DNA of 64,000 bases from Bacteroidia bacterium (GTDB taxonomy: Bacteria > Bacteroidota > Bacteroidia > J057): positions 1 to 64,000 of the forward strand of contig JALEFZ010000020.1 of assembly GCA_022760475.1 (NCBI GenBank), read 5' to 3'. Under the pieces are notes generated by a model. The model was not told the DNA's origin. It made no database searches and was given only the letters and a program-made list of their open reading frames with translations. Both the position numbers and the translations under genes were made by a program. This document shows positions 1-64,000 of the stretch, piece by piece. Each line of letters opens with the position of its first letter. Position 1 is the stretch's first letter.

Positions 1-676
1 CGAGAAAACTGCCCTCTCAGCGAAGGCTTTTGTTCAAATTGCTTTCGTAAATATCATTTTGAACAGATGGGCCTAGATTTTTATTCAAACATGGTCTCAT
101 TCAATTTCTTTTCTTAAAAGTAGATAATAAGGGCTTAAAAAAGCCTTATTTTTATCCACGATTTTGATCAAAATCAAAAAATATTCGTTTATAATTTGAG
201 TCTCGAATATAGTAACAAGCAAAAAGTAGCCTACATAGAGGAATTATTCTAATATTAAATAATGCAGAAAAATTGCTCCCTTAAGCTGTTAGCTTGCAAC
301 TGAATGAGATAATAAAGATATTGAGGCGATACCATAAGGGATATAGTAATTAATTAAATATTCGTAAAAATTGAATTAATTTTTTAGTTTTTATTGTCAT
401 ATTTTATAAAAATCCGTTAAATCGGAATTAGCAAAAAATTCATTTAGCAACATTAAAATAGAAAATCACTCATATATGAAAATCTATTCTCCTCATTCCT
501 TTAAAGGAATTTCGAAAATCATTTGCTAAAGCAAGCAACTCCTATTGAATCTATCTTTCATTGATATATGGCGGATAAGGGATGGGATGGCTATGCCATT
601 AGGTGGTCTTTGATGCATTCCGGTTTCCGCATTTCAACAAATCCGACTAAACAATAAACACAGTAACTCATTCGCT
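1..676. other. AT-rich intergenic leader region, no gene seen
   Basis: No open frame of useful length or RNA gene is recognisable on either strand. The DNA is AT-rich and becomes more GC-balanced in the last 150 bases before the porP/sprF-like start. It presumably holds the promoter of the two-gene secretion unit that follows, but I cannot place a convincing promoter. Confidence 0.5.
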
Positions 677-1834
677 ATGAAAAAACTATACCTGATAATT
701 TTGGGCGTATGTACACTAGGGATGGCCATAAAGCAGGCCAAAGGCCAGGATGCACTCTACTCCCAATATTACTCTAATTGGCTAGGCTCTAATCCTGCGA
801 TGACTGGCAATCACGGTGGGGTAACTGTCCAATCTCTACTCAGAGATCAGTGGAGAAATGTACAGTTCAACAGGAGTCGTTTTACTACAGGCAGCATCAA
901 TGTGTCCTGGTTGGCGGCCTGTCTCAGAAGCGGAGTAGGATTTTATTACAACTACAATGCTGAAGGGGAAGGCAACCTGACTACAACCAATTATGGACTA
1001 AGCTACGCCTATGTGGCTACCCTGACCCCGGATTACTCAAATTATTATTCAGACTTGAGATTCGGCATTTCTATTGGAGAAGGCATTCGCAGGATCAACT
1101 GGGACAACCTCGTTTTTGTAGGCCAGCTAGACCCCTTCTTTGGCATCATTAGGCCACAAAACCTACCCCCAGAGATCATCAATAGTGGATTTCTCCGCTA
1201 CATTGATATGTCTTCAGGTATCGCTTACCAGATTTACAACAATGCAAACTCTACGGGCCTGAGGCTCGGAATAGCAGCTCATCACCTGAATAAGCCGGAG
1301 GCTTCATTGCTAGGAAATTCTCCAATCCTGCCTTGGCGTTGGACAGCCCATGGTTCACTGGTATTTGAGGAATTTGGGGGTTACCCAAGGCTGTCCATCG
1401 TTCCTGGGTTCAAAGTGGACTGGCAAAAAAGTGCTACGGTACCCGGACTATTTGAGACCAACCCAGATGCATTTACCTATCGATCAATCAATGCAGGGGT
1501 CCTTCTTTCCAATACTCCTCAGGTTGGTGATGCCAATTCCAATGGAATTTATGGAGGTATCTGGTATCACAACAGAAATCCCTTTCCTGACGGACAAAAT
1601 ACCAGTTCCTTGATTGGAATGTTTGGAGTCATCTTCAAAAGAGAAGGGGTCAACTACAATGTGGGGCTTAGCACGGACTATTATTTCCAAGGCGCTGGTA
1701 GCAACTCTGGCGTAGCAGCAGAAATTTCTTTGACGGTCAATTGGCCTTATGCTGGTTCCAACATCTGCCCAGCTCCCGGTAAGCGCTCTTGTGTTCCCAA
1801 CAAAAGTAAATACCCTCTCCCCGTTAATTTCTGA
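677..1834 (+). CDS. PorP/SprF family type IX secretion outer-membrane protein
   Basis: A 385-residue protein of the PorP/SprF family, beta-barrel outer-membrane proteins that work with the type IX secretion system and help attach or export a cognate large adhesin. It has a signal peptide (residues 1-23, ending AKGQ), then the family's characteristic start DALYSQYYSNWLGSNPAMTG, matching the usual 'YxxxxxNPAxTG' opening. Alternating aromatic beta strands fill the rest. Length is a little above the typical 300-350. It lies 67 bases upstream of the giant PKD protein and is probably cotranscribed with it, as in the sprF-sprB arrangement of gliding Bacteroidota. The family call is firm; the pairing with the downstream protein is inferred from position. 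Confidence 0.93.
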   Translation: MKKLYLIILGVCTLGMAIKQAKGQDALYSQYYSNWLGSNPAMTGNHGGVTVQSLLRDQWRNVQFNRSRFTTGSINVSWLAACLRSGVGFYYNYNAEGEGNLTTTNYGLSYAYVATLTPDYSNYYSDLRFGISIGEGIRRINWDNLVFVGQLDPFFGIIRPQNLPPEIINSGFLRYIDMSSGIAYQIYNNANSTGLRLGIAAHHLNKPEASLLGNSPILPWRWTAHGSLVFEEFGGYPRLSIVPGFKVDWQKSATVPGLFETNPDAFTYRSINAGVLLSNTPQVGDANSNGIYGGIWYHNRNPFPDGQNTSSLIGMFGVIFKREGVNYNVGLSTDYYFQGAGSNSGVAAEISLTVNWPYAGSNICPAPGKRSCVPNKSKYPLPVNF

Positions 1835-1901
1835 TCCCAAATAAGGAAAGATAACATTGGACTGAATTCCCAAATAAAACCAAAACAAAAACGCAGTAAT
1901 A

Positions 1902-4900
1902 GTGAAAAGAATAATTACGCTACTAATATTTTCCCTTATGGGATGGCTGGGCCTTCAGGCTCAGACTGCCTGTGACTCCGTCCAGGCAAATGTCAACCTG
2001 GACTCCGTCTGTATAGGTGAGCCCATGGTTTTTACCGTTGAACTGGACTCCGGTTTCTTTCAGGGAATCGATAGCATCATATGGGATTTTGGTGATGGGA
2101 CTTCATCCAATAGCCTCGCTGTATCCCAAACCTATACGTTCATTGGCAATTATAATGTCCAGGTGCAGATTTACCTGAATGACTCTACCAATCCTTGTTT
2201 ACAGACCATCCCCGTGGTGGTGAAGGATGTCCCCCAGGTGAACATCAGTTTTGATACCCTCCGAGGCTGTTTGCCCTTTATTCCTCTCATTACCAATAAT
2301 ACTTTTTCAGGCCCTCCAGGTACCGCACCAAGCTATACCTGGATGATTAGCGGAGGTACTCAGGGTTCGCATTGGGACTTTTTGCCTGGAAGCAATGTCA
2401 ACAGTCCAGCACCTTCCATTCAATTTGATTCTACAGGCTTCTATAACCTGGAAGTTCTTGTGGCCAATGATTGTGATACCATCCTACAATGCTTCCAGGT
2501 GGAAGTTTTGACGCTGGGTGTCGCCAGTTTGAGTATCCCGGTAGATACGGTTTGCTTTGGAACGCCCGTCAGCTTTGACTTTAGCAGCAGTTTCATGTCT
2601 ACGACAGTATTGAATACAGGAGCAGGCACTTTCAACAATCCCATTAGTCCATTGGTATTCTCCAACTACAATCCAGGAGCTTATAATGTGAGCTTTACCT
2701 CCACCAATGCATGTGGAGTAAGTACTGTAACAGGCAGGGTTGTGGTTCAGGATGTCCCGACGGCAGGGCTTTCCCTAAGTTCGGACAGAATCTGTGAAGG
2801 AGAGTCGGTAATTTTCACACTGAATGGAGGCTATCCCGGCACAGACAGTACCCTGACGATCACAGGATTTGATACCCTTACCAACAACCTAAATGGATCT
2901 TTTACCAGAACCTTTGGCAGTGGAACGGCAGGCACCTACATCATTACTTATCGCATTGAAAATGCATGTGGAATTGATGAAGCAAGGGACACCCTCACCA
3001 TCATTGCTCCACCTGCACCAACCTTGCTTAGAAGTCAAGGAGTCATTTGTGTGGATAGCTGCATTACCTTTTCCTATACGGATACCTCTGCCAATCCTGG
3101 ACTCGTTTCCAGTTGGATTTTGATTACTCCAAGAAATGACACCATTGACTTCACAGGCCAAGGAAACAGTTTTACCTACTGTGGTGGAGATACCGCAGGT
3201 ACCTATCGGGTGTCTTTGACTACAGAAAACGAGTGTGATACCATCATAAGGGGAACGACCTTCACGGTAGACGGCCCCCCAGTTGCGGCCGTAACTCCAA
3301 GAACTGTCTTCTTTGGTAGTTGTACCACAACTCCTATCCCTTCAGCTGCAAATGATCCATTCCTTTTCATAAACTGTAGTGCAGGTCTTCCTTCCTGGCC
3401 TGTATGTTTATTTATTGATGGTTTCGTGTCAAGTCCCAACCTGGTGTATGTCTACACCATTGAAAATGAAACTGATGGGGTAACACTTGTAGACACGGCT
3501 CTGACGGCCAATTACATTTATGCCTTCGACATTGGGGATGTTTACAATGTAACACTTACTGTAATTGATCAGACCTCAGGCTGTCAGGACACATGGGGAC
3601 CTGGAACCTTCACTTATCAAGCAACTCCTGAATTGGACATTGACCCCCTTACCCCAACTACCGTCTGTGAAGGCGATACCGTTTCTATAGAAATTAACCT
3701 GACATCTGCTCAGATCACCATTCTGGATGAGATCATCCTGGACTGGGGAGATGGCAAGAGAATCTTTATCGGAGATTCAAGCATGGTCAATGATACTACG
3801 GGGCGCTTTACAGCATTTAATCCCTTGGTGGATACCTTCATCTTTGGCCCCTTGGTTACCGATACCGTCTTCCACCACACCTACAATGTAGATGAAGATT
3901 CCAGTTATGTCTGCGCACCCAATACCCTTGTAACCAGGTACACCATCACAGGTACGGGTTACAATGTTTGTGGAGACAATACCGCCACCAATGAGCAGAA
4001 CATCAGCATTATTCCTTCCCCGGACATTACAGCGACACCACAAAGGGCCTGTGTGACGGACTCAATCATCTGCTTTGATGTAGATATTTGTCCTTTCCCA
4101 GGAAACTACATTGCGGATTCAGTGGTGCAGGTTTATTTGTATCCAAATTATGGGCAATTCAGTACCCAACGCATTGACATCACCCTGCCATATATTGTGG
4201 GTGGGCAAAGGTCTTTCTGCTTCAATTATGATAGCCTGGACTTTGGAACGCTTGCACCAGGGGTACAACTTCCCCCTGGAAATTATACTGCTGGCGTACT
4301 CATGACGGTAGACTGTGGGGAGAAATTTGTAACCTTCCCTTACACCATAGTAGATCAGGTCAATCCTCAATTTACCGTTAACCTGGACAGCGCGAATAAC
4401 TGTCTGCCACAAACGGTATCATTTGTAAATACATCCTCATCCATTGGTTCAGCTCCCTTAACTTACGCCTGGACCATCAATGGACAGACGGGCAGCAACC
4501 TGCCTATATGGGAATTCCTGAATGGGACAAGCCCCACAGATGCTGAGCCGGTTGTAAGGTTCAATGCCCCTGGGGATTATCAAATGATTGTAGAGATTAC
4601 AGGTTCTTGTGATGTAGCCCTTGATACCTTTGACATTCAGGTCTTTGGACCTCCAAATGTAGGTTTGACTGTGGCTCCTGACACGATTTGTCTTGGAGAG
4701 GTCGTGGTATTCGACACTACTTCCATTTTTACCAATACCACCAGTACCATCACCTTCACCACAGGACCAGAGAACCTAATTCCACCCATAAATTTCCCAT
4801 TGACCTATACCTATCCTGCCGCGGGTGAATTCACGGCAAAAATTGTTGAGTCCAATGTCTGTGGGGTTGATTCTGCTGAAGTTCCGATAGTGGTCAAGGA

Positions 4901-7900
4901 TACCCTGCAACCCTTCCTGGTATTTGATACGCTGATGGGATGTGTTCCTTTTGATGTCAGTACGACCAATGGAACCTTCGTCAGCCAGGGAGAAAATCCG
5001 ATTTTCCGATGGACGGTAGATAGCAGTACAGTAGGTCAGTTTCCTGATTGGCAATATGTCTCTGGTGATTCTGCCAGTGCCTCACCAAGATTCAGGTTTA
5101 ATACTCCTGGAGATTATGTGGTTCGTCTTCAGATTTTTGGGGAATGTGATACCCTTGATTTTGTAGATACAGTAAGGGCTATGACAAGTCCTGGCGGCTC
5201 ATTAACCCCTGACAACTCAACTATATGTTTGGGTAGTTGTGTAGACTTTACCATCAGTTCTGATACCTTTACCAATGCGCTGGATATTGGCACGCTGATT
5301 TCCGGTGATGGGCAGACGGTGGACAGCCTAAATGGAACCTTTACATTCTGCTACAATACCCCAGGCGTCTTCACCCCAAGCTACACCATTAGCAATGTAT
5401 GTGGATCTGATGTCAGTACAGCCACCGTTACGGTGAATGACGAAATACAGGACAGTGTGAGCATTACGCCACTTGGAGAATGTGTTCCATTCCTCGTTGA
5501 TGTGGTAAATAATACCAATATCCGACAGGGTACTCCCCTATTCTACCTGTGGGAGGTAAGTGGAACCCTGGCTGATGGCATCACGCCTGCGAGTTTTGGG
5601 TCTTCATGGAGATTCCAGTCGGGATCCTTTGCAAGTGCAGTCCCTAGGTTCCAGATTTTGGAGGCGGGTACCTTTGAAGTTTGCGTTACAGTAATTGGTA
5701 CCTGTGATACCCTGAGAAGTTGCCAAATAATAGAAGCAAGAGATGTCCCAATGATCACGTTGAATCCTACGGACACCATCTGTGTAAATAGCAGCTTGCT
5801 ATTCACGGCAACTTCCGCCCCCAACAATGCCAATGAAACCAACACCTGGACTCCCATCCTTTCAGGCCTCTTTGCACAGTTGCCTGTACCCACAGCTTCA
5901 CTACCCGGCACGATTTCATTTACTTATGATAATCCAGGTGTTTTTGTAGCCCAATACACAGAAACCAATGTCTGTGGATCTGATGCGGCAGCTGTAACAG
6001 TTGTGGTCAATGATACCATCCATGAAGATGTTACCCAGGATGTAACTGAGGGTTGTACCCAGTTTGTGGTAAACTTCACCAATAATAGCTTTGCCATCCA
6101 GGATTCTATTTTAGATTTTGACTGGCAGGTCTTCCCAGACAATGGAATCAGTTTTGTATCCGGAACAGACAGCTTCGACAGATCCGTCTCTATCCAGTTT
6201 GACAGCATAGGTGAATATGTGGTCAGCTTGGTGATGGAAAATGAATGTGATACGGATACCCTTTTCTTTGATGTAACTTCAAGAAGGGCACCGAATATTA
6301 GCCTGACTCCGCTTCGTGATACCATCTGTGTGGGAAGCTGCATCGACTTCAGTTGGATGATGGATTCCACAAATGCGGTAGATTTTATCACTTTCTTTGA
6401 TGGTCAAGGCAATCAGTTATCAAATCCGGGCAATCCCATAAACGTTTGTTATCCCAACCCGGGAGAATATGTCGTCTTCATAGTTGATTCTAACCAATGT
6501 GGTGTCGACACAGCCTTTGCCAACCTTGTGGTCAATGATAGCATCACCGAAGATGTGGTGCCGGATACCCTTGAGGGTTGTACTCCATTTGTGGTTAATT
6601 TTATTAACAACAGTTTTGCCCTTCAGGACTCTATCCTGAACTTAAATTGGAGCATTAGCCCGGCGACCGGAGCTACTTTCGAGCCTGGCTATACCGCCAA
6701 CAGCAGGTCTATGGCCATCAGATTTACCGATATCGGAGTCTATCAGGTGCAGTTGGTCATGAGTAACCAATGTGATGTCGATACCCTGAATTTTGAGGTT
6801 ATTTCCAGGGGTGCTCCGAATATCAACCTTAGCCCGGTGATTGATACGGTATGTGTTACGGGTTGTGTGGACTTCAACTGGACCATTGATTCTACCAATG
6901 CTACAGACTTTATTAGCTTCTTTGATGGTCAGGGCAATGTATTCAGCCCACCAAACAACCCACAAAACATTTGCTACCCAACTCCAGGTAGCTTCATTCC
7001 CTTTATTGTTGATTCAAATGTATGTGGGGTAGATACCGCCTTCTCAAGTATCGTGGTCAATGACAGCATCACCGAAGATGTGGTGCCAGATACCCTTGAG
7101 GGATGTACCCCATTTGTGGTCAACTTTGTCAACAATAGTTTCGCCCTTCAGGATTCTATCCTCAACTTCGAATGGAGCGTCAATCCAATGGCTGGTGCCA
7201 CCTTCGAACCCGGCTATACTGCCAACAGCAGGTCTATGGCCATTCGATTCTCCGACATTGGCAACTTCCAGGTGCAGTTGATCATGAGTAACCAATGTGA
7301 TGTCGATACCCTCACATTTGAAGTTATCTCAAGAGGGGCTCCGGATATCAACCTCAGCCCGGTGATAGATACCGTATGTGTTACGGGTTGTCTGGACTTC
7401 AACTGGACCATTGATTCTACCAATGCGACGGACTTTATCAGCTTCTTTGATGGCCAGGGCAATGTATTCAGCCCACCCAACAATCCACAAAACATCTGCT
7501 ACCCAACTCCGGGTACATTCATTCCCTTCATTGTGGATTCAAATGTGTGTGGGGTAGATACCGCCTTCTCAAGTATCGTGGTCAATGATTCCATACATGA
7601 GGATGTATTTCCCGATACCACAGCGGGTTGTGCTCCATTTGCAGTCAATTTCACCAACAACTCATTCGTCTTACAGGGAGTCATTGATTCTGTGAGTTGG
7701 ACTGTAGACGGTGATCCAACTCATTATACCTTCACAGGAGGAACTTCCAATACCTCCCAAGCTCCTCAGATCAACTTCAATTACCCAAGAGATTACCTGG
7801 TCTGTGTGCTCATGTACAATGAGTGTGATATTGACAGCCTTTGCTTCAACATCAGCGCGGCTGAGGCTCCAGATATTCAGCTGAATAGTTCGCAGGATAC

Positions 7901-10900
7901 ACTTTGTGTGGGAAATTGCCTCGACTTCACTTACATCCTTAGGGGAGTTACGGGAGATTCCACCAATGCAAATGATTCCATTGTCTTCAACTCGGGGCAG
8001 CCAGGATTCATTTCGCTGATCAATCCTGCAGATTCCTTCCAGGTATGTTATCCGGATCCCGGCACATATACCGCCATGATTGAGGTCTATAACATCTGTG
8101 GAGCCGATACCGAAACGGTCATTATCCAGGTTACTGACAGCATCCAGCCCGCAGTTTCTTTGGACGTCAATGATGGTTGTGTGCCATTTACAGTCAATAC
8201 CACCAATACATCAAATGTCCCATTTGGAAATGGACCTACATTCGCATGGACAATCAATGGATTGACAAGTGATCCAGTAAACTGGACTTTGGTCAACCCA
8301 ACTGATGCAGAACCTGTTATCAACTTCATCAGTCCAGGCAATTATGAGGTCTGTGTTACCATATTTGGGGATTGTGATACCCTAACAGTTTGTGATTCGG
8401 TCATTGCAAGAGGAGCGCCAAACATTGGATTGATCCCGGCACTGGATACCATATGTGTAACAAACTGTGCCCAGTACATCTGGACTTTGAACAATACCAA
8501 TGCTAACAATAGCATCTCATTCGATGATGGAATGGGAGGAATCCTGAGCAATCCTTCGGATACCTTCGATGTCTGCTACAATACGCCAGGCAGTTTCCAG
8601 CCTTTCATTGAAGTTTCAAATGTTTGTGGGGTCGACACCGCTTTTGTTGACTTGATTGTCAATGATACCATTACTGAAAACGTAATGCCAGATACAACTG
8701 CGGGCTGTATTCCATTTACCATTGGATTCACCAACAACAGCTCGGTAAACCAGGGCAGCATTGATTCCTATGAATGGAGTGTTACGAGCAGCACACCAGG
8801 TGGCTTTAGCTTCATCCCTACAAATGGAAACACAAGTGCTGCGCCTCAGATTCAGTTTACTGAAGCCAAAGCCTATGAGGTTCAGTTGATCATGAACAAT
8901 GACTGTGATAGCGATACACTCAGCTTCCTGATTGAGGGCAGGGGTGCTCCTACTGTAGATCTCTTGCCATCGGATACCACCATTTGCATCGATGAAAGCA
9001 TCCTGTTTGACTGGGCCATACAAACCACCAACTCCATTGATTCCTTGACCTTCTTCGATGGATTGGGCAACGTCTTTCCGAATCCTGGAGCCAATGATCG
9101 CTTGGTGGACTTTGACCAGGTTGGGAATTACACCCCAAGGGTACAGATTGAAAATGTATGTGGAATTGCCATCGACAGTTCAAATGTAGAAGTAAGGCCA
9201 TTGCCAGTGGTGAGTGCAGGTCCTGACCTGGAAATCTGTTCGGCAGATGGTTGCATCAACATCACAGGCATTAGTCCTGCAGGCGGAGTATTCAGGGGAT
9301 TGGGAATTACTGATAGCCTTTTGGGGACATTTTGCCCTGAAATTGTGCTAGCCGGAACCTACGAAGTCATTTACAGTTTCAATGATGGATTGTGTACCGG
9401 TTCTGATACCATGAGCATTACAGTATTCCCATCACCCAAGGCGGCATTCGCAATCGTAGATGGAGACAGCGTGTGTGGCGCTCCTGCCACCTTTAGCCTG
9501 CTCAACCTGTCTACCGAAGCTGTGGATTACAGCTGGGACTTTGGCAATGGCACACCTGCTAACTCCACAGACAGAGATCCCCAGGTAGAATTTACCGCAG
9601 TTGGTAGCTATCCGATTATCCTGAGCATTTCGGATTCTAATGGATGTACAGCCGAGGCCAGGGATACTGCATTTGTCATTCCTCAGCCCGAAGCAAGGCT
9701 AGAAGTAGTGCCTACTGAGGGTTGTGCCCCGCTAGAGGTAACCTTTATCAACCTGTCTACGGATGCGACTACGGCCATTCTGGATGTTGATATTTCGGAT
9801 AATCAGCCGGGCGTACCCATAGGAAACTCGCTTTCCTTCAATTACATCGAACCGATGATGTACACAGCCAGGTTGATTGTGGGATACGAGAATTTCTGTT
9901 TCGATACCTTAGAGGTCATGATTGATGCCGCTGGAGGAACGCTTGCTGACTTTGAGACCATTTTGACTGGAGATTCTTGCGCAGGTCCGCTGAATGCCCG
10001 ATTTGTGAATAATTCGACTGATGCAGTGGCTTATCTGTGGGACTTTGGTGTAAGCCCTCAGGAAACCTCTACAGATGAAAATCCAAGTTTTTCCTATACC
10101 GACATTGGTGAATATGTTGTAACGCTGGTTACCTTCCACCAATTTGGTTGTACGGATACTGCCAGAGATACCATTAACATTTACCCACAACCTGAAGCCC
10201 TATTTGCCCAGGATACCGTGGGTTGTCAACCGCTTACCGTGAACTTCAGGTCTTTGAGCAATGACAATGTTACATCTTGGCTATGGGACTTCGGAAATGG
10301 CGATTCTTCTACCGAGGCCAATCCTGCCTACGTATTTGAAGAAGAAGGCTCCTACAACATTACCTTGACAGTAGGTTATAATGAGGTATGTTTTGATGAG
10401 TTGACAGGCTTCAATCAGGTTACGGTAAGGCCGACACCTACTGCCGCCTTCATTGCAAGTGATACCGCCACCAATGGGGTGAACACAGGCACCATCAGCT
10501 TTACCAACCTGTCCACACCGCTTGAAGGCTTGCGATACTTCTGGAATTTTGGAGATCCATCTTCCAATAACAATACGTCTATTTCCAGAAATCCAAGCCA
10601 TACCTATGAGGTTGACCAGGATTACAACGTAAGTTTGATCGTGGTAAACGAATTTGGATGTAGGGATACTACAATTGATGTGGTGAATCCAGAAGGATTT
10701 GGAGACCTGTTTATCCCCAATGCCTTCATTCCAAGGTCAGGAGACCCCTATCACAATATATTCCAACCAATCGGTGTAGGCTTGCGAGAATTCCACATTC
10801 AGGTCTTTGATCCACTGGGAGAATTGATCTGGGAATCAACAGCCCTGGAAAATGGAAAGCCTTCCGAATGGTGGGATGGCACGAAGAATGGAGTGCTCAT

Positions 10901-11027
10901 GAGCCCGGATGCCTACATGTGGGTGGTCAAGCGAGCAGTCTTCCAGAGTGGAAGAAGGTGGGATGGAATGATTTATGAAAGTTGGCAGAAACCTTCGAGA
11001 TACGGAACTGTTACCCTGATTGACTAA
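1902..11027 (+). CDS. Giant PKD-repeat cell-surface protein with gliding-motility type (T9SS type B) C-terminal domain
   Basis: A 3041-residue secreted protein starting at GTG. Signal peptide is residues 1-21 (ends LGLQAQ). The first PKD domain follows (DFGDGTSSN). Most of the protein is a run of Ig-like/PKD modules about 175 residues long, each with a recurrent D-T-I/V-C-V start and a conserved N-x-CG-V/I-D segment; the paired Cys suggest disulphides. Four classical PKD domains with WDFG-type motifs lie in the last 650 residues. The C-terminus, from GDLFIPNAFIP through FDPLGELIW to WWDGTKNG, is the gliding-motility-associated C-terminal domain that targets proteins to the T9SS and to a PorP/SprF partner. 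It is likely a SprB-like surface adhesin. Two adjacent modules near the middle are almost identical in DNA. Confidence 0.93.
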   Translation: MKRIITLLIFSLMGWLGLQAQTACDSVQANVNLDSVCIGEPMVFTVELDSGFFQGIDSIIWDFGDGTSSNSLAVSQTYTFIGNYNVQVQIYLNDSTNPCLQTIPVVVKDVPQVNISFDTLRGCLPFIPLITNNTFSGPPGTAPSYTWMISGGTQGSHWDFLPGSNVNSPAPSIQFDSTGFYNLEVLVANDCDTILQCFQVEVLTLGVASLSIPVDTVCFGTPVSFDFSSSFMSTTVLNTGAGTFNNPISPLVFSNYNPGAYNVSFTSTNACGVSTVTGRVVVQDVPTAGLSLSSDRICEGESVIFTLNGGYPGTDSTLTITGFDTLTNNLNGSFTRTFGSGTAGTYIITYRIENACGIDEARDTLTIIAPPAPTLLRSQGVICVDSCITFSYTDTSANPGLVSSWILITPRNDTIDFTGQGNSFTYCGGDTAGTYRVSLTTENECDTIIRGTTFTVDGPPVAAVTPRTVFFGSCTTTPIPSAANDPFLFINCSAGLPSWPVCLFIDGFVSSPNLVYVYTIENETDGVTLVDTALTANYIYAFDIGDVYNVTLTVIDQTSGCQDTWGPGTFTYQATPELDIDPLTPTTVCEGDTVSIEINLTSAQITILDEIILDWGDGKRIFIGDSSMVNDTTGRFTAFNPLVDTFIFGPLVTDTVFHHTYNVDEDSSYVCAPNTLVTRYTITGTGYNVCGDNTATNEQNISIIPSPDITATPQRACVTDSIICFDVDICPFPGNYIADSVVQVYLYPNYGQFSTQRIDITLPYIVGGQRSFCFNYDSLDFGTLAPGVQLPPGNYTAGVLMTVDCGEKFVTFPYTIVDQVNPQFTVNLDSANNCLPQTVSFVNTSSSIGSAPLTYAWTINGQTGSNLPIWEFLNGTSPTDAEPVVRFNAPGDYQMIVEITGSCDVALDTFDIQVFGPPNVGLTVAPDTICLGEVVVFDTTSIFTNTTSTITFTTGPENLIPPINFPLTYTYPAAGEFTAKIVESNVCGVDSAEVPIVVKDTLQPFLVFDTLMGCVPFDVSTTNGTFVSQGENPIFRWTVDSSTVGQFPDWQYVSGDSASASPRFRFNTPGDYVVRLQIFGECDTLDFVDTVRAMTSPGGSLTPDNSTICLGSCVDFTISSDTFTNALDIGTLISGDGQTVDSLNGTFTFCYNTPGVFTPSYTISNVCGSDVSTATVTVNDEIQDSVSITPLGECVPFLVDVVNNTNIRQGTPLFYLWEVSGTLADGITPASFGSSWRFQSGSFASAVPRFQILEAGTFEVCVTVIGTCDTLRSCQIIEARDVPMITLNPTDTICVNSSLLFTATSAPNNANETNTWTPILSGLFAQLPVPTASLPGTISFTYDNPGVFVAQYTETNVCGSDAAAVTVVVNDTIHEDVTQDVTEGCTQFVVNFTNNSFAIQDSILDFDWQVFPDNGISFVSGTDSFDRSVSIQFDSIGEYVVSLVMENECDTDTLFFDVTSRRAPNISLTPLRDTICVGSCIDFSWMMDSTNAVDFITFFDGQGNQLSNPGNPINVCYPNPGEYVVFIVDSNQCGVDTAFANLVVNDSITEDVVPDTLEGCTPFVVNFINNSFALQDSILNLNWSISPATGATFEPGYTANSRSMAIRFTDIGVYQVQLVMSNQCDVDTLNFEVISRGAPNINLSPVIDTVCVTGCVDFNWTIDSTNATDFISFFDGQGNVFSPPNNPQNICYPTPGSFIPFIVDSNVCGVDTAFSSIVVNDSITEDVVPDTLEGCTPFVVNFVNNSFALQDSILNFEWSVNPMAGATFEPGYTANSRSMAIRFSDIGNFQVQLIMSNQCDVDTLTFEVISRGAPDINLSPVIDTVCVTGCLDFNWTIDSTNATDFISFFDGQGNVFSPPNNPQNICYPTPGTFIPFIVDSNVCGVDTAFSSIVVNDSIHEDVFPDTTAGCAPFAVNFTNNSFVLQGVIDSVSWTVDGDPTHYTFTGGTSNTSQAPQINFNYPRDYLVCVLMYNECDIDSLCFNISAAEAPDIQLNSSQDTLCVGNCLDFTYILRGVTGDSTNANDSIVFNSGQPGFISLINPADSFQVCYPDPGTYTAMIEVYNICGADTETVIIQVTDSIQPAVSLDVNDGCVPFTVNTTNTSNVPFGNGPTFAWTINGLTSDPVNWTLVNPTDAEPVINFISPGNYEVCVTIFGDCDTLTVCDSVIARGAPNIGLIPALDTICVTNCAQYIWTLNNTNANNSISFDDGMGGILSNPSDTFDVCYNTPGSFQPFIEVSNVCGVDTAFVDLIVNDTITENVMPDTTAGCIPFTIGFTNNSSVNQGSIDSYEWSVTSSTPGGFSFIPTNGNTSAAPQIQFTEAKAYEVQLIMNNDCDSDTLSFLIEGRGAPTVDLLPSDTTICIDESILFDWAIQTTNSIDSLTFFDGLGNVFPNPGANDRLVDFDQVGNYTPRVQIENVCGIAIDSSNVEVRPLPVVSAGPDLEICSADGCINITGISPAGGVFRGLGITDSLLGTFCPEIVLAGTYEVIYSFNDGLCTGSDTMSITVFPSPKAAFAIVDGDSVCGAPATFSLLNLSTEAVDYSWDFGNGTPANSTDRDPQVEFTAVGSYPIILSISDSNGCTAEARDTAFVIPQPEARLEVVPTEGCAPLEVTFINLSTDATTAILDVDISDNQPGVPIGNSLSFNYIEPMMYTARLIVGYENFCFDTLEVMIDAAGGTLADFETILTGDSCAGPLNARFVNNSTDAVAYLWDFGVSPQETSTDENPSFSYTDIGEYVVTLVTFHQFGCTDTARDTINIYPQPEALFAQDTVGCQPLTVNFRSLSNDNVTSWLWDFGNGDSSTEANPAYVFEEEGSYNITLTVGYNEVCFDELTGFNQVTVRPTPTAAFIASDTATNGVNTGTISFTNLSTPLEGLRYFWNFGDPSSNNNTSISRNPSHTYEVDQDYNVSLIVVNEFGCRDTTIDVVNPEGFGDLFIPNAFIPRSGDPYHNIFQPIGVGLREFHIQVFDPLGELIWESTALENGKPSEWWDGTKNGVLMSPDAYMWVVKRAVFQSGRRWDGMIYESWQKPSRYGTVTLID
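6532..7581 (+). repeat. Near-identical 525-bp tandem duplication inside the giant PKD gene
   Basis: Two consecutive 525-bp (175-residue) units. Landmarks recur at exactly 525-bp spacing: GCATCACCGAAGATGTGGTG begins at 6541 and 7066, and the homologous but diverged position is at 7591. The GGxCTCC...GTGATxGATAC segment, and the long stretch encoding FNWTIDSTNATDFISFFDGQ, are nearly the same in both units, with mostly silent changes. Neighbouring modules are clearly homologous but much more diverged, so this copy pair is recent or kept alike by gene conversion. Confidence 0.85.
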
Positions 11028-11044
11028 ACAGTTGACATAGAAGA

Positions 11045-11080
11045 AAGCCCGGCAGGAAATAATCCTACCGGGCTTATTTA
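11045..11080 (+). terminator. Rho-independent terminator after the giant PKD gene
   Basis: A 13-bp stem (AAGCCCGGCAGGA with TCCTACCGGGCTT, one mismatch) and a 5-base loop, followed by a short T-rich tail (ATTTAATTT). It lies about 18 bases after the stop codon. Confidence 0.7.
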
Positions 11081-11235
11081 ATTTAAGGGACTAATTAAGT
11101 TTAGACTTTTGAGATTAGAGGAAGTAATTTATTTAGCCGTAGCAGGGCTAAAACGATAAAAAACTTCGAAATCAGGTCTTCCAAGGACGATTCTATTCCA
11201 GAAGGTTCCATGTTAAACAGTCTATACAACCCTTA

Positions 11236-11691
11236 TTACTTCTTCAAATAATCATAAATAGCTGGAGGAGCTTCAAGCATGCTTTTCAATTGAAGTTTAA
11301 GCTCAGAATGAATATCGTGGGCCTGATATTCCGCGTATTTTTCCGCATTTTCAAACTCCATCTTGAAGAATAGCTCATAATCGGAAAAGGCTCGTTTGTC
11401 CTCAAGGTCTTCGAAGTTTCCAATTTCCAGGTTTTTCACCGCTTCGATTTCAGCCAAACGCTCAATCTGTTTGATGATGCTGTCTCTATGGTCCAGTTGG
11501 TTCTCAGCAAAATTTAAAAATACCATATGAACAAGGGGACTATTTTCGCTCAATGCCATTTCCATCTGATACTTTGCATTTTCAACCTGAAGTTGGACGA
11601 GCTCTAACTCCAGTTGTTTGATTCTAACCTTATCTTGCTGCGAACAGCCAAAACAAAGCCCCAACATGCAAAAAAGTAGTACGTTTCTCAT
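11236..11691 (-). CDS. Lipoprotein with Dabb (stress-responsive A/B barrel) domain
   Basis: A 151-residue protein. Residues 1-16 form a lipoprotein signal with lipobox LCFGC, so it is probably anchored at the cell envelope. A short coiled coil (residues 20-45, rich in L, E, K and Q) follows. Residues about 52-150 match the Dabb fold: a VHMVFLNF start, a central Asp/Glu-rich part, YELFFKMEF, then a YQAHDIHSEL segment typical of the family. Dabb domains form dimeric alpha/beta barrels with varied functions. It lies 20 bases downstream of the CoA-transferase B gene on the same strand, so it may be the last gene of that operon. The biological role is unknown. Confidence 0.75.
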   Translation of the reverse strand: MRNVLLFCMLGLCFGCSQQDKVRIKQLELELVQLQVENAKYQMEMALSENSPLVHMVFLNFAENQLDHRDSIIKQIERLAEIEAVKNLEIGNFEDLEDKRAFSDYELFFKMEFENAEKYAEYQAHDIHSELKLQLKSMLEAPPAIYDYLKK

Positions 11692-11711
11692 ATTGAATAT
11701 GGTTTCAAGGC

Positions 11712-12368
11712 TTAATTAATGGTCATTTCGGGGATCTCTCCCTCCACAATCAGCCTCCCTTCGGTTGCGTTCACAATATCTTCAACCGAAACACCTGCTG
11801 CCCTTTCAATCAGCTTAAAGCCTCCTTCTACGACATCCAGGACTGCCATATTGGTTACGATTTTCTTTACACATTTTACACCGGTTAATGGGAGGGTACA
11901 CTCCTTGAGCAACTTTGATTTCCCTTTTCGATTGGTATGGGTCATGGCCACGATGATGTTCTCGGCAGAAGCAACCAGGTCCATGGCGCCTCCCATTCCT
12001 TTGACCATTTTACCTGGGATCTTCCAATTGGCAATATCTCCGGTTTCGGATACCTCCATCGCACCCAGGACGGTCAGGTTGATATGTTGTCCACGGATCA
12101 TGGCAAAACTGGTGGAAGAATCGAATATTGACGCTCCCGGTAAGGAGGTAATGGTTTGCTTACCTGCATTGATGAGGTCAGCATCCTCTTCCCCTTCGAA
12201 GGGAAAGGGCCCCATGCCCAGGATTCCATTTTCGGACTGAAACTCAACACTGATTCCTTCGGGGATAAAATTGGCAATCAGGGTAGGAATTCCGATGCCC
12301 AGGTTTACGTACCAGCCATCTTGCAATTCCTGCGCGATGCGCTTGGCTATTCCATTTCTATCTAGCAT
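11712..12368 (-). CDS. scoB: 3-oxoacid CoA-transferase subunit B
   Basis: The 218-residue beta subunit of a heterodimeric class I CoA-transferase (succinyl-CoA:3-ketoacid or acetoacetate type), which moves CoA between succinyl-CoA and acetoacetate in ketone-body and short-chain acid use. The catalytic Glu lies in the S-E-N-G motif (residues about 45-48, FQSENGILG), and the N-terminal [13 protein letters not shown] and [14 protein letters not shown] segments are family hallmarks. Length is normal. The alpha subunit is directly upstream on the same strand; 88 bases with a perfect palindrome lie between them. Substrate specificity cannot be read from the sequence alone (ScoB versus AtoA). Confidence 0.93.
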
Positions 12369-12387
12369 AGATGATAATATTTTGGGT

Positions 12388-12419
12388 AACCCTGTCAGGG
12401 TTATAACCCTGACAGGGTT
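12388..12419. repeat. 32-bp perfect palindrome (interspersed repeat, copy 1)
   Basis: A perfect inverted repeat centred on TTATAA, with half-site AACCCTGTCAGGGTTA. Each half is itself built on the inverted pair CCCTG-tc-AGGG, so the element can fold into one long hairpin or two small ones. It lies in the gap between the two CoA-transferase genes. A second copy with the same 28-base core is at 32441-32480. The organisation resembles REP-like palindromic repeats. Confidence 0.85.
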
Positions 12420-12456
12420 GAAAACTTTGAGAGGTGAAAAATCTTTTTAAAACTGC

Positions 12457-13155
12457 TTAGGATCTTGGCCTAACAGTACGTTGCTCAATGCGTTTTTCGT
12501 AATTGCTACCCTGAAAAATCCTTTGAACAAAGACTCCAGGAGTATGGATGAAATTAGGGTCCAATTCACCCGGCTCTACCAATTCTTCCACTTCAGCAAT
12601 GGTAATCTTACCAGCCATCGCCATGACAGGGTTGAAATTCCTGGCAGTTCCCTTGAAAATAAGGTTTCCAAGCCGGTCTCCTTTCCATGCTTTTACAATC
12701 GCAAAATCTGCTGTAAGCGCAGACTCCAAAATATGAGGTTTGCCATTGAAGATTTTTACCTCTTTGCCCTCTGCGACTTCAGTCCCATAACCAGCGGGCG
12801 TATAAAAAGCGGGGATTCCAGCTCCTCCAGCCCGACATCTTTCTGCCAGAGAGCCTTGTGGGATGAGATCTACTTCCAAATCCCCACTGAGCATCTGACG
12901 TTCAAATTCCGCATTTTCTCCTACATAGGAGGAAATCATCTTTTTGATTTGGCGTTTTTGAAGAAGGAGCCCCAGACCAAAATCATCTACCCCTGCATTG
13001 TTGGAAATACAGGTAAGGCCATTAATTCCACTTTCTACCAGAGCCGAAATCGAATTTTCAGGAATGCCACAAAGGCCAAATCCTCCCAACATCAAGGTCA
13101 TGTTGCTTTCAATTCCTTTGATAGCCTCAGTAGCGTTAGCCACAACTTTATTCAT
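12457..13155 (-). CDS. scoA: 3-oxoacid CoA-transferase subunit A
   Basis: A 232-residue alpha subunit partner of the downstream ScoB. It starts [36 protein letters not shown], the usual CoA-binding [10 protein letters not shown] opening of the family. [16 protein letters not shown] and [22 protein letters not shown] are also characteristic. Length matches the family. It is first in a probable scoA-scoB-Dabb operon. Function is assigned from family similarity: activation of acetoacetate (or a related 3-oxoacid) with succinyl-CoA as donor, in the cytoplasm. Confidence 0.93.
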
Positions 13156-13378
13156 GTGCGTCGTCCTTTTAAGTGATACGAGTAGAAATTAGTGAGATTT
13201 TAATTATTGAGGTCAATCTTTTGTAAAAAAAGTAAAGCCTATCCCCTCTGAGCAGGTCTACAGATACTACAATATTTTGCACGATAAATCACCTAAATTT
13301 TACTTATGATAATTCTCCCACCCTTCAAGTCTCCACATAAGCTAATTTTGATTAAAATTAACTTCAATCAAACGTACC

Positions 13379-14170
13379 ATGAAAAACCATTTCAGCATCT
13401 TTCTCCTATCTCTATTTTTACTTTTTAGCCAAGCCCAAGCCCAATTAGTAGCTAGTAAATTTTTCTTCGAGCTAGGGGGAAGTCTCTATCAAACAAATTT
13501 TGCCAATTACAATCACCAGATAAACTTCGCACTCACTGATGCAGGAGTAGATTCTTTGGCCTTTAATAATTATCCCTTTAATCAAGCCTCCAGAATAGCT
13601 ATCGGTTATAAAATCAACGATCGGATCCAGATTTCTCTGGCCATGAATAATACTTTTGAAAACTGGAATACGGTCACGTTTGTTAACCTATCTTCGAAGG
13701 ATGGAGATACCTTTACCTGGGATCAAAGCTTTTTTGGGGATACCGTAACAGGAAATTATCAGGGAAGTTTCTTTCGTGCATTTAGAGAGATAAAGGTACT
13801 GAGTTTACAAGGAAATTATAAAGTATTAGGCGGAAAAAGACATCAATTGCAGGCTATTATGGGCATTAGCTACCTTCGTTTCAATTATAGCCTGGACGTC
13901 AGCAACCTCTATTCAAATGGAGTTTTTGACAGGACTACACCTGATGTGAGACACCGAGGAAGAGAAAGGGGAAAAACAGCTTCGCTGCAAACAGGCCTTA
14001 GATATGACCTCGCCTTGAATCGCTTTTTCGGCTTTTACTCCCAGGCTGTTTACTCACAAACTTTTACCTCTTTTCGGCCCCTTCTTGACAAAACCTACGC
14101 CAACTTCCAACTTCAAGCCGGCCTTAAAGTTACCTTACCTGCCGTTGAATTAAAAAGAATGGATAATTGA
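13379..14170 (+). CDS. Predicted small outer-membrane beta-barrel protein, function unknown
   Basis: A 263-residue protein with a clear signal peptide (MKNHFSIFLLSLFLLFSQAQAQ, residues 1-22). The mature part has alternating hydrophobic/polar strands rich in Tyr and Phe (IAIGYKINDRIQISLAMN, ALNRFFGFYSQAVYSQTF, YANFQLQAGLKVTLP), as expected for an eight- to ten-stranded outer-membrane barrel. I do not recognise a named family. It stands alone, with divergent or unrelated neighbours. Confidence 0.7.
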   Translation: MKNHFSIFLLSLFLLFSQAQAQLVASKFFFELGGSLYQTNFANYNHQINFALTDAGVDSLAFNNYPFNQASRIAIGYKINDRIQISLAMNNTFENWNTVTFVNLSSKDGDTFTWDQSFFGDTVTGNYQGSFFRAFREIKVLSLQGNYKVLGGKRHQLQAIMGISYLRFNYSLDVSNLYSNGVFDRTTPDVRHRGRERGKTASLQTGLRYDLALNRFFGFYSQAVYSQTFTSFRPLLDKTYANFQLQAGLKVTLPAVELKRMDN

Positions 14171-14521
14171 TGATAATATTGGGCCGTCTGCTTCGATGAA
14201 CCTAGCTCTGCCCTACAGCCTCGACATTACTCTGACAAAGCCTCCACACAATCCTTGGCCAGTATTCTTTAACACTTTACAAAAGTAGATCTAGCACCCT
14301 CCCGAAAGTAATCTTTGATTATTATCGGGAGCTATACATGTAGCTCCGGGAAAAACATACAACATCTGAAATCCTTTATCGTTTTTTATCCAGATAAAAT
14401 AAGTAAGCCTTCAATACCCTTTACCTACAAAATCAGTCAGTTTAGCCTGCTTAGATGATATTTGTTACGAAAATCGGTAAATTCGAAGCAGGATTATCAG
14501 TTTACAGAAGCCCCTTACCGC
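14171..14521. other. Intergenic, no gene seen
   Basis: No coding frame stands out. An inverted repeat around 14313-14340 (CCCGA... TCGGG) and a second near 14331-14352 (GGAGCTACATGTAGCTCC-like) could be structured RNA or part of a terminator for the preceding gene, but neither has a clear T-run. Confidence 0.35.
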
Positions 14522-15721
14522 ATGGAAAGCCCACAGGAACAGCCTGACAAATTACAACAACTTGAAGACGAGAACAATTCACTGAAACTCAAGATTCTGG
14601 AATACCAGATGAAAGAGGCAGTGTTTCAGAATAAGGCAGTAAAAAACTTTCAAACCAATGTTTTGGTTGGAAGGAAGGCCGTCGATATTTTCCTTGGAAA
14701 AAAGCTCTCAGACAGCACCAAACAAATGTTTGAGGAAATAAAAACTGCTTCAGTTACAACAGACACACTCGGAAATGTACTTGCACATATCATCGCAAGG
14801 TTCATTAGAGTAGGTGCATTTACCGTGATGGCAGCCCTTGGTCCCTTGCTATTCGTAGGGGTGCAGACCTGGCTGCTCAACAGGCAAAACAGCCTGATTA
14901 TGCAACAAAACATAAAAATTGACCGCCAGTCGCAGTTGATCGAATCACAGCGCAGAAACGGACTTATTTTCGAATTGGGTAATGTATTGAATGCCATAAC
15001 CCAGGAAAAACAAGATCAAAAACGTGAAAGAGACCAGTGGATAGCGGAAAACCCTGGAAAACCATTTCCAAAACATCAGCACATATCTAAACAACTGATC
15101 GGTAGAATCGAAGCATTGAGTCGCTCCTTCAAGCCCTACCGTTATCTAAGAGCTGACAATACGCTGAGTAATGAATTGAGTCCTGAAAGAGGACAACTGT
15201 TGTTCTCTCTCCTAACCAGTGAGCTGGATGAGGATGACATGGATTCCATCAAAAAGGCATCTATTTTTAAGCAGGCCGACCTGGTGGAAGCCTATCTCTA
15301 TGACAGAAACTTGTCCAACATCAACCTCAAGGCAGCAGATATGCAAGAAGCTGACCTCCACTCAGCGGATCTGTCTCGATGCTATCTTGAACAAGCGAAC
15401 CTGTCTAGAGCAGACCTTAGACATGCAGATTTAAGCGGAGCTGACCTGGTTGGAACAAATTTATCATTAGCCAAACTGGCTGACATCAAACTGGATGATG
15501 CCCAGGTAGGAAGCAAAACATGGTTTGAAGACCTCAAGGTGATGGAATTCCCACCTAATGACCTTGATGCAGTAATGAGTGTTTACAGGGTGGATGAGGA
15601 ACCCCATTTTGATGTAAAGGATGGGCATACCTATTACCTGATTAAAAGGAAGGAAGTTCAAACTGATTCCCTGATCAGGGTAGATAGCCTAGAAAAGCCT
15701 ATGCTTAATCTAGAGAATTAG
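14522..15721 (+). CDS. Membrane-anchored pentapeptide-repeat protein with N-terminal coiled coil
   Basis: A 399-residue protein. I use ATG 14522 rather than the upstream in-frame TTG at 14462, because the 20 extra residues look unstructured and the charged coiled coil starts right after this Met. Residues about 8-35 are a coiled coil (LQQLEDENNSLKLKILEYQ), a transmembrane helix lies near residues 100-122 (FTVMAALGPLLFVGVQTWLL), and a second coiled coil follows (NSLIMQQNIKIDRQSQLIES). Residues about 255-330 carry pentapeptide repeats of A(D/N)LxX form, which fold as a right-handed quadrilateral helix. Function is unknown; pentapeptide proteins often mediate protein contacts. Confidence 0.8.
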   Translation: MESPQEQPDKLQQLEDENNSLKLKILEYQMKEAVFQNKAVKNFQTNVLVGRKAVDIFLGKKLSDSTKQMFEEIKTASVTTDTLGNVLAHIIARFIRVGAFTVMAALGPLLFVGVQTWLLNRQNSLIMQQNIKIDRQSQLIESQRRNGLIFELGNVLNAITQEKQDQKRERDQWIAENPGKPFPKHQHISKQLIGRIEALSRSFKPYRYLRADNTLSNELSPERGQLLFSLLTSELDEDDMDSIKKASIFKQADLVEAYLYDRNLSNINLKAADMQEADLHSADLSRCYLEQANLSRADLRHADLSGADLVGTNLSLAKLADIKLDDAQVGSKTWFEDLKVMEFPPNDLDAVMSVYRVDEEPHFDVKDGHTYYLIKRKEVQTDSLIRVDSLEKPMLNLEN

Positions 15722-15761
15722 AAGCCCGATCAAAGGCAGAAAATGCTTAAAAAAGAAAGCA

Positions 15762-15788
15762 CAGGCTGATTTATCGAAGTTCAGCCTG
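15762..15788 (+). terminator. Possible terminator hairpin
   Basis: A perfect 8-bp stem (CAGGCTGA with TCAGCCTG) around an 11-base loop, 40 bases after the pentapeptide gene. The downstream DNA is only moderately T-rich, so it may be a weak or Rho-assisted terminator. Confidence 0.4.
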
Positions 15789-15866
15789 CGTCTAAGTGTT
15801 TCTGTCTTATGAATCAAATTGGCAAAAAATATCCTCCCCCATAAAAGTCTAAAACGGTTCTTAACC

Positions 15867-16283
15867 CTAGACTTTTCCCCCTTGGGAGAGGATGTTAATT
15901 AAGCACACGGCATTGAGCGCTGCCAATACCCCCTCAGCAACGATTACTCGAATCAGATTTTTATGGGGGATGCCATCCAACACGAGACTGGTAAGCCTTC
16001 CAAATACGACGCCTGATAGGATAAGCGTGGTGATTGTGAACGAAGCAATACGGAAGTCTGAACTAATTATCCCAATTTCGGCAATTATTCCCGCCATCAA
16101 CATTACAGCCCCGACTCCCCGAATTTCATTGACCAGACCAATATGCATATCCAGATTATTGGCAGGGTCCTCAAAATAGCTTTGTAGGAAAACAGCCTTT
16201 GCCGGGTTGATAAGTCTCATGGAACAAGCATAGACCAAGGCTAAGCCAGAAAAGGATAAAACAACTATTTGGAAAATTTCCAT
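15867..16283 (-). CDS. DUF4345 family membrane protein (copy 1)
   Basis: A 138-residue protein with four predicted membrane helices, matching the DUF4345 family in length and pattern. Shared family features are the opening helix with YACSMRLINP, the FLQSYF(E)DP segment, HIGLVNEIRGVGAVML, and the GRLTSLVLDGIPH motif between helices 3 and 4. It is a close paralogue of the protein at 17834-18262, with the same motifs at the same places. The two copies flank an epoxide-hydrolase-like gene and share an upstream DNA element with it. No biochemical function is known for the family. Confidence 0.85.
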   Translation of the reverse strand: MEIFQIVVLSFSGLALVYACSMRLINPAKAVFLQSYFEDPANNLDMHIGLVNEIRGVGAVMLMAGIIAEIGIISSDFRIASFTITTLILSGVVFGRLTSLVLDGIPHKNLIRVIVAEGVLAALNAVCLINILSQGGKV

Positions 16284-16335
16284 GGTACTCTATAGTTTTG
16301 GGCACAATGGCCTGTTTGTTAAGACTTGTTATGCA

Positions 16336-16386
16336 CAAAGGTCTCCCATAGATTAGTAAATACATTTCATCTATCTTAAAAAAATC
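16336..16386 (-). promoter_or_regulatory. Shared bipartite upstream element, copy 1 (DUF4345 copy 1)
   Basis: On the + strand this reads CAAAGGTCTCCC, then 11 bases, then AATACATTTCATCTATCTTAA. The other two copies (17623-17670 and 18289-18336) have CAAAGGTCTTTG, the same 11-base gap, and AAAACTTTTCACCTA followed by an A-rich run. It lies about 53-103 bases before the start codon. This is the most diverged of the three copies. Confidence 0.55.
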
Positions 16387-16464
16387 GAGGCGGCTATACT
16401 TTTTTTGACCTAATCAAAAAAAATATTACTAACAGATTCTTCCACTCATTTCCTGGATAAAAAG

Positions 16465-16505
16465 GGCTCTCTACAAAACATGGGTCTTGTGGAGAGCCTT
16501 TTTTA
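16465..16505 (-). terminator. Strong terminator, probably bidirectional
   Basis: A 12-bp stem (GGCTCTCTACAA with TTGTGGAGAGCC, one G-T wobble) and a 10-base loop. It is flanked by an A-run on the left and a T-run on the right, so it can end transcription both ways. It lies just downstream of the hydrolase gene on the minus strand. Confidence 0.8.
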
Positions 16506-16522
16506 ATTCCAAGTTTTTTGAT

Positions 16523-17593
16523 TTAGGACAAGGGCTTGGACAAAAACTCCCTCATTGCCTGAGTTGCAGCCTCCGGCGCCCCCAATTGGAAGAAATGGTT
16601 CCCATCAATGAACTGAACCCTCCCATTGGCTACAAAATCAGGGGTATTCTCATACTCTTCAGGATGTTGTCCAGGGTCGTTCTTCCCCTGCAAAAACAAG
16701 ACTGGCATGCTCATTTTTGCAAATAGGAAATTGTGGCGATCCTCAAGCTCTTGCTCCAGGCTAGTGTGGTCAAACTGTCTGGGAGAAGCCTCCGCGATAC
16801 CCTTGTACTTGATTTCATAATCCAGTCTACGAAGAACTTCCGGGCTGATATCTTTTACGCGATACATACTGGCAGCATAAGCCAAACGAGGGAAACCAGT
16901 CCATTTCATCAGGTTGGGAAACCAGGAAGCAGAAAATAGTTTATGTGGTGGTTTGGGATCTCCGTGTGGTTCATTGGCTGACTGCTGCATGCGTACATAG
17001 CGCATCACACGCTGTTCCATACCTTCGACATTCAGGAGATGATCAGATATCACTGATCCCCTGTCATGTCCCCCCAGGTTGAAACGATCCACTCCGATGG
17101 TATCCAGCAAACTCCCCAAAGAGGCTGCAATGGCTGAGTATCGGTAATCTAGCTCAAGGCGCTTATCGCTTTGGCCATTTCCAAGTGTGTCCACTGCAAT
17201 GCAATAAAACTGATCGGATAGGTCCCTCATTTGGTTGTGGAAAGTATACCAGCTTTCGGGGAAACCATGCACCATCACAAATGGCTCATTTTCAGGATTT
17301 CCAGTAGTAACGAAATGCCAGGTAATGCCGTCTGCATCTACATACCAATGTGTAGCTTCTACCTCGCCAATCATTTCAATCTCACCATGCGCGTTCTCCG
17401 CGCCTTGTGGAAGTGACTCTGGATGGGGATAACGCATATCCGAAGTAATGGCTACGTTTTCATGGATTCCATTATCGTGAACATTTGTAAGGCTAAGGTC
17501 TTCCTGCGAGATGTACTCCAATCTTGGCAAGGCTTGAGGTGAAAGCATTTTAATCAGCTTCAATAACTCTTTGGGATTATTGATCTTTGTCAT
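16523..17593 (-). CDS. Alpha/beta hydrolase, epoxide hydrolase / dehalogenase-like
   Basis: A 356-residue alpha/beta hydrolase. The core begins about residue 85. Visible motifs are the oxyanion loop HGFPESW, the nucleophile elbow GGHDRGSVIS (Asp nucleophile as in epoxide hydrolases and haloacetate/haloalkane dehalogenases, not Ser), the acid region LFLQGKNDPGQ and the catalytic His in IDGNHFFQLGAP. The first 80 residues are an extra N-terminal segment without a signal peptide, so the enzyme is probably cytoplasmic. Substrate cannot be assigned. It sits between two DUF4345 paralogues, all on the minus strand, downstream of a Crp/Fnr-type regulator, and carries the same upstream element as they do. 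A decayed fragment of a relative lies at 19234-19281. Confidence 0.85.
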   Translation of the reverse strand: MTKINNPKELLKLIKMLSPQALPRLEYISQEDLSLTNVHDNGIHENVAITSDMRYPHPESLPQGAENAHGEIEMIGEVEATHWYVDADGITWHFVTTGNPENEPFVMVHGFPESWYTFHNQMRDLSDQFYCIAVDTLGNGQSDKRLELDYRYSAIAASLGSLLDTIGVDRFNLGGHDRGSVISDHLLNVEGMEQRVMRYVRMQQSANEPHGDPKPPHKLFSASWFPNLMKWTGFPRLAYAASMYRVKDISPEVLRRLDYEIKYKGIAEASPRQFDHTSLEQELEDRHNFLFAKMSMPVLFLQGKNDPGQHPEEYENTPDFVANGRVQFIDGNHFFQLGAPEAATQAMREFLSKPLS

Positions 17594-17622
17594 AATATTT
17601 TCTTGTTAATGTGTTACTGGTT

Positions 17623-17670
17623 CAAAGGTCTTTGTTAAGACTGGGAAAACTTTTCACCTAGATTAAAAAG
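17623..17670 (-). promoter_or_regulatory. Shared bipartite upstream element, copy 2 (hydrolase)
   Basis: On the + strand this reads CAAAGGTCTTTG, then 11 bases, then AAAACTTTTCACCTA and an A-rich run. It lies 30-77 bases before the hydrolase start codon. The first part is an interrupted palindrome (CAAAG-N2-CTTTG). The same two parts with the same spacing occur before both DUF4345 genes, so it is probably a common promoter and/or operator. Confidence 0.65.
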
Positions 17671-17833
17671 CGTGCGACCCCTTCCTTTTTTTATTCCGCT
17701 CAATCGAGCTTAGGATCAGTTGGAATACAGCAAGACATGAGGCCACACTTTACATGGGTATAAAAAACTTCTTTTGCAGAAAATGGGTCAATGGAATAGG
17801 AAGTGGCTGATCCTTCTGGCTCAGGAATTAGAG

Positions 17834-18262
17834 TCATTTAGCCCCTGATGCCTTGGATCCTTTGATCAGGACATCAAGCAGGCATAGAATATTGAATGCA
17901 AATAACACTCCCTCTGCAATCGCAGCTCGGATTATTGCTGGATGTGGAACGCCATCAATTGTCAGACCCAGTGATCGCCCTAGGATGACACCGCCAAAAA
18001 TAACCGTCGTAATGACAAATGAAACTAGCCTAAAATCCCACCTGATGGCACCGATAAGGGCTATTATTCCACCAAACAACATAACACCACCTTCAGCTCG
18101 AATTTCGTTTGCCAAATCCTTATGGATTGCTAGACTATTGTCAGGATTCTCAAAATACGATTGCAGGAATATAGCGTCAGTGGGATTGATCAATCTCGAT
18201 GCACAGGCATAAAACAATGCCATGCCTGATAAAGCCAGAACAACGACCTTAAATGTTTTCAT
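17834..18262 (-). CDS. DUF4345 family membrane protein (copy 2)
   Basis: A 142-residue four-helix membrane protein, paralogous to the one at 15867-16283. Both have YAC(S/A)xRLINP near residue 20, FLQSYFE(D/N)P, then ANEIR(A/G)xGGVML and a GVPH/GIPH turn between the last helices. It lies between the Crp/Fnr-type regulator gene (84 bases upstream) and the hydrolase gene. The role is unknown. Duplication around the hydrolase suggests that the three products serve one response. Confidence 0.85.
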   Translation of the reverse strand: MKTFKVVVLALSGMALFYACASRLINPTDAIFLQSYFENPDNSLAIHKDLANEIRAEGGVMLFGGIIALIGAIRWDFRLVSFVITTVIFGGVILGRSLGLTIDGVPHPAIIRAAIAEGVLFAFNILCLLDVLIKGSKASGAK

Positions 18263-18288
18263 TTGTTTTCCTTTGAATAATTATGATC

Positions 18289-18336
18289 CAAAGGTCTTTG
18301 GTGGAAATCAGAAAACTTTTCACCTATCTTAAAAAA
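18289..18336 (-). promoter_or_regulatory. Shared bipartite upstream element, copy 3 (DUF4345 copy 2)
   Basis: On the + strand this reads CAAAGGTCTTTG, 11 bases, then AAAACTTTTCACCTA followed by TCTTAAAAAA. It lies 27-74 bases before the start of DUF4345 copy 2 and immediately after the stop codon of the regulator gene, so DUF4345 copy 2 probably has its own promoter rather than reading through from the regulator. Confidence 0.65.
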
Positions 18337-18346
18337 TGAAAACAGG

Positions 18347-18910
18347 CTATCTTTTCTTAGACCTGATTACACTGAGGGTCTGTTGGGTAATTCCCAGGAA
18401 GGAGGCTACACTGCCAAGGGAAACCCGGTTGTTGAGATTGGGATACATATCCAGGAAAATGCTATATCGGTCAGAAGCAGTTTGAAATTGAAGGAGGTTC
18501 AATTTTTGAGAAAAGAGATCCAACATCTTAATGGAAAATTCTAGGGTCACTTGAGTCAGCTTGGGAAATTGCTCACCGAGCTTCAGGAAATCCTTATACT
18601 GGATAATCTTCACGCTGCACTCTTCAAGGGACTCCCATTCATACCGCTCCATTTTATCAAAATAAATACTGTTGATAGGGGCAACAAAGTGATCTTCACC
18701 AAAGAAGAAATGGGTAATGTCCTTGCCATCCTCCACATAATATATCCGCAACAGACCGGATTCTATAAAAAGTAACCTTTGGGAATACCTGTTTACCCTT
18801 TGAATGACTGTTTTCTTGGAAATAATAGCCCTGTCAAATGCCGCATCAATGGTGATACATTCTTCTTCGGTAAATAGATTTTTACTTTTTAGAAATGACA
18901 GGAGATCCAT
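18347..18910 (-). CDS. Crp/Fnr family transcriptional regulator
   Basis: A 187-residue regulator. Residues about 1-115 form a cyclic-nucleotide-binding-like beta roll (LLFIESGLLRIYYVEDGKDITHFFFGEDHF is the family's central strand region), followed by the long dimerisation helix and a short helix-turn-helix at the C-terminus (RVSLGSVASFLGITQQTLSVIRS). No Cys cluster for Fe-S or haem is evident and the phosphate-binding cassette is not canonical, as in many Bacteroidota members, so the ligand is unknown. It probably controls the DUF4345-hydrolase genes next to it, which share an upstream element. Confidence 0.9.
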   Translation of the reverse strand: MDLLSFLKSKNLFTEEECITIDAAFDRAIISKKTVIQRVNRYSQRLLFIESGLLRIYYVEDGKDITHFFFGEDHFVAPINSIYFDKMERYEWESLEECSVKIIQYKDFLKLGEQFPKLTQVTLEFSIKMLDLFSQKLNLLQFQTASDRYSIFLDMYPNLNNRVSLGSVASFLGITQQTLSVIRSKKR

Positions 18911-19233
18911 GTAATTCGAGTTGTTAACGAAAGAAATATTGCACCATAGTTGCCACGATCACAAATTATTAGCAAACGAAACCTGATCTATGATCCTTTT
19001 CAGAAAGGAGAAATAAATGCACTTTCAATGTTACACAAAATAGAATCACAATCATTTAAATCCAACTTTTCAGGAGATAAGGAAATATACTTTGGCCACC
19101 AATTAATATTCTCCCATGCAATTCACCATTGAGAGAAAATGAGCTTTTACTTCATCAGCAAAAACCTATTATTTTCATTCAGTGAGCTGCTACCCCATGA
19201 AATCCAGAAAAACCATCCTCCTTTCCTCTGGAG

Positions 19234-19281
19234 CTGTCCAGGATCAAAACGCCCTTGCAAAATCAGGAAGGGTATGCTCAT
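19234..19281 (-). pseudogene. Remnant of an alpha/beta hydrolase related to the 16.5-kb gene
   Basis: Read on the minus strand, 19281 to 19234 encodes MSIPFLILQGRFDPGQ. The intact hydrolase at 16523-17593 has MSMPVLFLQGKNDPGQ at the strand leading to its catalytic acid; 11 of 16 residues agree and the DNA is also visibly similar. Outside this piece the frame soon loses similarity and stops occur in neighbouring frames. It is therefore best read as a decayed duplicate. The limits of the remnant are uncertain, and chance similarity in so short a piece is not fully excluded. Confidence 0.5.
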
Positions 19282-19417
19282 GCAGCGCCCATCGAGGCAA
19301 CTTCCAGCGATTGAATTCCCTTTCTGATATTTCAGAAGGTAATTAGAGTAGGAAATTGCTAGGTAAAAATAGCCTCAACCTCATAAAATAGAACGGTATA
19401 CTTCATTTATTGTACCT

Positions 19418-19450
19418 GTTCAGTACACCTTCCAGTTTGTTCATTCCACC
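19418..19450 (+). promoter_or_regulatory. Direct repeat pair, likely LytTR binding site
   Basis: Two imperfect 12-base copies, GTTCAGTACACC (19418) and GTTCATTCCACC (19439), start 21 bases apart, two turns of the helix. A matching pair with the same period lies at 23314-23346. Regulators with LytTR domains bind such direct repeats. A LytTR regulator gene sits between the two sites. Confidence 0.6.
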
Positions 19451-19492
19451 ATAGTTCTTAAATCGAAGCACACAAAATCATAGTTCATTGTA

Positions 19493-21355
19493 ATGGATTT
19501 CAAACCCATAAGAATGAATAAAATGACCCATCACTTTCTTTTAACCTCCTTAATCCTTTCAGTCTTTCTGTTGTTTTCTTGCGACAAGGAAGATGACATC
19601 ATAGAAGATATTCACAATATTGAAGACCATCAGGCTGATACACTTACTAGCTCGAGTGGTGTACAATTCGTCCGAACTCCTGATGAGTGTTTTCAAGACC
19701 TGCCCGACTGGCCTTATGCCTATCAATATGTTGAAATAGACGGACTGCGTCAAGCCTATGTAGAATCTGGACCAGCCAATGGCGAGCTAGTCTTGTTGAT
19801 ACATGGCCAACCCAGTTGGTCATACCTGTATCGAAGCATGATACCCGTTTTGGCGGATGCAGGTTATAGGGTCATTGCCATGGATCATTTGGGTATGGGG
19901 CGTTCTGACAAACCCACTGACCTTGATGAATACAGTTATCTGGGGCATGCCAGTCGAATGGAACAATTCATCCAGGAGCTTGGACTAAGTGACATCAATT
20001 TGTTTGTGCAAGACTGGGGAAGTCTCATTGGCCTTAGGGTGGCTGGGCTACATCCCGAATGGTTTTCTTCTATCAGCGTTGGCAATGGCACCCTTCCTGT
20101 GTTGCCGTCAGGTACCCAGCCTATAGCCCCCATTGCAAACCCCAATGTCATGGAAGACCTCGCTTTTCCATTTGCTAATTTCCCTCCACAACAGACTCCC
20201 TTCTATGACAGTTGTGAATTGATCGTTAGCTCAGGTACAGAAGATTTTGAGGCTTGGGCCAACTATGCCATGAAGGGCTCATCTTTCAAAGCCTCTGAAG
20301 TCCTAGAAGCCCTGACCTGGTTTGACCTTCCGACTGACGAAGAGGCTGCCTATGATGCACCATTTCCAAGTAGGGCATACATGGCTGGAGCACGTAAATT
20401 CCCCTCCTTGGTCAATGAATTGGCAGGTATAAACGAAAAAGCCTGGGCAGGACTTAGCTCTTACGAAAAACCTTTCCTCACGATATGGGGAGCCAATGAT
20501 GCTGGCAGCCTGGGCGCCTGTGAAACACAACAAAATTTGATTGTCAATGTACCTGGTGCAGCAGGAAAACCCCATGTAAGGCTAGATGAAGCCGGACATT
20601 TCCTACAGGATGATCAAGGCGTCGAAATAGCCAATCGCCTCATAGATTTCTATGCGACGGATTGGGATATTGTAGGCTTGGATTCTTGTGAGAATTTCGA
20701 TAGCCCCATTCAGAATGAGGCCAGAACGCAGTTCCTGGCTCCTCCCGCTGATTTAAGAAATTTCAGGTATGGTGAAGTCATGCCAGTATTTGAATGTACA
20801 GGGGGATTTATCACTGAAGTGTATGCTACGCTCTCTTTCAACGACTGCCCAGAAATGGACTGGTATGCATTGGATGGAGAAGACCTAAAAAACCAGATGG
20901 GAGCTGTGGAATTGAAATTAAATGGACCCAGGCATTTCCTCATGAACCAGCTTTCAGGTGGCTCCTCTGGGGGTAGTACGGGTTTTGAAAAAATAGCTAC
21001 TTTTGGAAACCTGCAAATGCAGTTAGCTGCGCAAATTAGTGGGAATCCTGATGAGAGCCTTTACACAGAAAATGAGGTTCAGCGCAGCACTACCTTTGTT
21101 TACAAAGCTGGAAATGAGGTTTACAAGCTCATCAATCCACAAGGAGAAGAATACGTCATGCAATCCTACAGCAGAATTATAAACCCCAACTTGGCGATTG
21201 AAGACCTGTCTACCCTAGGCACAAGCCTTAACCTACCCGCAGGTTGGACATACAAAACAGAAATCTTAACCTCAGATTTGAGTTTAACAGCCAATGGGAT
21301 CGCATATGTAATTCAAGATGATTTGGAAAATTCTTATCAGAAAGTTGACAATTAA
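19493..21355 (+). CDS. Haloalkane-dehalogenase-like lipoprotein with extra C-terminal domain
   Basis: A 620-residue exported protein. The lipoprotein signal ends at LLFSC (Cys 30); in-frame ATGs at 19514 and 19523 also leave a good signal peptide and may be the true start. Residues about 70-390 are an alpha/beta hydrolase of the haloalkane dehalogenase type: oxyanion region HGQPSWSYLYRSMIP, DHLGMGRSDKP, nucleophile elbow FVQDWGSLIG (Asp), acid region TIWGANDAG and the His in DEAGHFLQDDQG. Residues about 400-620 form a separate domain that I do not recognise (starting FRYGEVMPVFECTGGF). Surface-anchored dehalogenases are unusual; the substrate is unknown. It ends 115 bases before a LytS-type kinase gene and has a probable LytTR site upstream. 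Confidence 0.8.
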   Translation: MDFKPIRMNKMTHHFLLTSLILSVFLLFSCDKEDDIIEDIHNIEDHQADTLTSSSGVQFVRTPDECFQDLPDWPYAYQYVEIDGLRQAYVESGPANGELVLLIHGQPSWSYLYRSMIPVLADAGYRVIAMDHLGMGRSDKPTDLDEYSYLGHASRMEQFIQELGLSDINLFVQDWGSLIGLRVAGLHPEWFSSISVGNGTLPVLPSGTQPIAPIANPNVMEDLAFPFANFPPQQTPFYDSCELIVSSGTEDFEAWANYAMKGSSFKASEVLEALTWFDLPTDEEAAYDAPFPSRAYMAGARKFPSLVNELAGINEKAWAGLSSYEKPFLTIWGANDAGSLGACETQQNLIVNVPGAAGKPHVRLDEAGHFLQDDQGVEIANRLIDFYATDWDIVGLDSCENFDSPIQNEARTQFLAPPADLRNFRYGEVMPVFECTGGFITEVYATLSFNDCPEMDWYALDGEDLKNQMGAVELKLNGPRHFLMNQLSGGSSGGSTGFEKIATFGNLQMQLAAQISGNPDESLYTENEVQRSTTFVYKAGNEVYKLINPQGEEYVMQSYSRIINPNLAIEDLSTLGTSLNLPAGWTYKTEILTSDLSLTANGIAYVIQDDLENSYQKVDN

Positions 21356-21426
21356 GTCTTAACCTGTAGAAATTTTCTAAATTAAAATAAATAGGTGGGG
21401 ATACTGACTTTGGCCCTAACATTCAA

Positions 21427-21463
21427 GGAGGTACTTTTTTAAACAGCTTATGAAAGTACCTCC
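21427..21463 (+). promoter_or_regulatory. Inverted repeat just before the sensor kinase start
   Basis: Two perfect 11-base arms (GGAGGTACTTT at 21427 and AAAGTACCTCC at 21453) around a 15-base loop, ending 6 bases before the kinase ATG. No T-run follows the stem on the + strand, so it does not look like a plain terminator for the preceding gene. It may be an operator or an RNA hairpin affecting translation start. Confidence 0.6.
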
Positions 21464-21469
21464 ACTAAA

Positions 21470-22456
21470 TTGAAAAGTGATTCAAGTTTGAAGCGAAACA
21501 TAAATATCATATTGCCCATTGTCCTTGCGATTTTACTTCCAGGACTTAGTTTGTACGCCCATGCACAGTCAAGTACTCCCAATAATTTTGGTTTTTACAC
21601 AACTTGGTTGTTGACCTCCATCTTTTTCTATAATCAATGGTATTTGCTGTGGCATTTATGGGACATCAGGCAGAAATACCAAGACCGAAAATTTTTATTT
21701 AAACTGGCCGCTTTTTGTTTAGGGCTAATCCTAAGCCTTGTATGCATCAGCTATGCAATCCAAGAATTTCAATTCAACCATTCTGTGAGGTTTATTTTTA
21801 CCTTATTTTTATGTCTAGCCATCCAATTTGCCCTTAAGACTCAAGAGAGTTTGTCTCAATTACAATTGGAGAAAGAACAAATACAGACTGAAAATTATAA
21901 AGCACAATTAAAGGTTCTACATGCCAAAATTGACCCTCACTTTCTGTTTAATTCTCTGAATACCCTGCGCTCAATGGTCCGGCAAAAGCATGGGAACTCT
22001 GAAAAGTTTATCCTCAGCTTGGCGGACTTTTACAGGCAGACACTCAAGTACAACGAAAATACAAAGCTACGGCTATCCGAGGAATTAACTGTGCTGGAAT
22101 CCTACCTGTTTTTGATGAAAAGCAGATATGAGGAAGCTGTAAATGTGAATATAAACATTGAGAAGACCCTCCTTTCCTTTTTCCTACCGACCCTTGCCCT
22201 CCAGGTAATAGTTGAAAATTGTTTCAAGCACAACAGCATGACTTCCAAAATGCAATTACTGATCGACATAAGTAGTACAGATGATGGGTATATCGAAGTC
22301 AAAAACAACATTCAACCTAAATTTGGAACCGTGGAATCTACAGGATATGGCCTGGATTTATTGGTCAAAAGATATGAGCTAATGGGGGTGTCCAATGGTA
22401 TCGTAATCGAAGAAACCCCTGATGAGTTTTGCGTCAAATTAAAATTAATCAACTAG
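21470..22456 (+). CDS. LytS/YpdA-type sensor histidine kinase
   Basis: A 328-residue membrane sensor kinase. Four hydrophobic helices fill residues about 10-120, then a coiled-coil linker (SLSQLQLEKEQIQTENYKAQ). The His_kinase family motif is KIDPHFLFNSLNTLRSM, with the phospho-accepting His at about residue 157. The N-box is QVIVENCFKHN and the G-box STGYGLDLLVKRYELM. It has no separate periplasmic sensor domain. Its last codon abuts the ATG of the response regulator, so the two are translationally coupled and form a two-component system. The signal is unknown. Confidence 0.93.
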   Translation: MKSDSSLKRNINIILPIVLAILLPGLSLYAHAQSSTPNNFGFYTTWLLTSIFFYNQWYLLWHLWDIRQKYQDRKFLFKLAAFCLGLILSLVCISYAIQEFQFNHSVRFIFTLFLCLAIQFALKTQESLSQLQLEKEQIQTENYKAQLKVLHAKIDPHFLFNSLNTLRSMVRQKHGNSEKFILSLADFYRQTLKYNENTKLRLSEELTVLESYLFLMKSRYEEAVNVNINIEKTLLSFFLPTLALQVIVENCFKHNSMTSKMQLLIDISSTDDGYIEVKNNIQPKFGTVESTGYGLDLLVKRYELMGVSNGIVIEETPDEFCVKLKLIN

Positions 22457-23209
22457 ATGAATGTACTGATTGTTGAAGACGAAGCACACACTGCCGAACT
22501 CTTAAAGGAAATCATAGAGCAGGACAGTGAATTCATGGTACTCGATAAGTTGGAATCCATTGTCGAAACGGTTCATTACCTCAGTAAGTATCAACAAAAT
22601 TTAGACCTGCTCTTCTTTGACATCCAATTGGCTGATGGGCAAAGTTTTGAAATATTCAAACACATTGATGTAGAGGTGCCAATAATATTCTGTACTGCCT
22701 ATGATGAATATACCTTGCAAGCCATCAAAAACAACGGCATTGATTACCTCCTCAAACCATTTAAAGAAGAGGAAATCCATCAGGCCCTTCAGAAATACAA
22801 AAGGCTTCTCAACAAGCTCAATACAAAGAACCAATCACCCGTTCATTTTGAGTCAAAAGAAAAACAATCCTACCAGAAGAGCTTTCTAGCCCGTTTCAGA
22901 GAAAAAACCGTTATAAAAAGGATAGAAGAAATCGCGCTATTTAGTGTAGAAAACGAAATGGTCTACCTTTATGGCAACAAAGGGGAAAAATTTCAGCTTT
23001 TCAAAAAATTAGAATACATCGAATCAGTCTGCGATCCCAACTTATTTTATCGAATCAATCGCCAAATGCTGGTCAACCGAGAGGCGATCTTATCCTTTGA
23101 ACCCTACTTCAATCGAAAAATAATTCTCCAACTCAACATTGAAACGGCCGATCAACCCATCGTAAGCCGATTAAAAGTCAGTCCCTTTAAGGATTGGCTG
23201 GAACAATGA
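22457..23209 (+). CDS. LytTR family response regulator
   Basis: A 250-residue regulator. The receiver domain (1-120) shows acidic residues D8/E9, phospho-acceptor D55 in LLFFDIQLADG, T80 in FCTAYDEY and K100 in DYLLKPF. A LytTR DNA-binding domain fills residues about 145-250 (FREKTVIKRIEEIALFSVENEMVYLY by type, RINRQMLVNREAI, KVSPFKDWL). It starts directly after the kinase stop. LytTR proteins bind direct repeats spaced about two helical turns; two such repeat pairs are present, before the dehalogenase-like gene and before the charged-protein gene that flank this system. Confidence 0.95.
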   Translation: MNVLIVEDEAHTAELLKEIIEQDSEFMVLDKLESIVETVHYLSKYQQNLDLLFFDIQLADGQSFEIFKHIDVEVPIIFCTAYDEYTLQAIKNNGIDYLLKPFKEEEIHQALQKYKRLLNKLNTKNQSPVHFESKEKQSYQKSFLARFREKTVIKRIEEIALFSVENEMVYLYGNKGEKFQLFKKLEYIESVCDPNLFYRINRQMLVNREAILSFEPYFNRKIILQLNIETADQPIVSRLKVSPFKDWLEQ

Positions 23210-23313
23210 CTAGAAATGGCCATGATACACATTTACCCAAAAGGTCATCTGTTCATTTCAAGGATGATTGCACACAGGTCAGACCAAGAATAGATTCTTT
23301 TCAATCCCTCCTG

Positions 23314-23346
23314 GTTCAATACACCTTTTGTCTTGTTCAATTCACT
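23314..23346 (+). promoter_or_regulatory. Direct repeat pair, likely LytTR binding site
   Basis: GTTCAATACACC (23314) and GTTCAATTCACT (23335) start 21 bases apart, as in the pair at 19418-19450. The site is 82 bases before the ATG of the charged exported protein. A weaker half-site, GTTCATTTCA, is at 23251, 63 bases (three periods) upstream. Confidence 0.6.
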
Positions 23347-23427
23347 TTAATTACTCCTATCGTCAACTGATAATTTCGTAATTATTAGGGTGTACAGTTG
23401 AATAACCACACGCTAAAACCATTAAAA

Positions 23428-24159
23428 ATGAAAAGAAATTTTTTGTTGTTAGCCTCTCTGCTCCTCCTGAGCAATCTGGTTCATGCCCAAAGGGGTAGAA
23501 ACGGGCTCGAAGCCAATCAAAACCAAAAAGCAATGGCCACAAACGAAGCACAATTGGAGAGAGATATGCAGGAATTGGCTGCATATAAGGCAAAGTTGAA
23601 CCAATTTGAAGAGGCCTTTGCTGTAAAAAATGTTGCCAAGATTGCGATTTTGAAAAAAGAATTGGAAGCTGACATGAAGCGAGAAATTGAGCAAAGCGAA
23701 ATGAAAATTGCTCAAGACAAAAAGGAATTATCCCAAAGCAAGGCTGAGGCCGCCGCCTCAGGCAGAGAATCCACAAGGAGCCGTGTTGACCGCAGAGTAC
23801 CAGATAACGATCGAAAAGATGGACGTGATGTAAGAGACGATCGCCGCGATAGGAAAGACGATCAGAGGGATGCGGTGGATGACAGGAATGACCTGGAGCG
23901 ACAAATCGCCCGAACCAACCGCCAAAAACAAATTTATTCTAGCCTGCAGGCCATGACTTTTTCATTCGAGCCTGCCGCTTACGAGAAGGCTGTCGCAAAA
24001 AAAGTCCTTTTCAATGAATTTGCCACCAGCATGGAACAGGATATTGCGGCCACCAAAGCAGAAATTGCTGAAGATAAAAGGGAAGCAGCAGAAGACAGAA
24101 GAGAACGTAGGGAAGATAGACGAGAAAGAGGTGAGAAACGCAGAAACAGAAACTGGTAA
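23428..24159 (+). CDS. Exported highly charged coiled-coil protein, function unknown
   Basis: A 243-residue protein. I use ATG 23428, which gives a classic signal peptide (MKRNFLLLASLLLLSNLVHAQ); an upstream in-frame TTG at 23398 would add ten residues before it. The mature part is almost all alpha-helical and charged: an E/K-rich coiled coil (residues 35-105), a central D/R-rich stretch (DRRVPDNDRKDGRDVRDDRR), a short less-charged piece with Phe and Ala, and an E/R-rich C-terminus (EDRRERREDRRERGEKRR). No known domain is evident. It follows the LytS/LytTR genes and has a probable LytTR site upstream, so it may be an envelope-stress effector controlled by that system. Confidence 0.75.
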   Translation: MKRNFLLLASLLLLSNLVHAQRGRNGLEANQNQKAMATNEAQLERDMQELAAYKAKLNQFEEAFAVKNVAKIAILKKELEADMKREIEQSEMKIAQDKKELSQSKAEAAASGRESTRSRVDRRVPDNDRKDGRDVRDDRRDRKDDQRDAVDDRNDLERQIARTNRQKQIYSSLQAMTFSFEPAAYEKAVAKKVLFNEFATSMEQDIAATKAEIAEDKREAAEDRRERREDRRERGEKRRNRNW

Positions 24160-25034
24160 GGCTATCACGGCCCATTGAATTGAGATCAGCTACTATTTGA
24201 CCAGCTCAAAACTTTCAGGTTTTCGACTAGCCATAACAGTCAGTAAAGGCTGGTAGAGTAAACAATTGACTTGATCAAGGGAATAAATTGAGGGCTAAAG
24301 TTAGGCCGCGGCCTTTATAATAGGGGGTAGCGCGTATTCAAAGAGGCTGTTAGGCTGGATTTGTAGAATCTGTTATGGTGTATTTAGTCCATTACATTGA
24401 CAAGTCCAATTCTAGCAGCCTCTAAGGCTTTTTCCAGGCCTTCCTGACCCTGATCGCACCAAGGGGGTCTGCTAAAACATCTTGTGAATACTTTGGCCAG
24501 TTTGTGAAAATTTTCCAGTATCAAATGCCTACCCTGAATTTCTCCATTCAGCGATTTTTGGAAAAAAACCTTAGTACTTTTTTGGGCTTGCAAACTTTTT
24601 TAAATCGGACTCACTCCATTGGCTTGAAAGTATGGTCAAAAAAAAGGCAAAAATCATCTCGACTTTTGCCTTTGCATAAACTACATCTAACCTAAAACTA
24701 ACTATGAACCTTTTAAAGTCCTGGCCATCTCACATTCTACTCATCATTGATAACCAGGCAATTTCTTTGCAGACAACAAACTTGTTTCAAACAATCAACT
24801 TTCTGATCATTCTGACATTTTTTAAATTCGTTTAATTTGCCCGCACGTTTCAATTAAATCAAAGTCCGTGCCGAATTTGATTTAATCCTGAATTTTACAG
24901 GCAGAATGAAGTTTTATGGCTTAATCTGTCAATTTTCTGCTTTACTCCGCCATTTTCCAGGTTCAATCGGATGAAATTTTTTCCCTGGTACTCCTGTACT
25001 TCCTTGTGTCTCAAATCATTTAAACTAAATATCA
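24160..25034. other. Gene-free stretch with terminator-like and inverted repeats
   Basis: No convincing gene. An inverted repeat at 24646-24670 (GGCAAAA with TTTTGCC) has a T-run on its minus-strand side and could be a terminator. After it comes a short frame, 24704-24835 (43 codons, starting MNLLKSWPSHIL), with a typical Bacteroidota-like A-rich leader but no recognisable product. A second inverted repeat with 11-base arms (ATTAAATCAAA / TTTGATTTAAT) is at 24853-24886, before the lipoprotein gene. Confidence 0.45.
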
Positions 25035-25532
25035 ATGCTTATGAGACATCTTAGCTGGTCAGTTTTATTGATCCTGGTAGCATTTTCAGCTACTTCCTGT
25101 AAATCGTCATGGGAAAATATGGCTTTCGCCTTTAAGCCGGCGGAAAAACAGATTCAGACCACACTTACCCCACATGCGGACAAGTACAAAAAAGGGGAGC
25201 CCGTAATGGTCTCTTTCACCGTCAGCAATTTTGGAGAGAAAGCCGTACGTGTCTGTCGCTGGAATTCTCCACTGGAAGGAAGCTATGCAGATGATTTCCT
25301 GTTGATCGAGCGGAAAAAAAAGGTGGCCGAATTCAAAGGAGAAACCAAGGCAAGAAAACAGTCATTTTTCAAGTCCTTTGTTAGCCTGAAGCCGGGAGAA
25401 TCCATCACCCAGACCATTGACCTGAGTGAAGCCTATGATTTGGAGAAAAAAGGTACCTACAGCATTTCCTTTGAAGGAGATGCCTACAACCGACTCCCTG
25501 ATTCAGAGCCGATAGAAATTAAGATCAAGTAG
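25035..25532 (+). CDS. Lipoprotein resembling the N-terminal (pro) domain of M35 metallopeptidases
   Basis: A 165-residue lipoprotein (signal ends SATSC, Cys 22). Residues about 40-165 form a small beta-sandwich. The order of motifs, LTPHADKYKKGEPVMVSFTVSN, then VRVCRWNSPLEGSYADDFLLIER, then FVSLKPGESITQTIDLSEAYDLEKKGTYSISFEGD, closely follows the N-terminal region found ahead of the catalytic domain in bacterial peptidyl-Lys (M35, deuterolysin-like) metallopeptidases. No HExxH motif or catalytic domain is present and the protein ends at the end of that region. It could act as a protease inhibitor or as a stand-alone binding domain. The domain call is from remembered family patterns. Confidence 0.65.
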   Translation: MLMRHLSWSVLLILVAFSATSCKSSWENMAFAFKPAEKQIQTTLTPHADKYKKGEPVMVSFTVSNFGEKAVRVCRWNSPLEGSYADDFLLIERKKKVAEFKGETKARKQSFFKSFVSLKPGESITQTIDLSEAYDLEKKGTYSISFEGDAYNRLPDSEPIEIKIK

Positions 25533-25541
25533 GAGCAATGA

Positions 25542-26051
25542 TTACTTGTACCCCTTTGGAGGGTCTTTCTCTGGGAGAGACAGCGAGCCTGGAATGCCCA
25601 AAAGGGGAAATTCCTTCCTAAGGGGGTACCATTGAAAATCTTCCGGCAAGTAAATTCTTCTTAGGTCTTCATGGCCTTCGAATTGAATACCTACCATGTC
25701 AAATGCCTCTCTTTCCATCCAATCAGCAGACTTCCAGATTCCTGTAATGCTCGCAATCTTGGGTTCCTCTTCCTCTACAAAGGCAGAAATTCTTAGGCGC
25801 TGGCCATTGGCATGGCTCACTATGTTGTATGACAGTTCGAATCTTTTTTCGTCTGTGTAATGGTCAGAGGCAGTGATATCAACGAGGTAGTTGAATCCAA
25901 ATTCTTGTTTGAGCACCATCAAGACTTGAACAATTTGCTCAGCTTTGATCTCGATTGTCATTTCTCCGGCATGGCCACGCACCTCAATGATGAAATCCTG
26001 GATGGTACTGCCTTCGATTTTCTCTAAAAATGTATTTTTCTGCTCTGCCAT
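25542..26051 (-). CDS. nuoC: NADH-quinone oxidoreductase subunit C
   Basis: The 169-residue 30-kDa-type subunit of respiratory complex I (peripheral arm, cytoplasmic side). The family signature is clear: FNYLVDITASDHY, ELSYNIVSH, SITGIWKSADWMEREAFDMVGIQFEGHEDLRRIYLPEDF (ERExxDMxGIxFxGHxxLRRI). It is not fused to subunit D. No other nuo gene is adjacent: upstream is pyrE, and the downstream neighbour is a convergent lipoprotein gene. The rest of the complex must be encoded elsewhere if it is functional. Confidence 0.95.
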   Translation of the reverse strand: MAEQKNTFLEKIEGSTIQDFIIEVRGHAGEMTIEIKAEQIVQVLMVLKQEFGFNYLVDITASDHYTDEKRFELSYNIVSHANGQRLRISAFVEEEEPKIASITGIWKSADWMEREAFDMVGIQFEGHEDLRRIYLPEDFQWYPLRKEFPLLGIPGSLSLPEKDPPKGYK

Positions 26052-26137
26052 TTGATTTGCAAAATTCGTTGTCTCTGGAGCTTTGATGCAATATTAACAA
26101 ACTCTGACCAAACTTGGTTTGCCAAAGGGCTCTTTTT

Positions 26138-26776
26138 TCAAAAAGATCGGTTCCAACTCTCTGGATCCTGTTGCCAAGCCCTTATGGCTTCAAAATCGCT
26201 TTCTTTCAGATAACCGATTTTTTTAGCCACTTCCATGACTTCCTGCAAGGTAGTCAAGGGTGAAAAGGACGTTCCAGTAGATATAAATGCCTGATTGCTA
26301 TGGGGAAAACCATAAGAAAAAATGGAAAGCGTCCCCAGAATTTCTAAACCTTCGTCCTGAAGGGCTTGCACTGCATGAACGCTGCTTCTACCGGTAGAGA
26401 TCAAGTCTTCAATCACCACATATTTTGTAGCAACTTCGCGATCTCCTTCTATCAGGTTTTGCATTCCATGCCCCTTGGCCTTGGAGCGCACATAAAGCAT
26501 GGGGAATCCCAATTCCTGTGCGACAAGGGCTCCCTGAGCGATGGCTCCAGTAGCTACCCCTGCAATCCCTTCAGTTTCAGGATATTTTTTACGCACTTTT
26601 TCTACAAAGGCATCCCGAATATAGGTTCTTACCTCAGGGTATGAAAGTGTCAATCTGTTGTCGCAGTAAATGGGCGATTGCCAACCAGAACTCCATTTAA
26701 ATGGGTCGTCCAAGTTGAATTTTACAGCTTTGATTTTAAGCAAATACTCTGCTATTTTGTGGCTTTCCACAGGCAT
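26138..26776 (-). CDS. pyrE: Orotate phosphoribosyltransferase
   Basis: About 212 residues, catalysing transfer of ribose-5-phosphate from PRPP to orotate, the fifth step of de novo pyrimidine synthesis. I start at ATG 26776 (MPVESHKIAEYLLKIKAVKFN); a longer frame to 26848 exists, but its extra residues would overlap the divergent Nudix gene and are not typical of the family. Motifs: WSSGWQSPIYCDNR, GVATGAIAQGA, YVRSKAKGHG, and the PRPP-binding loop VVIEDLISTGRS. It lies 86 bases upstream of nuoC on the same strand and may be cotranscribed with it. Confidence 0.95.
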   Translation of the reverse strand: MPVESHKIAEYLLKIKAVKFNLDDPFKWSSGWQSPIYCDNRLTLSYPEVRTYIRDAFVEKVRKKYPETEGIAGVATGAIAQGALVAQELGFPMLYVRSKAKGHGMQNLIEGDREVATKYVVIEDLISTGRSSVHAVQALQDEGLEILGTLSIFSYGFPHSNQAFISTGTSFSPLTTLQEVMEVAKKIGYLKESDFEAIRAWQQDPESWNRSF

Positions 26777-26804
26777 GTCTTTTCTCTTTTCGAGCAGCAA
26801 AAGT

Positions 26805-27509
26805 ATGAAAATTTTCGCATTAAATCTTTGTTTAAGCTTTGAAGTCATTGATCAGAAAAAGAACTATGAGTTTCCCAGGATTACTTTTGAGGAATTGATG
26901 GGTCATCTGTTCAAGGGAGGCGAACTTGAAGGGAAGATATATTATGTAGATGCGGCCAATGAAGAAAATATCCTTCAACATGTCTTTGACCTTCAGACCA
27001 ATGATGTTTTTAGAGATTTTGATGTCAATGTGATCTTTCAATTCAAAAGCGAAAGTCAACTTGAGGATTTCACCTTCGATTTCAAGGATATGTTTAGACA
27101 AACTGATGCAGCGGGTGGCCTTGTTATCAATGAAAAAGGTGAATATCTCTGCATTCTAAACAGGAATAAATGGACCCTTCCCAAGGGAGGTGTAGAATGG
27201 CTAGAACCTGTCGATGAAGCTGCGGTCAGAGAGGTAAAAGAAGAAACAGGGCTGGAAGAGGTAAAAATTCTACATCCATTCCAAAAAACCTTCCATACAT
27301 TTAGAAGAAAGAGAAAATGGGTCTTGAAAACCACTCACTGGTATAACATGGAAGCATCTTCAGACTCATCACTGACTCCACAGGCAGAAGAAGATATAGA
27401 AGACGTAAAATGGGTTTCAAAAGAGGAATGGATCAAACTATCCCAGCAAAGCTACCCTTTAATCAGACATTTATTTGAGGCTGAATTCGCTAAAAGCTTA
27501 ACCTCCTGA
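26805..27509 (+). CDS. Nudix hydrolase with extra N-terminal domain
   Basis: A 234-residue protein starting at ATG 26805 (MKIFALNLCLSF), only 28 bases from the divergent pyrE start, so the two share a short promoter region. Residues about 1-100 are an extra domain with alternating strands and acidic loops. Residues about 105-230 form a Nudix fold: GGLVINEKGEYLCILNRN, WTLPKGG, and the exact Nudix box G-x5-E-x7-REVKEETGL. This box binds Mg and cleaves nucleoside diphosphates linked to another group. The substrate cannot be predicted. Confidence 0.88.
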   Translation: MKIFALNLCLSFEVIDQKKNYEFPRITFEELMGHLFKGGELEGKIYYVDAANEENILQHVFDLQTNDVFRDFDVNVIFQFKSESQLEDFTFDFKDMFRQTDAAGGLVINEKGEYLCILNRNKWTLPKGGVEWLEPVDEAAVREVKEETGLEEVKILHPFQKTFHTFRRKRKWVLKTTHWYNMEASSDSSLTPQAEEDIEDVKWVSKEEWIKLSQQSYPLIRHLFEAEFAKSLTS

Positions 27510-27590
27510 TATATTTTCCTAATTTTGCGTTCCAAACATTGATCCCATACTATTTGAAGCAATTCTACCTATTACTTTCATCGCTTATCT

Positions 27591-29546
27591 ATGATTAAAA
27601 TGGAAAAGGTAATTCTTGTCCTTTGGCTACAGATATTGTTTGGTTTACAAATTGCTCAAGCTCAAGTTTCTTATTGGCAAAAATACCTTGGAGGAGAAGC
27701 CCTAGATCAGGGACAAAGGCTCAAGGTATTGGAGGATGGAACCTTACTCATGGGAGGTACTACCTATTCTACCAAGTATCTGGTAGATAAGAATCATGGG
27801 GATTCGGATATACTGGTCTTGAAATTGTCTACACAGGGTACTATTTTCTGGAAATCCATCCTAGGAGGTACCAAAGAAGAGCATCTCAATGACCTCATCC
27901 AGACCTCAGACAAAGGTTACCTACTCATGGGGAGAAGTGCCTCAGATGATGGCGATGTAGAAAAAAATAGAGGCTACAATGACATCTGGATTGTAAAACT
28001 AGACCCAGATGGCCAAATCCAATGGACGCAAAGTTTCGGAGGGTACAACGACGAACAGGCCATGGCTGGGATAGAGCTTTCAAATGGAGACTTTTTGGTA
28101 GCCGGGGAAGCCAGTTCTCACAACATGTCCTACCATCGTCCTCACCATGAGGGACTTGATGGATGGATCGCGAGGCTATCCCCTGATGGTACTGTACTAT
28201 GGGAAAAACAGTATGGAGGAAATGGTAACGAACAAATCAGGGCACTCTATCAGCTAAGTGAAGAGAAATTTCTGGCTATTGGATCTACGGATTCTTATGA
28301 TGGAGACCTTAGCGACAATAGAGGTAAGAAAGATGTATGGTTTTTCTATATAGATGGGGAAGGCGAAATCATTGAGAGCTACACCTTTGGTGGCAAGGAA
28401 AATGACATCGCCAATTCCGTCCAAATGGACAATAGAGGTAATTTCATATTGGTAGGTACGACTTTTTCCACTGATGGAGACATCTCATTCCAGAGAGGGG
28501 ATGGAGATGCCTGGATCTTTAAGGTAAGCCCAAGGGGTCAACTGCTTTGGAGCAAGACCTATGGGGGGCGACTTTCAGAAGGTTTTATGGACATTCAGCC
28601 CACCCAGGACAGGGGATACATCCTCTGCGGATTGACTAAGTCAAGGACAGGTGAAGGAGATATCGAATACAATTCAGGTTATTATGAGGGTTGGGTGTTC
28701 AAATGCGATGTAGATGGAAATAAAATCTGGTCAAGGACCATCGGTTACCAAGGCAAAGATGTCCTGAACTCTATCGTCGAAGTGCCTCGAGGAGGCTATC
28801 TCTGTTTTGGCTATGCTACTCAGGGAAGAGACGGATACATCCTCCCCGAGCATAAAGGTGGAGCAGATTTTTGGCTGTGCAACATGAGCGATCCCGAAAG
28901 ACAGGGGGTAAAACCTTATGTTACCCCTCCAGTACTGGTCGGTAATATCCTTGACAGAAGCAATAACGATCCGGTCCAGGCTACCATCACTCTCACAGAG
29001 AATAAATCACTGGATTCTCTTGGAAGCGCCCAAAGTAAGGGGGAGGATGGAGGCTTTGCCATGATCATGCCTACCTATGGCCTTGTCAGTATCAATGTTC
29101 TTGGTGAAGGATATATGTTCTATGGGAGAAATTACCTCATGGATACAGTGATCGACAGGACTACGATTCAGCAGGAAATTCTCCTTGACCCCATCCGAGT
29201 AGGAGCCAAACTAATCCTTAAAAATACCTATTTCAAAACGGGCAAATGGGATCTGCTTGAAAACTCTTTCGCTGAGCTTCAGCGTGTGAAAAAATTCCTA
29301 CAACTCAACCCAAGGGTCAAAGTCCAGATCAGCGGTCATACGGACAATACCGGCAACAGAAGTTCCAAGGAGGAATTGTCCCTCAATCGTGCCAACTCAG
29401 TTAAAGATTATCTCATTCGACAAGGAATACCGGCTTATCAGATGAGGGTAAAAGGTTTTGGAATGTACAAGCCCATTGCCTCCAATAAAACGGCTGCGGG
29501 AAGGGCTAAAAATAGAAGGGTAGAAATAGAAGTGATTCAGAAGTAA
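27591..29546 (+). CDS. OmpA-family outer-membrane protein with propeller-like N-terminal repeats
   Basis: A 651-residue protein with a signal peptide (ends IAQAQ, residue about 25). Residues about 30-440 hold seven or so repeats of roughly 55 residues with the pattern GG..E....L....DGGYL..G.....DGD.....G..D.W..K.D..G.I.W...., likely a beta-propeller. A carboxypeptidase-regulatory-like beta sandwich follows (LVGNILDRSNNDPVQATITLTE, 450-530). The C-terminus (545-651) is an OmpA peptidoglycan-binding domain: Y FKTGKWDLLENSFAEL, then ISGHTDNTGN, LSLNRANSVKDYL and NRRVEIEV. It probably links outer membrane and peptidoglycan. Such proteins are common near T9SS genes in Bacteroidota. Confidence 0.88.
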   Translation: MIKMEKVILVLWLQILFGLQIAQAQVSYWQKYLGGEALDQGQRLKVLEDGTLLMGGTTYSTKYLVDKNHGDSDILVLKLSTQGTIFWKSILGGTKEEHLNDLIQTSDKGYLLMGRSASDDGDVEKNRGYNDIWIVKLDPDGQIQWTQSFGGYNDEQAMAGIELSNGDFLVAGEASSHNMSYHRPHHEGLDGWIARLSPDGTVLWEKQYGGNGNEQIRALYQLSEEKFLAIGSTDSYDGDLSDNRGKKDVWFFYIDGEGEIIESYTFGGKENDIANSVQMDNRGNFILVGTTFSTDGDISFQRGDGDAWIFKVSPRGQLLWSKTYGGRLSEGFMDIQPTQDRGYILCGLTKSRTGEGDIEYNSGYYEGWVFKCDVDGNKIWSRTIGYQGKDVLNSIVEVPRGGYLCFGYATQGRDGYILPEHKGGADFWLCNMSDPERQGVKPYVTPPVLVGNILDRSNNDPVQATITLTENKSLDSLGSAQSKGEDGGFAMIMPTYGLVSINVLGEGYMFYGRNYLMDTVIDRTTIQQEILLDPIRVGAKLILKNTYFKTGKWDLLENSFAELQRVKKFLQLNPRVKVQISGHTDNTGNRSSKEELSLNRANSVKDYLIRQGIPAYQMRVKGFGMYKPIASNKTAAGRAKNRRVEIEVIQK

Positions 29547-29575
29547 ATAAGGCCAACCACTTCTAATTCAATTAA

Positions 29576-30301
29576 CTAAAGGGTATCTATGAACTCATGG
29601 AAGCCCTTTTTTCCTTGTAGCCACTCCAAGGCGATGACTGCTCCCAAGGCAAAACCCCTGCGATTGTGGGCATGATGCTCTATGCTTAGGGTATCAATAT
29701 CAGAGGTGTAGGCAACCTTATGGCGTCCGATGATTTCGCCCGATCTGATGAAGCCAACTGACAACTCTTCGTCCTTTGGTGCGCGGTTTCGAAGATCTTC
29801 GCCTGCCACGCTCTCCTTTCTGTCGATCCTTTCGATCAAATCTCTTGCAAGGGTAAAGGCCGTCCCACTAGGTCCGTCAGCCTTATAGCGATGGTGTTGT
29901 TCCTCTATAAAGGGATCGTATTGATCGTAGCGGTTCATCAACTCTGCCAGCCTTCTGTTCAATTTGAAAAGGAGATTTACCCCAACAGAGAAATTTGACG
30001 CATATAAAAAAGCTCCATCTTCTCCACTCACAAGATCTTGATAGCTTTGGATACGCTCATACCAGCCTGTGGTTCCACTCACCAAAGGCAGTTTTTGTCC
30101 CATTACAGCATGTATATTTCTGTCAAAGCTCTCCGGATGGGTAAATTCAATGATCCCATCGCAATTGTCAGGCGTCAGTTTCTTTAGATCATCCCAGTTG
30201 TCCTGGTCAAGCTTGGCGACAATCCTGTGCCCACGCTCAAGGGCTTCTTTCTCAACGGCTTTGCCCATTCGTCCATATCCCAGGAGTGCGATCTTTAGCA
30301 T
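29576..30301 (-). CDS. dapB: 4-hydroxy-tetrahydrodipicolinate reductase
   Basis: A 241-residue enzyme that reduces hydroxy-tetrahydrodipicolinate with NAD(P)H in the diaminopimelate/lysine pathway. Motifs: Rossmann GYGRMGKAVEKEA, EFTHPE, VSGTTGWYE, SNFSVGVNLLFKLNR, and the active-site EQHHRYKADGPSGTA. Its first 50 bases overlap the end of the DUF5683 gene, another frame on the same strand. The order ParB-DUF5683-DapB is common in Bacteroidota; the signal peptidase gene that often follows is not here. Confidence 0.95.
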   Translation of the reverse strand: MLKIALLGYGRMGKAVEKEALERGHRIVAKLDQDNWDDLKKLTPDNCDGIIEFTHPESFDRNIHAVMGQKLPLVSGTTGWYERIQSYQDLVSGEDGAFLYASNFSVGVNLLFKLNRRLAELMNRYDQYDPFIEEQHHRYKADGPSGTAFTLARDLIERIDRKESVAGEDLRNRAPKDEELSVGFIRSGEIIGRHKVAYTSDIDTLSIEHHAHNRRGFALGAVIALEWLQGKKGFHEFIDTL

Positions 30302-31055
30302 AAATCAAATTTTTGTTTTTCTTATCAAAGCTGAAAGTAAGCCCTACACCTACAGAAGTAGTAGGCGCTGCAATAACAGACGGCCCCATCTTGAGACTCA
30401 GTTCATCTGATACATCGAAATCTTTCAAGTGAGCATCCACATAGGCTTCTACTGCGCTGATTCCATGCCAGGCAATCATGATTAAAATGGCTTGATCTCT
30501 TCTTTGCCTCCAGCTTTCCCTTTGCCTTCTCAATCCTTCTCCATCCCCTAATCCTTCTGCTGCGGTTGGAATTTCACATACATTCTGGGGTTCTGAACAG
30601 AAGAAGGCTCTTTGAAATAAGGTATATCTTGATTGTGTGTAGGCCAACCAACCTCCTACGGCGCCATACCCCAGATAGAAAATCGGCACCTTCCAACCTG
30701 ACCTGTTGTAGACTTGCCCCAATCCTGGAAACATCAACGCACGTTGCCAAGATACATCTGGATCAGGAGTATCCGTCCATGGAGAAGGTAAAAAGCCCTT
30801 GGGTACGGGGACATTGATATCCTCTCTCCATGGGAACTTGAGTTTCAGCTTGGTAGCTTTCTCAGTCTCAAAAATTTCAGGAGCATATTTTTTTATGGAA
30901 ATGCTTTTCTTTCCCTTTTTTGATGGAAAAATCTCCTTCACTGAAGAATCATTCCTAGCCGTAATCTCCGGCTGGACGCTGAGGCTGTCTACCTGTGCAA
31001 AAAGCATTTGCTGCAGCCCAAATAACATCACGCAAAATAATATTCTACCCATCAC
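30252..31055 (-). CDS. DUF5683 domain-containing membrane protein
   Basis: A 267-residue exported or membrane protein with a signal peptide (residues 1-20, ending LFAQ). The family core is SPWTDTPDPDVSWQRALMFPGLGQVYNRSGWKVPIFYLGYGAVGGWLAY, containing a PGLGQxYN motif followed by a membrane helix. Another helix is near residue 190 (AILIMIAWHGISAVEAYVDAHL). The C-terminal 50 residues overlap the dapB reading frame. No function is known, but its constant position between parB and dapB in the phylum suggests coordinate expression. Confidence 0.88.
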   Translation of the reverse strand: MMGRILFCVMLFGLQQMLFAQVDSLSVQPEITARNDSSVKEIFPSKKGKKSISIKKYAPEIFETEKATKLKLKFPWREDINVPVPKGFLPSPWTDTPDPDVSWQRALMFPGLGQVYNRSGWKVPIFYLGYGAVGGWLAYTQSRYTLFQRAFFCSEPQNVCEIPTAAEGLGDGEGLRRQRESWRQRRDQAILIMIAWHGISAVEAYVDAHLKDFDVSDELSLKMGPSVIAAPTTSVGVGLTFSFDKKNKNLIYAKDRTPGIWTNGQSR

Positions 31056-31111
31056 ATGCTAATTGGATGATTTGCATGAATCAAAGTGGCTACAAAGGTG
31101 GAAGTCGTTGG

Positions 31112-32110
31112 TCAAATATCCAAAATTTCCAAAATCCTGTTCAGGTCGTCCGTACTGGCGAAAGAAATGGAAATCTCGCCTTTGCCATCCGGATTTTGCT
31201 TGAGCTTTACTTTATTACCAAACTTTTCTTCGAGTTTGTTCGATAGGTCATTGATCAGAATGCTGTTTTGGCTAATGGGTGTCGGTTCTGGGACAGGCTT
31301 ACTTAGCTTGGCCTTTTCACTTTCTACCCAGGACTGGATTTTGGTAATAGACCACTTTTGGTCTTCGATATTCTGAAGCAGGCTACTTTGGAGCATCACA
31401 TCGGGCAAGCTCTTTATCGCACTTGCAGCCAATTCGGTATGGCGTACGGAATAGGACTGGTCAACTACAATTTCATAGAGTCTCTTGGCAATTTCCTTAT
31501 TGGCGAAATTTTTCAAGGCCTTAGCGTGTCCCATGCTGATAAGCCCCTTTTTCAAGCCTACCTGAATGGTCTCCCCCATCTTTAAGAGAGACAGAAAATT
31601 GGTAACTGTGGACCTCTTTTTGCCCACCTTGTCTGCAACATCTTCCTGTGTAAGTTTCATTTCCACAATAAGGCGGCTGTAAGATTCAGCCACCTCAATG
31701 GGGTTTAGATCCTCACGTTGTATGTTTTCTATCAAGGCCATTTCGAGCATTTGCTCATCATTGGCCTCGCGGATATATGCTGGAATGGTTTTTTGTTTGG
31801 CCTTCTTGGAAGCCCTTAGACGTCTCTCACCAGAAATCAGCTCATAGCGGTACTCTCCTTTGCCTTTGGGCATTCTGCGGACAGTGATAGGCTGAATCAC
31901 TCCGTGCTCTCTGATAGAGGCAGCCAGTTCCTCCAATGCATCCTCGTCAAATTCAATTCTTGGCTGGTAGGTATTCCTTTCAATTTCTGAAACAGGCAGG
32001 TGGTGGAACTCTACAGGTGATGATTTGTCGCCTGACTTTCTATCTGAAGTAATGCTGGTGTCTGGAATGATGGCTCCAATGCCCTTACCCAATCCCGATT
32101 TTCTTGCCAT
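31112..32110 (-). CDS. parB: ParB/Spo0J chromosome-partitioning protein
   Basis: A 332-residue DNA-binding CTP switch protein that loads at parS sites for chromosome segregation. It opens with MARKSGLGKGIGAIIPD, the usual LGxGLxALI-type ParA-interacting start. The N-terminal domain carries NTYQPR, HGVIQPITVRR, ELISGERRLRASKKA (GERR box) and ENIQREDLNPIEVAESY. A helix-turn-helix follows (LTQEDVADKVGKKRSTVTNFL). The C-terminal dimer domain is about 285-332. No parA gene lies next to it in this window, although parA-parB is usual; the 614 bases upstream are gene-free. Confidence 0.95.
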   Translation of the reverse strand: MARKSGLGKGIGAIIPDTSITSDRKSGDKSSPVEFHHLPVSEIERNTYQPRIEFDEDALEELAASIREHGVIQPITVRRMPKGKGEYRYELISGERRLRASKKAKQKTIPAYIREANDEQMLEMALIENIQREDLNPIEVAESYSRLIVEMKLTQEDVADKVGKKRSTVTNFLSLLKMGETIQVGLKKGLISMGHAKALKNFANKEIAKRLYEIVVDQSYSVRHTELAASAIKSLPDVMLQSSLLQNIEDQKWSITKIQSWVESEKAKLSKPVPEPTPISQNSILINDLSNKLEEKFGNKVKLKQNPDGKGEISISFASTDDLNRILEILDI

Positions 32111-32724
32111 AATCTGATGCTTGAGAATATATTAATGAGGACTAGCCCAATATTGCTTGTGGCTATTCTTTTCTGTTTAAAAATTTTTGAACCTGATAAT
32201 AGAAATGATTCACCAACAAAATACAATTTTTTTATCAAGTCACTCTCCTCTCTTGTGGAAAAGCAAAACTTGGAGAATGTTCAGATTTAGAATCTGCCTT
32301 TTTCTGGCTGAGCTTGGAAAGGAGCTACCCTTTCCTCCGGGAGTTAAGGTGTGTACATCCGTTTTGGTGGAAGTTTAGCTGCTTGGAAACAGGATTTTTT
32401 TGCCTCTTTTTATTGCCATTCTGTTAACACTAAACTGCTGCTACCACCCTGTCAGGGTTATAACCCTGACAGGGTGGTAGTAAAAAGGCAGATTAATAAT
32501 CAATTCGCAACGTCAATCGCTAGTTAGCTTGTAAATTGAAGTTTCAGGGAAACACCCTAAACCATTTAGGCTTTATTTCAAGCCTAAGCCATACCAAAAT
32601 AATAAAAAGCCAGGCCATAAGGTATTAGAATAGACCCTCTGATCAGTTAATGATAAATCTTAAACCGCTTCATTAATCCAGCACTTTCTTCATTTTTTCT
32701 TTAAATTTCTGCAAATGAATTTCC
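32111..32724. other. Gene-free region upstream of parB with palindromic repeat
   Basis: No gene is supported on either strand. The main feature is the 40-bp palindrome at 32441-32480 (listed separately). parA, expected here from gene order in relatives, is absent. A 13-base sequence, GTTTCAGGGAAAC near 32541, recalls a degenerate parS site but lacks the central CGTG. Confidence 0.5.
32441..32480. repeat. 40-bp perfect palindrome (interspersed repeat, copy 2)
   Basis: A perfect inverted repeat with half-site CTACCACCCTGTCAGGGTTA. The central 28 bases are identical to those of the 32-bp palindrome at 12388-12419, while the outer bases differ but are still perfectly paired. The matched change on both arms argues for selection on pairing or for a hairpin-based copying mechanism. 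Confidence 0.88.
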
Positions 32725-33654
32725 ATGTTTTCAGAACTACTACTTCGCCAATTGTCCGAGCCTGAAGTTTTTAGACGGGGGATGAATTATTATCGAGAGG
32801 GGAGGTTAAGGAAATTGATCAAGATTGAACAGGTCTATCAGGCAGAAATCCTGGGAAGCCAAAATTACTTCACGCAAATCCTTTTTGAAGGCGGTGAATT
32901 CCAGGGCTATTGTACCTGTCCATATTCTGAAAACAAATGGTGTAAGCATCTGGTAGCCACAGCTTTGGGCATAAATGATGAGGCCTATGAGGAAATTCCC
33001 AACCAATCCATTGCCCTGGAACCTCTAAGTGGCTTCATGTCAAAATATGTTAAAACGGCAGAAAAGTTCCATCTTTTTGGTTTCGTAGAACAAATGATGG
33101 CCAAAAACCCTCATCTCCAGGCAGAATTTCTTCGCTACCAGAGGTCCTGGCCAGGACCTCTGGTAGATATCCCTACCCTATCCACAAAATGGCTCGAAAT
33201 CATTGAAAATGAGGAGCTGGAATTCGAGCATGAAATTGATATACACTGTTCCCTCCCATTAATGGAAGCCATAGAATTTGGAAGGTATGATACCGCAGGC
33301 CAATACTGGCTCACCGCTTACGAAACTTACTTAAAAGCCGGTTCTAACAAATCAAGGCTTCGAGCAGAAGGCCTGGGCTCTCTGATGGCGACCCAGTTGG
33401 AAGATGTACTTCGTGAAGCAATCAGCCCAACATCTGTAAGCAAGAGGCTGATAGAGTTGCTCTTCTTCAGATGGGGATATTGGCAACAACATGGCCCACC
33501 CTACTATCAATGGAGCCAGGTAGCTTGGTTGTTGGAATTGTTATGCGCAGATATGGTCACTGCCCAATTCACCAAACATAAACTTGAAGCCTTTGGTTTA
33601 GATGATCCATTCCTAATTCCTGTTAAAGAAAAAATTGAGGAGATTCTGGGTTAG
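32725..33654 (+). CDS. SWIM zinc-finger protein
   Basis: A 309-residue protein. Residues about 45-90 hold the SWIM zinc finger, CTCPYSENKWCKH, matching CxCx7CxH exactly, preceded by the usual Y.A.I.GS..Y...I.F strands. The rest is helical with no recognised domain. SWIM fingers bind DNA or proteins and are often found beside or within SNF2 helicases, but no helicase gene is adjacent. The gene is followed 27 bases later by a YdeI-like gene on the same strand. Confidence 0.85.
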   Translation: MFSELLLRQLSEPEVFRRGMNYYREGRLRKLIKIEQVYQAEILGSQNYFTQILFEGGEFQGYCTCPYSENKWCKHLVATALGINDEAYEEIPNQSIALEPLSGFMSKYVKTAEKFHLFGFVEQMMAKNPHLQAEFLRYQRSWPGPLVDIPTLSTKWLEIIENEELEFEHEIDIHCSLPLMEAIEFGRYDTAGQYWLTAYETYLKAGSNKSRLRAEGLGSLMATQLEDVLREAISPTSVSKRLIELLFFRWGYWQQHGPPYYQWSQVAWLLELLCADMVTAQFTKHKLEAFGLDDPFLIPVKEKIEEILG

Positions 33655-33681
33655 GGGAAACCATTCATCACAACATCTGCC

Positions 33682-34164
33682 ATGGTCTACGAAATCGAAG
33701 GAGAGTTGAAACTGGTTGGCGGAAACTCCATCATTGAATTGCCGCTGGAAATTGGTCAAAACTTTCATTCGAAAGCTCACAAAAGGCTATTATGCACCAT
33801 CGGAGAACACCCTGTTCATTTGGCCCTTAACAGAAGAAAAGAAGGAAGTTTCTACATTCGTATAGGAAAAAAGCACCTCAAAGCCGCCAATCAGGAGCGA
33901 GAAGGGAAGATTTCCTTCAGGCTTGAACCTGATAATTCCACCAACCAATTTGAAGAATCCGAGGTACTTCAAGAGGTATTGATGACAGATCCAGAAGCTC
34001 TGGAAATATGGAATTCATTCACGCCAGGAAGAAAACGAAGTTTTATCGCTTACATTACTTCGGTGAAATCTACAGACCTCAGGATAGAGCGTGCCCTAAA
34101 GATCACAGAATGTTTCAAAATGGGCATTACAAATCCTAGAGAAGTGGCAAAAATCAAGTTATAG
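33682..34164 (+). CDS. DUF1905/YdeI (OmpD-associated) family protein
   Basis: A 160-residue cytoplasmic protein (no signal). Residues 1-80 resemble the small DUF1905 beta-barrel (YEIEGELKLVGGNSIIELPLEIG, VHLALNRRKEGSFYIRIGKKHLK). Residues about 95-160 match the YdeI/OmpD-associated helical region (LMTDPEALEIWNSFTPGRKRSFIAYITSVKSTDLRIERALKITECFKMG), including the W..F..GR.R.....I.....RI.RA.K pattern. The family has been linked with resistance to antimicrobial peptides in enterics; that role should not be assumed here. It is probably cotranscribed with the SWIM gene. Confidence 0.75.
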   Translation: MVYEIEGELKLVGGNSIIELPLEIGQNFHSKAHKRLLCTIGEHPVHLALNRRKEGSFYIRIGKKHLKAANQEREGKISFRLEPDNSTNQFEESEVLQEVLMTDPEALEIWNSFTPGRKRSFIAYITSVKSTDLRIERALKITECFKMGITNPREVAKIKL

Positions 34165-34266
34165 GCAAAAATCATTTTGCCTTTGTTAAGGAATCTTCAA
34201 ACAACCGAGTCTCATAGATACCTCTGAATAATCAGGGGAGACAATTATCAAACTCAATATGTTATT

Positions 34267-34740
34267 ATGAGACTCACAATTCTAATTATCGCACTTATTT
34301 TCTCTAACCTTAGCTATGGCCAAGATGTTGTAGCTGGTTACATGGAAGGCAAAAAAATGGTCCTTAAACTGGATGAAAGGAAGGTCGCTGGCATCCTTTT
34401 AAGCAATTCTTATGAAGAAAAAGTCTATAACCAGCGAGCCAAAATCATGAAAACAGAAGATGGGCAGTATGCATTGGTGGCATACGGTTATAACAAGGAA
34501 AAGAATTCCAGGTCTGCCGGATTTTACCTTCAACTAGAAGACAACAAGTTTATTATCTCTGCCAGAAAGGCGGGGGGTGAAATCCATACCTGTAAAGGAG
34601 TAAATTGTTCCGAATGCAGTTATTTCATTGGATGTGACTGCAACAGGGCAGGAGATGAAACACGAAAATCTCATTGCGACCATACAGTTGTCTATACCAA
34701 AGCTACATTTAAGCAAATTGGATATGCTTTTGGCAGATAA
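34267..34740 (+). CDS. Secreted Cys-rich small protein, function unknown
   Basis: A 157-residue protein with a signal peptide (MRLTILIIALIFSNLSYGQ). The middle is beta-rich. The last third holds a tight Cys cluster, C-x4-C-x2-C-x5-C-x-C-x11-C (CKGVNCSECSYFIGCDCNRAGDETRKSHC by segments), plus a nearby H. Six Cys suggest three disulphides or a metal site. I do not recognise the family. It ends at a shared convergent terminator. Confidence 0.65.
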   Translation: MRLTILIIALIFSNLSYGQDVVAGYMEGKKMVLKLDERKVAGILLSNSYEEKVYNQRAKIMKTEDGQYALVAYGYNKEKNSRSAGFYLQLEDNKFIISARKAGGEIHTCKGVNCSECSYFIGCDCNRAGDETRKSHCDHTVVYTKATFKQIGYAFGR

Positions 34741-34758
34741 GTTTATCTAAATAAAAAA

Positions 34759-34793
34759 TAGCCCTTGATTCAACTCAAGGGCTACTTTTATTT
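34759..34793. terminator. Bidirectional terminator between convergent genes
   Basis: A perfect 10-bp stem (TAGCCCTTGA with TCAAGGGCTA) and a 6-base loop, with an A-run on the left and a T-rich run on the right. It lies between two stop codons and can serve both. Confidence 0.85.
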
Positions 34794-35570
34794 GGGGTCT
34801 ACCTTAGAAGCAATCCTCCTGAAAAGCCAAGGCATATACCTCTTGAAGTAGACCATCATGATTTCCTTTCCACCGATGTTTGCTTCCGGCTTTTTTTGGT
34901 AGATGGCTTTCAGCATCCTCTTGGCGCAGTCCTCAGGAGCCATTCCTTCGTCCAGCCCTTTGTCCATGCTTTCTTGTGGACTTCCATCTTTTTGTAAGGC
35001 ATGAAGAGAGATATTGGTTCTAATCCTACCCGGATTGATCACACTAACTTGAATATTCTTATCCGCCAATTCAAAACCAAGGGTCTCAAAAAATCCATGT
35101 AAGGCATGCTTGGTTGCTGAATAGGCCGACCTCAATGGAAACCCAAACTTCCCTGTAATGCTGCTTACCGCAACTACCTGTCCCCCACCCTGCTCGATCA
35201 TCCCTGGTAACACTGCCTTGGTCAAAGCCACCTGCCCAAAGTAATTTACCTCAAATATCTTCCTATCTACTTCCAATGGCGTTTCATGAGCCAGAGATCT
35301 TTGAGATATGCCCCCATTATTGATCAAAATATCTACCCTGCCCGCCTGAGTCGCTGCCTGTTGAATACCTTCAATATCTGTCAAATCCAAAGGAAGAATA
35401 CGCACCTTCTCTTTGTTTTCCCCACAATTCTCTCGAACCCGTTCCAATTCATTCACCCTCCTTGCAGAAGCGATCACTTCGGCTCCTTCATGGACAAACT
35501 CATACAAAAGTGCCTCTCCAATCCCTGAAGAGGCACCCGTTATCCAGACTATTTTATTTGCAAACTTCAT
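34788..35570 (-). CDS. Short-chain dehydrogenase/reductase (SDR)
   Basis: A 260-residue classical SDR. Cofactor motif TGASSGIG (residues 11-18), NNGG, catalytic Ser in VVAVSSITGK and the YSATK active site (Y-x3-K) are all present. The Arg of SARR after beta 2 suggests preference for NADP. A C-terminal extension with KRYMPWLFRRIASK resembles DHRS7-like members that end with a membrane-associating segment. The substrate is unknown. It is transcribed toward the terminator it shares with the Cys-rich protein. Confidence 0.92.
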   Translation of the reverse strand: MKFANKIVWITGASSGIGEALLYEFVHEGAEVIASARRVNELERVRENCGENKEKVRILPLDLTDIEGIQQAATQAGRVDILINNGGISQRSLAHETPLEVDRKIFEVNYFGQVALTKAVLPGMIEQGGGQVVAVSSITGKFGFPLRSAYSATKHALHGFFETLGFELADKNIQVSVINPGRIRTNISLHALQKDGSPQESMDKGLDEGMAPEDCAKRMLKAIYQKKPEANIGGKEIMMVYFKRYMPWLFRRIASKVDPK

Positions 35571-35648
35571 TGGGACAAATATAGCAAGTCCAAAATTGAG
35601 AACGCAGGTAATGGGGAAATTTTCTCTTTTCGGAAGGTCTTATTTCGT

Positions 35649-36437
35649 TTACTTTTCCTTCAAAATTGCCCCCTCAGGGAGTTTAAAGGTATTTTCATCA
35701 GGAATAATGAAAGCCAGGTTGCTAAGATCAGCCTCACCTATCTTGTCTCCAAACTCACCATCCTTCCAATTGCGAAAAGCCCACTTGGTTGGGATCGTAA
35801 CCCCACCGATTTCCCTAAACTCATCATAAACGATGGCATGTGGGTTCTTTTCTGCATCTTCCTGACTTCGGGAATATGTCACTATATATACAAGAGCTTT
35901 CAACAAATCTGTCTCAGGATCTTTAAAAACCTTATACCAATCATCTGGTGCGTCCCCAGTTCCGGCTGAAAAGCTCAGTTTTTCAACCTGATATTTTTTT
36001 CCGTTTAGTGGAAGGGAATCATGCGAAGCCAACTGGGTTCCTGGGTCGTTTAGCTTGAATGGAACCGCCAGAAAGTAAGGCCATGTCAGTACATCAAATC
36101 TGGGATTTTTGTAAGCAGCATCTTCCGGAAAGAGGTACGTTTTGTCTTCCAGATAATACATTTCTGCTCCATCCTTGGTTTTAATCGAAATTCTTCCAAA
36201 ATCAGGTTCCATCAGAATCTTGGCGTTGAGGCGCTCTTGCCCTCCAAAGAATAATTGGAAGTCAAAACTCAAGGCTTGCTTTTCATTCCATCCACTTAGG
36301 TTATGTGCTGCTTCTATTTTTTTCGAAAAACTCAGCACTTTGGAATCTACAGTTTTCTTTTCACTGTTTTCATAGGGGGTCGCACAGGAAAACATGAGCA
36401 ACAATGGGGGAAGAAGAAAAAGAATGGATCGTGTCAT
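35649..36437 (-). CDS. DUF6503-like lipoprotein
   Basis: A 262-residue lipoprotein (signal ends LMFSC, Cys 18). The mature part is a LolA/LolB-like half-barrel pattern: KIEAAHNLSGWNEKQALSFDF, then FFGGQERLNAKILMEPDFGRISI, then DDWYKVFKDPETDLLKALVYIVTY and VTIPTKWAFRNWKDGEFGDKIGEADLSN. This matches proteins annotated as DUF6503 in Bacteroidota. The function is unknown; lipid binding is only a structural guess. Confidence 0.72.
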   Translation of the reverse strand: MTRSILFLLPPLLLMFSCATPYENSEKKTVDSKVLSFSKKIEAAHNLSGWNEKQALSFDFQLFFGGQERLNAKILMEPDFGRISIKTKDGAEMYYLEDKTYLFPEDAAYKNPRFDVLTWPYFLAVPFKLNDPGTQLASHDSLPLNGKKYQVEKLSFSAGTGDAPDDWYKVFKDPETDLLKALVYIVTYSRSQEDAEKNPHAIVYDEFREIGGVTIPTKWAFRNWKDGEFGDKIGEADLSNLAFIIPDENTFKLPEGAILKEK

Positions 36438-36749
36438 AATTCGCTTTACTTATTATTTAGCGCAAAACACTACCCTTTAATATTTTGATTTTGCCAAGTA
36501 AAAGACAAATACACGCTAATTGTATTGGGAACTCTTAAATATCTTCGATAATAGCACAATTAGCTGCCTTCCTGGCAGGACTCCCATCAAGCCAACTGAC
36601 AAAGGCACAAGCTAAAAATTCAAAAAACTGACAATATGACATTATGGCAGGAAATAGCCCCAAATTTCTTTTGGTGGCATCATGATTGATTATTCGTGAA
36701 TGGAAATTGTTTCAACAATACCTATTTCCGGCACCAAACATTGAACAAT
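36438..36749. other. Divergent upstream region of DUF6503 gene and hsp20
   Basis: No gene. A candidate sigma-54-like promoter at 36675-36689 is listed separately. A TGACAATATGACATTATGGCA segment near 36629 is another possible control site, with TGACA twice in it. Confidence 0.45.
36675..36689 (+). promoter_or_regulatory. Possible sigma-54-like promoter of hsp20
   Basis: TGGCA-N6-TTGA, i.e. a perfect -24 element and a near match to the TTGC -12 element at the usual spacing, 60 bases before the hsp20 start. One base of the invariant GC is off, so this is a weak call. Confidence 0.3.
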
Positions 36750-37226
36750 ATGAGCCAAAACAATAATCCAGAAGACATTTTCCAGAATTTCAGAGAAGGC
36801 CTGAATGAGTTTGGAAAAAAAGTTGGATCCTTTGTAGAAGATGTAATGAGTGGAGAGCCACTCCGCAATGAGGGAGATGTCCGCATAAGGACAGATATTT
36901 ACCAAGATGGTGATTTCTACGTGATAGAACTAGAATTACCGGGGATGAGTAAGGCCGAAGTTTCCATTCAAATTCATGATGGAGTTCTTCAGGTAAAAGG
37001 AAACAAAAAAGCCGTTTCCGGTTCCGAGTCATTTAGATATGAGCGTTCGGAAAGACAATTTGGGCCTTTCATCAAGACATTTACCCTTCCAGTAGATGTA
37101 GAACTTGAAAACATCAAGGCTAAATACGAGTCCGGAGTTTTGGCCATCAAATTCCCAAGACCAAGACCTGTAGCACAGGAATCTTTTGACAATGAAGACG
37201 ATGGAACTTCTATCAATATTGACTGA
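36750..37226 (+). CDS. Hsp20/alpha-crystallin small heat-shock protein
   Basis: A 158-residue small heat-shock chaperone that holds unfolding proteins. I start at ATG 36750 (MSQNNNPEDIFQNFREG) because the upstream in-frame ATG adds an unrelated stretch. The alpha-crystallin domain spans residues about 52-145: RIRTDIYQDGDFYVIELELPGM, then VKGNKK, ESFRYERSERQFGPFIKTFTLP and the C-terminal YESGVLAIKFPR (GVL motif). It is 45 bases upstream of dnaK and probably cotranscribed, so holdase and foldase would be induced together. Confidence 0.93.
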   Translation: MSQNNNPEDIFQNFREGLNEFGKKVGSFVEDVMSGEPLRNEGDVRIRTDIYQDGDFYVIELELPGMSKAEVSIQIHDGVLQVKGNKKAVSGSESFRYERSERQFGPFIKTFTLPVDVELENIKAKYESGVLAIKFPRPRPVAQESFDNEDDGTSINID

Positions 37227-37271
37227 TTTTCAACAATTTTTAAAACAAAAACTAAAGCTTAGCATACAACA

Positions 37272-39188
37272 ATGAGTAAGATTATTGGAATAGACCTGGG
37301 AACGACCAACTCTGTGGTTTCAGTAATGGAGGGGAATGAACCAGTAGTAATTGTGAACTCTGAAGGTAAAAGAACTACACCTTCTGTAGTAGCATTTACT
37401 AAAGACGGAGACCGCATCGTTGGTGAACAGGCAAAACGCCAGGCACTTGCAAATCCCACCAAAACCCTACGTTCCATCAAGCGTTTTATGGGACATACTT
37501 ACGACGAAGTAAAGGGGGAGCTTAATGAAATTTCATATAAGATCGTAAAAAATCCTAACGGACTTGCCGTCGCACAGGTTGACGATCGCACTTTCACTCC
37601 TCAGGAAATTTCAGCCATGGTTCTTCAAAAAATGAAGAAAACAGCTGAAGATTACCTGGGATATGAAGTAAAAGAGGCTGTAATCACAGTACCTGCATAC
37701 TTCAACGACTCTCAACGTAACGCAACCAAAGAGGCAGGTGAGATCGCTGGCCTTACTGTAAAGAGGATCATCAATGAGCCAACTGCTGCTGCATTGGCAT
37801 ACGGTCTTGATAAGCAAGATAAAAGCGTTAAAATCGCCGTATTTGACTTGGGTGGTGGTACATTCGATATCTCTATCCTCGAATTGGGCGACGGTGTATT
37901 CGAAGTACTTTCGACCAATGGTGATACCCACTTGGGTGGTGATGACTTCGACAATGTGATCATCAACTGGTTGGCAGATGAGGTCAAGGTTGAGCATGGA
38001 ATCGATGTTCGCAAAGATCCTAAAGCCCTTCAGCGACTCAAGGAAGCAGCAGAGAATGCAAAAATTGAGCTTTCAAGCACCACAAGTACGGAAATCAACC
38101 TTCCTTACCTGACCATGGATGCAGAAGGTCCCAAGCACCTTGAGCGCAGCCTGAGCCGCGCAAAATTCGAACAGTTGGCTGACAGACTCTTCGACAGAGC
38201 CCTTGAGCCATGTCGCAAAGCCCTTAAAGACGCCAAACTGACTGTCGATGATGTAGATGAGGTAATCCTGGTAGGAGGTTCAACCCGTATTCCTAAAATC
38301 CAGCAGATTGTTCAGGACTTTTTCAAAAGAGAGCCTAACAAATCTGTAAACCCTGACGAGGTAGTTGCCGTAGGCGCCGCCATCCAGGGGGGTGTATTGA
38401 GTGGAGATGTAAAGGACATTCTTCTTCTAGACGTTACCCCACTTTCTTTGGGTATCGAAACCATGGGAGGTGTGTTTACCAAACTTATAGATGCCAATAC
38501 GACTATCCCTACACAGAAATCACAGGTATTTTCTACCGCTGCTGACAACCAGCCTTCTGTAGAAATCCACATCCTGCAAGGAGAGCGCCCAATGGCCACT
38601 GACAACCGTACCCTTGGCAAATTCCACCTGGATGGAATTCCACCGGCTCCAAGAGGTATTCCTCAGATCGAAGTATCTTTTGACATTGATGCCAACGGTA
38701 TCCTCAACGTTTCGGCCAGGGACAAGGCAACTGGTAAGGAAAATAAAATCCGCATCGAGGCTTCTACTGGACTTAGCGACGCTGAGATCGACAGAATGAA
38801 GCGCGAAGCCCAGGAAAATGCCGAGGCAGACCAGCAGAGAAAAGAAGAAATTGAAAAGCTAAATCAGGCAGACCAGTTGATATTCTCTACTGAAAAGCAG
38901 TTGAAAGAGTTTGGAGATAAACTTTCTGATGGCAACAAGTCTGCCATTGAGTCGGCTCTCGAGAAACTGAAGGAAGTTCACACTGCAAAAGACCATGGTC
39001 AGCTAGAAGGTGCCATCAACGCACTGAATACAGCTTGGCAGAATGCCTCTACCGAGCTTTATCAGGCACAACAAGCTCAAGCAAATGGCGGAGCAGAAGC
39101 TGGCAATGAAGATGCAGGAACTGCTGATGCTGACGAGTCTGCTGATGATGTTACAGATGTAGAATACGAAGAGGTAGACGACAAATAA
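37272..39188 (+). CDS. dnaK: Molecular chaperone DnaK (Hsp70)
   Basis: A 638-residue full-length Hsp70. The three family signatures are present: [11 protein letters not shown] (residues 5-15), [15 protein letters not shown] (about 190) and [15 protein letters not shown] (about 335). The linker is [13 protein letters not shown], the substrate-binding domain follows, and the tail ends in the conserved acidic [13 protein letters not shown], which in bacterial DnaK aids client binding. DnaJ and GrpE are not adjacent. It follows hsp20 and is closed by a strong terminator. Confidence 0.98.
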
Positions 39189-39211
39189 AAAGTCGAAGAC
39201 CTGAAAATATG

Positions 39212-39244
39212 AGGGCTGCCTTTGTAGGCAGCCCTTTTTTTATT
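39212..39244 (+). terminator. Strong terminator after dnaK
   Basis: A stem of GGGCTGCC with GGCAGCCC and a short loop, followed by eight or more T. It lies 24 bases after the dnaK stop. Confidence 0.92.
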
Positions 39245-39637
39245 ACCCCAATCCGGATTTAACAATAATCAAATATAAGCCCCCTCCACACTTACCTCTC
39301 CCATTTCAAATCCCGTATTTTCCTAAAAACCTTCTTAAATGTTGAGGGTGAGCGGCTTAGAAAGAGCGACCATCAATTCACCCCTAAAAAACACCCAATT
39401 AAACAGAGAAAATCTACCCAATACGAATAAGCCTCCATTCCAAACAAACAATATTACAACACAAGAACCATTTACAATCCAAAATTTACCATTCATCCCC
39501 TATTTCACCCCACCTCATTTCCCACACAAAAAAGCAATCAATAATAGTAATACTTTACATCGCGAATTACCCCTATCTATTTAATTAAAGCCTCTTGAAA
39601 TTCAATAAGAGAGGGTTAAACCATTTTTTTTAATAGA
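39245..39637. other. G-poor leader region before the choice-of-anchor A gene
   Basis: From about 39370 to 39600 the + strand is strikingly poor in G and rich in A and C, with no credible gene (an 81-codon frame at 39339-39584 has a low-complexity composition and is rejected). It is probably the promoter and a long, unstructured 5' leader of the following surface-protein operon. Confidence 0.5.
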
Positions 39638-42600
39638 ATGCCTAAATTTCATTACAGTATTTTAATCGTCTTTTGTCTTCTTTCGGGTAATTTACTCGCA
39701 AGCCCCACAATCCCAATACTGGAGGGGTACACAAAAGTGAATGACAGCAAACCGTTGTTGCTTCACTCAGGAAGAACACCCAATATCCTTACTCTTTTTT
39801 CTATCAATAAAATCCTAACTTCAGGCACTTTCACTGCTGAAGCCCTTGATTTTAATGTGTTTGTGAAACAGGGAATGACCTTCAACGGAGGTGATGTAGA
39901 TGGCCCTGTTGCTATGGGAGGTAATTTTGAGATGGCTGGTTCCGGACAAATGGTAAACCAGAACAATGGAACATTTACAGACAATGGGCAGGATGTAGGC
40001 CTGGTCATTGGTGGAAGGATTTATTACAGCTCAGGGACAGGAATTAACCTGCTTTCTCAAGCCAACCTACGCCTTGGAGACCTGACAGGTAGCAATATTT
40101 ACGATACCCAAAACAATACCCAGGTCAATACCCGGATCAGTGGTGGGGGATATGATTCCAATCCCAGGATTTTAATGGATCATTACCAGTCTGCCGCCAG
40201 TATACCATTTACAGGAAGCCTGATTGACTTTGACTCCATCTTCAGTATTTTCAAAGCGAGAGCAAGTGCAGTTGATGCGTTGCCAGGTACAGTCGAGCTT
40301 TTCAATGCCAATGGAAGCCAACTTGATATCAACAGCTTACCCAACAATGCCCAAGTTTACATTGATAACCTGGAGAATGGAATCAATATTCTGCGGCTGG
40401 ATAGCACCAACCTGAACAAGATCCAGACGCTTGTATTCAGAAATAATGGTTATCCCAACTCGAACAAGCAACTCATCATCAGTGTAGATGCTCATGGAGT
40501 TTATGAATGGAACAACTTTAATTTTTCAGGAATTGGTTCTACCGAAGCCAAGTACATTCTCTTGAATTTTGCCAATGTGACCAGCCTGAATATCAACAAT
40601 TCACAAACCATAGAAGGGACAGTATTTGCTCCCTGTGCTTACGTATTTAAGAATAACTCTGCGAATATCGAAGGACAAGTGATTGCAGATTCTTATAGAC
40701 ATAAGGCAGGAGAGGTACATTACTTCAACTATGAAGGTGATTTTCCTGATTGTAGCACAGATCCCGGTCTGATTGGCCCTGATAATGATACTTGTCTTCA
40801 GATTTTCCTGTACTATGATCCCCAGGAAATAAAATCCCTACAAGACGCCTCCGGCTTCGGTACTCCTGAATACGAGTGGAGATGGTCCCATGATTCAACA
40901 CTTGGTTTGGACAATTGGGTAAGAATCTCTGGAGCTACCGGCCCCAGTTATGATCCTGATGTCATTCGCAGAACTACCTACTATGTGAGGTTGAGCAAAG
41001 TCTGTGAAGATGAGGATTTTGAAGTGTCTAACATTGTATGCAGGGAGGTGAAACGCAAGCATGCTGCCTTTTTCACTTACCAGAATGAAGATTGTATCAA
41101 TGGTGATAGAACAGTTCGCTTTGAAGCAACCTATATCGGCGGAAACCCCGGTCAGTCTTCCAATGAAGCCCAATACATCTGGCATTTCCCTGGAGCAAAT
41201 GATACAATTGGTACCTATGTAAGCACCCAGTCAGGATACAGGGTCACCACTACCTACCCTACACCCGGTACTTACCAGGCTACTCTGACAACCATAAAAA
41301 ATGATTGTGATTCTACCATTACACTGACAGTACAAGTAGACGATTGCAGTGGATTGTGCGACAATGTAACTGATGCAGGCGAGATTAGTGGTACACAAGC
41401 AAGCTGTACCCTGCCATTCAGTCCAGACTCTATTGGTGGTCCAGATGCTTTAGGCGGAAGCGGGCCATTGGATTATGTTTGGATTTATAGTACAGACCTA
41501 TCTCTACCAATCGAATATTGGTCGCAGATTCCCAATTCCAATGCTGGAACCATAGATCCAACTACCTTATTGGGACCATTGAGTCAAACCACCTATTTCC
41601 GCAGGTGTGTACAAAGGGCAGGATGTGGGTCTCATTTAGAATCCAATATCATCGCCATAGAAGTAGAAGAAAATGTACGTACCCTTTGCATTGGTGAAGA
41701 AATTACAGGAATTGCACCTATTGAATTGGGTGGGATTTCTACCTATGGTGCTGGAAGCAGTTATATCTTTGATGGGCAATCGAAGATTACTACTTATGCA
41801 GATGGAAGTGGGCGAATCGAGGCTGCCTTGATCAATGTTGACAACCCAAATGTCATCTGGTATGCCTCCATTTACACAGAAAACTTCCTGGACTGGTTAC
41901 AATGGAGTGTATCCAAAGGTTATTATGCAGGTCAATACCTGAGCAGCGGCGCAGGAGGACCTATGGATCATGAAGGCTGGGATTACGCTCCAATTGATAC
42001 GAACCAAAGTTTCCTTGCAGGATATGGCCTGGTAAGTGGAGATACACTCAGGCTAACTGATGGATACATCCAGTTGGGAACTGGTGCCAATGGCAGCACC
42101 GCAGATCATGGAGTATTTGGGGAATTTATCTTCAAAGGTGCTTACGCAGGCACGGGTACCGGGCAACTAAACCTGAACGACTGCCAGGAAGTTTGCCTAC
42201 CATATCCTAAAGTCGCAGCCAAGCTTGCCCTTGAAGGTCCATACGACAGCAATACCGGGGAGATGAATCAGGGTTTGAACAATCAGGGATCCATTCCTTT
42301 GGAACAACCCTTTGAGCCTTATGGCTTTACCCAAGAAATTTCAGTAGATTCTATCCCTTCAAATATAGCTGACTGGGTACTCATCCAAATAAGAGACAAG
42401 GCAAACCCTACCATCATTTTGTACCAGACAGTTGGCTTTGTGGCCTGCAATGGAGACCTCGTAGGGCTGGATGGCTACTCACTTCTTCAATTGGAAGTTG
42501 ATCCTAGAGAGGATTATTACCTAGCTATTATTGCCCGAGGCCACTTGGGTGTTATGACAGGAGGTATCAAAAGTAGAAATGGGAATTGTATTCTCCACGA

Positions 42601-42862
42601 TTTCAGATCAGTTAGCAATGTCTATAATCTTTCAGGCACAAATTTGCCCATGGCGGATCTCGGAAACGGAATTTTCGGCTTGATCGCCGGAGACACAGAC
42701 CTAAATGGTGTCATAAACTCTGCTGACTTCAACGATGTTACGAGCCAGTACTTCCAGTTGGGTTACATGATTCCAGATGTTGATTTCAACGGAGTTGTCA
42801 ACTCTGTTGATTTCAATATCATCATCAGCAATTACTTCAAGATCAGCCAATTACCAGAATAA
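39638..42862 (+). CDS. Choice-of-anchor A / PKD surface protein ending in dockerin-like repeats
   Basis: A 1074-residue exported protein (signal ends NLLAS). Residues about 60-370 match the choice-of-anchor A domain: FNVFVKQGMTFNGGDVDGPVAMGG, then GLVIGGRI, then NINNSQTIEGTVFAPCAYV and IEGQVIADSYRHKAGEVH. Ig-like modules and a PKD domain (AQYIWHFPGANDT) follow at 370-570, then a beta-rich central part. The C-terminus holds two EF-hand-like calcium loops, DTDLNGVINSADF and DVDFNGVVNSVDF, spaced as in a type I dockerin. No normal T9SS tail follows them. The gene is 22 bases from the next, a T9SS cargo protein, and probably cotranscribed. Confidence 0.8.
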   Translation: MPKFHYSILIVFCLLSGNLLASPTIPILEGYTKVNDSKPLLLHSGRTPNILTLFSINKILTSGTFTAEALDFNVFVKQGMTFNGGDVDGPVAMGGNFEMAGSGQMVNQNNGTFTDNGQDVGLVIGGRIYYSSGTGINLLSQANLRLGDLTGSNIYDTQNNTQVNTRISGGGYDSNPRILMDHYQSAASIPFTGSLIDFDSIFSIFKARASAVDALPGTVELFNANGSQLDINSLPNNAQVYIDNLENGINILRLDSTNLNKIQTLVFRNNGYPNSNKQLIISVDAHGVYEWNNFNFSGIGSTEAKYILLNFANVTSLNINNSQTIEGTVFAPCAYVFKNNSANIEGQVIADSYRHKAGEVHYFNYEGDFPDCSTDPGLIGPDNDTCLQIFLYYDPQEIKSLQDASGFGTPEYEWRWSHDSTLGLDNWVRISGATGPSYDPDVIRRTTYYVRLSKVCEDEDFEVSNIVCREVKRKHAAFFTYQNEDCINGDRTVRFEATYIGGNPGQSSNEAQYIWHFPGANDTIGTYVSTQSGYRVTTTYPTPGTYQATLTTIKNDCDSTITLTVQVDDCSGLCDNVTDAGEISGTQASCTLPFSPDSIGGPDALGGSGPLDYVWIYSTDLSLPIEYWSQIPNSNAGTIDPTTLLGPLSQTTYFRRCVQRAGCGSHLESNIIAIEVEENVRTLCIGEEITGIAPIELGGISTYGAGSSYIFDGQSKITTYADGSGRIEAALINVDNPNVIWYASIYTENFLDWLQWSVSKGYYAGQYLSSGAGGPMDHEGWDYAPIDTNQSFLAGYGLVSGDTLRLTDGYIQLGTGANGSTADHGVFGEFIFKGAYAGTGTGQLNLNDCQEVCLPYPKVAAKLALEGPYDSNTGEMNQGLNNQGSIPLEQPFEPYGFTQEISVDSIPSNIADWVLIQIRDKANPTIILYQTVGFVACNGDLVGLDGYSLLQLEVDPREDYYLAIIARGHLGVMTGGIKSRNGNCILHDFRSVSNVYNLSGTNLPMADLGNGIFGLIAGDTDLNGVINSADFNDVTSQYFQLGYMIPDVDFNGVVNSVDFNIIISNYFKISQLPE

Positions 42863-42884
42863 TAAAGCTCAAAAGATTATCCGG

Positions 42885-44039
42885 ATGAATTATCTAACAA
42901 GATTTATCTTACTTCCGATCACATTCCTTGCCGTGTTTGCCGGGCAGCTTCAGCTTGCCATGGCAACCTATACAGAGCCTTTGGTGCTCATATATGATGT
43001 TGTTTCTGACCATGTAAATGATGTAGATACTGTATTGGTCTATTTCTACAACAATGCAGGCACAAATTTTGAAATCAGTGCTGTGAATATTGGGATTCGC
43101 TTTGACAACAATGAAGTCTCAATAGCAGGCGTTTCAAACCAGCCATCGTATGATGACATCAATAGCCAGTTTAATGGGATCTTTGGATTCAACTACCAAA
43201 TTAATGTAGCAGAACTGGCTTCTGATGTTACAAACTATGCCACGCACAACAGCAGGTACTGGTACTCCAACTCGGTTTTTGCTGCAGGTGGGGGAAGCAA
43301 TGTCAGCATGACAGATGGCTTGGGGCCACAATTGCTCATGAAGGTCGCCTTTCAAAGGCTAACCCCAGGGGTAGCTGGTCATTTTTACCTGGAAACGGTA
43401 GATGATTTCGCTGGATTGAATTTCAATGATGGCTCTAGCAACAACCTGGCTTATGAAACCGATGTGCTTTCCTTCACAAGTTTGCCAGTAGAACTGCTTG
43501 AATTTACTGCCAAGCCTGCAGGCGAAAAGTCTGCTCTCCTCCAATGGAGCACTTCCGTGGAATCTAACTCTTCTACCTTTGATGTTGAGCGCAGTCAGGA
43601 CAGTCGCCTTTTCAAGAAGGTTGGTAGCCTAAAGGCCGCAGGAAACTCCAACGAGGTGAATACTTACGCTTTTGTTGATGAGCCGGTTAGTGGACGCTTA
43701 TATTATCGACTTCGCCAAGTGGATATAGATGGCAGTTTTGTCTATTCGGAGGTCGTAGATGTATTGATTAGCGGGGCTATAGAGCCGGAGTTGAATCTAT
43801 ATCCCAACCCCGCAACTGAATTTCTTAATGTGCAAATGAATGTTTCTGGGACTAGCAAGTTTCAATTAACGATTTATGATCAATTAGGAAAGATCCATTT
43901 GATCAGGCATCATGTCAAGTTCGAACAAGCATCTTTGAACCTGGACTTGCCCAAACTACTTGCGGGGACATATATCCTTCAGTTAGTCAGTGAGGACCAA
44001 GCTATCCAAACAAGTAAAATTTTTCACATCAATAACTAA
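42885..44039 (+). CDS. Secreted protein with T9SS type A sorting domain
   Basis: A 384-residue protein. I start at ATG 42885 (MNYLTRFILLPITFLAVFAGQLQLAMA, a good signal peptide); an earlier frame overlaps the previous gene. Residues about 30-220 form an unassigned beta domain. A region with FPV/LPVELLEFTAKPAGEKSALLQWSTSVESNSSTFDVERSQDS, a common linker Ig domain in T9SS cargo, follows. The tail, LNLYPNPATEFLNVQM through GTYILQLVSEDQAIQTSKIFHI, is a type A sorting domain for export and surface attachment. It is a paralogue of the protein at 47792-48982. Confidence 0.88.
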   Translation: MNYLTRFILLPITFLAVFAGQLQLAMATYTEPLVLIYDVVSDHVNDVDTVLVYFYNNAGTNFEISAVNIGIRFDNNEVSIAGVSNQPSYDDINSQFNGIFGFNYQINVAELASDVTNYATHNSRYWYSNSVFAAGGGSNVSMTDGLGPQLLMKVAFQRLTPGVAGHFYLETVDDFAGLNFNDGSSNNLAYETDVLSFTSLPVELLEFTAKPAGEKSALLQWSTSVESNSSTFDVERSQDSRLFKKVGSLKAAGNSNEVNTYAFVDEPVSGRLYYRLRQVDIDGSFVYSEVVDVLISGAIEPELNLYPNPATEFLNVQMNVSGTSKFQLTIYDQLGKIHLIRHHVKFEQASLNLDLPKLLAGTYILQLVSEDQAIQTSKIFHINN

Positions 44040-44216
44040 GTATTTGCCATCCTTAGCCCTATGCAATTAAGTGCCATCCCGAAGAATCATTTTATCCATT
44101 CAAGTATCGGGATGGCCATCTTTAAACTGTTACCTGATATGATTGAGTTCATATAATTCTTTAACTTTAATCTGTGGCTCCTTCCATAATCGGGGGGTTG
44201 GTTGAGAGCCGATTTT

Positions 44217-44248
44217 AAGCCTCTTTCTTATTGAAAGGGGCTTTTTTG
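44217..44248 (+). terminator. Terminator after the T9SS cargo operon
   Basis: An 11-bp stem (AAGCCTCTTTC with GAAAGGGGCTT, one wobble) and a short loop, followed by six T. Confidence 0.85.
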
Positions 44249-44341
44249 TTCTTTCTTCAAATGATTATTCATATGGTCAATGCCTCCGTTTTACACCCAA
44301 TCTCTCTAACACAGCCATTTATAAAAAGTTAAAACACAAAA

Positions 44342-44370
44342 AAACCATCCCAAAAATTGGAATGGTTTTT
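44342..44370 (-). terminator. Terminator after glutamine synthetase
   Basis: Read on the minus strand, a stem of AAACCATTCC with GGGATGGTTT (two mismatches near the loop) is followed by a T-run. It lies about 25 bases after the stop. Confidence 0.75.
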
Positions 44371-44394
44371 CCATAAACAATCAAATCAACTATA

Positions 44395-45414
44395 TCATGC
44401 GGGGGTGTTAACCAACCCCAGGGTCTGAATGATTCTTCCGGCTACTCGGTAAGGATCTGCATTCGAAGCAGGTCTACGATCTTCCAGGTATCCAGTCCAA
44501 CCTTCGTTGTATACCGAGATAGGTACACGGATGGAGGCACCACGATCAGAGTTTCCGTAGCTAAATGTATCTATGTGCTGGGTCTCATGAAGACCTGTCA
44601 AACGCTCATCATTCTGAGAACCGTATACGGCAATGTGCTCCTGGTGAACCGTACCGAAGGCTTCACAAATTGCCTTGAACAAAGGCTCTCCACCGGTAGT
44701 ACGCATGGCTTCTGTAGAGAAGTTGGTATGCATACCTGAACCGTTCCAGTCTCCTTTCATTGGTTTTGGAGAGAACTCGATGGTTACATCGTACTCTTCA
44801 GAAATTCTAAACAAGAGGTAACGGCTGATCCACAGGTCATCACAAGCTTTGCGAGCTCCTTTGCCAAAGCACTGGTACTCCCACTGTCCCAACATTACCT
44901 CGGCATTGATACCTGTAAGAGAAATCCCTGCAGCCAGACACATGTCCAAATGTTCTTCTACAAGATCTCTACCGGCAACGTTTCCAGCCCCTACAGAACA
45001 ATAATACATCCCTTGTGGTGCAGGGTATCCGTTTTTAGGGAAACCAAGAGGTCTTCCATCTTCAAGGAAGGTGTACTCTTGCTCAAAACCAAACCAGAAT
45101 TCCTCGTCATCTTCAGGTAGAAGATGCCTTGTATTTGAGGCATGAGGAGTTCCATCAGGATTCAAAACCTCACACATCACAAGCCAGCCATTGATTCTGC
45201 CGGCATCAGGATAAAGCCTTACGGGCTTGAGCAAGCAGTCAGAAGAATTCCCTTCAGCTTGCTGGGTAGAACTTCCGTCGAAAGACCACATTGGAACAGC
45301 AGCAAGGTCACCGCTATAGTCTTCAGGAAGATCAAGAACTTTGGTCTTGGACCTAAGATTGGCTTCGGGCTTGTACCCATCCAGCCAAATGTACTCAAAT
45401 TTTGTTGCAGCCAT
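44395..45414 (-). CDS. glnII: Glutamine synthetase, type II (eukaryote-like)
   Basis: A 339-residue glutamine synthetase of the short GSII class, making glutamine from glutamate, ammonia and ATP. Class features: YIWLDG near the N-terminus, PMWSFDGSSTQQAEGNSSDCLLKP, FGFEQEYT, YYCSVGAGN, AGISLTGINAEVMLGQWEYQ, GDWNGSGMHTNFST and the late catalytic region TGLHETQHIDTFSYGNSDRGASIRVP. It lacks the adenylylation-site region of GSI and is far shorter than the GSIII common in Bacteroides. It is divergent from the ammonium transporter gene, 532 bases away, making a natural nitrogen-assimilation pair. Confidence 0.95.
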   Translation of the reverse strand: MAATKFEYIWLDGYKPEANLRSKTKVLDLPEDYSGDLAAVPMWSFDGSSTQQAEGNSSDCLLKPVRLYPDAGRINGWLVMCEVLNPDGTPHASNTRHLLPEDDEEFWFGFEQEYTFLEDGRPLGFPKNGYPAPQGMYYCSVGAGNVAGRDLVEEHLDMCLAAGISLTGINAEVMLGQWEYQCFGKGARKACDDLWISRYLLFRISEEYDVTIEFSPKPMKGDWNGSGMHTNFSTEAMRTTGGEPLFKAICEAFGTVHQEHIAVYGSQNDERLTGLHETQHIDTFSYGNSDRGASIRVPISVYNEGWTGYLEDRRPASNADPYRVAGRIIQTLGLVNTPA

Positions 45415-45946
45415 AATTAATGATAAAATTCCAACATGTAGGACATTGCGTATTTCGGGAATCTATTTCATTATCATTTTTTATAAAAACAAAGAAAAAA
45501 AGCCCAAAATCTTTAACAAGCCTACCTAATTCAAAGAAATTTTCGTTACCAGCGATTAATATGAGGCAAAATTATAGCTATTTAGACAAAAATCAATATT
45601 AAAATTAGAGTTTTACGATATTTCACTTACTTATTAGAAAAACAATACCACCTTTATATCTATAGGCACTCAATTTTCACCAGTTCACACATTCACAAGC
45701 CTATTTATCAACAATTACCAAAAATACACATCATACATTAGAGAAAATTAAAAATTTACCTGCCATAATTTTAAATTTTAAAATTATAATTCCTAATTTT
45801 ACATGCACATCCATTTTCGTTCCACCAGTTTTTAAGCCCACTTCTGCATTTTAATCCTCATTAGAATTCAACCTTAGAATTTTGCTAACAAATAACTAAC
45901 CCTTCTTATTATTTGACACTTATTTAGCAGAACAATCAACTTAACA
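45415..45946. other. Divergent glnII-amt control region, AT-rich and G-poor
   Basis: No gene. It is very AT-rich, and the amt-proximal 300 bases are G-poor on the + strand. It contains a hyphenated palindrome at 45765-45787, listed separately. Control of both nitrogen genes must lie here. Confidence 0.55.
45765..45787. promoter_or_regulatory. Palindrome in the glnII-amt gap, possible operator
   Basis: Perfect 11-base arms (ATAATTTTAAA and TTTAAAATTAT) around a single T. It is AT-only, so chance is more likely than usual in this AT-rich gap, but it is the longest inverted repeat that I see there. Confidence 0.4.
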
Positions 45947-47269
45947 ATGAACGATAGTTTAATAAATCTGGACAAGGCGCTGCAACCGATTCAAGAATCC
46001 GTTGCAGCCAGTAAGGCGGCCGTAACATCCCTTGAGGATGTGGCCGCCGATTATGCCTTTATGACCAACAATCTCTGGATCATGATCTGTGCCGCCTTGG
46101 TATTTATCATGCACCTGGGTTTCGCGGGGGTAGAAGCTGGTTTTACCCAGGCAAAGAATACCGTAAATATTCTTTTTAAGAATACCTTGACACCCGCTAT
46201 TGGTTTGATCACCTATGCCTTTGCAGGCTATGCACTCATGTATCCCGGAGCCGATAACTTTAACCTCATTGATGGGGTACTTGGCTGGGGAGGCTGGCTC
46301 AAAGCTGAAGGTGCTGACTTGACAAAGGAGAATGGAGACATGACCAAATGGACAGACTTTCTTTTCCAGGCCATGTTTGCAGCAACTGCTGCAACCATTG
46401 TTTCAGGTGCTGTGGCGGAAAGAATCAAGATTTCATCCTATTTGATCTTTACTGCCATCTATGTCGGGCTGATCTACCCCATCATCGGTTCATGGAAATG
46501 GGGATATGGATTTCTTGATGAGCTGGGTTTCCACGACTTTGCAGGCTCTACCCTGGTTCACTCTGTAGGCGGATGGGGAGCCCTTGCAGGAATTATCCTA
46601 TTAGGGCCCAGAATCGGAAAGTACAAGGACGGAAAAGTAAATGACTTTCCAGGCTCATCTGTACCGCTAGCCGTACTGGGAGTATTTTTGTTATGGTTTG
46701 GATGGTTTGGCTTTAATGGAGGTTCTGTTTTGAGTGCAGATCCAGCCGCTACATCCAAAGTCCTCGTCAACACCTGCCTTGCAGGAGCTACAGGAGCCCT
46801 GGGCGGGGTGATCATGGCCAATGTCTTATTCAACAGGCTAGACCTGGGAATGGCCCTAAATGGTATCCTGGCTGGACTTGTAGGCATTACTGCAGGTGCT
46901 GACCTGATGAGTCCTTATGAATCCATGATCATCGGTATTGTATCAGGACTTCTGGTAGTGCTATCTGCCGTAACACTTGACAAATTCAAACTGGATGACG
47001 CAGTGGGAGCAGTTTCTGTTCACCTTAGCTGTGGAATCTTCGGTACACTGGCAGTCGGCATCTTCGGAGAAAAAGCCGGGCTTGGCCAATTTTTGGATCA
47101 GTTGACCGGGGTAGGTGTATGTGGCCTGGCTGCTTTCGGTAGCGCTCTGCTGATTTTCTTCATCATGAAATCATTCTCAGGTATCAGGGTTTCTGAAGAA
47201 CATGAAATTTCAGGCCTCGATAGCCACGAACATGGAATCAGAGGTTACACCATCACCTTTGATAAATAG
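45947..47269 (+). CDS. amt: Ammonium transporter (Amt family)
   Basis: A 440-residue inner-membrane ammonium transporter with 11 helices after a 40-residue N-terminal leader-like segment. Family motifs: FIMHLGFAGVEAGFTQAKN, GWGGW..., DFAGSTLVHSVGGWGALAGIILLGPRIGKY (first pore His), WFGWFGFNGGS, NTCLAGATGALGG and DDAVGAVSVHLSCGIFGTLAVGIFG (second pore His). No P-II (glnK) gene is adjacent, although amt-glnK pairs are common. It is divergent from glnII. Confidence 0.96.
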   Translation: MNDSLINLDKALQPIQESVAASKAAVTSLEDVAADYAFMTNNLWIMICAALVFIMHLGFAGVEAGFTQAKNTVNILFKNTLTPAIGLITYAFAGYALMYPGADNFNLIDGVLGWGGWLKAEGADLTKENGDMTKWTDFLFQAMFAATAATIVSGAVAERIKISSYLIFTAIYVGLIYPIIGSWKWGYGFLDELGFHDFAGSTLVHSVGGWGALAGIILLGPRIGKYKDGKVNDFPGSSVPLAVLGVFLLWFGWFGFNGGSVLSADPAATSKVLVNTCLAGATGALGGVIMANVLFNRLDLGMALNGILAGLVGITAGADLMSPYESMIIGIVSGLLVVLSAVTLDKFKLDDAVGAVSVHLSCGIFGTLAVGIFGEKAGLGQFLDQLTGVGVCGLAAFGSALLIFFIMKSFSGIRVSEEHEISGLDSHEHGIRGYTITFDK

Positions 47270-47318
47270 AAGTACTTATTGAGTTTTTATTCTATGCTGT
47301 TTTATTGGTAAAGAAGGT

Positions 47319-47349
47319 AACTGCCGGGATTCGTTCCGGCAGTTTTTTT
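47319..47349 (+). terminator. Terminator after amt
   Basis: A perfect 10-bp stem (AACTGCCGGG-type arm with CCGGCAGTT), a 6-base loop and seven T. About 50 bases after the stop codon. Confidence 0.92.
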
Positions 47350-47701
47350 GTCCTTAGCTATCATACTATCCTTGGCCTTCTCCTGAACTTAACCTGGTAC
47401 TGAAGCCTCTATCCATTATAGGTATGTTAGTCATTCTCTTAGGTGATATAAGATGGAATAATAGGCTTGCTATTACTGTTTATTAGCCCCAGAAGTAAGC
47501 TCCACCAAGATCCATTCCAGCAGTCCTTTTACATACTTAATTCACTTTGAATCGGTCATCAATGATCCCAATAGGGTTTTACCTGGATCCTTTATATTCC
47601 GCTTTTTTTTGTTAGTCTCCTCAAGTACCTCCTTAATCAAATAGATAGAATTTTACCCCGCCAAAAAAGCACCTATGCTGTGTAAGCTTGATTAAAAAAG
47701 T

Positions 47702-47729
47702 AAAACCGCCACGAATACGCGGCGGTTTT
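47702..47729 (-). terminator. Terminator after the T9SS cargo gene
   Basis: On the minus strand the stem AAAACCGCC with GGCGGTTTT (extendable by three bases with one mismatch) is followed by a T-rich run. It is 60 bases after the stop. Confidence 0.85.
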
Positions 47730-47791
47730 GTGAAACAGTTCAATTATTATACCCCAAACAATTGGTTTTTGGTGCAATATTATTCTAAGGC

Positions 47792-48982
47792 TTACTCGAT
47801 AACCCTGATGATTTCAGAGTGCTTAACCTCTTCCTGATCGTCTACAAACTGCAGGATGTAGTTCTGTGGAGTCAGGTTGCTAACATCTACTCTGTAAGTC
47901 TCTTCGCCTAGTGTTACTCTACTGTCGTGGAAAATTACCCTTCCGCTCATGTCTAGCAATTTAACCTCAAATAGCCTATCAGAAGATACTGCCGCATCGA
48001 TGTTAACATACTCTTTGGCAGGATTTGGGTAAATGTCAAACTTGGGAGCAAACTTATCTCCAAGAAGAACTTCTCTTACTGGAGAGTAGGTGAATGTTCC
48101 GTCGATATCTACCTGACGTAGGCGATAGTAGATCTTGGAGTTTGGTGCTGAGAAATCAAGGTAGTCATAAGACTTTGGAGAGTTGCTGTTTCCTGCACCT
48201 GCTACCGAACCGATCTGCTCAAAGAAGCGAGCATCAATAGATCTTTCGATTTGGAACTCCGCGTTATTAATTTCAACGGCTGTGGTCCAATCCAGCTGTA
48301 CAGTTCCTTCTCCAATCTGATAGGCGTCAAAGTCCAGTAGCTCAACAGGGAAAGTAGCACTGCTTTGAGGAGCTACATCATAATCTGTCAGGTTCACTGA
48401 ATAGCTTCCAATCGGCGTAATTGAATTGGTGAAGAAGTTATTGTTAATGTCGTCAGAACCTTCTAGGATCATGTGAACAGGCTGAAGGGGATCAATACGC
48501 TCAATAACGAAGTCCAGTAGGTGGATATCGGCACCTGAACCAGATACTGTGAACAAAGGTAGAGAGCCTCCACTAAAGATAACGCCCAATCCTGGTGAAG
48601 TAGTAAAGTCAAGTCTTTTGTCGTAAACCACACCATCTATAGTTACAGAGGTTATCGCTGAAGGGGGGACAGTAGTAGGATCGGTATCTGAGTAATCCTG
48701 AAAGGTTGGTTGTTTGAAGGCACCGGCCTGTAGTACCGCATCCAGGTCATCATTTCTGATGATTGGAGTTCCAGATGTCGCAGCAGAAGAAGAACTTAAC
48801 TTTACGCCCCAGTGTACACCTCCTAACCAAACGTCGGAACCGGTGTTGTTGGTGATGTAAACTTTTAAGGTATCAGCCCCAACACCTTCAACAATGTTAT
48901 ATTTTAGTGTCGTGTTGTATGACTGTGCAAACAGGCATGAGCAAAGTACAAGAAGAAATACTGTAGAGAAGAACTGTTTCAT
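47792..48982 (-). CDS. Secreted protein with T9SS type A sorting domain (paralogue)
   Basis: A 396-residue protein with a signal peptide (MKQFFSTVFLLVLCSCLFAQ). An unassigned beta domain spans residues 20-210. The linker Ig domain FPVELLDFDAYQIGEGTVQLDWTTAVEINNAEFQIERS and the tail FDIYPNPAKEYVNIDA ... EVKLLDMSGRVIF ... QNYILQFVDDQEEVKHSEIIRV form a type A T9SS sorting region. The whole protein is paralogous to the one at 42885-44039, sharing the N-terminal pattern and YYRLRQVDIDG(T/S)F.YS in the linker. The two probably arose by duplication; amt and glnII now separate them. Confidence 0.88.
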   Translation of the reverse strand: MKQFFSTVFLLVLCSCLFAQSYNTTLKYNIVEGVGADTLKVYITNNTGSDVWLGGVHWGVKLSSSSAATSGTPIIRNDDLDAVLQAGAFKQPTFQDYSDTDPTTVPPSAITSVTIDGVVYDKRLDFTTSPGLGVIFSGGSLPLFTVSGSGADIHLLDFVIERIDPLQPVHMILEGSDDINNNFFTNSITPIGSYSVNLTDYDVAPQSSATFPVELLDFDAYQIGEGTVQLDWTTAVEINNAEFQIERSIDARFFEQIGSVAGAGNSNSPKSYDYLDFSAPNSKIYYRLRQVDIDGTFTYSPVREVLLGDKFAPKFDIYPNPAKEYVNIDAAVSSDRLFEVKLLDMSGRVIFHDSRVTLGEETYRVDVSNLTPQNYILQFVDDQEEVKHSEIIRVIE

Positions 48983-49651
48983 GTTTTTAGTTGCTAATGG
49001 GGTAGTACTCGTGGTTAAATATTAATTCTGTTTCTCGTCAAAAGAATTCTTACATACTAAGTGGAAGATTATTCTATTTTTTTCACACTCTCGTCTCTTT
49101 ATTGAGATGTAATATATCCTGATTGACTATTCCAAAAGTACTATCCCAATCTTTTTTTATCAAGTAAGAAAAACACTCCAATTGGCTGGATTCGACCATT
49201 CCCCCAAAGTTTTCGATTGCTAATATTTCTATTTTCGGACAGCAAAATCCCACATAAATACCTAACAAACAATGCTTTAAATAAAAATTAAATAATCATT
49301 CAATGTTTGACTATATACGTAGCTCTACCATTTAGGCAGGCTTGGTTCTTCAAAAGTCAAATTTAGCTATGTGAAAGATCCTGCTTAAACGGTTGGATAC
49401 TTTACATGAATGGTAAAGTGTTTTCAAAGCAAACATGGGTAAAACCAGGCAGCATGATTCCAGAAAATCCTAACCTTGTTAGCGTTGATTTTTGACTATT
49501 TTCGGAATTGACGAAATTGGTATTTTCCTAATCTTCATTCATTCAGGCCCTTCGCAATTCACCAAGGCATTTATCATTCTTTCAATCATAAAAAAAAGGA
49601 ACTCCAAATATGAAGCTCCCTTAAAATTTTTACTTTACGCTCATCCCCTTA
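48983..49651. other. Intergenic, no gene seen
   Basis: Nothing is supported. It is AT-rich. A small inverted repeat (ACTTTAC...GTAAAGT) near 49400 is the only structure noted. It should hold the promoter of the minus-strand T9SS cargo gene. Confidence 0.5.
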
Positions 49652-51211
49652 TCATGAAGGTTGGTGATTGGGTCGAAGGAGATCATTCACTGTCTTAACG
49701 GGATTAAATGTAATGATAGGCACTTCAACAAAAAGGGTATTCCAATTTGCCATTGCTCCATTCCAAAGGCCAGGAAGCTCCTGTGCCTTCAATTCCCTTC
49801 CTTCTTTTGATTTGTAAGCAATAAAACCGGTTTTTTCATCTCTGAATTTCAGCAGATCCACTTTGTTGCCATGGCGATCTCTCTGAGCGCAGACAAGATC
49901 CACTGGATTAAAGTGGGTAGAATTTTTCATGATAGCCAGTTGCTCTTCATTTTGCTTGTCAATCTGAGCACTCTCTACGATTTGAAGAGAAACTGTTCCA
50001 TCAGAATTCCTGGTCCAGAATGGTCCTCCACCTGGCTCACCTTCATTTTTCACCATGCCACACACACGTACCGGTCTGTCAAGTTTTTCTTTCAGGTAGG
50101 TCAGCATCTGATCTTCACCCCAGCTTTCGTAGTAGCCTTCAGGTGGCACTACGCATAGGGTCGATTCTAGGAATGCACTCACCTCAATAAGCGTTTCCTT
50201 GCTTACTTCCCCTTCAAGTTTGGATTGATAAGCAAAAACCTGCTCCTGGACATTCAGCAATACACCTGCAAGTGCCTTTTTGTATGTGATGGTATCAGCC
50301 TTGATCCTATCAGGAACTACATTGTCAATGTTTTTGATGAAGACGATATCTGCGTCAATCTCATTTAAGTTTTCAATCAAAGCCCCATGCCCACCAGGTC
50401 TGAACAACAACTTACCGCTGCCAAGACGGAATGGATTGTTTTCCATATCTACAGCAATGGTGTCCGTTGAAGGCTTCTGGATAGAGTAATCAATGTGGAA
50501 TTTTACATTGTAATTTCCTTCATAGGTACCCTGTACCTTGTTCATCAACTCTTCAAACTTGGGCTTGTGTTCAGGGGAAACAGTAAAGTGCAGGTAAGCA
50601 TCTCCTCCTACTGCCGCGGCATAACTTGCACCTTCAACCAAGTGCTCTTCAACAGGAGTCCTTGTTCCGTCAATGTAGCTGTGGAAGCTTAGCAGTCCCT
50701 TGGGAAGTTGCCCATACCCCATCTGATCTTCATCTAAAAGGGCTTTCAGAATAGGAGTCAGTTCCTTATTTGCCAGGTGTTCACTGGCCTTTCCATCCAG
50801 TTTGGCATTCAACTCCGGAAAGAAAGCGAAGTCTTCAAGCCCGTCAAAAAATTTCTTTACAAGCCCATTTTCTTCTTGAATCTTGTTCCATGCCTCATCG
50901 GTTCCATCATAGGAAGACAAGCAAGCAAACAAAGCCTTGAACATGCGGCTTGCAGCTCCTGAAGCAGGTACGAATTTCACCAGTTTTAGGTCATTGATTT
51001 TCTGGTCATATTTTTCGACCATTTCCTTGATGCTTTCTTCATCAAGTTTGATCATTCCGTCATTGATGGTGGCCGCCTTTACAATGTTCATAAAGGGGAA
51101 TCCGGTAATGAAGTTCTGGATTTGTTGGTTTACAACAGCCAGGTCGCTTCCGCGTTCCTGGATTTGAGCAAGGTCCTGCTCTGTCAGCAAGGTATGGATA
51201 TCAGTTGCCAT
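49652..51211 (-). CDS. DUF4301 family protein
   Basis: A 519-residue cytoplasmic protein of the DUF4301 family, found mainly in Bacteroidota. Characteristic stretches: LKLVKFVPASGAASRMFKALFA, PKGLLSFHSYIDGTRTPVEEHLVEGASYA, FRLGSGKLLFRPGGHGALIENLNEIDADIVFIKNIDNVVPDR. The GSGKLLFRPGGHGALIENLN and DIVFIKNIDNVV stretches recall UDP-sugar pyrophosphorylases, so a nucleotidyltransferase-like role is plausible but unproven. Length is normal. Neighbours give no pathway clue. Confidence 0.9.
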   Translation of the reverse strand: MATDIHTLLTEQDLAQIQERGSDLAVVNQQIQNFITGFPFMNIVKAATINDGMIKLDEESIKEMVEKYDQKINDLKLVKFVPASGAASRMFKALFACLSSYDGTDEAWNKIQEENGLVKKFFDGLEDFAFFPELNAKLDGKASEHLANKELTPILKALLDEDQMGYGQLPKGLLSFHSYIDGTRTPVEEHLVEGASYAAAVGGDAYLHFTVSPEHKPKFEELMNKVQGTYEGNYNVKFHIDYSIQKPSTDTIAVDMENNPFRLGSGKLLFRPGGHGALIENLNEIDADIVFIKNIDNVVPDRIKADTITYKKALAGVLLNVQEQVFAYQSKLEGEVSKETLIEVSAFLESTLCVVPPEGYYESWGEDQMLTYLKEKLDRPVRVCGMVKNEGEPGGGPFWTRNSDGTVSLQIVESAQIDKQNEEQLAIMKNSTHFNPVDLVCAQRDRHGNKVDLLKFRDEKTGFIAYKSKEGRELKAQELPGLWNGAMANWNTLFVEVPIITFNPVKTVNDLLRPNHQPS

Positions 51212-51482
51212 AAAAGTATTTCATTTTCATGCCTTTCAACTATTAAGAAGGCTTCCAAGAAAACCTGCGGGAAATAAAAAAACTTTTTTCCGCTAATGAA
51301 ATAACCGAAGCTTTGGACGGTTAAGATTCATAGGAAAATTGCCAAAAATTTACATTAGGATAATATAATCAATGGTTCAAATGCATCCACTCCAGATAGG
51401 TAAATAAATGAAGTTTTTATCTGCCAAGGCAAAATTCCCATTAATGCCTAACTTCGCTCGCTCAAATTAAAGCCTTACACCT

Positions 51483-52253
51483 ATGCTTAAGCGGATCAAA
51501 AAGCCTTTTCTTCCCATGATAGTCAGTTTAGGAAAAAGACTGGAAAAGAAGAAGTTTTCCGATCCCCCGATCCTAATTGGTGGATGTGCCCGGTCTGGGA
51601 CAACAATCCTCACTTCTGTTTTATCTTCCCACAACGACATTTTTGCTTGTCCACGAGAATTGGGGCTATTCAGTAAGTTGGAGCGCAAATCTGATGGACA
51701 AATCATAGCTGTAAGGATCGATCGCTTGTACAGAAGTTTATTGGTCAATCGCATTCCTCCAAACGCAAAAAGATGGCTGGAAAAATCCCCGAATAATGTC
51801 AGGTCAATCAAAGAAATTGACGAATATTTTTCGGGAAGATTCAAATTCATTCACATCATCAGAGATGGGAGAGATGTAGTCCTTTCGGTTCATCCCACCC
51901 AAAAAGACAGGTACTGGGTGGAGCCACAAAGATGGGTGGAAGATGTCTCTAAAGGTTTGGAATATGCCCAGCATCCAAACGTACATCAGTTAAAATATGA
52001 AGACCTTGTCATGAAGCCTGACAAAAGCATAGAGGAACTGTGTGATTTTTTGGAAATTCCCTTCAGTCCTGAAATCCAAAATTGGCAATCAAATGCCACT
52101 GTCCGAAGGCATAACGCCTACAGAAATGGCCTTCAGCCTCTTCAGGCTTCTTCCATTGAAAAATGGAAACAGGAGAAGTTCAAAGAACGCGTCGAAGAAT
52201 TCCTGGCCTACCCTGGAACTTCAGATCTGCTTGCCCGCCTGGGATATGAATAA
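51483..52253 (+). CDS. Sulfotransferase family protein
   Basis: A 256-residue enzyme that transfers sulfate from PAPS to an acceptor, probably a sugar, lipid or glycan. The 5'-phosphosulfate loop is LIGGCARSGTTILTSVLSSH (residues about 26-45), and the 3'-phosphate site is FIHIIRDGRDVVLSVHPT (about 120-137). YEDLVMKPDKSIEELCDFLEIPF is the conserved later helix. No signal peptide, so it is cytoplasmic or membrane-peripheral. No sulfate-activation gene is nearby. The acceptor cannot be inferred. Confidence 0.9.
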   Translation: MLKRIKKPFLPMIVSLGKRLEKKKFSDPPILIGGCARSGTTILTSVLSSHNDIFACPRELGLFSKLERKSDGQIIAVRIDRLYRSLLVNRIPPNAKRWLEKSPNNVRSIKEIDEYFSGRFKFIHIIRDGRDVVLSVHPTQKDRYWVEPQRWVEDVSKGLEYAQHPNVHQLKYEDLVMKPDKSIEELCDFLEIPFSPEIQNWQSNATVRRHNAYRNGLQPLQASSIEKWKQEKFKERVEEFLAYPGTSDLLARLGYE

Positions 52254-52318
52254 TCTTCCAGCATTATTCGGACTGCCTGCGTCTTACCTCCAAACAACAA
52301 ACCAATTCAATAATTAAG

Positions 52319-52687
52319 ATGAGTAATTCAGTAATAGCAGTCCTTATTTTTTTCCTATTGACATTGAGTTCTTGTGATCTTGTGAATCCACCTGAGTGTA
52401 CGTTGGATTTCAGGTCTGTGGTGGTGGAAGTAAATGGAGCGCAACTCAGCAAGACTTATACCATTGCAGGGCAAGCTGACACACTCCATAAAAACGAAAA
52501 CCCCGTAAGTGGAAACTTCTACACGATCATTGATGACAATAACCAATCAGAGCTGGAAAACAGTGAAATGGATGTGGTTTTTCATGGATACATGGGTGAT
52601 TCTCTGGCGGTTTCAGAAACCTATGAAGTAGGTGCAGATGAATGCCATATTTTCAAGGTATCGGGTAAAAACATAATTGAACTTTAA
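52319..52687 (+). CDS. Small lipoprotein, first of a tandem paralogous pair
   Basis: A 122-residue lipoprotein (signal ends LSSC, Cys about 19). The mature part has a conserved pattern with the next gene: C(D)..NP..CT..FRS(V/I).VE..GA...KT(Y/F)TI....DT.H...P....FYTIIDD ... Y.GDSL...E.Y.VG.DECH(I/V)(F/Y)K.SGK..IEL. Two further Cys are conserved and may pair. It is not a family that I can name; a small beta sandwich is likely. It is the first of two adjacent copies on the same strand. Confidence 0.75.
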   Translation: MSNSVIAVLIFFLLTLSSCDLVNPPECTLDFRSVVVEVNGAQLSKTYTIAGQADTLHKNENPVSGNFYTIIDDNNQSELENSEMDVVFHGYMGDSLAVSETYEVGADECHIFKVSGKNIIEL

Positions 52688-52718
52688 TTACAAGACCAAC
52701 TTTGATTTAAAAAATCCT

Positions 52719-53087
52719 ATGGAAAAATTAATTTTAATCGTGGCAGCTACGCTGCTTTTCGCCTCCACAGCTTGTGATACCATAAATCCAGTAGCATGTA
52801 CGGAGGAATTCAGAAGCATTACTGTGGAGATAACAGGTGCTGATATAGATAAGACCTTCACCATCACCAATGACGGTGATACGATTCATCGTGAAGACCC
52901 AGCCATGGCAAATGATTTTTACACAATAATTGACGATGGTACAACCCAGATTGAGGACAACGAAGAAGTTGATGTGAGCTTCCATGCCTACAAAGGAGAC
53001 TCATTGCTCGTAGATGAACCATATGTCGTGGGTAGAGACGAATGCCATGTCTACAAGGAATCAGGAAAGGTTAAAATTGAACTATAA
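52719..53087 (+). CDS. Small lipoprotein, second of a tandem paralogous pair
   Basis: A 122-residue lipoprotein starting at ATG 52719 (MEKLILIVAATLLFASTAC); the upstream in-frame Met at 52677 would overlap the first copy and spoil the signal peptide. It is the same length as its neighbour and aligned along the whole mature region, with FRSITVEITGADIDKTFTI, DFYTIIDDG and GRDECHVYKESGKVKIEL in equivalent places. The copies are clearly diverged at the protein level, so this is an old duplication. Its stop codon abuts the stop of the convergent LysR gene, leaving no room for a terminator. Confidence 0.75.
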   Translation: MEKLILIVAATLLFASTACDTINPVACTEEFRSITVEITGADIDKTFTITNDGDTIHREDPAMANDFYTIIDDGTTQIEDNEEVDVSFHAYKGDSLLVDEPYVVGRDECHVYKESGKVKIEL

Positions 53088-53990
53088 TCAGGAGGCTCCG
53101 GACATGGGTTCGGAGCCTGATTCTACCAATATTTGATAGAGGTAACTGTAATTCGCCTCAAAATCCTCCCTCCACATCATAGTCAGGTCAGCTCGTTGTG
53201 GGATGTTCTCCAAAATGATACTCCTAATAGAAGGAGATTGATTATGTAAGGAAGATATCGGCTCGAGGGAAATCCCCATTCCTGCTTCTACCAACCTGAA
53301 ACTGCTTGTAGCTGAGTCAGTAAAATGGTTAACCTTCGGAGCAAATCCTGCATCCAGGCAGATTGATTCAATCAGGCTCACATAATTTTCACCGTCTGAA
53401 CGAGATGGAAAAATAAACTCCTCATCTACAAAATCAGCAACTCCCGTAAAGTTTTCTAAGGTAACAGGATGATTGCTTGGAAGGAGAAGCGCGAAATAAT
53501 CCCTTCTCAATACTTTGGAATTCACATTAGGTGGAACCAGGGGATGTGTGGCGAAGCTTAGGTCAATTTCGCGATTCAGCAATGCCTGATTCTGGTCATA
53601 GTTACTCATTTCCCGAAGAATTACCTTCATTTGGGGGACTTCCTTTCTAATCCGTCTCAGTATATCAGGTAAAAGTGACTGCATGATAGAATGGGTAAAG
53701 CCAATGATTAACTCCCCTGCCCTGCCATCCTGAATCTTTCTTGATTGAAGTTTAATGGAGTCCCAATTCCTCAGCAATTGTTTAAGCTCTCCAAAAAAGT
53801 ACCTTCCAGCTGCTGTCAATTCTACCTTCCTTTTGTTGCGTTCAAACAACTTCGCACCAACTTCTTCCTCTAACTGTTTGATCTGGCGACTCAAGGCAGG
53901 TTGAACGATGTGTAACTCTTCTGCTGCCAAGGTGAAGTGCAGTTTGCGGGCGAGTACACCTGCGTTTTTAAGTACTTGAAAATTCATCAA
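53088..53990 (-). CDS. LysR-type transcriptional regulator
   Basis: A 300-residue LysR regulator. The winged helix-turn-helix (residues 5-65) reads FTLAAEELHIVQPALSRQIKQLEEEVGAKLFERNKRKVELTAAG, close to the family consensus. The effector domain follows from about residue 90 (ELIIGFTHSIMQSLLPDILRRIRKEVPQMKVILREM). It is divergent from the PLP decarboxylase gene, 123 bases away, and probably controls it, as LysR proteins usually control the divergent neighbour. Effector unknown. Confidence 0.95.
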   Translation of the reverse strand: MMNFQVLKNAGVLARKLHFTLAAEELHIVQPALSRQIKQLEEEVGAKLFERNKRKVELTAAGRYFFGELKQLLRNWDSIKLQSRKIQDGRAGELIIGFTHSIMQSLLPDILRRIRKEVPQMKVILREMSNYDQNQALLNREIDLSFATHPLVPPNVNSKVLRRDYFALLLPSNHPVTLENFTGVADFVDEEFIFPSRSDGENYVSLIESICLDAGFAPKVNHFTDSATSSFRLVEAGMGISLEPISSLHNQSPSIRSIILENIPQRADLTMMWREDFEANYSYLYQILVESGSEPMSGAS

Positions 53991-54113
53991 AAAATGTTAT
54001 TACCAGATCAAATTTAAGTATTTTTTTCTATTAGTCGTAGATGCTAACTTAGGAATAAATAATCAGCAAGAGCTTCGGAATTAGATTCAGCCCGAATCAA
54101 ACGCTAATATTTT

Positions 54114-55574
54114 ATGGAACAATTTCAATTAAGCGGAACACTCACAGGTCTTCATCACTCTCTCGAGAAGGCTTATCAGCCCGAAGAATTTCGCAGGGTG
54201 GGTCATCAGTTGATTGACTTGATTTCTGATCAGCTAAGCCAGGCTAGCCGAAAGGAGATTCCTGTAATTCCTTACCGCTCTCCAGAGGATGAATTGAATT
54301 TCTGGAAGGATGATTTCGAAAAAAACCAGGGCGGCGAACCTATTGAACTATTCCAAAAAATACTGGATCATTCTTCCAAGGTCCATCATCCCCATATCAT
54401 GGGACACCAAATTGCAACGCCGGCCCTTCTCTCTTCATTTGGTGGCTTGATATCAGATATCCTTGCAAACGGTACCGGTGTCTATGAAATGGGAATGGCT
54501 TCAAATGGCCTTGAAAAGTTGGTTACTGATTTCCTCGCCCAAGCCATTGGATACGGCTTGGATGGAGGAGGATTCCTGACCTCTGGTGGCACCCTGGCCA
54601 ACCTTACAGCTATGCTGGCAGCACGGAAAGCCAAAGCGAAGGGAAATGTCTGGACTGAAGGTCATAGCCAACGACTTGCCATCATGGTTTCAGAGGAAGC
54701 CCATTATTGCATAGACAGGGCTGCACGAATCATGGGGATGGGAAGCCAGGGCATTATAAAGGTACCTGTGGATGACAAGTATAAAATCAGGATTGATTTA
54801 CTAGAAGAATACTATCAAAGGGCAAAGGCCGAAGGACTTCAGGTCATTGCATTAATTGGTTGTGCTTCTTCCACCGCCACAGGCTCTTACGACGATCTTG
54901 ATGCATTGGGGGATTTCAGCCATAAGCATGACCTCTGGTACCACATAGATGGAGCACACGGAGGGGGGGTCATCCTATCGGAGAAGTATAAATACCTCGC
55001 AAAAGGCATTGAAAAGGCAGATTCTGTGGTCATAGACTTTCATAAAATGCTAATGACTCCGGCGCTGAATACGGCCTTGATCTTCAGGAGAGGCGAGGAT
55101 GCCTACAAAACCTTCCAGCAAAGGGCCCAATACCTTTGGGATCAGCAACAAACAGAAGAATGGTACAATTCTGGCAAAAGGACTTTTGAGTGTACCAAAC
55201 TGATGATGTCTATCAGGGTATATACCATTCTCAGGACATATGGACCTCAAATCTTTGGGGAGAATATTGAAAAACTACATGGCATGGCAGAGAACTTTGC
55301 CCAAATTTTGAAGGCGAGAAAAGACTTCGAATTGGCCCATGAGCCCGAGTCTAATATCATAAACTACAGATACATACTTGCAGAGGAGAACAAACTGGAT
55401 GCTTTGAATACCAAGATTCGGGAGAGGCTTATCCATGAAGGCGATTACTACATCGTTTCGACCAGCCTGCAAGGGAAAAAGTACCTTCGATCTGCCATCA
55501 TGAATCCATTGACCACCGAAGAGGACTTTACAGCTTTACTGGACAAGATCGCCTTTCTGGCAAGAAATATATAA
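54114..55574 (+). CDS. Group II PLP-dependent decarboxylase
   Basis: A 486-residue decarboxylase of the group II family (glutamate, aromatic amino acid and diaminobutyrate decarboxylases). Visible signs: HPHIMGHQIATPALLSSFGGL, GGFLTSGGTLANLTAMLAAR, the PLP-clamping AHYCIDRAARIMGMG (His) and DGAHGGG (Asp), and the Schiff-base Lys in VIDFHKMLMTPALNT. The order is right for an active enzyme. I cannot choose the substrate; the L-2,4-diaminobutyrate/aromatic amino acid branch seems likelier than glutamate. It is divergent from a LysR gene that probably regulates it. Confidence 0.9.
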   Translation: MEQFQLSGTLTGLHHSLEKAYQPEEFRRVGHQLIDLISDQLSQASRKEIPVIPYRSPEDELNFWKDDFEKNQGGEPIELFQKILDHSSKVHHPHIMGHQIATPALLSSFGGLISDILANGTGVYEMGMASNGLEKLVTDFLAQAIGYGLDGGGFLTSGGTLANLTAMLAARKAKAKGNVWTEGHSQRLAIMVSEEAHYCIDRAARIMGMGSQGIIKVPVDDKYKIRIDLLEEYYQRAKAEGLQVIALIGCASSTATGSYDDLDALGDFSHKHDLWYHIDGAHGGGVILSEKYKYLAKGIEKADSVVIDFHKMLMTPALNTALIFRRGEDAYKTFQQRAQYLWDQQQTEEWYNSGKRTFECTKLMMSIRVYTILRTYGPQIFGENIEKLHGMAENFAQILKARKDFELAHEPESNIINYRYILAEENKLDALNTKIRERLIHEGDYYIVSTSLQGKKYLRSAIMNPLTTEEDFTALLDKIAFLARNI

Positions 55575-55598
55575 TGCTGAATAATTCGACTACGACTG

Positions 55599-55628
55599 CC
55601 CACAGGTTAATCTCCTGTGGGTTTTTTG
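55599..55628 (+). terminator. Terminator after the PLP decarboxylase
   Basis: A perfect 8-bp stem (CCCACAGG with CCTGTGGG), a 7-base loop and six T. Confidence 0.9.
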
Positions 55629-55695
55629 TGTTATATTCCAAAGATTAGCACGTAGTTCATACCCTTAGGTGACTTATAAGCTGTCAAAAGATCAA

Positions 55696-56316
55696 ATGAA
55701 CATGGCTCTACGCACATTCCTGGCATGTATTTCTATTTTTTTTATGCTGGCTTGCAAAAAGGAAGGCAGGCAAGCTGATGAATTTGTGAGCCTTCCTGCC
55801 TGGCGTGAAACAGAAATCTCTGGTAAATCCGGCTCTTATCTTAAGTTTGTTTGTAAAAATGACAGCCTGTTTCTGGCCATGGGAAATGAGAAACATCAAC
55901 ATGCTATTTTCCAGGGGCCTTGTGAGCTGAATTTAAGGAACATCCCAGAGTTAGAGTTCGTCAACAAAGACTTTGCTGTCATCAGGCACTTACTCGAAAA
56001 CCATGATTGGTATATGGAGGCATTTGCCATCAATGGCCCAGAATTAACCTCCAGGAATTTTCAGAAGCCCCTGGCATATTCTTCCACAAAAAACCTTGTG
56101 GTCATTCCTGACACCCACAATCTCAGTGCTTTGATGATCCTTAACCTAGAAAACAGCAAGTCTCAAATAATAGATATGTACGGTTGTGTCATTGCAGGAA
56201 ATCCCCTTCCCTGCATCATGGGAGTAGAGTTTACTGCTGAGGACAGCCTTACGATTTGGCGAGAGGGTGAAGATGGGCTATTCCTTGATTCAATAAAAAT
56301 AGCCATCAAAATCTAA
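55696..56316 (+). CDS. Lipoprotein of unknown function
   Basis: A 206-residue lipoprotein. The signal peptide is best from ATG 55696 or ATG 55702 (MALRTFLACISIFFMLAC, Cys at the lipobox); a GTG start at 55669 adds a run before it. The mature part is beta-rich (YLKFVCKNDSLFLAMGNEK, LVVIPDTHNLSALMILNLENSKS) and may be a small propeller or sandwich. I do not recognise a family. Its last 4 bases overlap the 3' end of the convergent moaC gene. Confidence 0.7.
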   Translation: MNMALRTFLACISIFFMLACKKEGRQADEFVSLPAWRETEISGKSGSYLKFVCKNDSLFLAMGNEKHQHAIFQGPCELNLRNIPELEFVNKDFAVIRHLLENHDWYMEAFAINGPELTSRNFQKPLAYSSTKNLVVIPDTHNLSALMILNLENSKSQIIDMYGCVIAGNPLPCIMGVEFTAEDSLTIWREGEDGLFLDSIKIAIKI

Positions 56317-56792
56317 TCTCTTTTGAAGTCTGTTTTCCCCCCCAGTTTTTCCATCAATTTTATTTCCTTAATAACCATTTCCTGCGAAAAGGCCTTGCAC
56401 ATGTCGTAGATGGTCAATGCAGCTACACTGGCTCCAGTAAGGGCTTCCATTTCTACACCAGTCTTTCCACTTACCTTGGCTCGACATTCAATGTACACTT
56501 CATCCTCATTCATGGCTTCAATGCGAAACTTAATGCCTGTGACGGGTAAGGGATGACATAGCGGAATAAGGTCGTGCGTTTTCTTGGCAGCCATGGTTCC
56601 AGCAATGATGGCCGTCTGGAAAACCGGTCCTTTGGGAGATTGAATCTCATCTCCTTTGAGCTGACTCATGATTTCTTTGCCTAGCCAAACCCTGGCTGAA
56701 GCCCTTGCCAGCCGCTGGCTATCTGCTTTATGCCCAACATCTACCATGCCGGGATTTCCGGACTCATCCAGATGGGTAAACTTATCCTCCAT
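56313..56792 (-). CDS. moaC: Cyclic pyranopterin monophosphate synthase
   Basis: A 159-residue MoaC, which with MoaA converts GTP to cPMP in molybdenum cofactor synthesis. I start at ATG 56792 (MEDKFTHLDESGNPGMVDVGHK), the usual family start; a longer frame overlaps murQ. Signatures: KGPVFQTAIIAGTMAAKKTHDLIPLCHPLPVTG and GKTGVEMEALTGASVAALTIYDMCKAF. No other moa or moe gene is adjacent. It begins 4 bases after the murQ stop, so the two are cotranscribed and perhaps coupled. Confidence 0.95.
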   Translation of the reverse strand: MEDKFTHLDESGNPGMVDVGHKADSQRLARASARVWLGKEIMSQLKGDEIQSPKGPVFQTAIIAGTMAAKKTHDLIPLCHPLPVTGIKFRIEAMNEDEVYIECRAKVSGKTGVEMEALTGASVAALTIYDMCKAFSQEMVIKEIKLMEKLGGKTDFKRD

Positions 56793-56796
56793 GGGT

Positions 56797-57603
56797 TCAA
56801 TTTTTTGATTCAATGGCCAAACGAACACTTCCATGTTCCAGCAAGAGCTCTTTGGCCTCTTCATAGGGCAAGCCTAACTCTTCGACGAGCATTCTTGTTC
56901 CCCTATCTACCAATTTGTTGTTGGCCAATTGCATATCGACCATTTTATTTCCTTTGACCCTACCCAATTTGATCATAACAGAGGTAGAGATCATATTCAA
57001 AATCAGTTTTTGAGCTGTACCTGCTTTCATCCGGGTGCTGCCAGTTACAAATTCCGGCCCCACAACTGCTACAATGGGGAAGTCAACTGCCTCACTCAAA
57101 GGAGCCCCTTCATTGCAGGTAATTCCAGCAGTCTGAATGCCATGTTCTCTTGCTTTTTCCATAGCACCCAAGACGTAAGGGGTGGTGCCACTGGCAGTTA
57201 TTCCGATGACAAAATCGCCAGCATTTGCCTTGTGAGCCTGAAGATCACTCCAGCCCATTTCCCGGCTATCTTCCGCGAATTCTACTGCTTTTCTTATGGC
57301 ACTGTCTCCCCCCGAAATAAGGCCAATGACCCATCCATGTGGCACACCGAAGGTGGGGGGACATTCGGAAGCATCCACTACTCCAAGTCGGCCACTGGTG
57401 CCACTTCCCATGTAAAACAACCTTCCACCTTCCTTCATTTTCTCATAGACGGCCTCGACAACACGTTCAATTTGTGGAAGTATACGTGCGATTACTTCGG
57501 GGACCTTATGGTCCTCCCGGTTGATGTTTCTCAACAAATCCAGGGTGGACATTTTTTCGAGTTCATTGTAGAGCGAGGAAGTCTCAGTCGTTTTTTTGAT
57601 CAT
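56797..57603 (-). CDS. murQ: N-acetylmuramic acid 6-phosphate etherase
   Basis: A 268-residue SIS-domain etherase that cleaves the lactyl ether of MurNAc-6-phosphate to give GlcNAc-6-phosphate in cell-wall recycling. Signatures: LFYMGSGTSGRLGVVDASECPPTFGVP, GGDSAIRKAVEFAEDS, AGDFVIGITASGTTPYVLGA, EFVTGSTRMKAGTAQKLILNMISTSVMIKLG. It is about 30 residues shorter than the E. coli enzyme, mainly at the C-terminus. No MurNAc transporter or kinase gene is nearby. It heads the murQ-moaC pair. Confidence 0.96.
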   Translation of the reverse strand: MIKKTTETSSLYNELEKMSTLDLLRNINREDHKVPEVIARILPQIERVVEAVYEKMKEGGRLFYMGSGTSGRLGVVDASECPPTFGVPHGWVIGLISGGDSAIRKAVEFAEDSREMGWSDLQAHKANAGDFVIGITASGTTPYVLGAMEKAREHGIQTAGITCNEGAPLSEAVDFPIVAVVGPEFVTGSTRMKAGTAQKLILNMISTSVMIKLGRVKGNKMVDMQLANNKLVDRGTRMLVEELGLPYEEAKELLLEHGSVRLAIESKN

Positions 57604-57761
57604 CTGTAATGAAAAGAATTATTGAAAAGCTATTTAAGTAGAGCTATATGATTGCTAAATTATTAGAAAATACTTTGTTTATTTAATAATGGATTACAAA
57701 AACCCATAATCCAGTATAATTTTTACGTTCTTCAATCACCACAAAACAACCACAGTTCAAG

Positions 57762-59633
57762 ATGAAAAAACTTATCCTCATCCTATTGGGAAGCATTGCC
57801 CTTGTGCAAGTTTCTCAAGCCCAGATTACATATTCTTCTTCAGAATACGCCTCGGTTGGAGATACTTTTGTGATGTCGACTGTACAAAATGGCCTTATAG
57901 GACTCAATGTGGCAGCTACAGGCCCAAACTTCAACTGGGTGTTTGACTCCCTGGAGGTTTCAGATCAAAGAAGATTCAGAATTGAGGATCCTGACAATAC
58001 AGGTTATTTCCTCACCTGGTTTGCTGCTTGTATCCTGGGCCAGGGAAATGTATTCACCTGTCCAGGGATTTGGGACAACCTGACCGATCAAGCCATCAGC
58101 GATGGCGCAGACTTTGGATTTGGAGGGGTTCAGTTCAGCAATGCATTTACCTTCTATAAAAAAACCAGTTCTACTTATGAAGCAACGATCTTCGGCGCCA
58201 GCATTGGTATTGGAGGTATTTCTTTGCCTATCGCGGTGAACTATGAAGATATTGATACCCTCTATCAGTTCCCCCTTGTCTACCAAAACATAGACAGCTC
58301 CTTTTCCAGGTTGGCCTTTGATGCCAGCAATGGGGGAACGGGCATAGAGTCGATCCAGGAACATAAGAGAATCAACGAGATAGATGGCTGGGGAAGCCTC
58401 ACAACTCCTTTCGCCACATATGATTCTGTATTAAGGATGAAAACCACCTTGTTCAACAATGATACAATTGTGGTTAATGGCATGTCTATTGCGGTTCCGA
58501 CGACGACCATTGAATACAAATGGTTTGCAAAAGATACAGGTCAACCGGCCATGGTGGCGACTTTGAATCGCCTGCCAATAGGTGGCGATGTACTGACATC
58601 AATTGAATTTATAGACAGCCTTAAGTGTTTGCAGCCCAATGCTTCCTTCCTATTTTTTCCTCCCATTGCTCCTATTGACAGTGCCAGTGGTGTGGCGAAT
58701 GTCAGTTTCTTCAATCAAAGTGGAAACAGCGATCAGTTTAGCTGGGACTTTGGAGACGGGACAAGTTCGACAGATGAAAACCCAAGCCATTCCTTTGCTC
58801 CTGGTATTTACAATGTCAGGCTGATTGCTTGTAACTCCATTTGTAATCCACTCTTATGTGATACATTTAGCCTGCCGGTTACGGTGATTAACCAGTTTGC
58901 TCCTATTGCAGTTGTCAGTTCGGGTCCAAATTCTTTTTGCGACAAAGAGACTGTCACATTTGTTAACAATTCCATCAATGCACAGAGCCATTTTTGGGAT
59001 TTTGGGGATGGGAATACAAGTACGGACAGAGAGCCCACCCATTTGTATGCCCAACCTGACACTTATCAATACCGCTACATTGCTATAAATGGAATTTACA
59101 GGGATACTATTGATGGAGAAGCAATTGTATTGGAATTACCAAATCCTGACCTTGGATTGGATACCCTTCAATTATTTACAAATTCTGATACGAGCCTGAG
59201 TCCTGGGAATTTTCCTTTTTACGAATGGTATACAGGAGACAATGCAGATACCCTTTTCCTGGATGGAGCCATCATTGGGCTGGGCACACTCGATGTTTGG
59301 GTAGATGTAGTTGACTTAAATGGATGTCGAAACAGAGATTCTGTGGTTGTGATTGTGAGTTTTCCGGTAAATGTAGCAGAAGCTATTTTCAGTCAGGTTG
59401 AAATATTCCCCAATCCAAGTAATGGTTTGGTATCTATTAGCATTCCTCAGGAATTTGGTACTTCTGCCACAATCCAGCTTCTGGACTTGAATGGGAAGAC
59501 CCTTTTAAGTGATGAAATTAAGGCCGGAAATCAAAAAACGATAAGTATGAATGGCTTGAACAAAGGCTTTTACATGCTTCATTTGAAAAGTGAAAAATTC
59601 AGCATAACTAGAAAGCTTCTATTGGCAGAATAA
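57762..59633 (+). CDS. PKD-domain secreted protein with T9SS type A sorting domain
   Basis: A 623-residue exported protein (signal ends QVSQAQ). Residues about 22-290 form an N-terminal beta domain with repeated aromatic motifs and no assigned family. Two PKD domains follow: QFSWDFGDGTSSTDENPSHSF (about 325) and HFWDFGDGNTSTDREPTHLY (about 415). The C-terminal 80 residues carry a type A T9SS tail: VEIFPNPSNGLVSISI, QLLDLNGKTLLS and GFYMLHLKSEKFSITRKLL. It is likely a surface-bound or secreted adhesin or enzyme accessory. Confidence 0.9.
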   Translation: MKKLILILLGSIALVQVSQAQITYSSSEYASVGDTFVMSTVQNGLIGLNVAATGPNFNWVFDSLEVSDQRRFRIEDPDNTGYFLTWFAACILGQGNVFTCPGIWDNLTDQAISDGADFGFGGVQFSNAFTFYKKTSSTYEATIFGASIGIGGISLPIAVNYEDIDTLYQFPLVYQNIDSSFSRLAFDASNGGTGIESIQEHKRINEIDGWGSLTTPFATYDSVLRMKTTLFNNDTIVVNGMSIAVPTTTIEYKWFAKDTGQPAMVATLNRLPIGGDVLTSIEFIDSLKCLQPNASFLFFPPIAPIDSASGVANVSFFNQSGNSDQFSWDFGDGTSSTDENPSHSFAPGIYNVRLIACNSICNPLLCDTFSLPVTVINQFAPIAVVSSGPNSFCDKETVTFVNNSINAQSHFWDFGDGNTSTDREPTHLYAQPDTYQYRYIAINGIYRDTIDGEAIVLELPNPDLGLDTLQLFTNSDTSLSPGNFPFYEWYTGDNADTLFLDGAIIGLGTLDVWVDVVDLNGCRNRDSVVVIVSFPVNVAEAIFSQVEIFPNPSNGLVSISIPQEFGTSATIQLLDLNGKTLLSDEIKAGNQKTISMNGLNKGFYMLHLKSEKFSITRKLLLAE

Positions 59634-59707
59634 ACGCTATGGGCAACAATGCCTACATATGCTGAAAAAATAATTCCTATATTCGCTATCTAGCAAAAGG
59701 CTTAGAC

Positions 59708-62008
59708 ATGAGTGACAGTTCGGCAAAGCAAAAATTTGGAACGCTCCCGGTATTTCTTACATCTATTTCTACTATTCTTGGGGCCATCCTTTTCCTTCGA
59801 TTCGGATGGGCAGTTGGGCACGTAGGTTTGGTAGGGACTTTATTAATCGTCTTGATCGGGCACCTGGTAACGATTCCCACCTCTTTGGCCATCGCAGAGA
59901 TTGCCACCAACCAACGAGTAGAAGGGGGGGGAGCATATTATATCATATCCAGGTCATTTGGATTGAATATTGGCGGGGCGATCGGGATTGCCCTGTACAT
60001 ATCCCAGGCCATCAGTGTGGCTTTTTATGTTGTGGCTTTTGCACAATCTACAGGGCCTATCTTCGATTGGGTAGAAAGTGAATTTGGAATCGTGGTTGAA
60101 ACCTTTGGTTACAGGCTTGTATCTATACCTACCATGATCCTGCTTTCGCTCTTGGTATTGACCCGCGGTGCAAATTCAGGGATGGCGCTCCTCTATGTAG
60201 TGGCAACCATCCTGTTTATTTCTTTGGCTATGTTTTTTGTGGGGACTCCTTCGCCTGATGTTCAGGTACAATACGACTCCATCACAGAAATTTTCAATAA
60301 GGTTTTTGATAAAGAGGCATTTTCTCAAGAGCGGCTGGTAGAACTGGGGATAGACAAGGTTAACAAACCCACTTTCTTTTATGTATTTACCATCATTTTC
60401 CCTGCCTTTACAGGTATTATTGCCGGGCTTGGTTTATCTGGCGACCTGAGAGATCCAGGAAAATCCATTCCTGTTGGGACCTTGCTGGCCACTGTCATTG
60501 GAATGGTGATTTACCTGGCGGTTGCTGTAAAAATGTCTATGAGTCTTCCTCCGGAGATCCTTGTAAATAAGGAAAGGCTGGTCATGAGTGATATTGCCAT
60601 TTGGGGTCCGATCATTCCAATTGGCTTGGCTGCAGCGGCTATTTCCTCGGCTTTAGGCTCTATCCTGGTAGCCCCCAGAACCCTTCAGGCCCTGGGTGCA
60701 GATAAGGTATTCCCATCAGAATCAGGAAATTCGTGGTTAGCAAAAATCAGAAAGAAAGACGATGAGCCAGTAAATGGTTCTATCATTTCGATCATCATTG
60801 CCATGGTATTCGTAGCCATTGGGGACGTAGACCTTGTGGCTGAGATCATCTCGATGTTCTTCATGGTGACTTATGGAGCCATCTGTTTGATTTCCTTCCT
60901 GGAGCACTTTTCATCAAATCCAGCTTACAGGCCTTCCTTTAACTCCCGTTGGTACCTTTCCCTCCCAGGAGCTGTGTTGACGATCTGGTTGATGTTCAAG
61001 ATGAACCTGCCCTACGCGATAGCCTCTCTTGTCCTGATGGTGGGCATTTACTTCTGGGTAAGCAGGTACAACCAAAATCAGGGAGGCATGGTGCGCATTT
61101 TCCAGGGGGTAATTTTCCAAATTTCCAGGAGCTTGCGAGTTATGCTCCAGAAAGCCGGAGGCGAAGAAGAGTCCGAGGAACACTGGGTTCCCTCAGTCAT
61201 CTGCATCTCACAGGACAGTTTTGATAGGACTTCAGGATTTGACATGGTGAGATTCATCGCTCATAAATATGGTTTTGGAACCTACATCCACATGATCAAG
61301 GATTACTATTCTAGAACAACAGTAGCAGAATCCCGAGATGTGAGGTCAAGGTTATTGAAGAGAACCAAAATCTCCCAATCCAAGGTTTATGTAGATACGA
61401 TGATTAGTCCTTCCTATACCTCAGCCCTGGCACAAACCCTTCAGATGCCAGGTATTTCGGGTCAGGACAACAACATGATCCTCTTCGAATACAGCCCCAT
61501 TCAGATGGAAAGGCTAAAGGACATTGTGGAGAACTTTGGCCTGATCAAGGCTGCGGGCTTCGACGTGGTCATCCTGAAAACAGGTGAAAAAGGCTTCGGC
61601 TATAAGCATGAAATTCATATCTGGCTGACTGCCGAAGACCTAACCAACGGTAACCTGATGATTCTGATGGCATACATCATCCTTGGACATCCTGAATGGA
61701 AGCGGGGGCTGATCAAAATATTTGCCATTTATCCCGAAAATGAGGCCTCTGATCAGAAGGAAAAACTCATCGGTCTGATCAACCAGGGGCGCCTGGCCAT
61801 CTCACCTAACAATGTCGAGGTCATTGCCAGAAAAGAAGAACGCAGCATCAAGGCCATCATCAACCAGCGTTCGGGAGATGCAGACTTGACCATCGTTGGA
61901 TTCCACCAGGAATCCTTGAAGAAACACAATGAAGAAGTATTTGGTGGCTATGAAAAACTTGGCAATGTAATTTTTGTAAATACTGACAAGGAAAAAATCA
62001 TTGCTTAA
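59708..62008 (+). CDS. SLC12-type (cation-chloride cotransporter family) membrane transporter
   Basis: A 766-residue transporter. Twelve membrane helices occupy about residues 15-470, with the amino-acid-permease fold: FGTLPVFLTSISTILGAILFLRFGWAVGHVG (helix 1 of cation-chloride cotransporters), RVEGGGAYYIISRSFGLNIGGAIGI and IFPAFTGIIAGLGLSGDLRDPGKSIPVGTL. The cytosolic C-terminal half (480-766) resembles the SLC12 regulatory tail (QAGGEEESEEH then WVPSVICIS). The gene contains a run of eight G at 59934-59941. Its last bases overlap the convergent CHAT gene by 4. Ion specificity (Na, K, Cl) is not readable here. Confidence 0.88.
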   Translation: MSDSSAKQKFGTLPVFLTSISTILGAILFLRFGWAVGHVGLVGTLLIVLIGHLVTIPTSLAIAEIATNQRVEGGGAYYIISRSFGLNIGGAIGIALYISQAISVAFYVVAFAQSTGPIFDWVESEFGIVVETFGYRLVSIPTMILLSLLVLTRGANSGMALLYVVATILFISLAMFFVGTPSPDVQVQYDSITEIFNKVFDKEAFSQERLVELGIDKVNKPTFFYVFTIIFPAFTGIIAGLGLSGDLRDPGKSIPVGTLLATVIGMVIYLAVAVKMSMSLPPEILVNKERLVMSDIAIWGPIIPIGLAAAAISSALGSILVAPRTLQALGADKVFPSESGNSWLAKIRKKDDEPVNGSIISIIIAMVFVAIGDVDLVAEIISMFFMVTYGAICLISFLEHFSSNPAYRPSFNSRWYLSLPGAVLTIWLMFKMNLPYAIASLVLMVGIYFWVSRYNQNQGGMVRIFQGVIFQISRSLRVMLQKAGGEEESEEHWVPSVICISQDSFDRTSGFDMVRFIAHKYGFGTYIHMIKDYYSRTTVAESRDVRSRLLKRTKISQSKVYVDTMISPSYTSALAQTLQMPGISGQDNNMILFEYSPIQMERLKDIVENFGLIKAAGFDVVILKTGEKGFGYKHEIHIWLTAEDLTNGNLMILMAYIILGHPEWKRGLIKIFAIYPENEASDQKEKLIGLINQGRLAISPNNVEVIARKEERSIKAIINQRSGDADLTIVGFHQESLKKHNEEVFGGYEKLGNVIFVNTDKEKIIA

Positions 62009-64000
62009 GCCCTCACTCTAATCCTTACTAAAAGAAGGATGGGTACCAAGGCTGCGGCAATCAATAATAAGTACCACCATTTAAAAGCTAAAGTCCTTTC
62101 TGATTGGATGACGACAGGCTGGTCGTCGCCAATCAGGATAAAACTATCCCAATAGTAAGGAAACTGCTTGGAGGAGGCCTGATCCAGGTAATCCAATTTG
62201 GCCTGCCTCAAGGCACTGGATTTGGACATTCCTTGCTGGATGTAAGCAAAAAACCGGGGTATAATCTCTGATGTGCTTTCATCATCTGCTCGCCAGAGCG
62301 ACATCACAATATTTGGACAGCCTGCGTATTTGAATGCCCTAGCGAGGCTCATCATCCCTTCCGTCCGCTCGAATTTTCCCAATCCCGTCTCACAGGCACT
62401 CAAGACTGCCAAATCACTTTGTAATTCGATGGGGTAAATCTCAAAAGCGTGTAGATAACCGTCCTCATCCTCTTTCACATCCTTACTAAGGATCAAAGAT
62501 GAATTCATGGGTAGGCTATCATCCAGGATGGTATGGGTAGCAAAATGTAAAATACTTGCTTTGGAAATGTATTTCTTCACCCTTCCTTCATAAACTCGAT
62601 TTCCCTCCAACTTTTTCCCACCAAATTGCTTGAAGGCTTTCTGAACTTCCAGTTTATTGAACATTAGCTCTGAAATACCTGCCCTTTCATTTCCTTCTCC
62701 ATCTCCTTCAAAATCAGGGGCTATACCAACATATGGGATCTTGGATTTCAAGCCAATTTTTGCTTTGGTATTGATCAAAGCGGCTGCATACTCGTATCTG
62801 ACTTCATAATCCTTGATCAGATAAGGCAGAGACCTGTAATCAATCACCTGGCTATCAGGCATCTGAGTCAATAATAGATCAAAGGGAACTTTGGCAATTT
62901 TGCCATGTGGAATGATGAGGAGCTTATCATATTTCTTATCCGTAAATGTATCTACTACACATTGGATAAGTGCCGAATATAGGCTGTGGGAAACATTCAG
63001 GTACCGGCGGTAAAAGTCCATGTCAAAGGAGAGGTTCTCAGCATTTGAGGTTTTGCCCACCATATCCGTGAACTCATCTATCATGGTGGATAATTCCCCA
63101 TTAACATCAAAGGCGGTAAATGTAGCTCGATCCCTGGAGAGTGAGGATACGTATAGATAGAATTTTTCTTCATAGAAATACTCTATGACAAGGGTATTGT
63201 CCATATCCAGTTTCCTCCTCACCTCATCAGGATATACCAGATGCTGGTCATATTTCAGCTTAAAGTATTCAGGATATTTCTTTTCAACTGACTTTTTCCA
63301 ATCAAAATATAGCTGTCTCTTTTGTTCATACTCATAAACCAAAGAATCTATCATGATCAGGCTGTTCTTATAGCTCCTGCTTTTCAGGATTTTTTCTTCC
63401 AGTAAGGTATATGCTTCTTGAAATTTTTCTCCACGCTCAAGTTCATTCTCAAGTTGATCTGAGAACTTCAAGGCTTTATTTCCCTGAATCTGATACCTGA
63501 TGGATCGGGTTTTACATTTGTCAATAACTGCAAAAGCCAGGTCTATGTACTTTTTATCTCCCGTTTTAAGGTATAGATCGTAGATGTAAAAAAGCCAACT
63601 TGAGTAATCCTGTTCATAATTATATCTCAGTATCCATCCTCCCTCTCTAAAACTTGACCTCATTTCATACTGATCAATCCATGCGATCAAGACTTCAAAC
63701 ATAGCAGCAGCCTTTTCAAGGTACTCAACTCCTTTTTCTGATCTTCGGTAGGTTCCATACAAGGCCCCAAGCATGGCAAATATATTGGTGAGGTTCTGAA
63801 AATCATGGGCTTTGAAATATTTGGGATCTTTGAGTCGAAGGACATTTTCAGGAGACAGATCCGGAAAATATCCCCTGTAGGCCCGCGTCAAATATTCTTC
63901 TGCTTCCGGCAATTCCCTTGCCCAATAAAGATAATACCCCAAAATCAAATTAGACCTTACCATTGCATTATGCCCCAGAGGCACCTTCTTCTCGAATACC
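62005..64000 (-). CDS. TPR-CHAT protease-like membrane protein (5' end beyond the window)
   Basis: At least 664 residues, cut by the right edge: the frame stays open to 64000, reading VFEKK before the PLGHNAM region, so an internal GTG at 63984 is not taken as the start. The N-terminal visible part has TPR-like helices (SNLILGYYLYWARELPEAEEYLTRAY). The CHAT caspase-like domain follows, with the predicted His in LHFATHTILDD (codon 62533-62535) and Cys in LSACETGLG (codon 62392-62394), as well as the SLWRADDESTSEIIPRFFAYIQQG motif. One membrane helix and a basic tail end the protein (WWYLLLIAAALVPILLLVRIRVRA), so the CHAT domain is tethered to the membrane. Substrate unknown. Confidence 0.88.
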   Translation of the reverse strand, partial: VFEKKVPLGHNAMVRSNLILGYYLYWARELPEAEEYLTRAYRGYFPDLSPENVLRLKDPKYFKAHDFQNLTNIFAMLGALYGTYRRSEKGVEYLEKAAAMFEVLIAWIDQYEMRSSFREGGWILRYNYEQDYSSWLFYIYDLYLKTGDKKYIDLAFAVIDKCKTRSIRYQIQGNKALKFSDQLENELERGEKFQEAYTLLEEKILKSRSYKNSLIMIDSLVYEYEQKRQLYFDWKKSVEKKYPEYFKLKYDQHLVYPDEVRRKLDMDNTLVIEYFYEEKFYLYVSSLSRDRATFTAFDVNGELSTMIDEFTDMVGKTSNAENLSFDMDFYRRYLNVSHSLYSALIQCVVDTFTDKKYDKLLIIPHGKIAKVPFDLLLTQMPDSQVIDYRSLPYLIKDYEVRYEYAAALINTKAKIGLKSKIPYVGIAPDFEGDGEGNERAGISELMFNKLEVQKAFKQFGGKKLEGNRVYEGRVKKYISKASILHFATHTILDDSLPMNSSLILSKDVKEDEDGYLHAFEIYPIELQSDLAVLSACETGLGKFERTEGMMSLARAFKYAGCPNIVMSLWRADDESTSEIIPRFFAYIQQGMSKSSALRQAKLDYLDQASSKQFPYYWDSFILIGDDQPVVIQSERTLAFKWWYLLLIAAALVPILLLVRIRVRA

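Follow-up and report, generated by a model that had tools for sequence, protein, structure and literature searches.

Two direct-repeat pairs with a 21-bp period in the window, the whole 64,000-nucleotide stretch of Bacteroidia DNA analysed here, are best explained, with high confidence for a prediction from sequence, as sites of the neighbouring LytTR response regulator, which would activate three transcription units. LytTR regulators are common in Bacteroidota. In the proposed mechanism, a LytS/YpdA-type kinase in the membrane (PF06580) would phosphorylate the adjacent LytTR response regulator, for which the repeats would form tandem half-sites taken by a dimer or by two monomers. The regulator would recognise GTTCAATTCACC-N9-GTTCAATTCACC from a single side of the DNA helix, at about 46-78 bp before the predicted start of transcription, in promoters that have a -7 element and no recognisable -33 element.

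Of the units that would be activated, the first comprises a dehalogenase-like lipoprotein gene, probably reading on into its own lytS-lytTR pair, the second a gene for a charged coiled-coil protein, and the third, on the distant contig C19, genes for a secreted Cu-monooxygenase-like protein and an outer-membrane protein. The C19 unit would formerly have had its own paralogous lytS-lytTR, which an internal deletion would have reduced to a scar. The rarity of the motif, its restriction to one clade, the fixed distance to the -7 element, the changing targets and the C19 scar can be read directly from the sequences; from them we infer binding, phosphorylation, a positive sign of regulation and the takeover of the C19 operon.

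Repeat pairs and genes of the window locus

Site 1 (19418..19450, + strand) reads GTTCAGTACACC-N9-GTTCATTCCACC, with half-sites at 19418-19429 and 19439-19450, while site 2 (23314..23346, + strand) reads GTTCAATACACC-N9-GTTCAATTCACT, with half-sites at 23314-23325 and 23335-23346; their common form is GTTCANNNCACY-N9-GTTCANNNCACY, with an exact 21-bp period. An earlier note on this DNA had described both pairs, their period and their positions, as well as the gene order around the kinase-regulator pair, and all of these are present as described: a haloalkane-dehalogenase-like lipoprotein, a PF06580 kinase, a REC-LytTR regulator and a charged coiled-coil protein.

The dehalogenase-like lipoprotein gene (19514..21355, + strand) most likely starts at ATG 19514, in line with its L067 orthologue (N-terminus MNKMT), within a longer open reading frame from 19493. 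Its product scores 309 bits against NF002043, the NCBIfam haloalkane dehalogenase model, above the family cut-off of 265, and its best PDB relative is the haloalkane dehalogenase 4mj3, with which its QDWG nucleophile and AGHFLQ motifs align. The LytS/YpdA-like membrane histidine kinase (21470..22456, + strand; start at TTG 21470 or TTG 21488) has a short hydrophobic N-terminus and is of the LytS type (PF06580, 78.6 bits against a cut-off of 25.2), its gene adjoining that of the regulator in the mapped orthologue loci. The response regulator itself (22457..23209, + strand; 250 aa) is a REC-LytTR protein with both PF00072 and PF04397 above cut-off, and its D8, D55, T80 and K100 are invariant in a four-sequence alignment. 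Downstream of site 2 lies the open reading frame of an exported, highly charged coiled-coil protein of 243 aa (23428..24159, + strand), which matched no Pfam or NCBIfam family and had no homologue among 59 related genomes. Scans of the region for E. coli-type promoters and terminators, models that are ill-suited to Bacteroidota promoters, gave no more matches than shuffled sequence.

In pattern searches, GTTCANNNCACY-N9-GTTCANNNCACY matched twice in the window, as against no match in 100 dinucleotide shuffles, and three times exactly in the whole genome (6.86 Mb, 96 contigs), the third match being G000:C19:126112-126144 on the minus strand. Allowing up to two mismatches added no site anywhere in the genome, and a reversed control pattern had no match there. 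A looser pattern returned the same three sites at 0 mismatches, with all other matches at 2 mismatches. The fear that the motif might be widespread before unrelated genes is not borne out in this genome, with its total of three sites.

Association of the motif with one regulator clade

Scanning genome contigs with the four-sequence regulator alignment yielded 80 loci, in Bacteroidota and one Balneolota genome, and among these 80 regulator relatives from other genomes the motif (half-site consensus GTTCAATTCACC, period 21) marks one clade. Site 2 matches this consensus at 19/20 positions; site 1, the predicted regulator site for the dehalogenase-like gene, is a weaker match at 16/20. Among pairs of GTTCAATTCA half-sites, period 21 far exceeds any other period. 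The 42 nearest loci, which are clade members (515 kb), hold 46 period-21 sites distributed over 35 of the 42, as against a shuffle mean of 1.8 and a maximum of 4; at 18/20 or better, 37 sites fall at period 21 versus 1 over 28 other periods (periods 12 to 40). The 38 farther loci, with sister LytTRs (523 kb), hold two sites, inside the shuffle range, and none at 18/20 or better. A consensus-free test on loci L084-L101 found a repeat of at least 9/10 within 150 bp spanning the regulator stop codon in 13 of 18 loci; every one of these repeats has period 21, and the other periods from 11 to 40 yielded none.

In a tree of 87 regulators, sites accompany 38 of 46 clade members versus 2 of 40 sister LytTRs (L105, on a long branch, was left out), and the branch dividing the site-bearing clade from its sisters carries values of 100/97. 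The comparison with relatives, where non-conservation of the motif had been the worry, therefore came out in its favour. The site label changes 9 times on this tree versus 28.9 times in shuffles, none of 500 being as low, and p-values are nominal since the rows share descent. Several of the eight clade members without a detected site are loci cut by contig ends or lacking the upstream end of the operon, explanations that do not account for L074, L081 and L083. Across 395 genomes of the class, a loose pattern matched in 3 of the 4 with a close regulator versus 19 of the 391 without one; because the latter figure is about what chance gives, class-wide evidence was taken solely from the association of site and regulator. 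The fourth genome with a close regulator, G004, has a site at two mismatches directly after the regulator gene. The strict pattern found no sites in same-family genomes other than this one, in a family sample that contains no close orthologue; the G004 site came to light with looser patterns.

The repeats might instead belong to a different transcription factor that accompanies the locus, or to another LytTR of the genome. More than 15 REC-LytTR-like proteins are encoded in this genome, in which the window regulator has 31 relatives or fragments that score more weakly, and LytTR regulators generally use repeats of such spacing (PMC4847170, PMC6193735). We consider this improbable. The sites follow the clade of the window regulator and not the sister LytTRs; they precede the target operon whether that operon lies upstream or downstream of the regulator gene, and they stay beside the regulator even where every other neighbouring gene differs. 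The three closest paralogues in the genome (38-40% identity) are placed in the site-less clade.

Promoter geometry and the sign of regulation

When sites were aligned together with their downstream DNA, a second conserved block, TAnCTTTG, appeared at columns 67-74, counted from the site's first base. Of 49 sites, 39 carry a -7-like element, one mismatch being allowed, whose start lies at column 66 or 67; the background is 0.7% per position. The block is the sigma-A -7 box of Flavobacterium, TAnnTTTG, spanning -12 to -5 (PMC9723704). Its position places the predicted transcription start near column 79, so that the first half-site would cover about -78 to -67 and the second about -57 to -46. Besides the half-sites, what stands out between or just after them is column 38, the -7 element and a T/A-rich stretch that precedes the second half-site; the aligned sites show no build-up of TTG at -33. 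The first gene begins 40-90 bp from the site in most loci. The -7 elements of the three sites in this genome are weak, with 5-6/8 matches: the region for site 1 (19483..19491, + strand; GTTCATTGT) occupies columns 66-74 and matches TAnnTTTG at 5/8, and that for site 2 (23379..23387, + strand; TAATTATTA), at the conserved distance, matches at 6/8.

A fixed -7 distance downstream of the sites indicates an activator, and the regulator would accordingly be expected to activate rather than repress. The sign of regulation is not given by sequence alone, and repression at these sites is a reading to which we assign little probability. The sites lie upstream of the -7 element at a fixed distance, not over it, and no TTG is conserved at -33; moreover, the end of the second half-site, near -46, comes close to the geometry reported for Streptococcus mutans, whose activating LytTR sites are found some 10 bp before -35 (PMC6193735). 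Tandem arrays matching the loose pattern in some genomes (G003, contig C53 of G029, G083 and G291) recall chance or low-complexity similarity, or mobile-repeat remnants, an origin made barely credible by the empty shuffles and reversed control, by clade-specific conservation at exactly period 21 and, for a mobile repeat, by how little is conserved beyond the half-sites, unlike in a copied element. The proposal of the earlier note that the repeats are sites for the adjacent LytTR regulator is supported at the level of sequence, as they track its clade, precede target operons and keep a fixed distance to the -7 element.

Exchanged targets, the C19 operon and known systems

Counted by locus, the site is followed first by a gene for a DUF2147 exported protein in 20 cases, for a TolC protein at the head of a TolC-MFP-FtsX-ATPase exporter in 5, for the dehalogenase-like lipoprotein in 3 (L060, L067 and the window), for a DUF4397 lipoprotein in 3 and for the kinase itself in 3, with other genes besides. 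DUF2147 is a family of unknown function. A Cyclobacterium locus (L064) has three sites, before a DUF2147 protein, a pectinacetylesterase-like gene and a fatty-acid hydroxylase, and its dehalogenase homologue comes after the pectinacetylesterase-like gene. A single site stands at the head of the series DUF2147-TolC-MFP-FtsX-ATPase-DUF6268-LytS-LytTR in G301, a complete genome. Judged by gene content, the window carries a variant particular to its lineage: it lacks the exporter cassette, and the site is followed by other exported proteins instead, the dehalogenase-like lipoprotein being the apparent substitute. Since the site-headed genes continue into lytS-lytTR in many loci, positive autoregulation of the pair would result there. 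The recurring targets, namely the exporter, the DUF2147 envelope protein, hydrolases and oxidases, tentatively suggest an envelope or toxicant response.

The site on C19, an exact GTTCANNNCACY-N9-GTTCANNNCACY, is followed by genes for a secreted protein of the T9SS type, whose match to Cu-monooxygenase is weak, and for a beta-barrel-like outer-membrane protein. Directly after the latter lies a scar, in which an N-terminal LytS peptide (KKTVNTLLPIALAGVLP) is out of frame with the last 38 residues of a LytTR, this remnant being 76% identical to the window regulator; homologues of the outer-membrane gene precede lytS in L061-L063. The simplest reading would be an internal deletion in a second cassette, which removed its kinase and regulator and left the site and targets in place. 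No other protein of the motif clade turned up in this genome, which makes the window regulator the likely reader of all three sites, so that the C19 operon, its own regulator copy deleted, is probably now read by it. The "small self-contained regulon" of the earlier note does not hold in this form: a third, distant site has its own history, and the system is one of a family spread through the Bacteroidota, in which DUF2147 proteins and an ABC exporter, rather than dehalogenases, are the usual outputs.

That LytTR regulators use direct repeats with a period of about 21 bp is already known (PMC4847170). YpdB uses a 10-bp direct repeat, GGCATTTCAT, with copies about 11 bp apart and hence a 21-bp period, located upstream of a target gene that may be adjacent or distant (PMC4847170, PMC5552118). 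Like YpdA/YpdB and BtsS/BtsR of Escherichia coli, the window system combines a PF06580 membrane kinase and a REC-LytTR regulator; its half-site, GTTCAATTCACC, differs from that of YpdB, and its predicted targets comprise exported enzymes as well as DUF2147 proteins and, in relatives, an ABC exporter, whereas theirs are pyruvate transporters. Membership of the BtsR or YpdB orthologue group was rejected given a BtsR model score of 85.1 bits against a cut-off of 246 and the different half-site, as was the LytR equivalog (102.5 bits against 375). The LytTR Regulatory Systems HdrRM and BrsRM of S. mutans have repeats 11-13 bp apart, about 10 bp upstream of -35, and autoregulate their operons (PMC6193735); site geometry in the window clade is very similar, but these systems use a membrane inhibitor protein and no histidine kinase, and their half-sites are of the ACCNCTTAN type. 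AgrA, VirR and PlnC/PlnD likewise have sites made of two imperfect direct repeats, spaced by about two turns of the helix (reviewed in PMC4847170), and differ from the window regulator as Firmicute regulators with other half-sites and virulence or bacteriocin regulons. The general LytS/LytTR-type form, repeats of 9-11 nt that lie 11-13 nt apart, corresponds to the repeats conserved with the window regulator's clade. Besides, a coevolution study of Flavobacterium johnsoniae reported a mutated LytTR regulator in two lines with reduced antibiotic susceptibility (PMC10197871); we set this link aside, as the clade of that LytTR is not established and the mutated tolC is in another operon.

The open-licence literature searched contained no report of this half-site or of any Bacteroidota LytTR motif, nor of a LytTR link to DUF2147 or haloalkane dehalogenase; the motif, the clade-wide regulon and the orphaned operon thus appear to be new. 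Taken as a whole, we lean, with moderate confidence, towards one LytTR regulator-promoter pairing kept across Bacteroidota, and in at least one Balneolota genome, while its outputs were exchanged repeatedly; here it would have taken over an operon orphaned by deletion of a paralogous pair, joining three unrelated exported outputs. With the motif and its fixed promoter geometry, the direct targets of the clade become readable from sequence, and the motif gives access, by way of their promoters, to DUF2147 and a conserved ABC exporter. In this sense, the clade offers a clear example of a regulator being retained through the rewiring of its regulon, including an operon orphaned by the deletion of its own regulator.

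Cassettes and additional sites in other genomes

The finished genome G301 carries a whole cassette (L198:2008-9492, on G301:C1), with genes arranged in the order site, DUF2147, TolC, MFP, FtsX permease, ATPase, DUF6268, LytS, and LytTR. Cyclobacterium sp. SYSU L10401 presents two additional sites (L064:10092-14212), one heading a pectinacetylesterase-like gene together with a dehalogenase homologue, and the other heading a fatty-acid hydroxylase. In another genome, G029, the site-headed gene is likewise followed by a fatty-acid hydroxylase-like gene (L046:4433-5218).

Repeats beyond the motif clade

Beside sister-clade LytTRs, two Chitinophaga loci (L120:7768-7798 and L133:7768-7798) contain a diverged repeat, GGTCAATTCACC-N9-TTCCATTTCACC, which lies immediately 3' of the regulator gene, its place and period being as in the motif clade. 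A tandem array of GTTCAGTACC units in G029 (G029:C53:7573-7771), also with a 21-bp period, has no relation to the regulator locus.

Genomic surroundings and variant kinase-regulator pairs

Shortly upstream of the locus, on the minus strand (window 15867-18262), a second alpha/beta-hydrolase, adjoined by a Crp-like regulator, sits between two DUF4345-like small membrane proteins, the DUF4345 assignment having been checked on one of the two. Elsewhere in the same genome, a second lytS-lytTR pair is reduced to a deletion scar (L004:5264-5470, corresponding to G000:C19:123263-123469, minus strand), in which the LytTR C-terminus is fused, out of frame, behind a LytS N-terminal peptide. In genome G003, one LytTR regulator is preceded by two kinase genes in tandem (L047:5885-8708), the first of which presents NPDFLFY in place of the usual DPHFLFN histidine motif and, given this substitution, may represent a degenerate partner.
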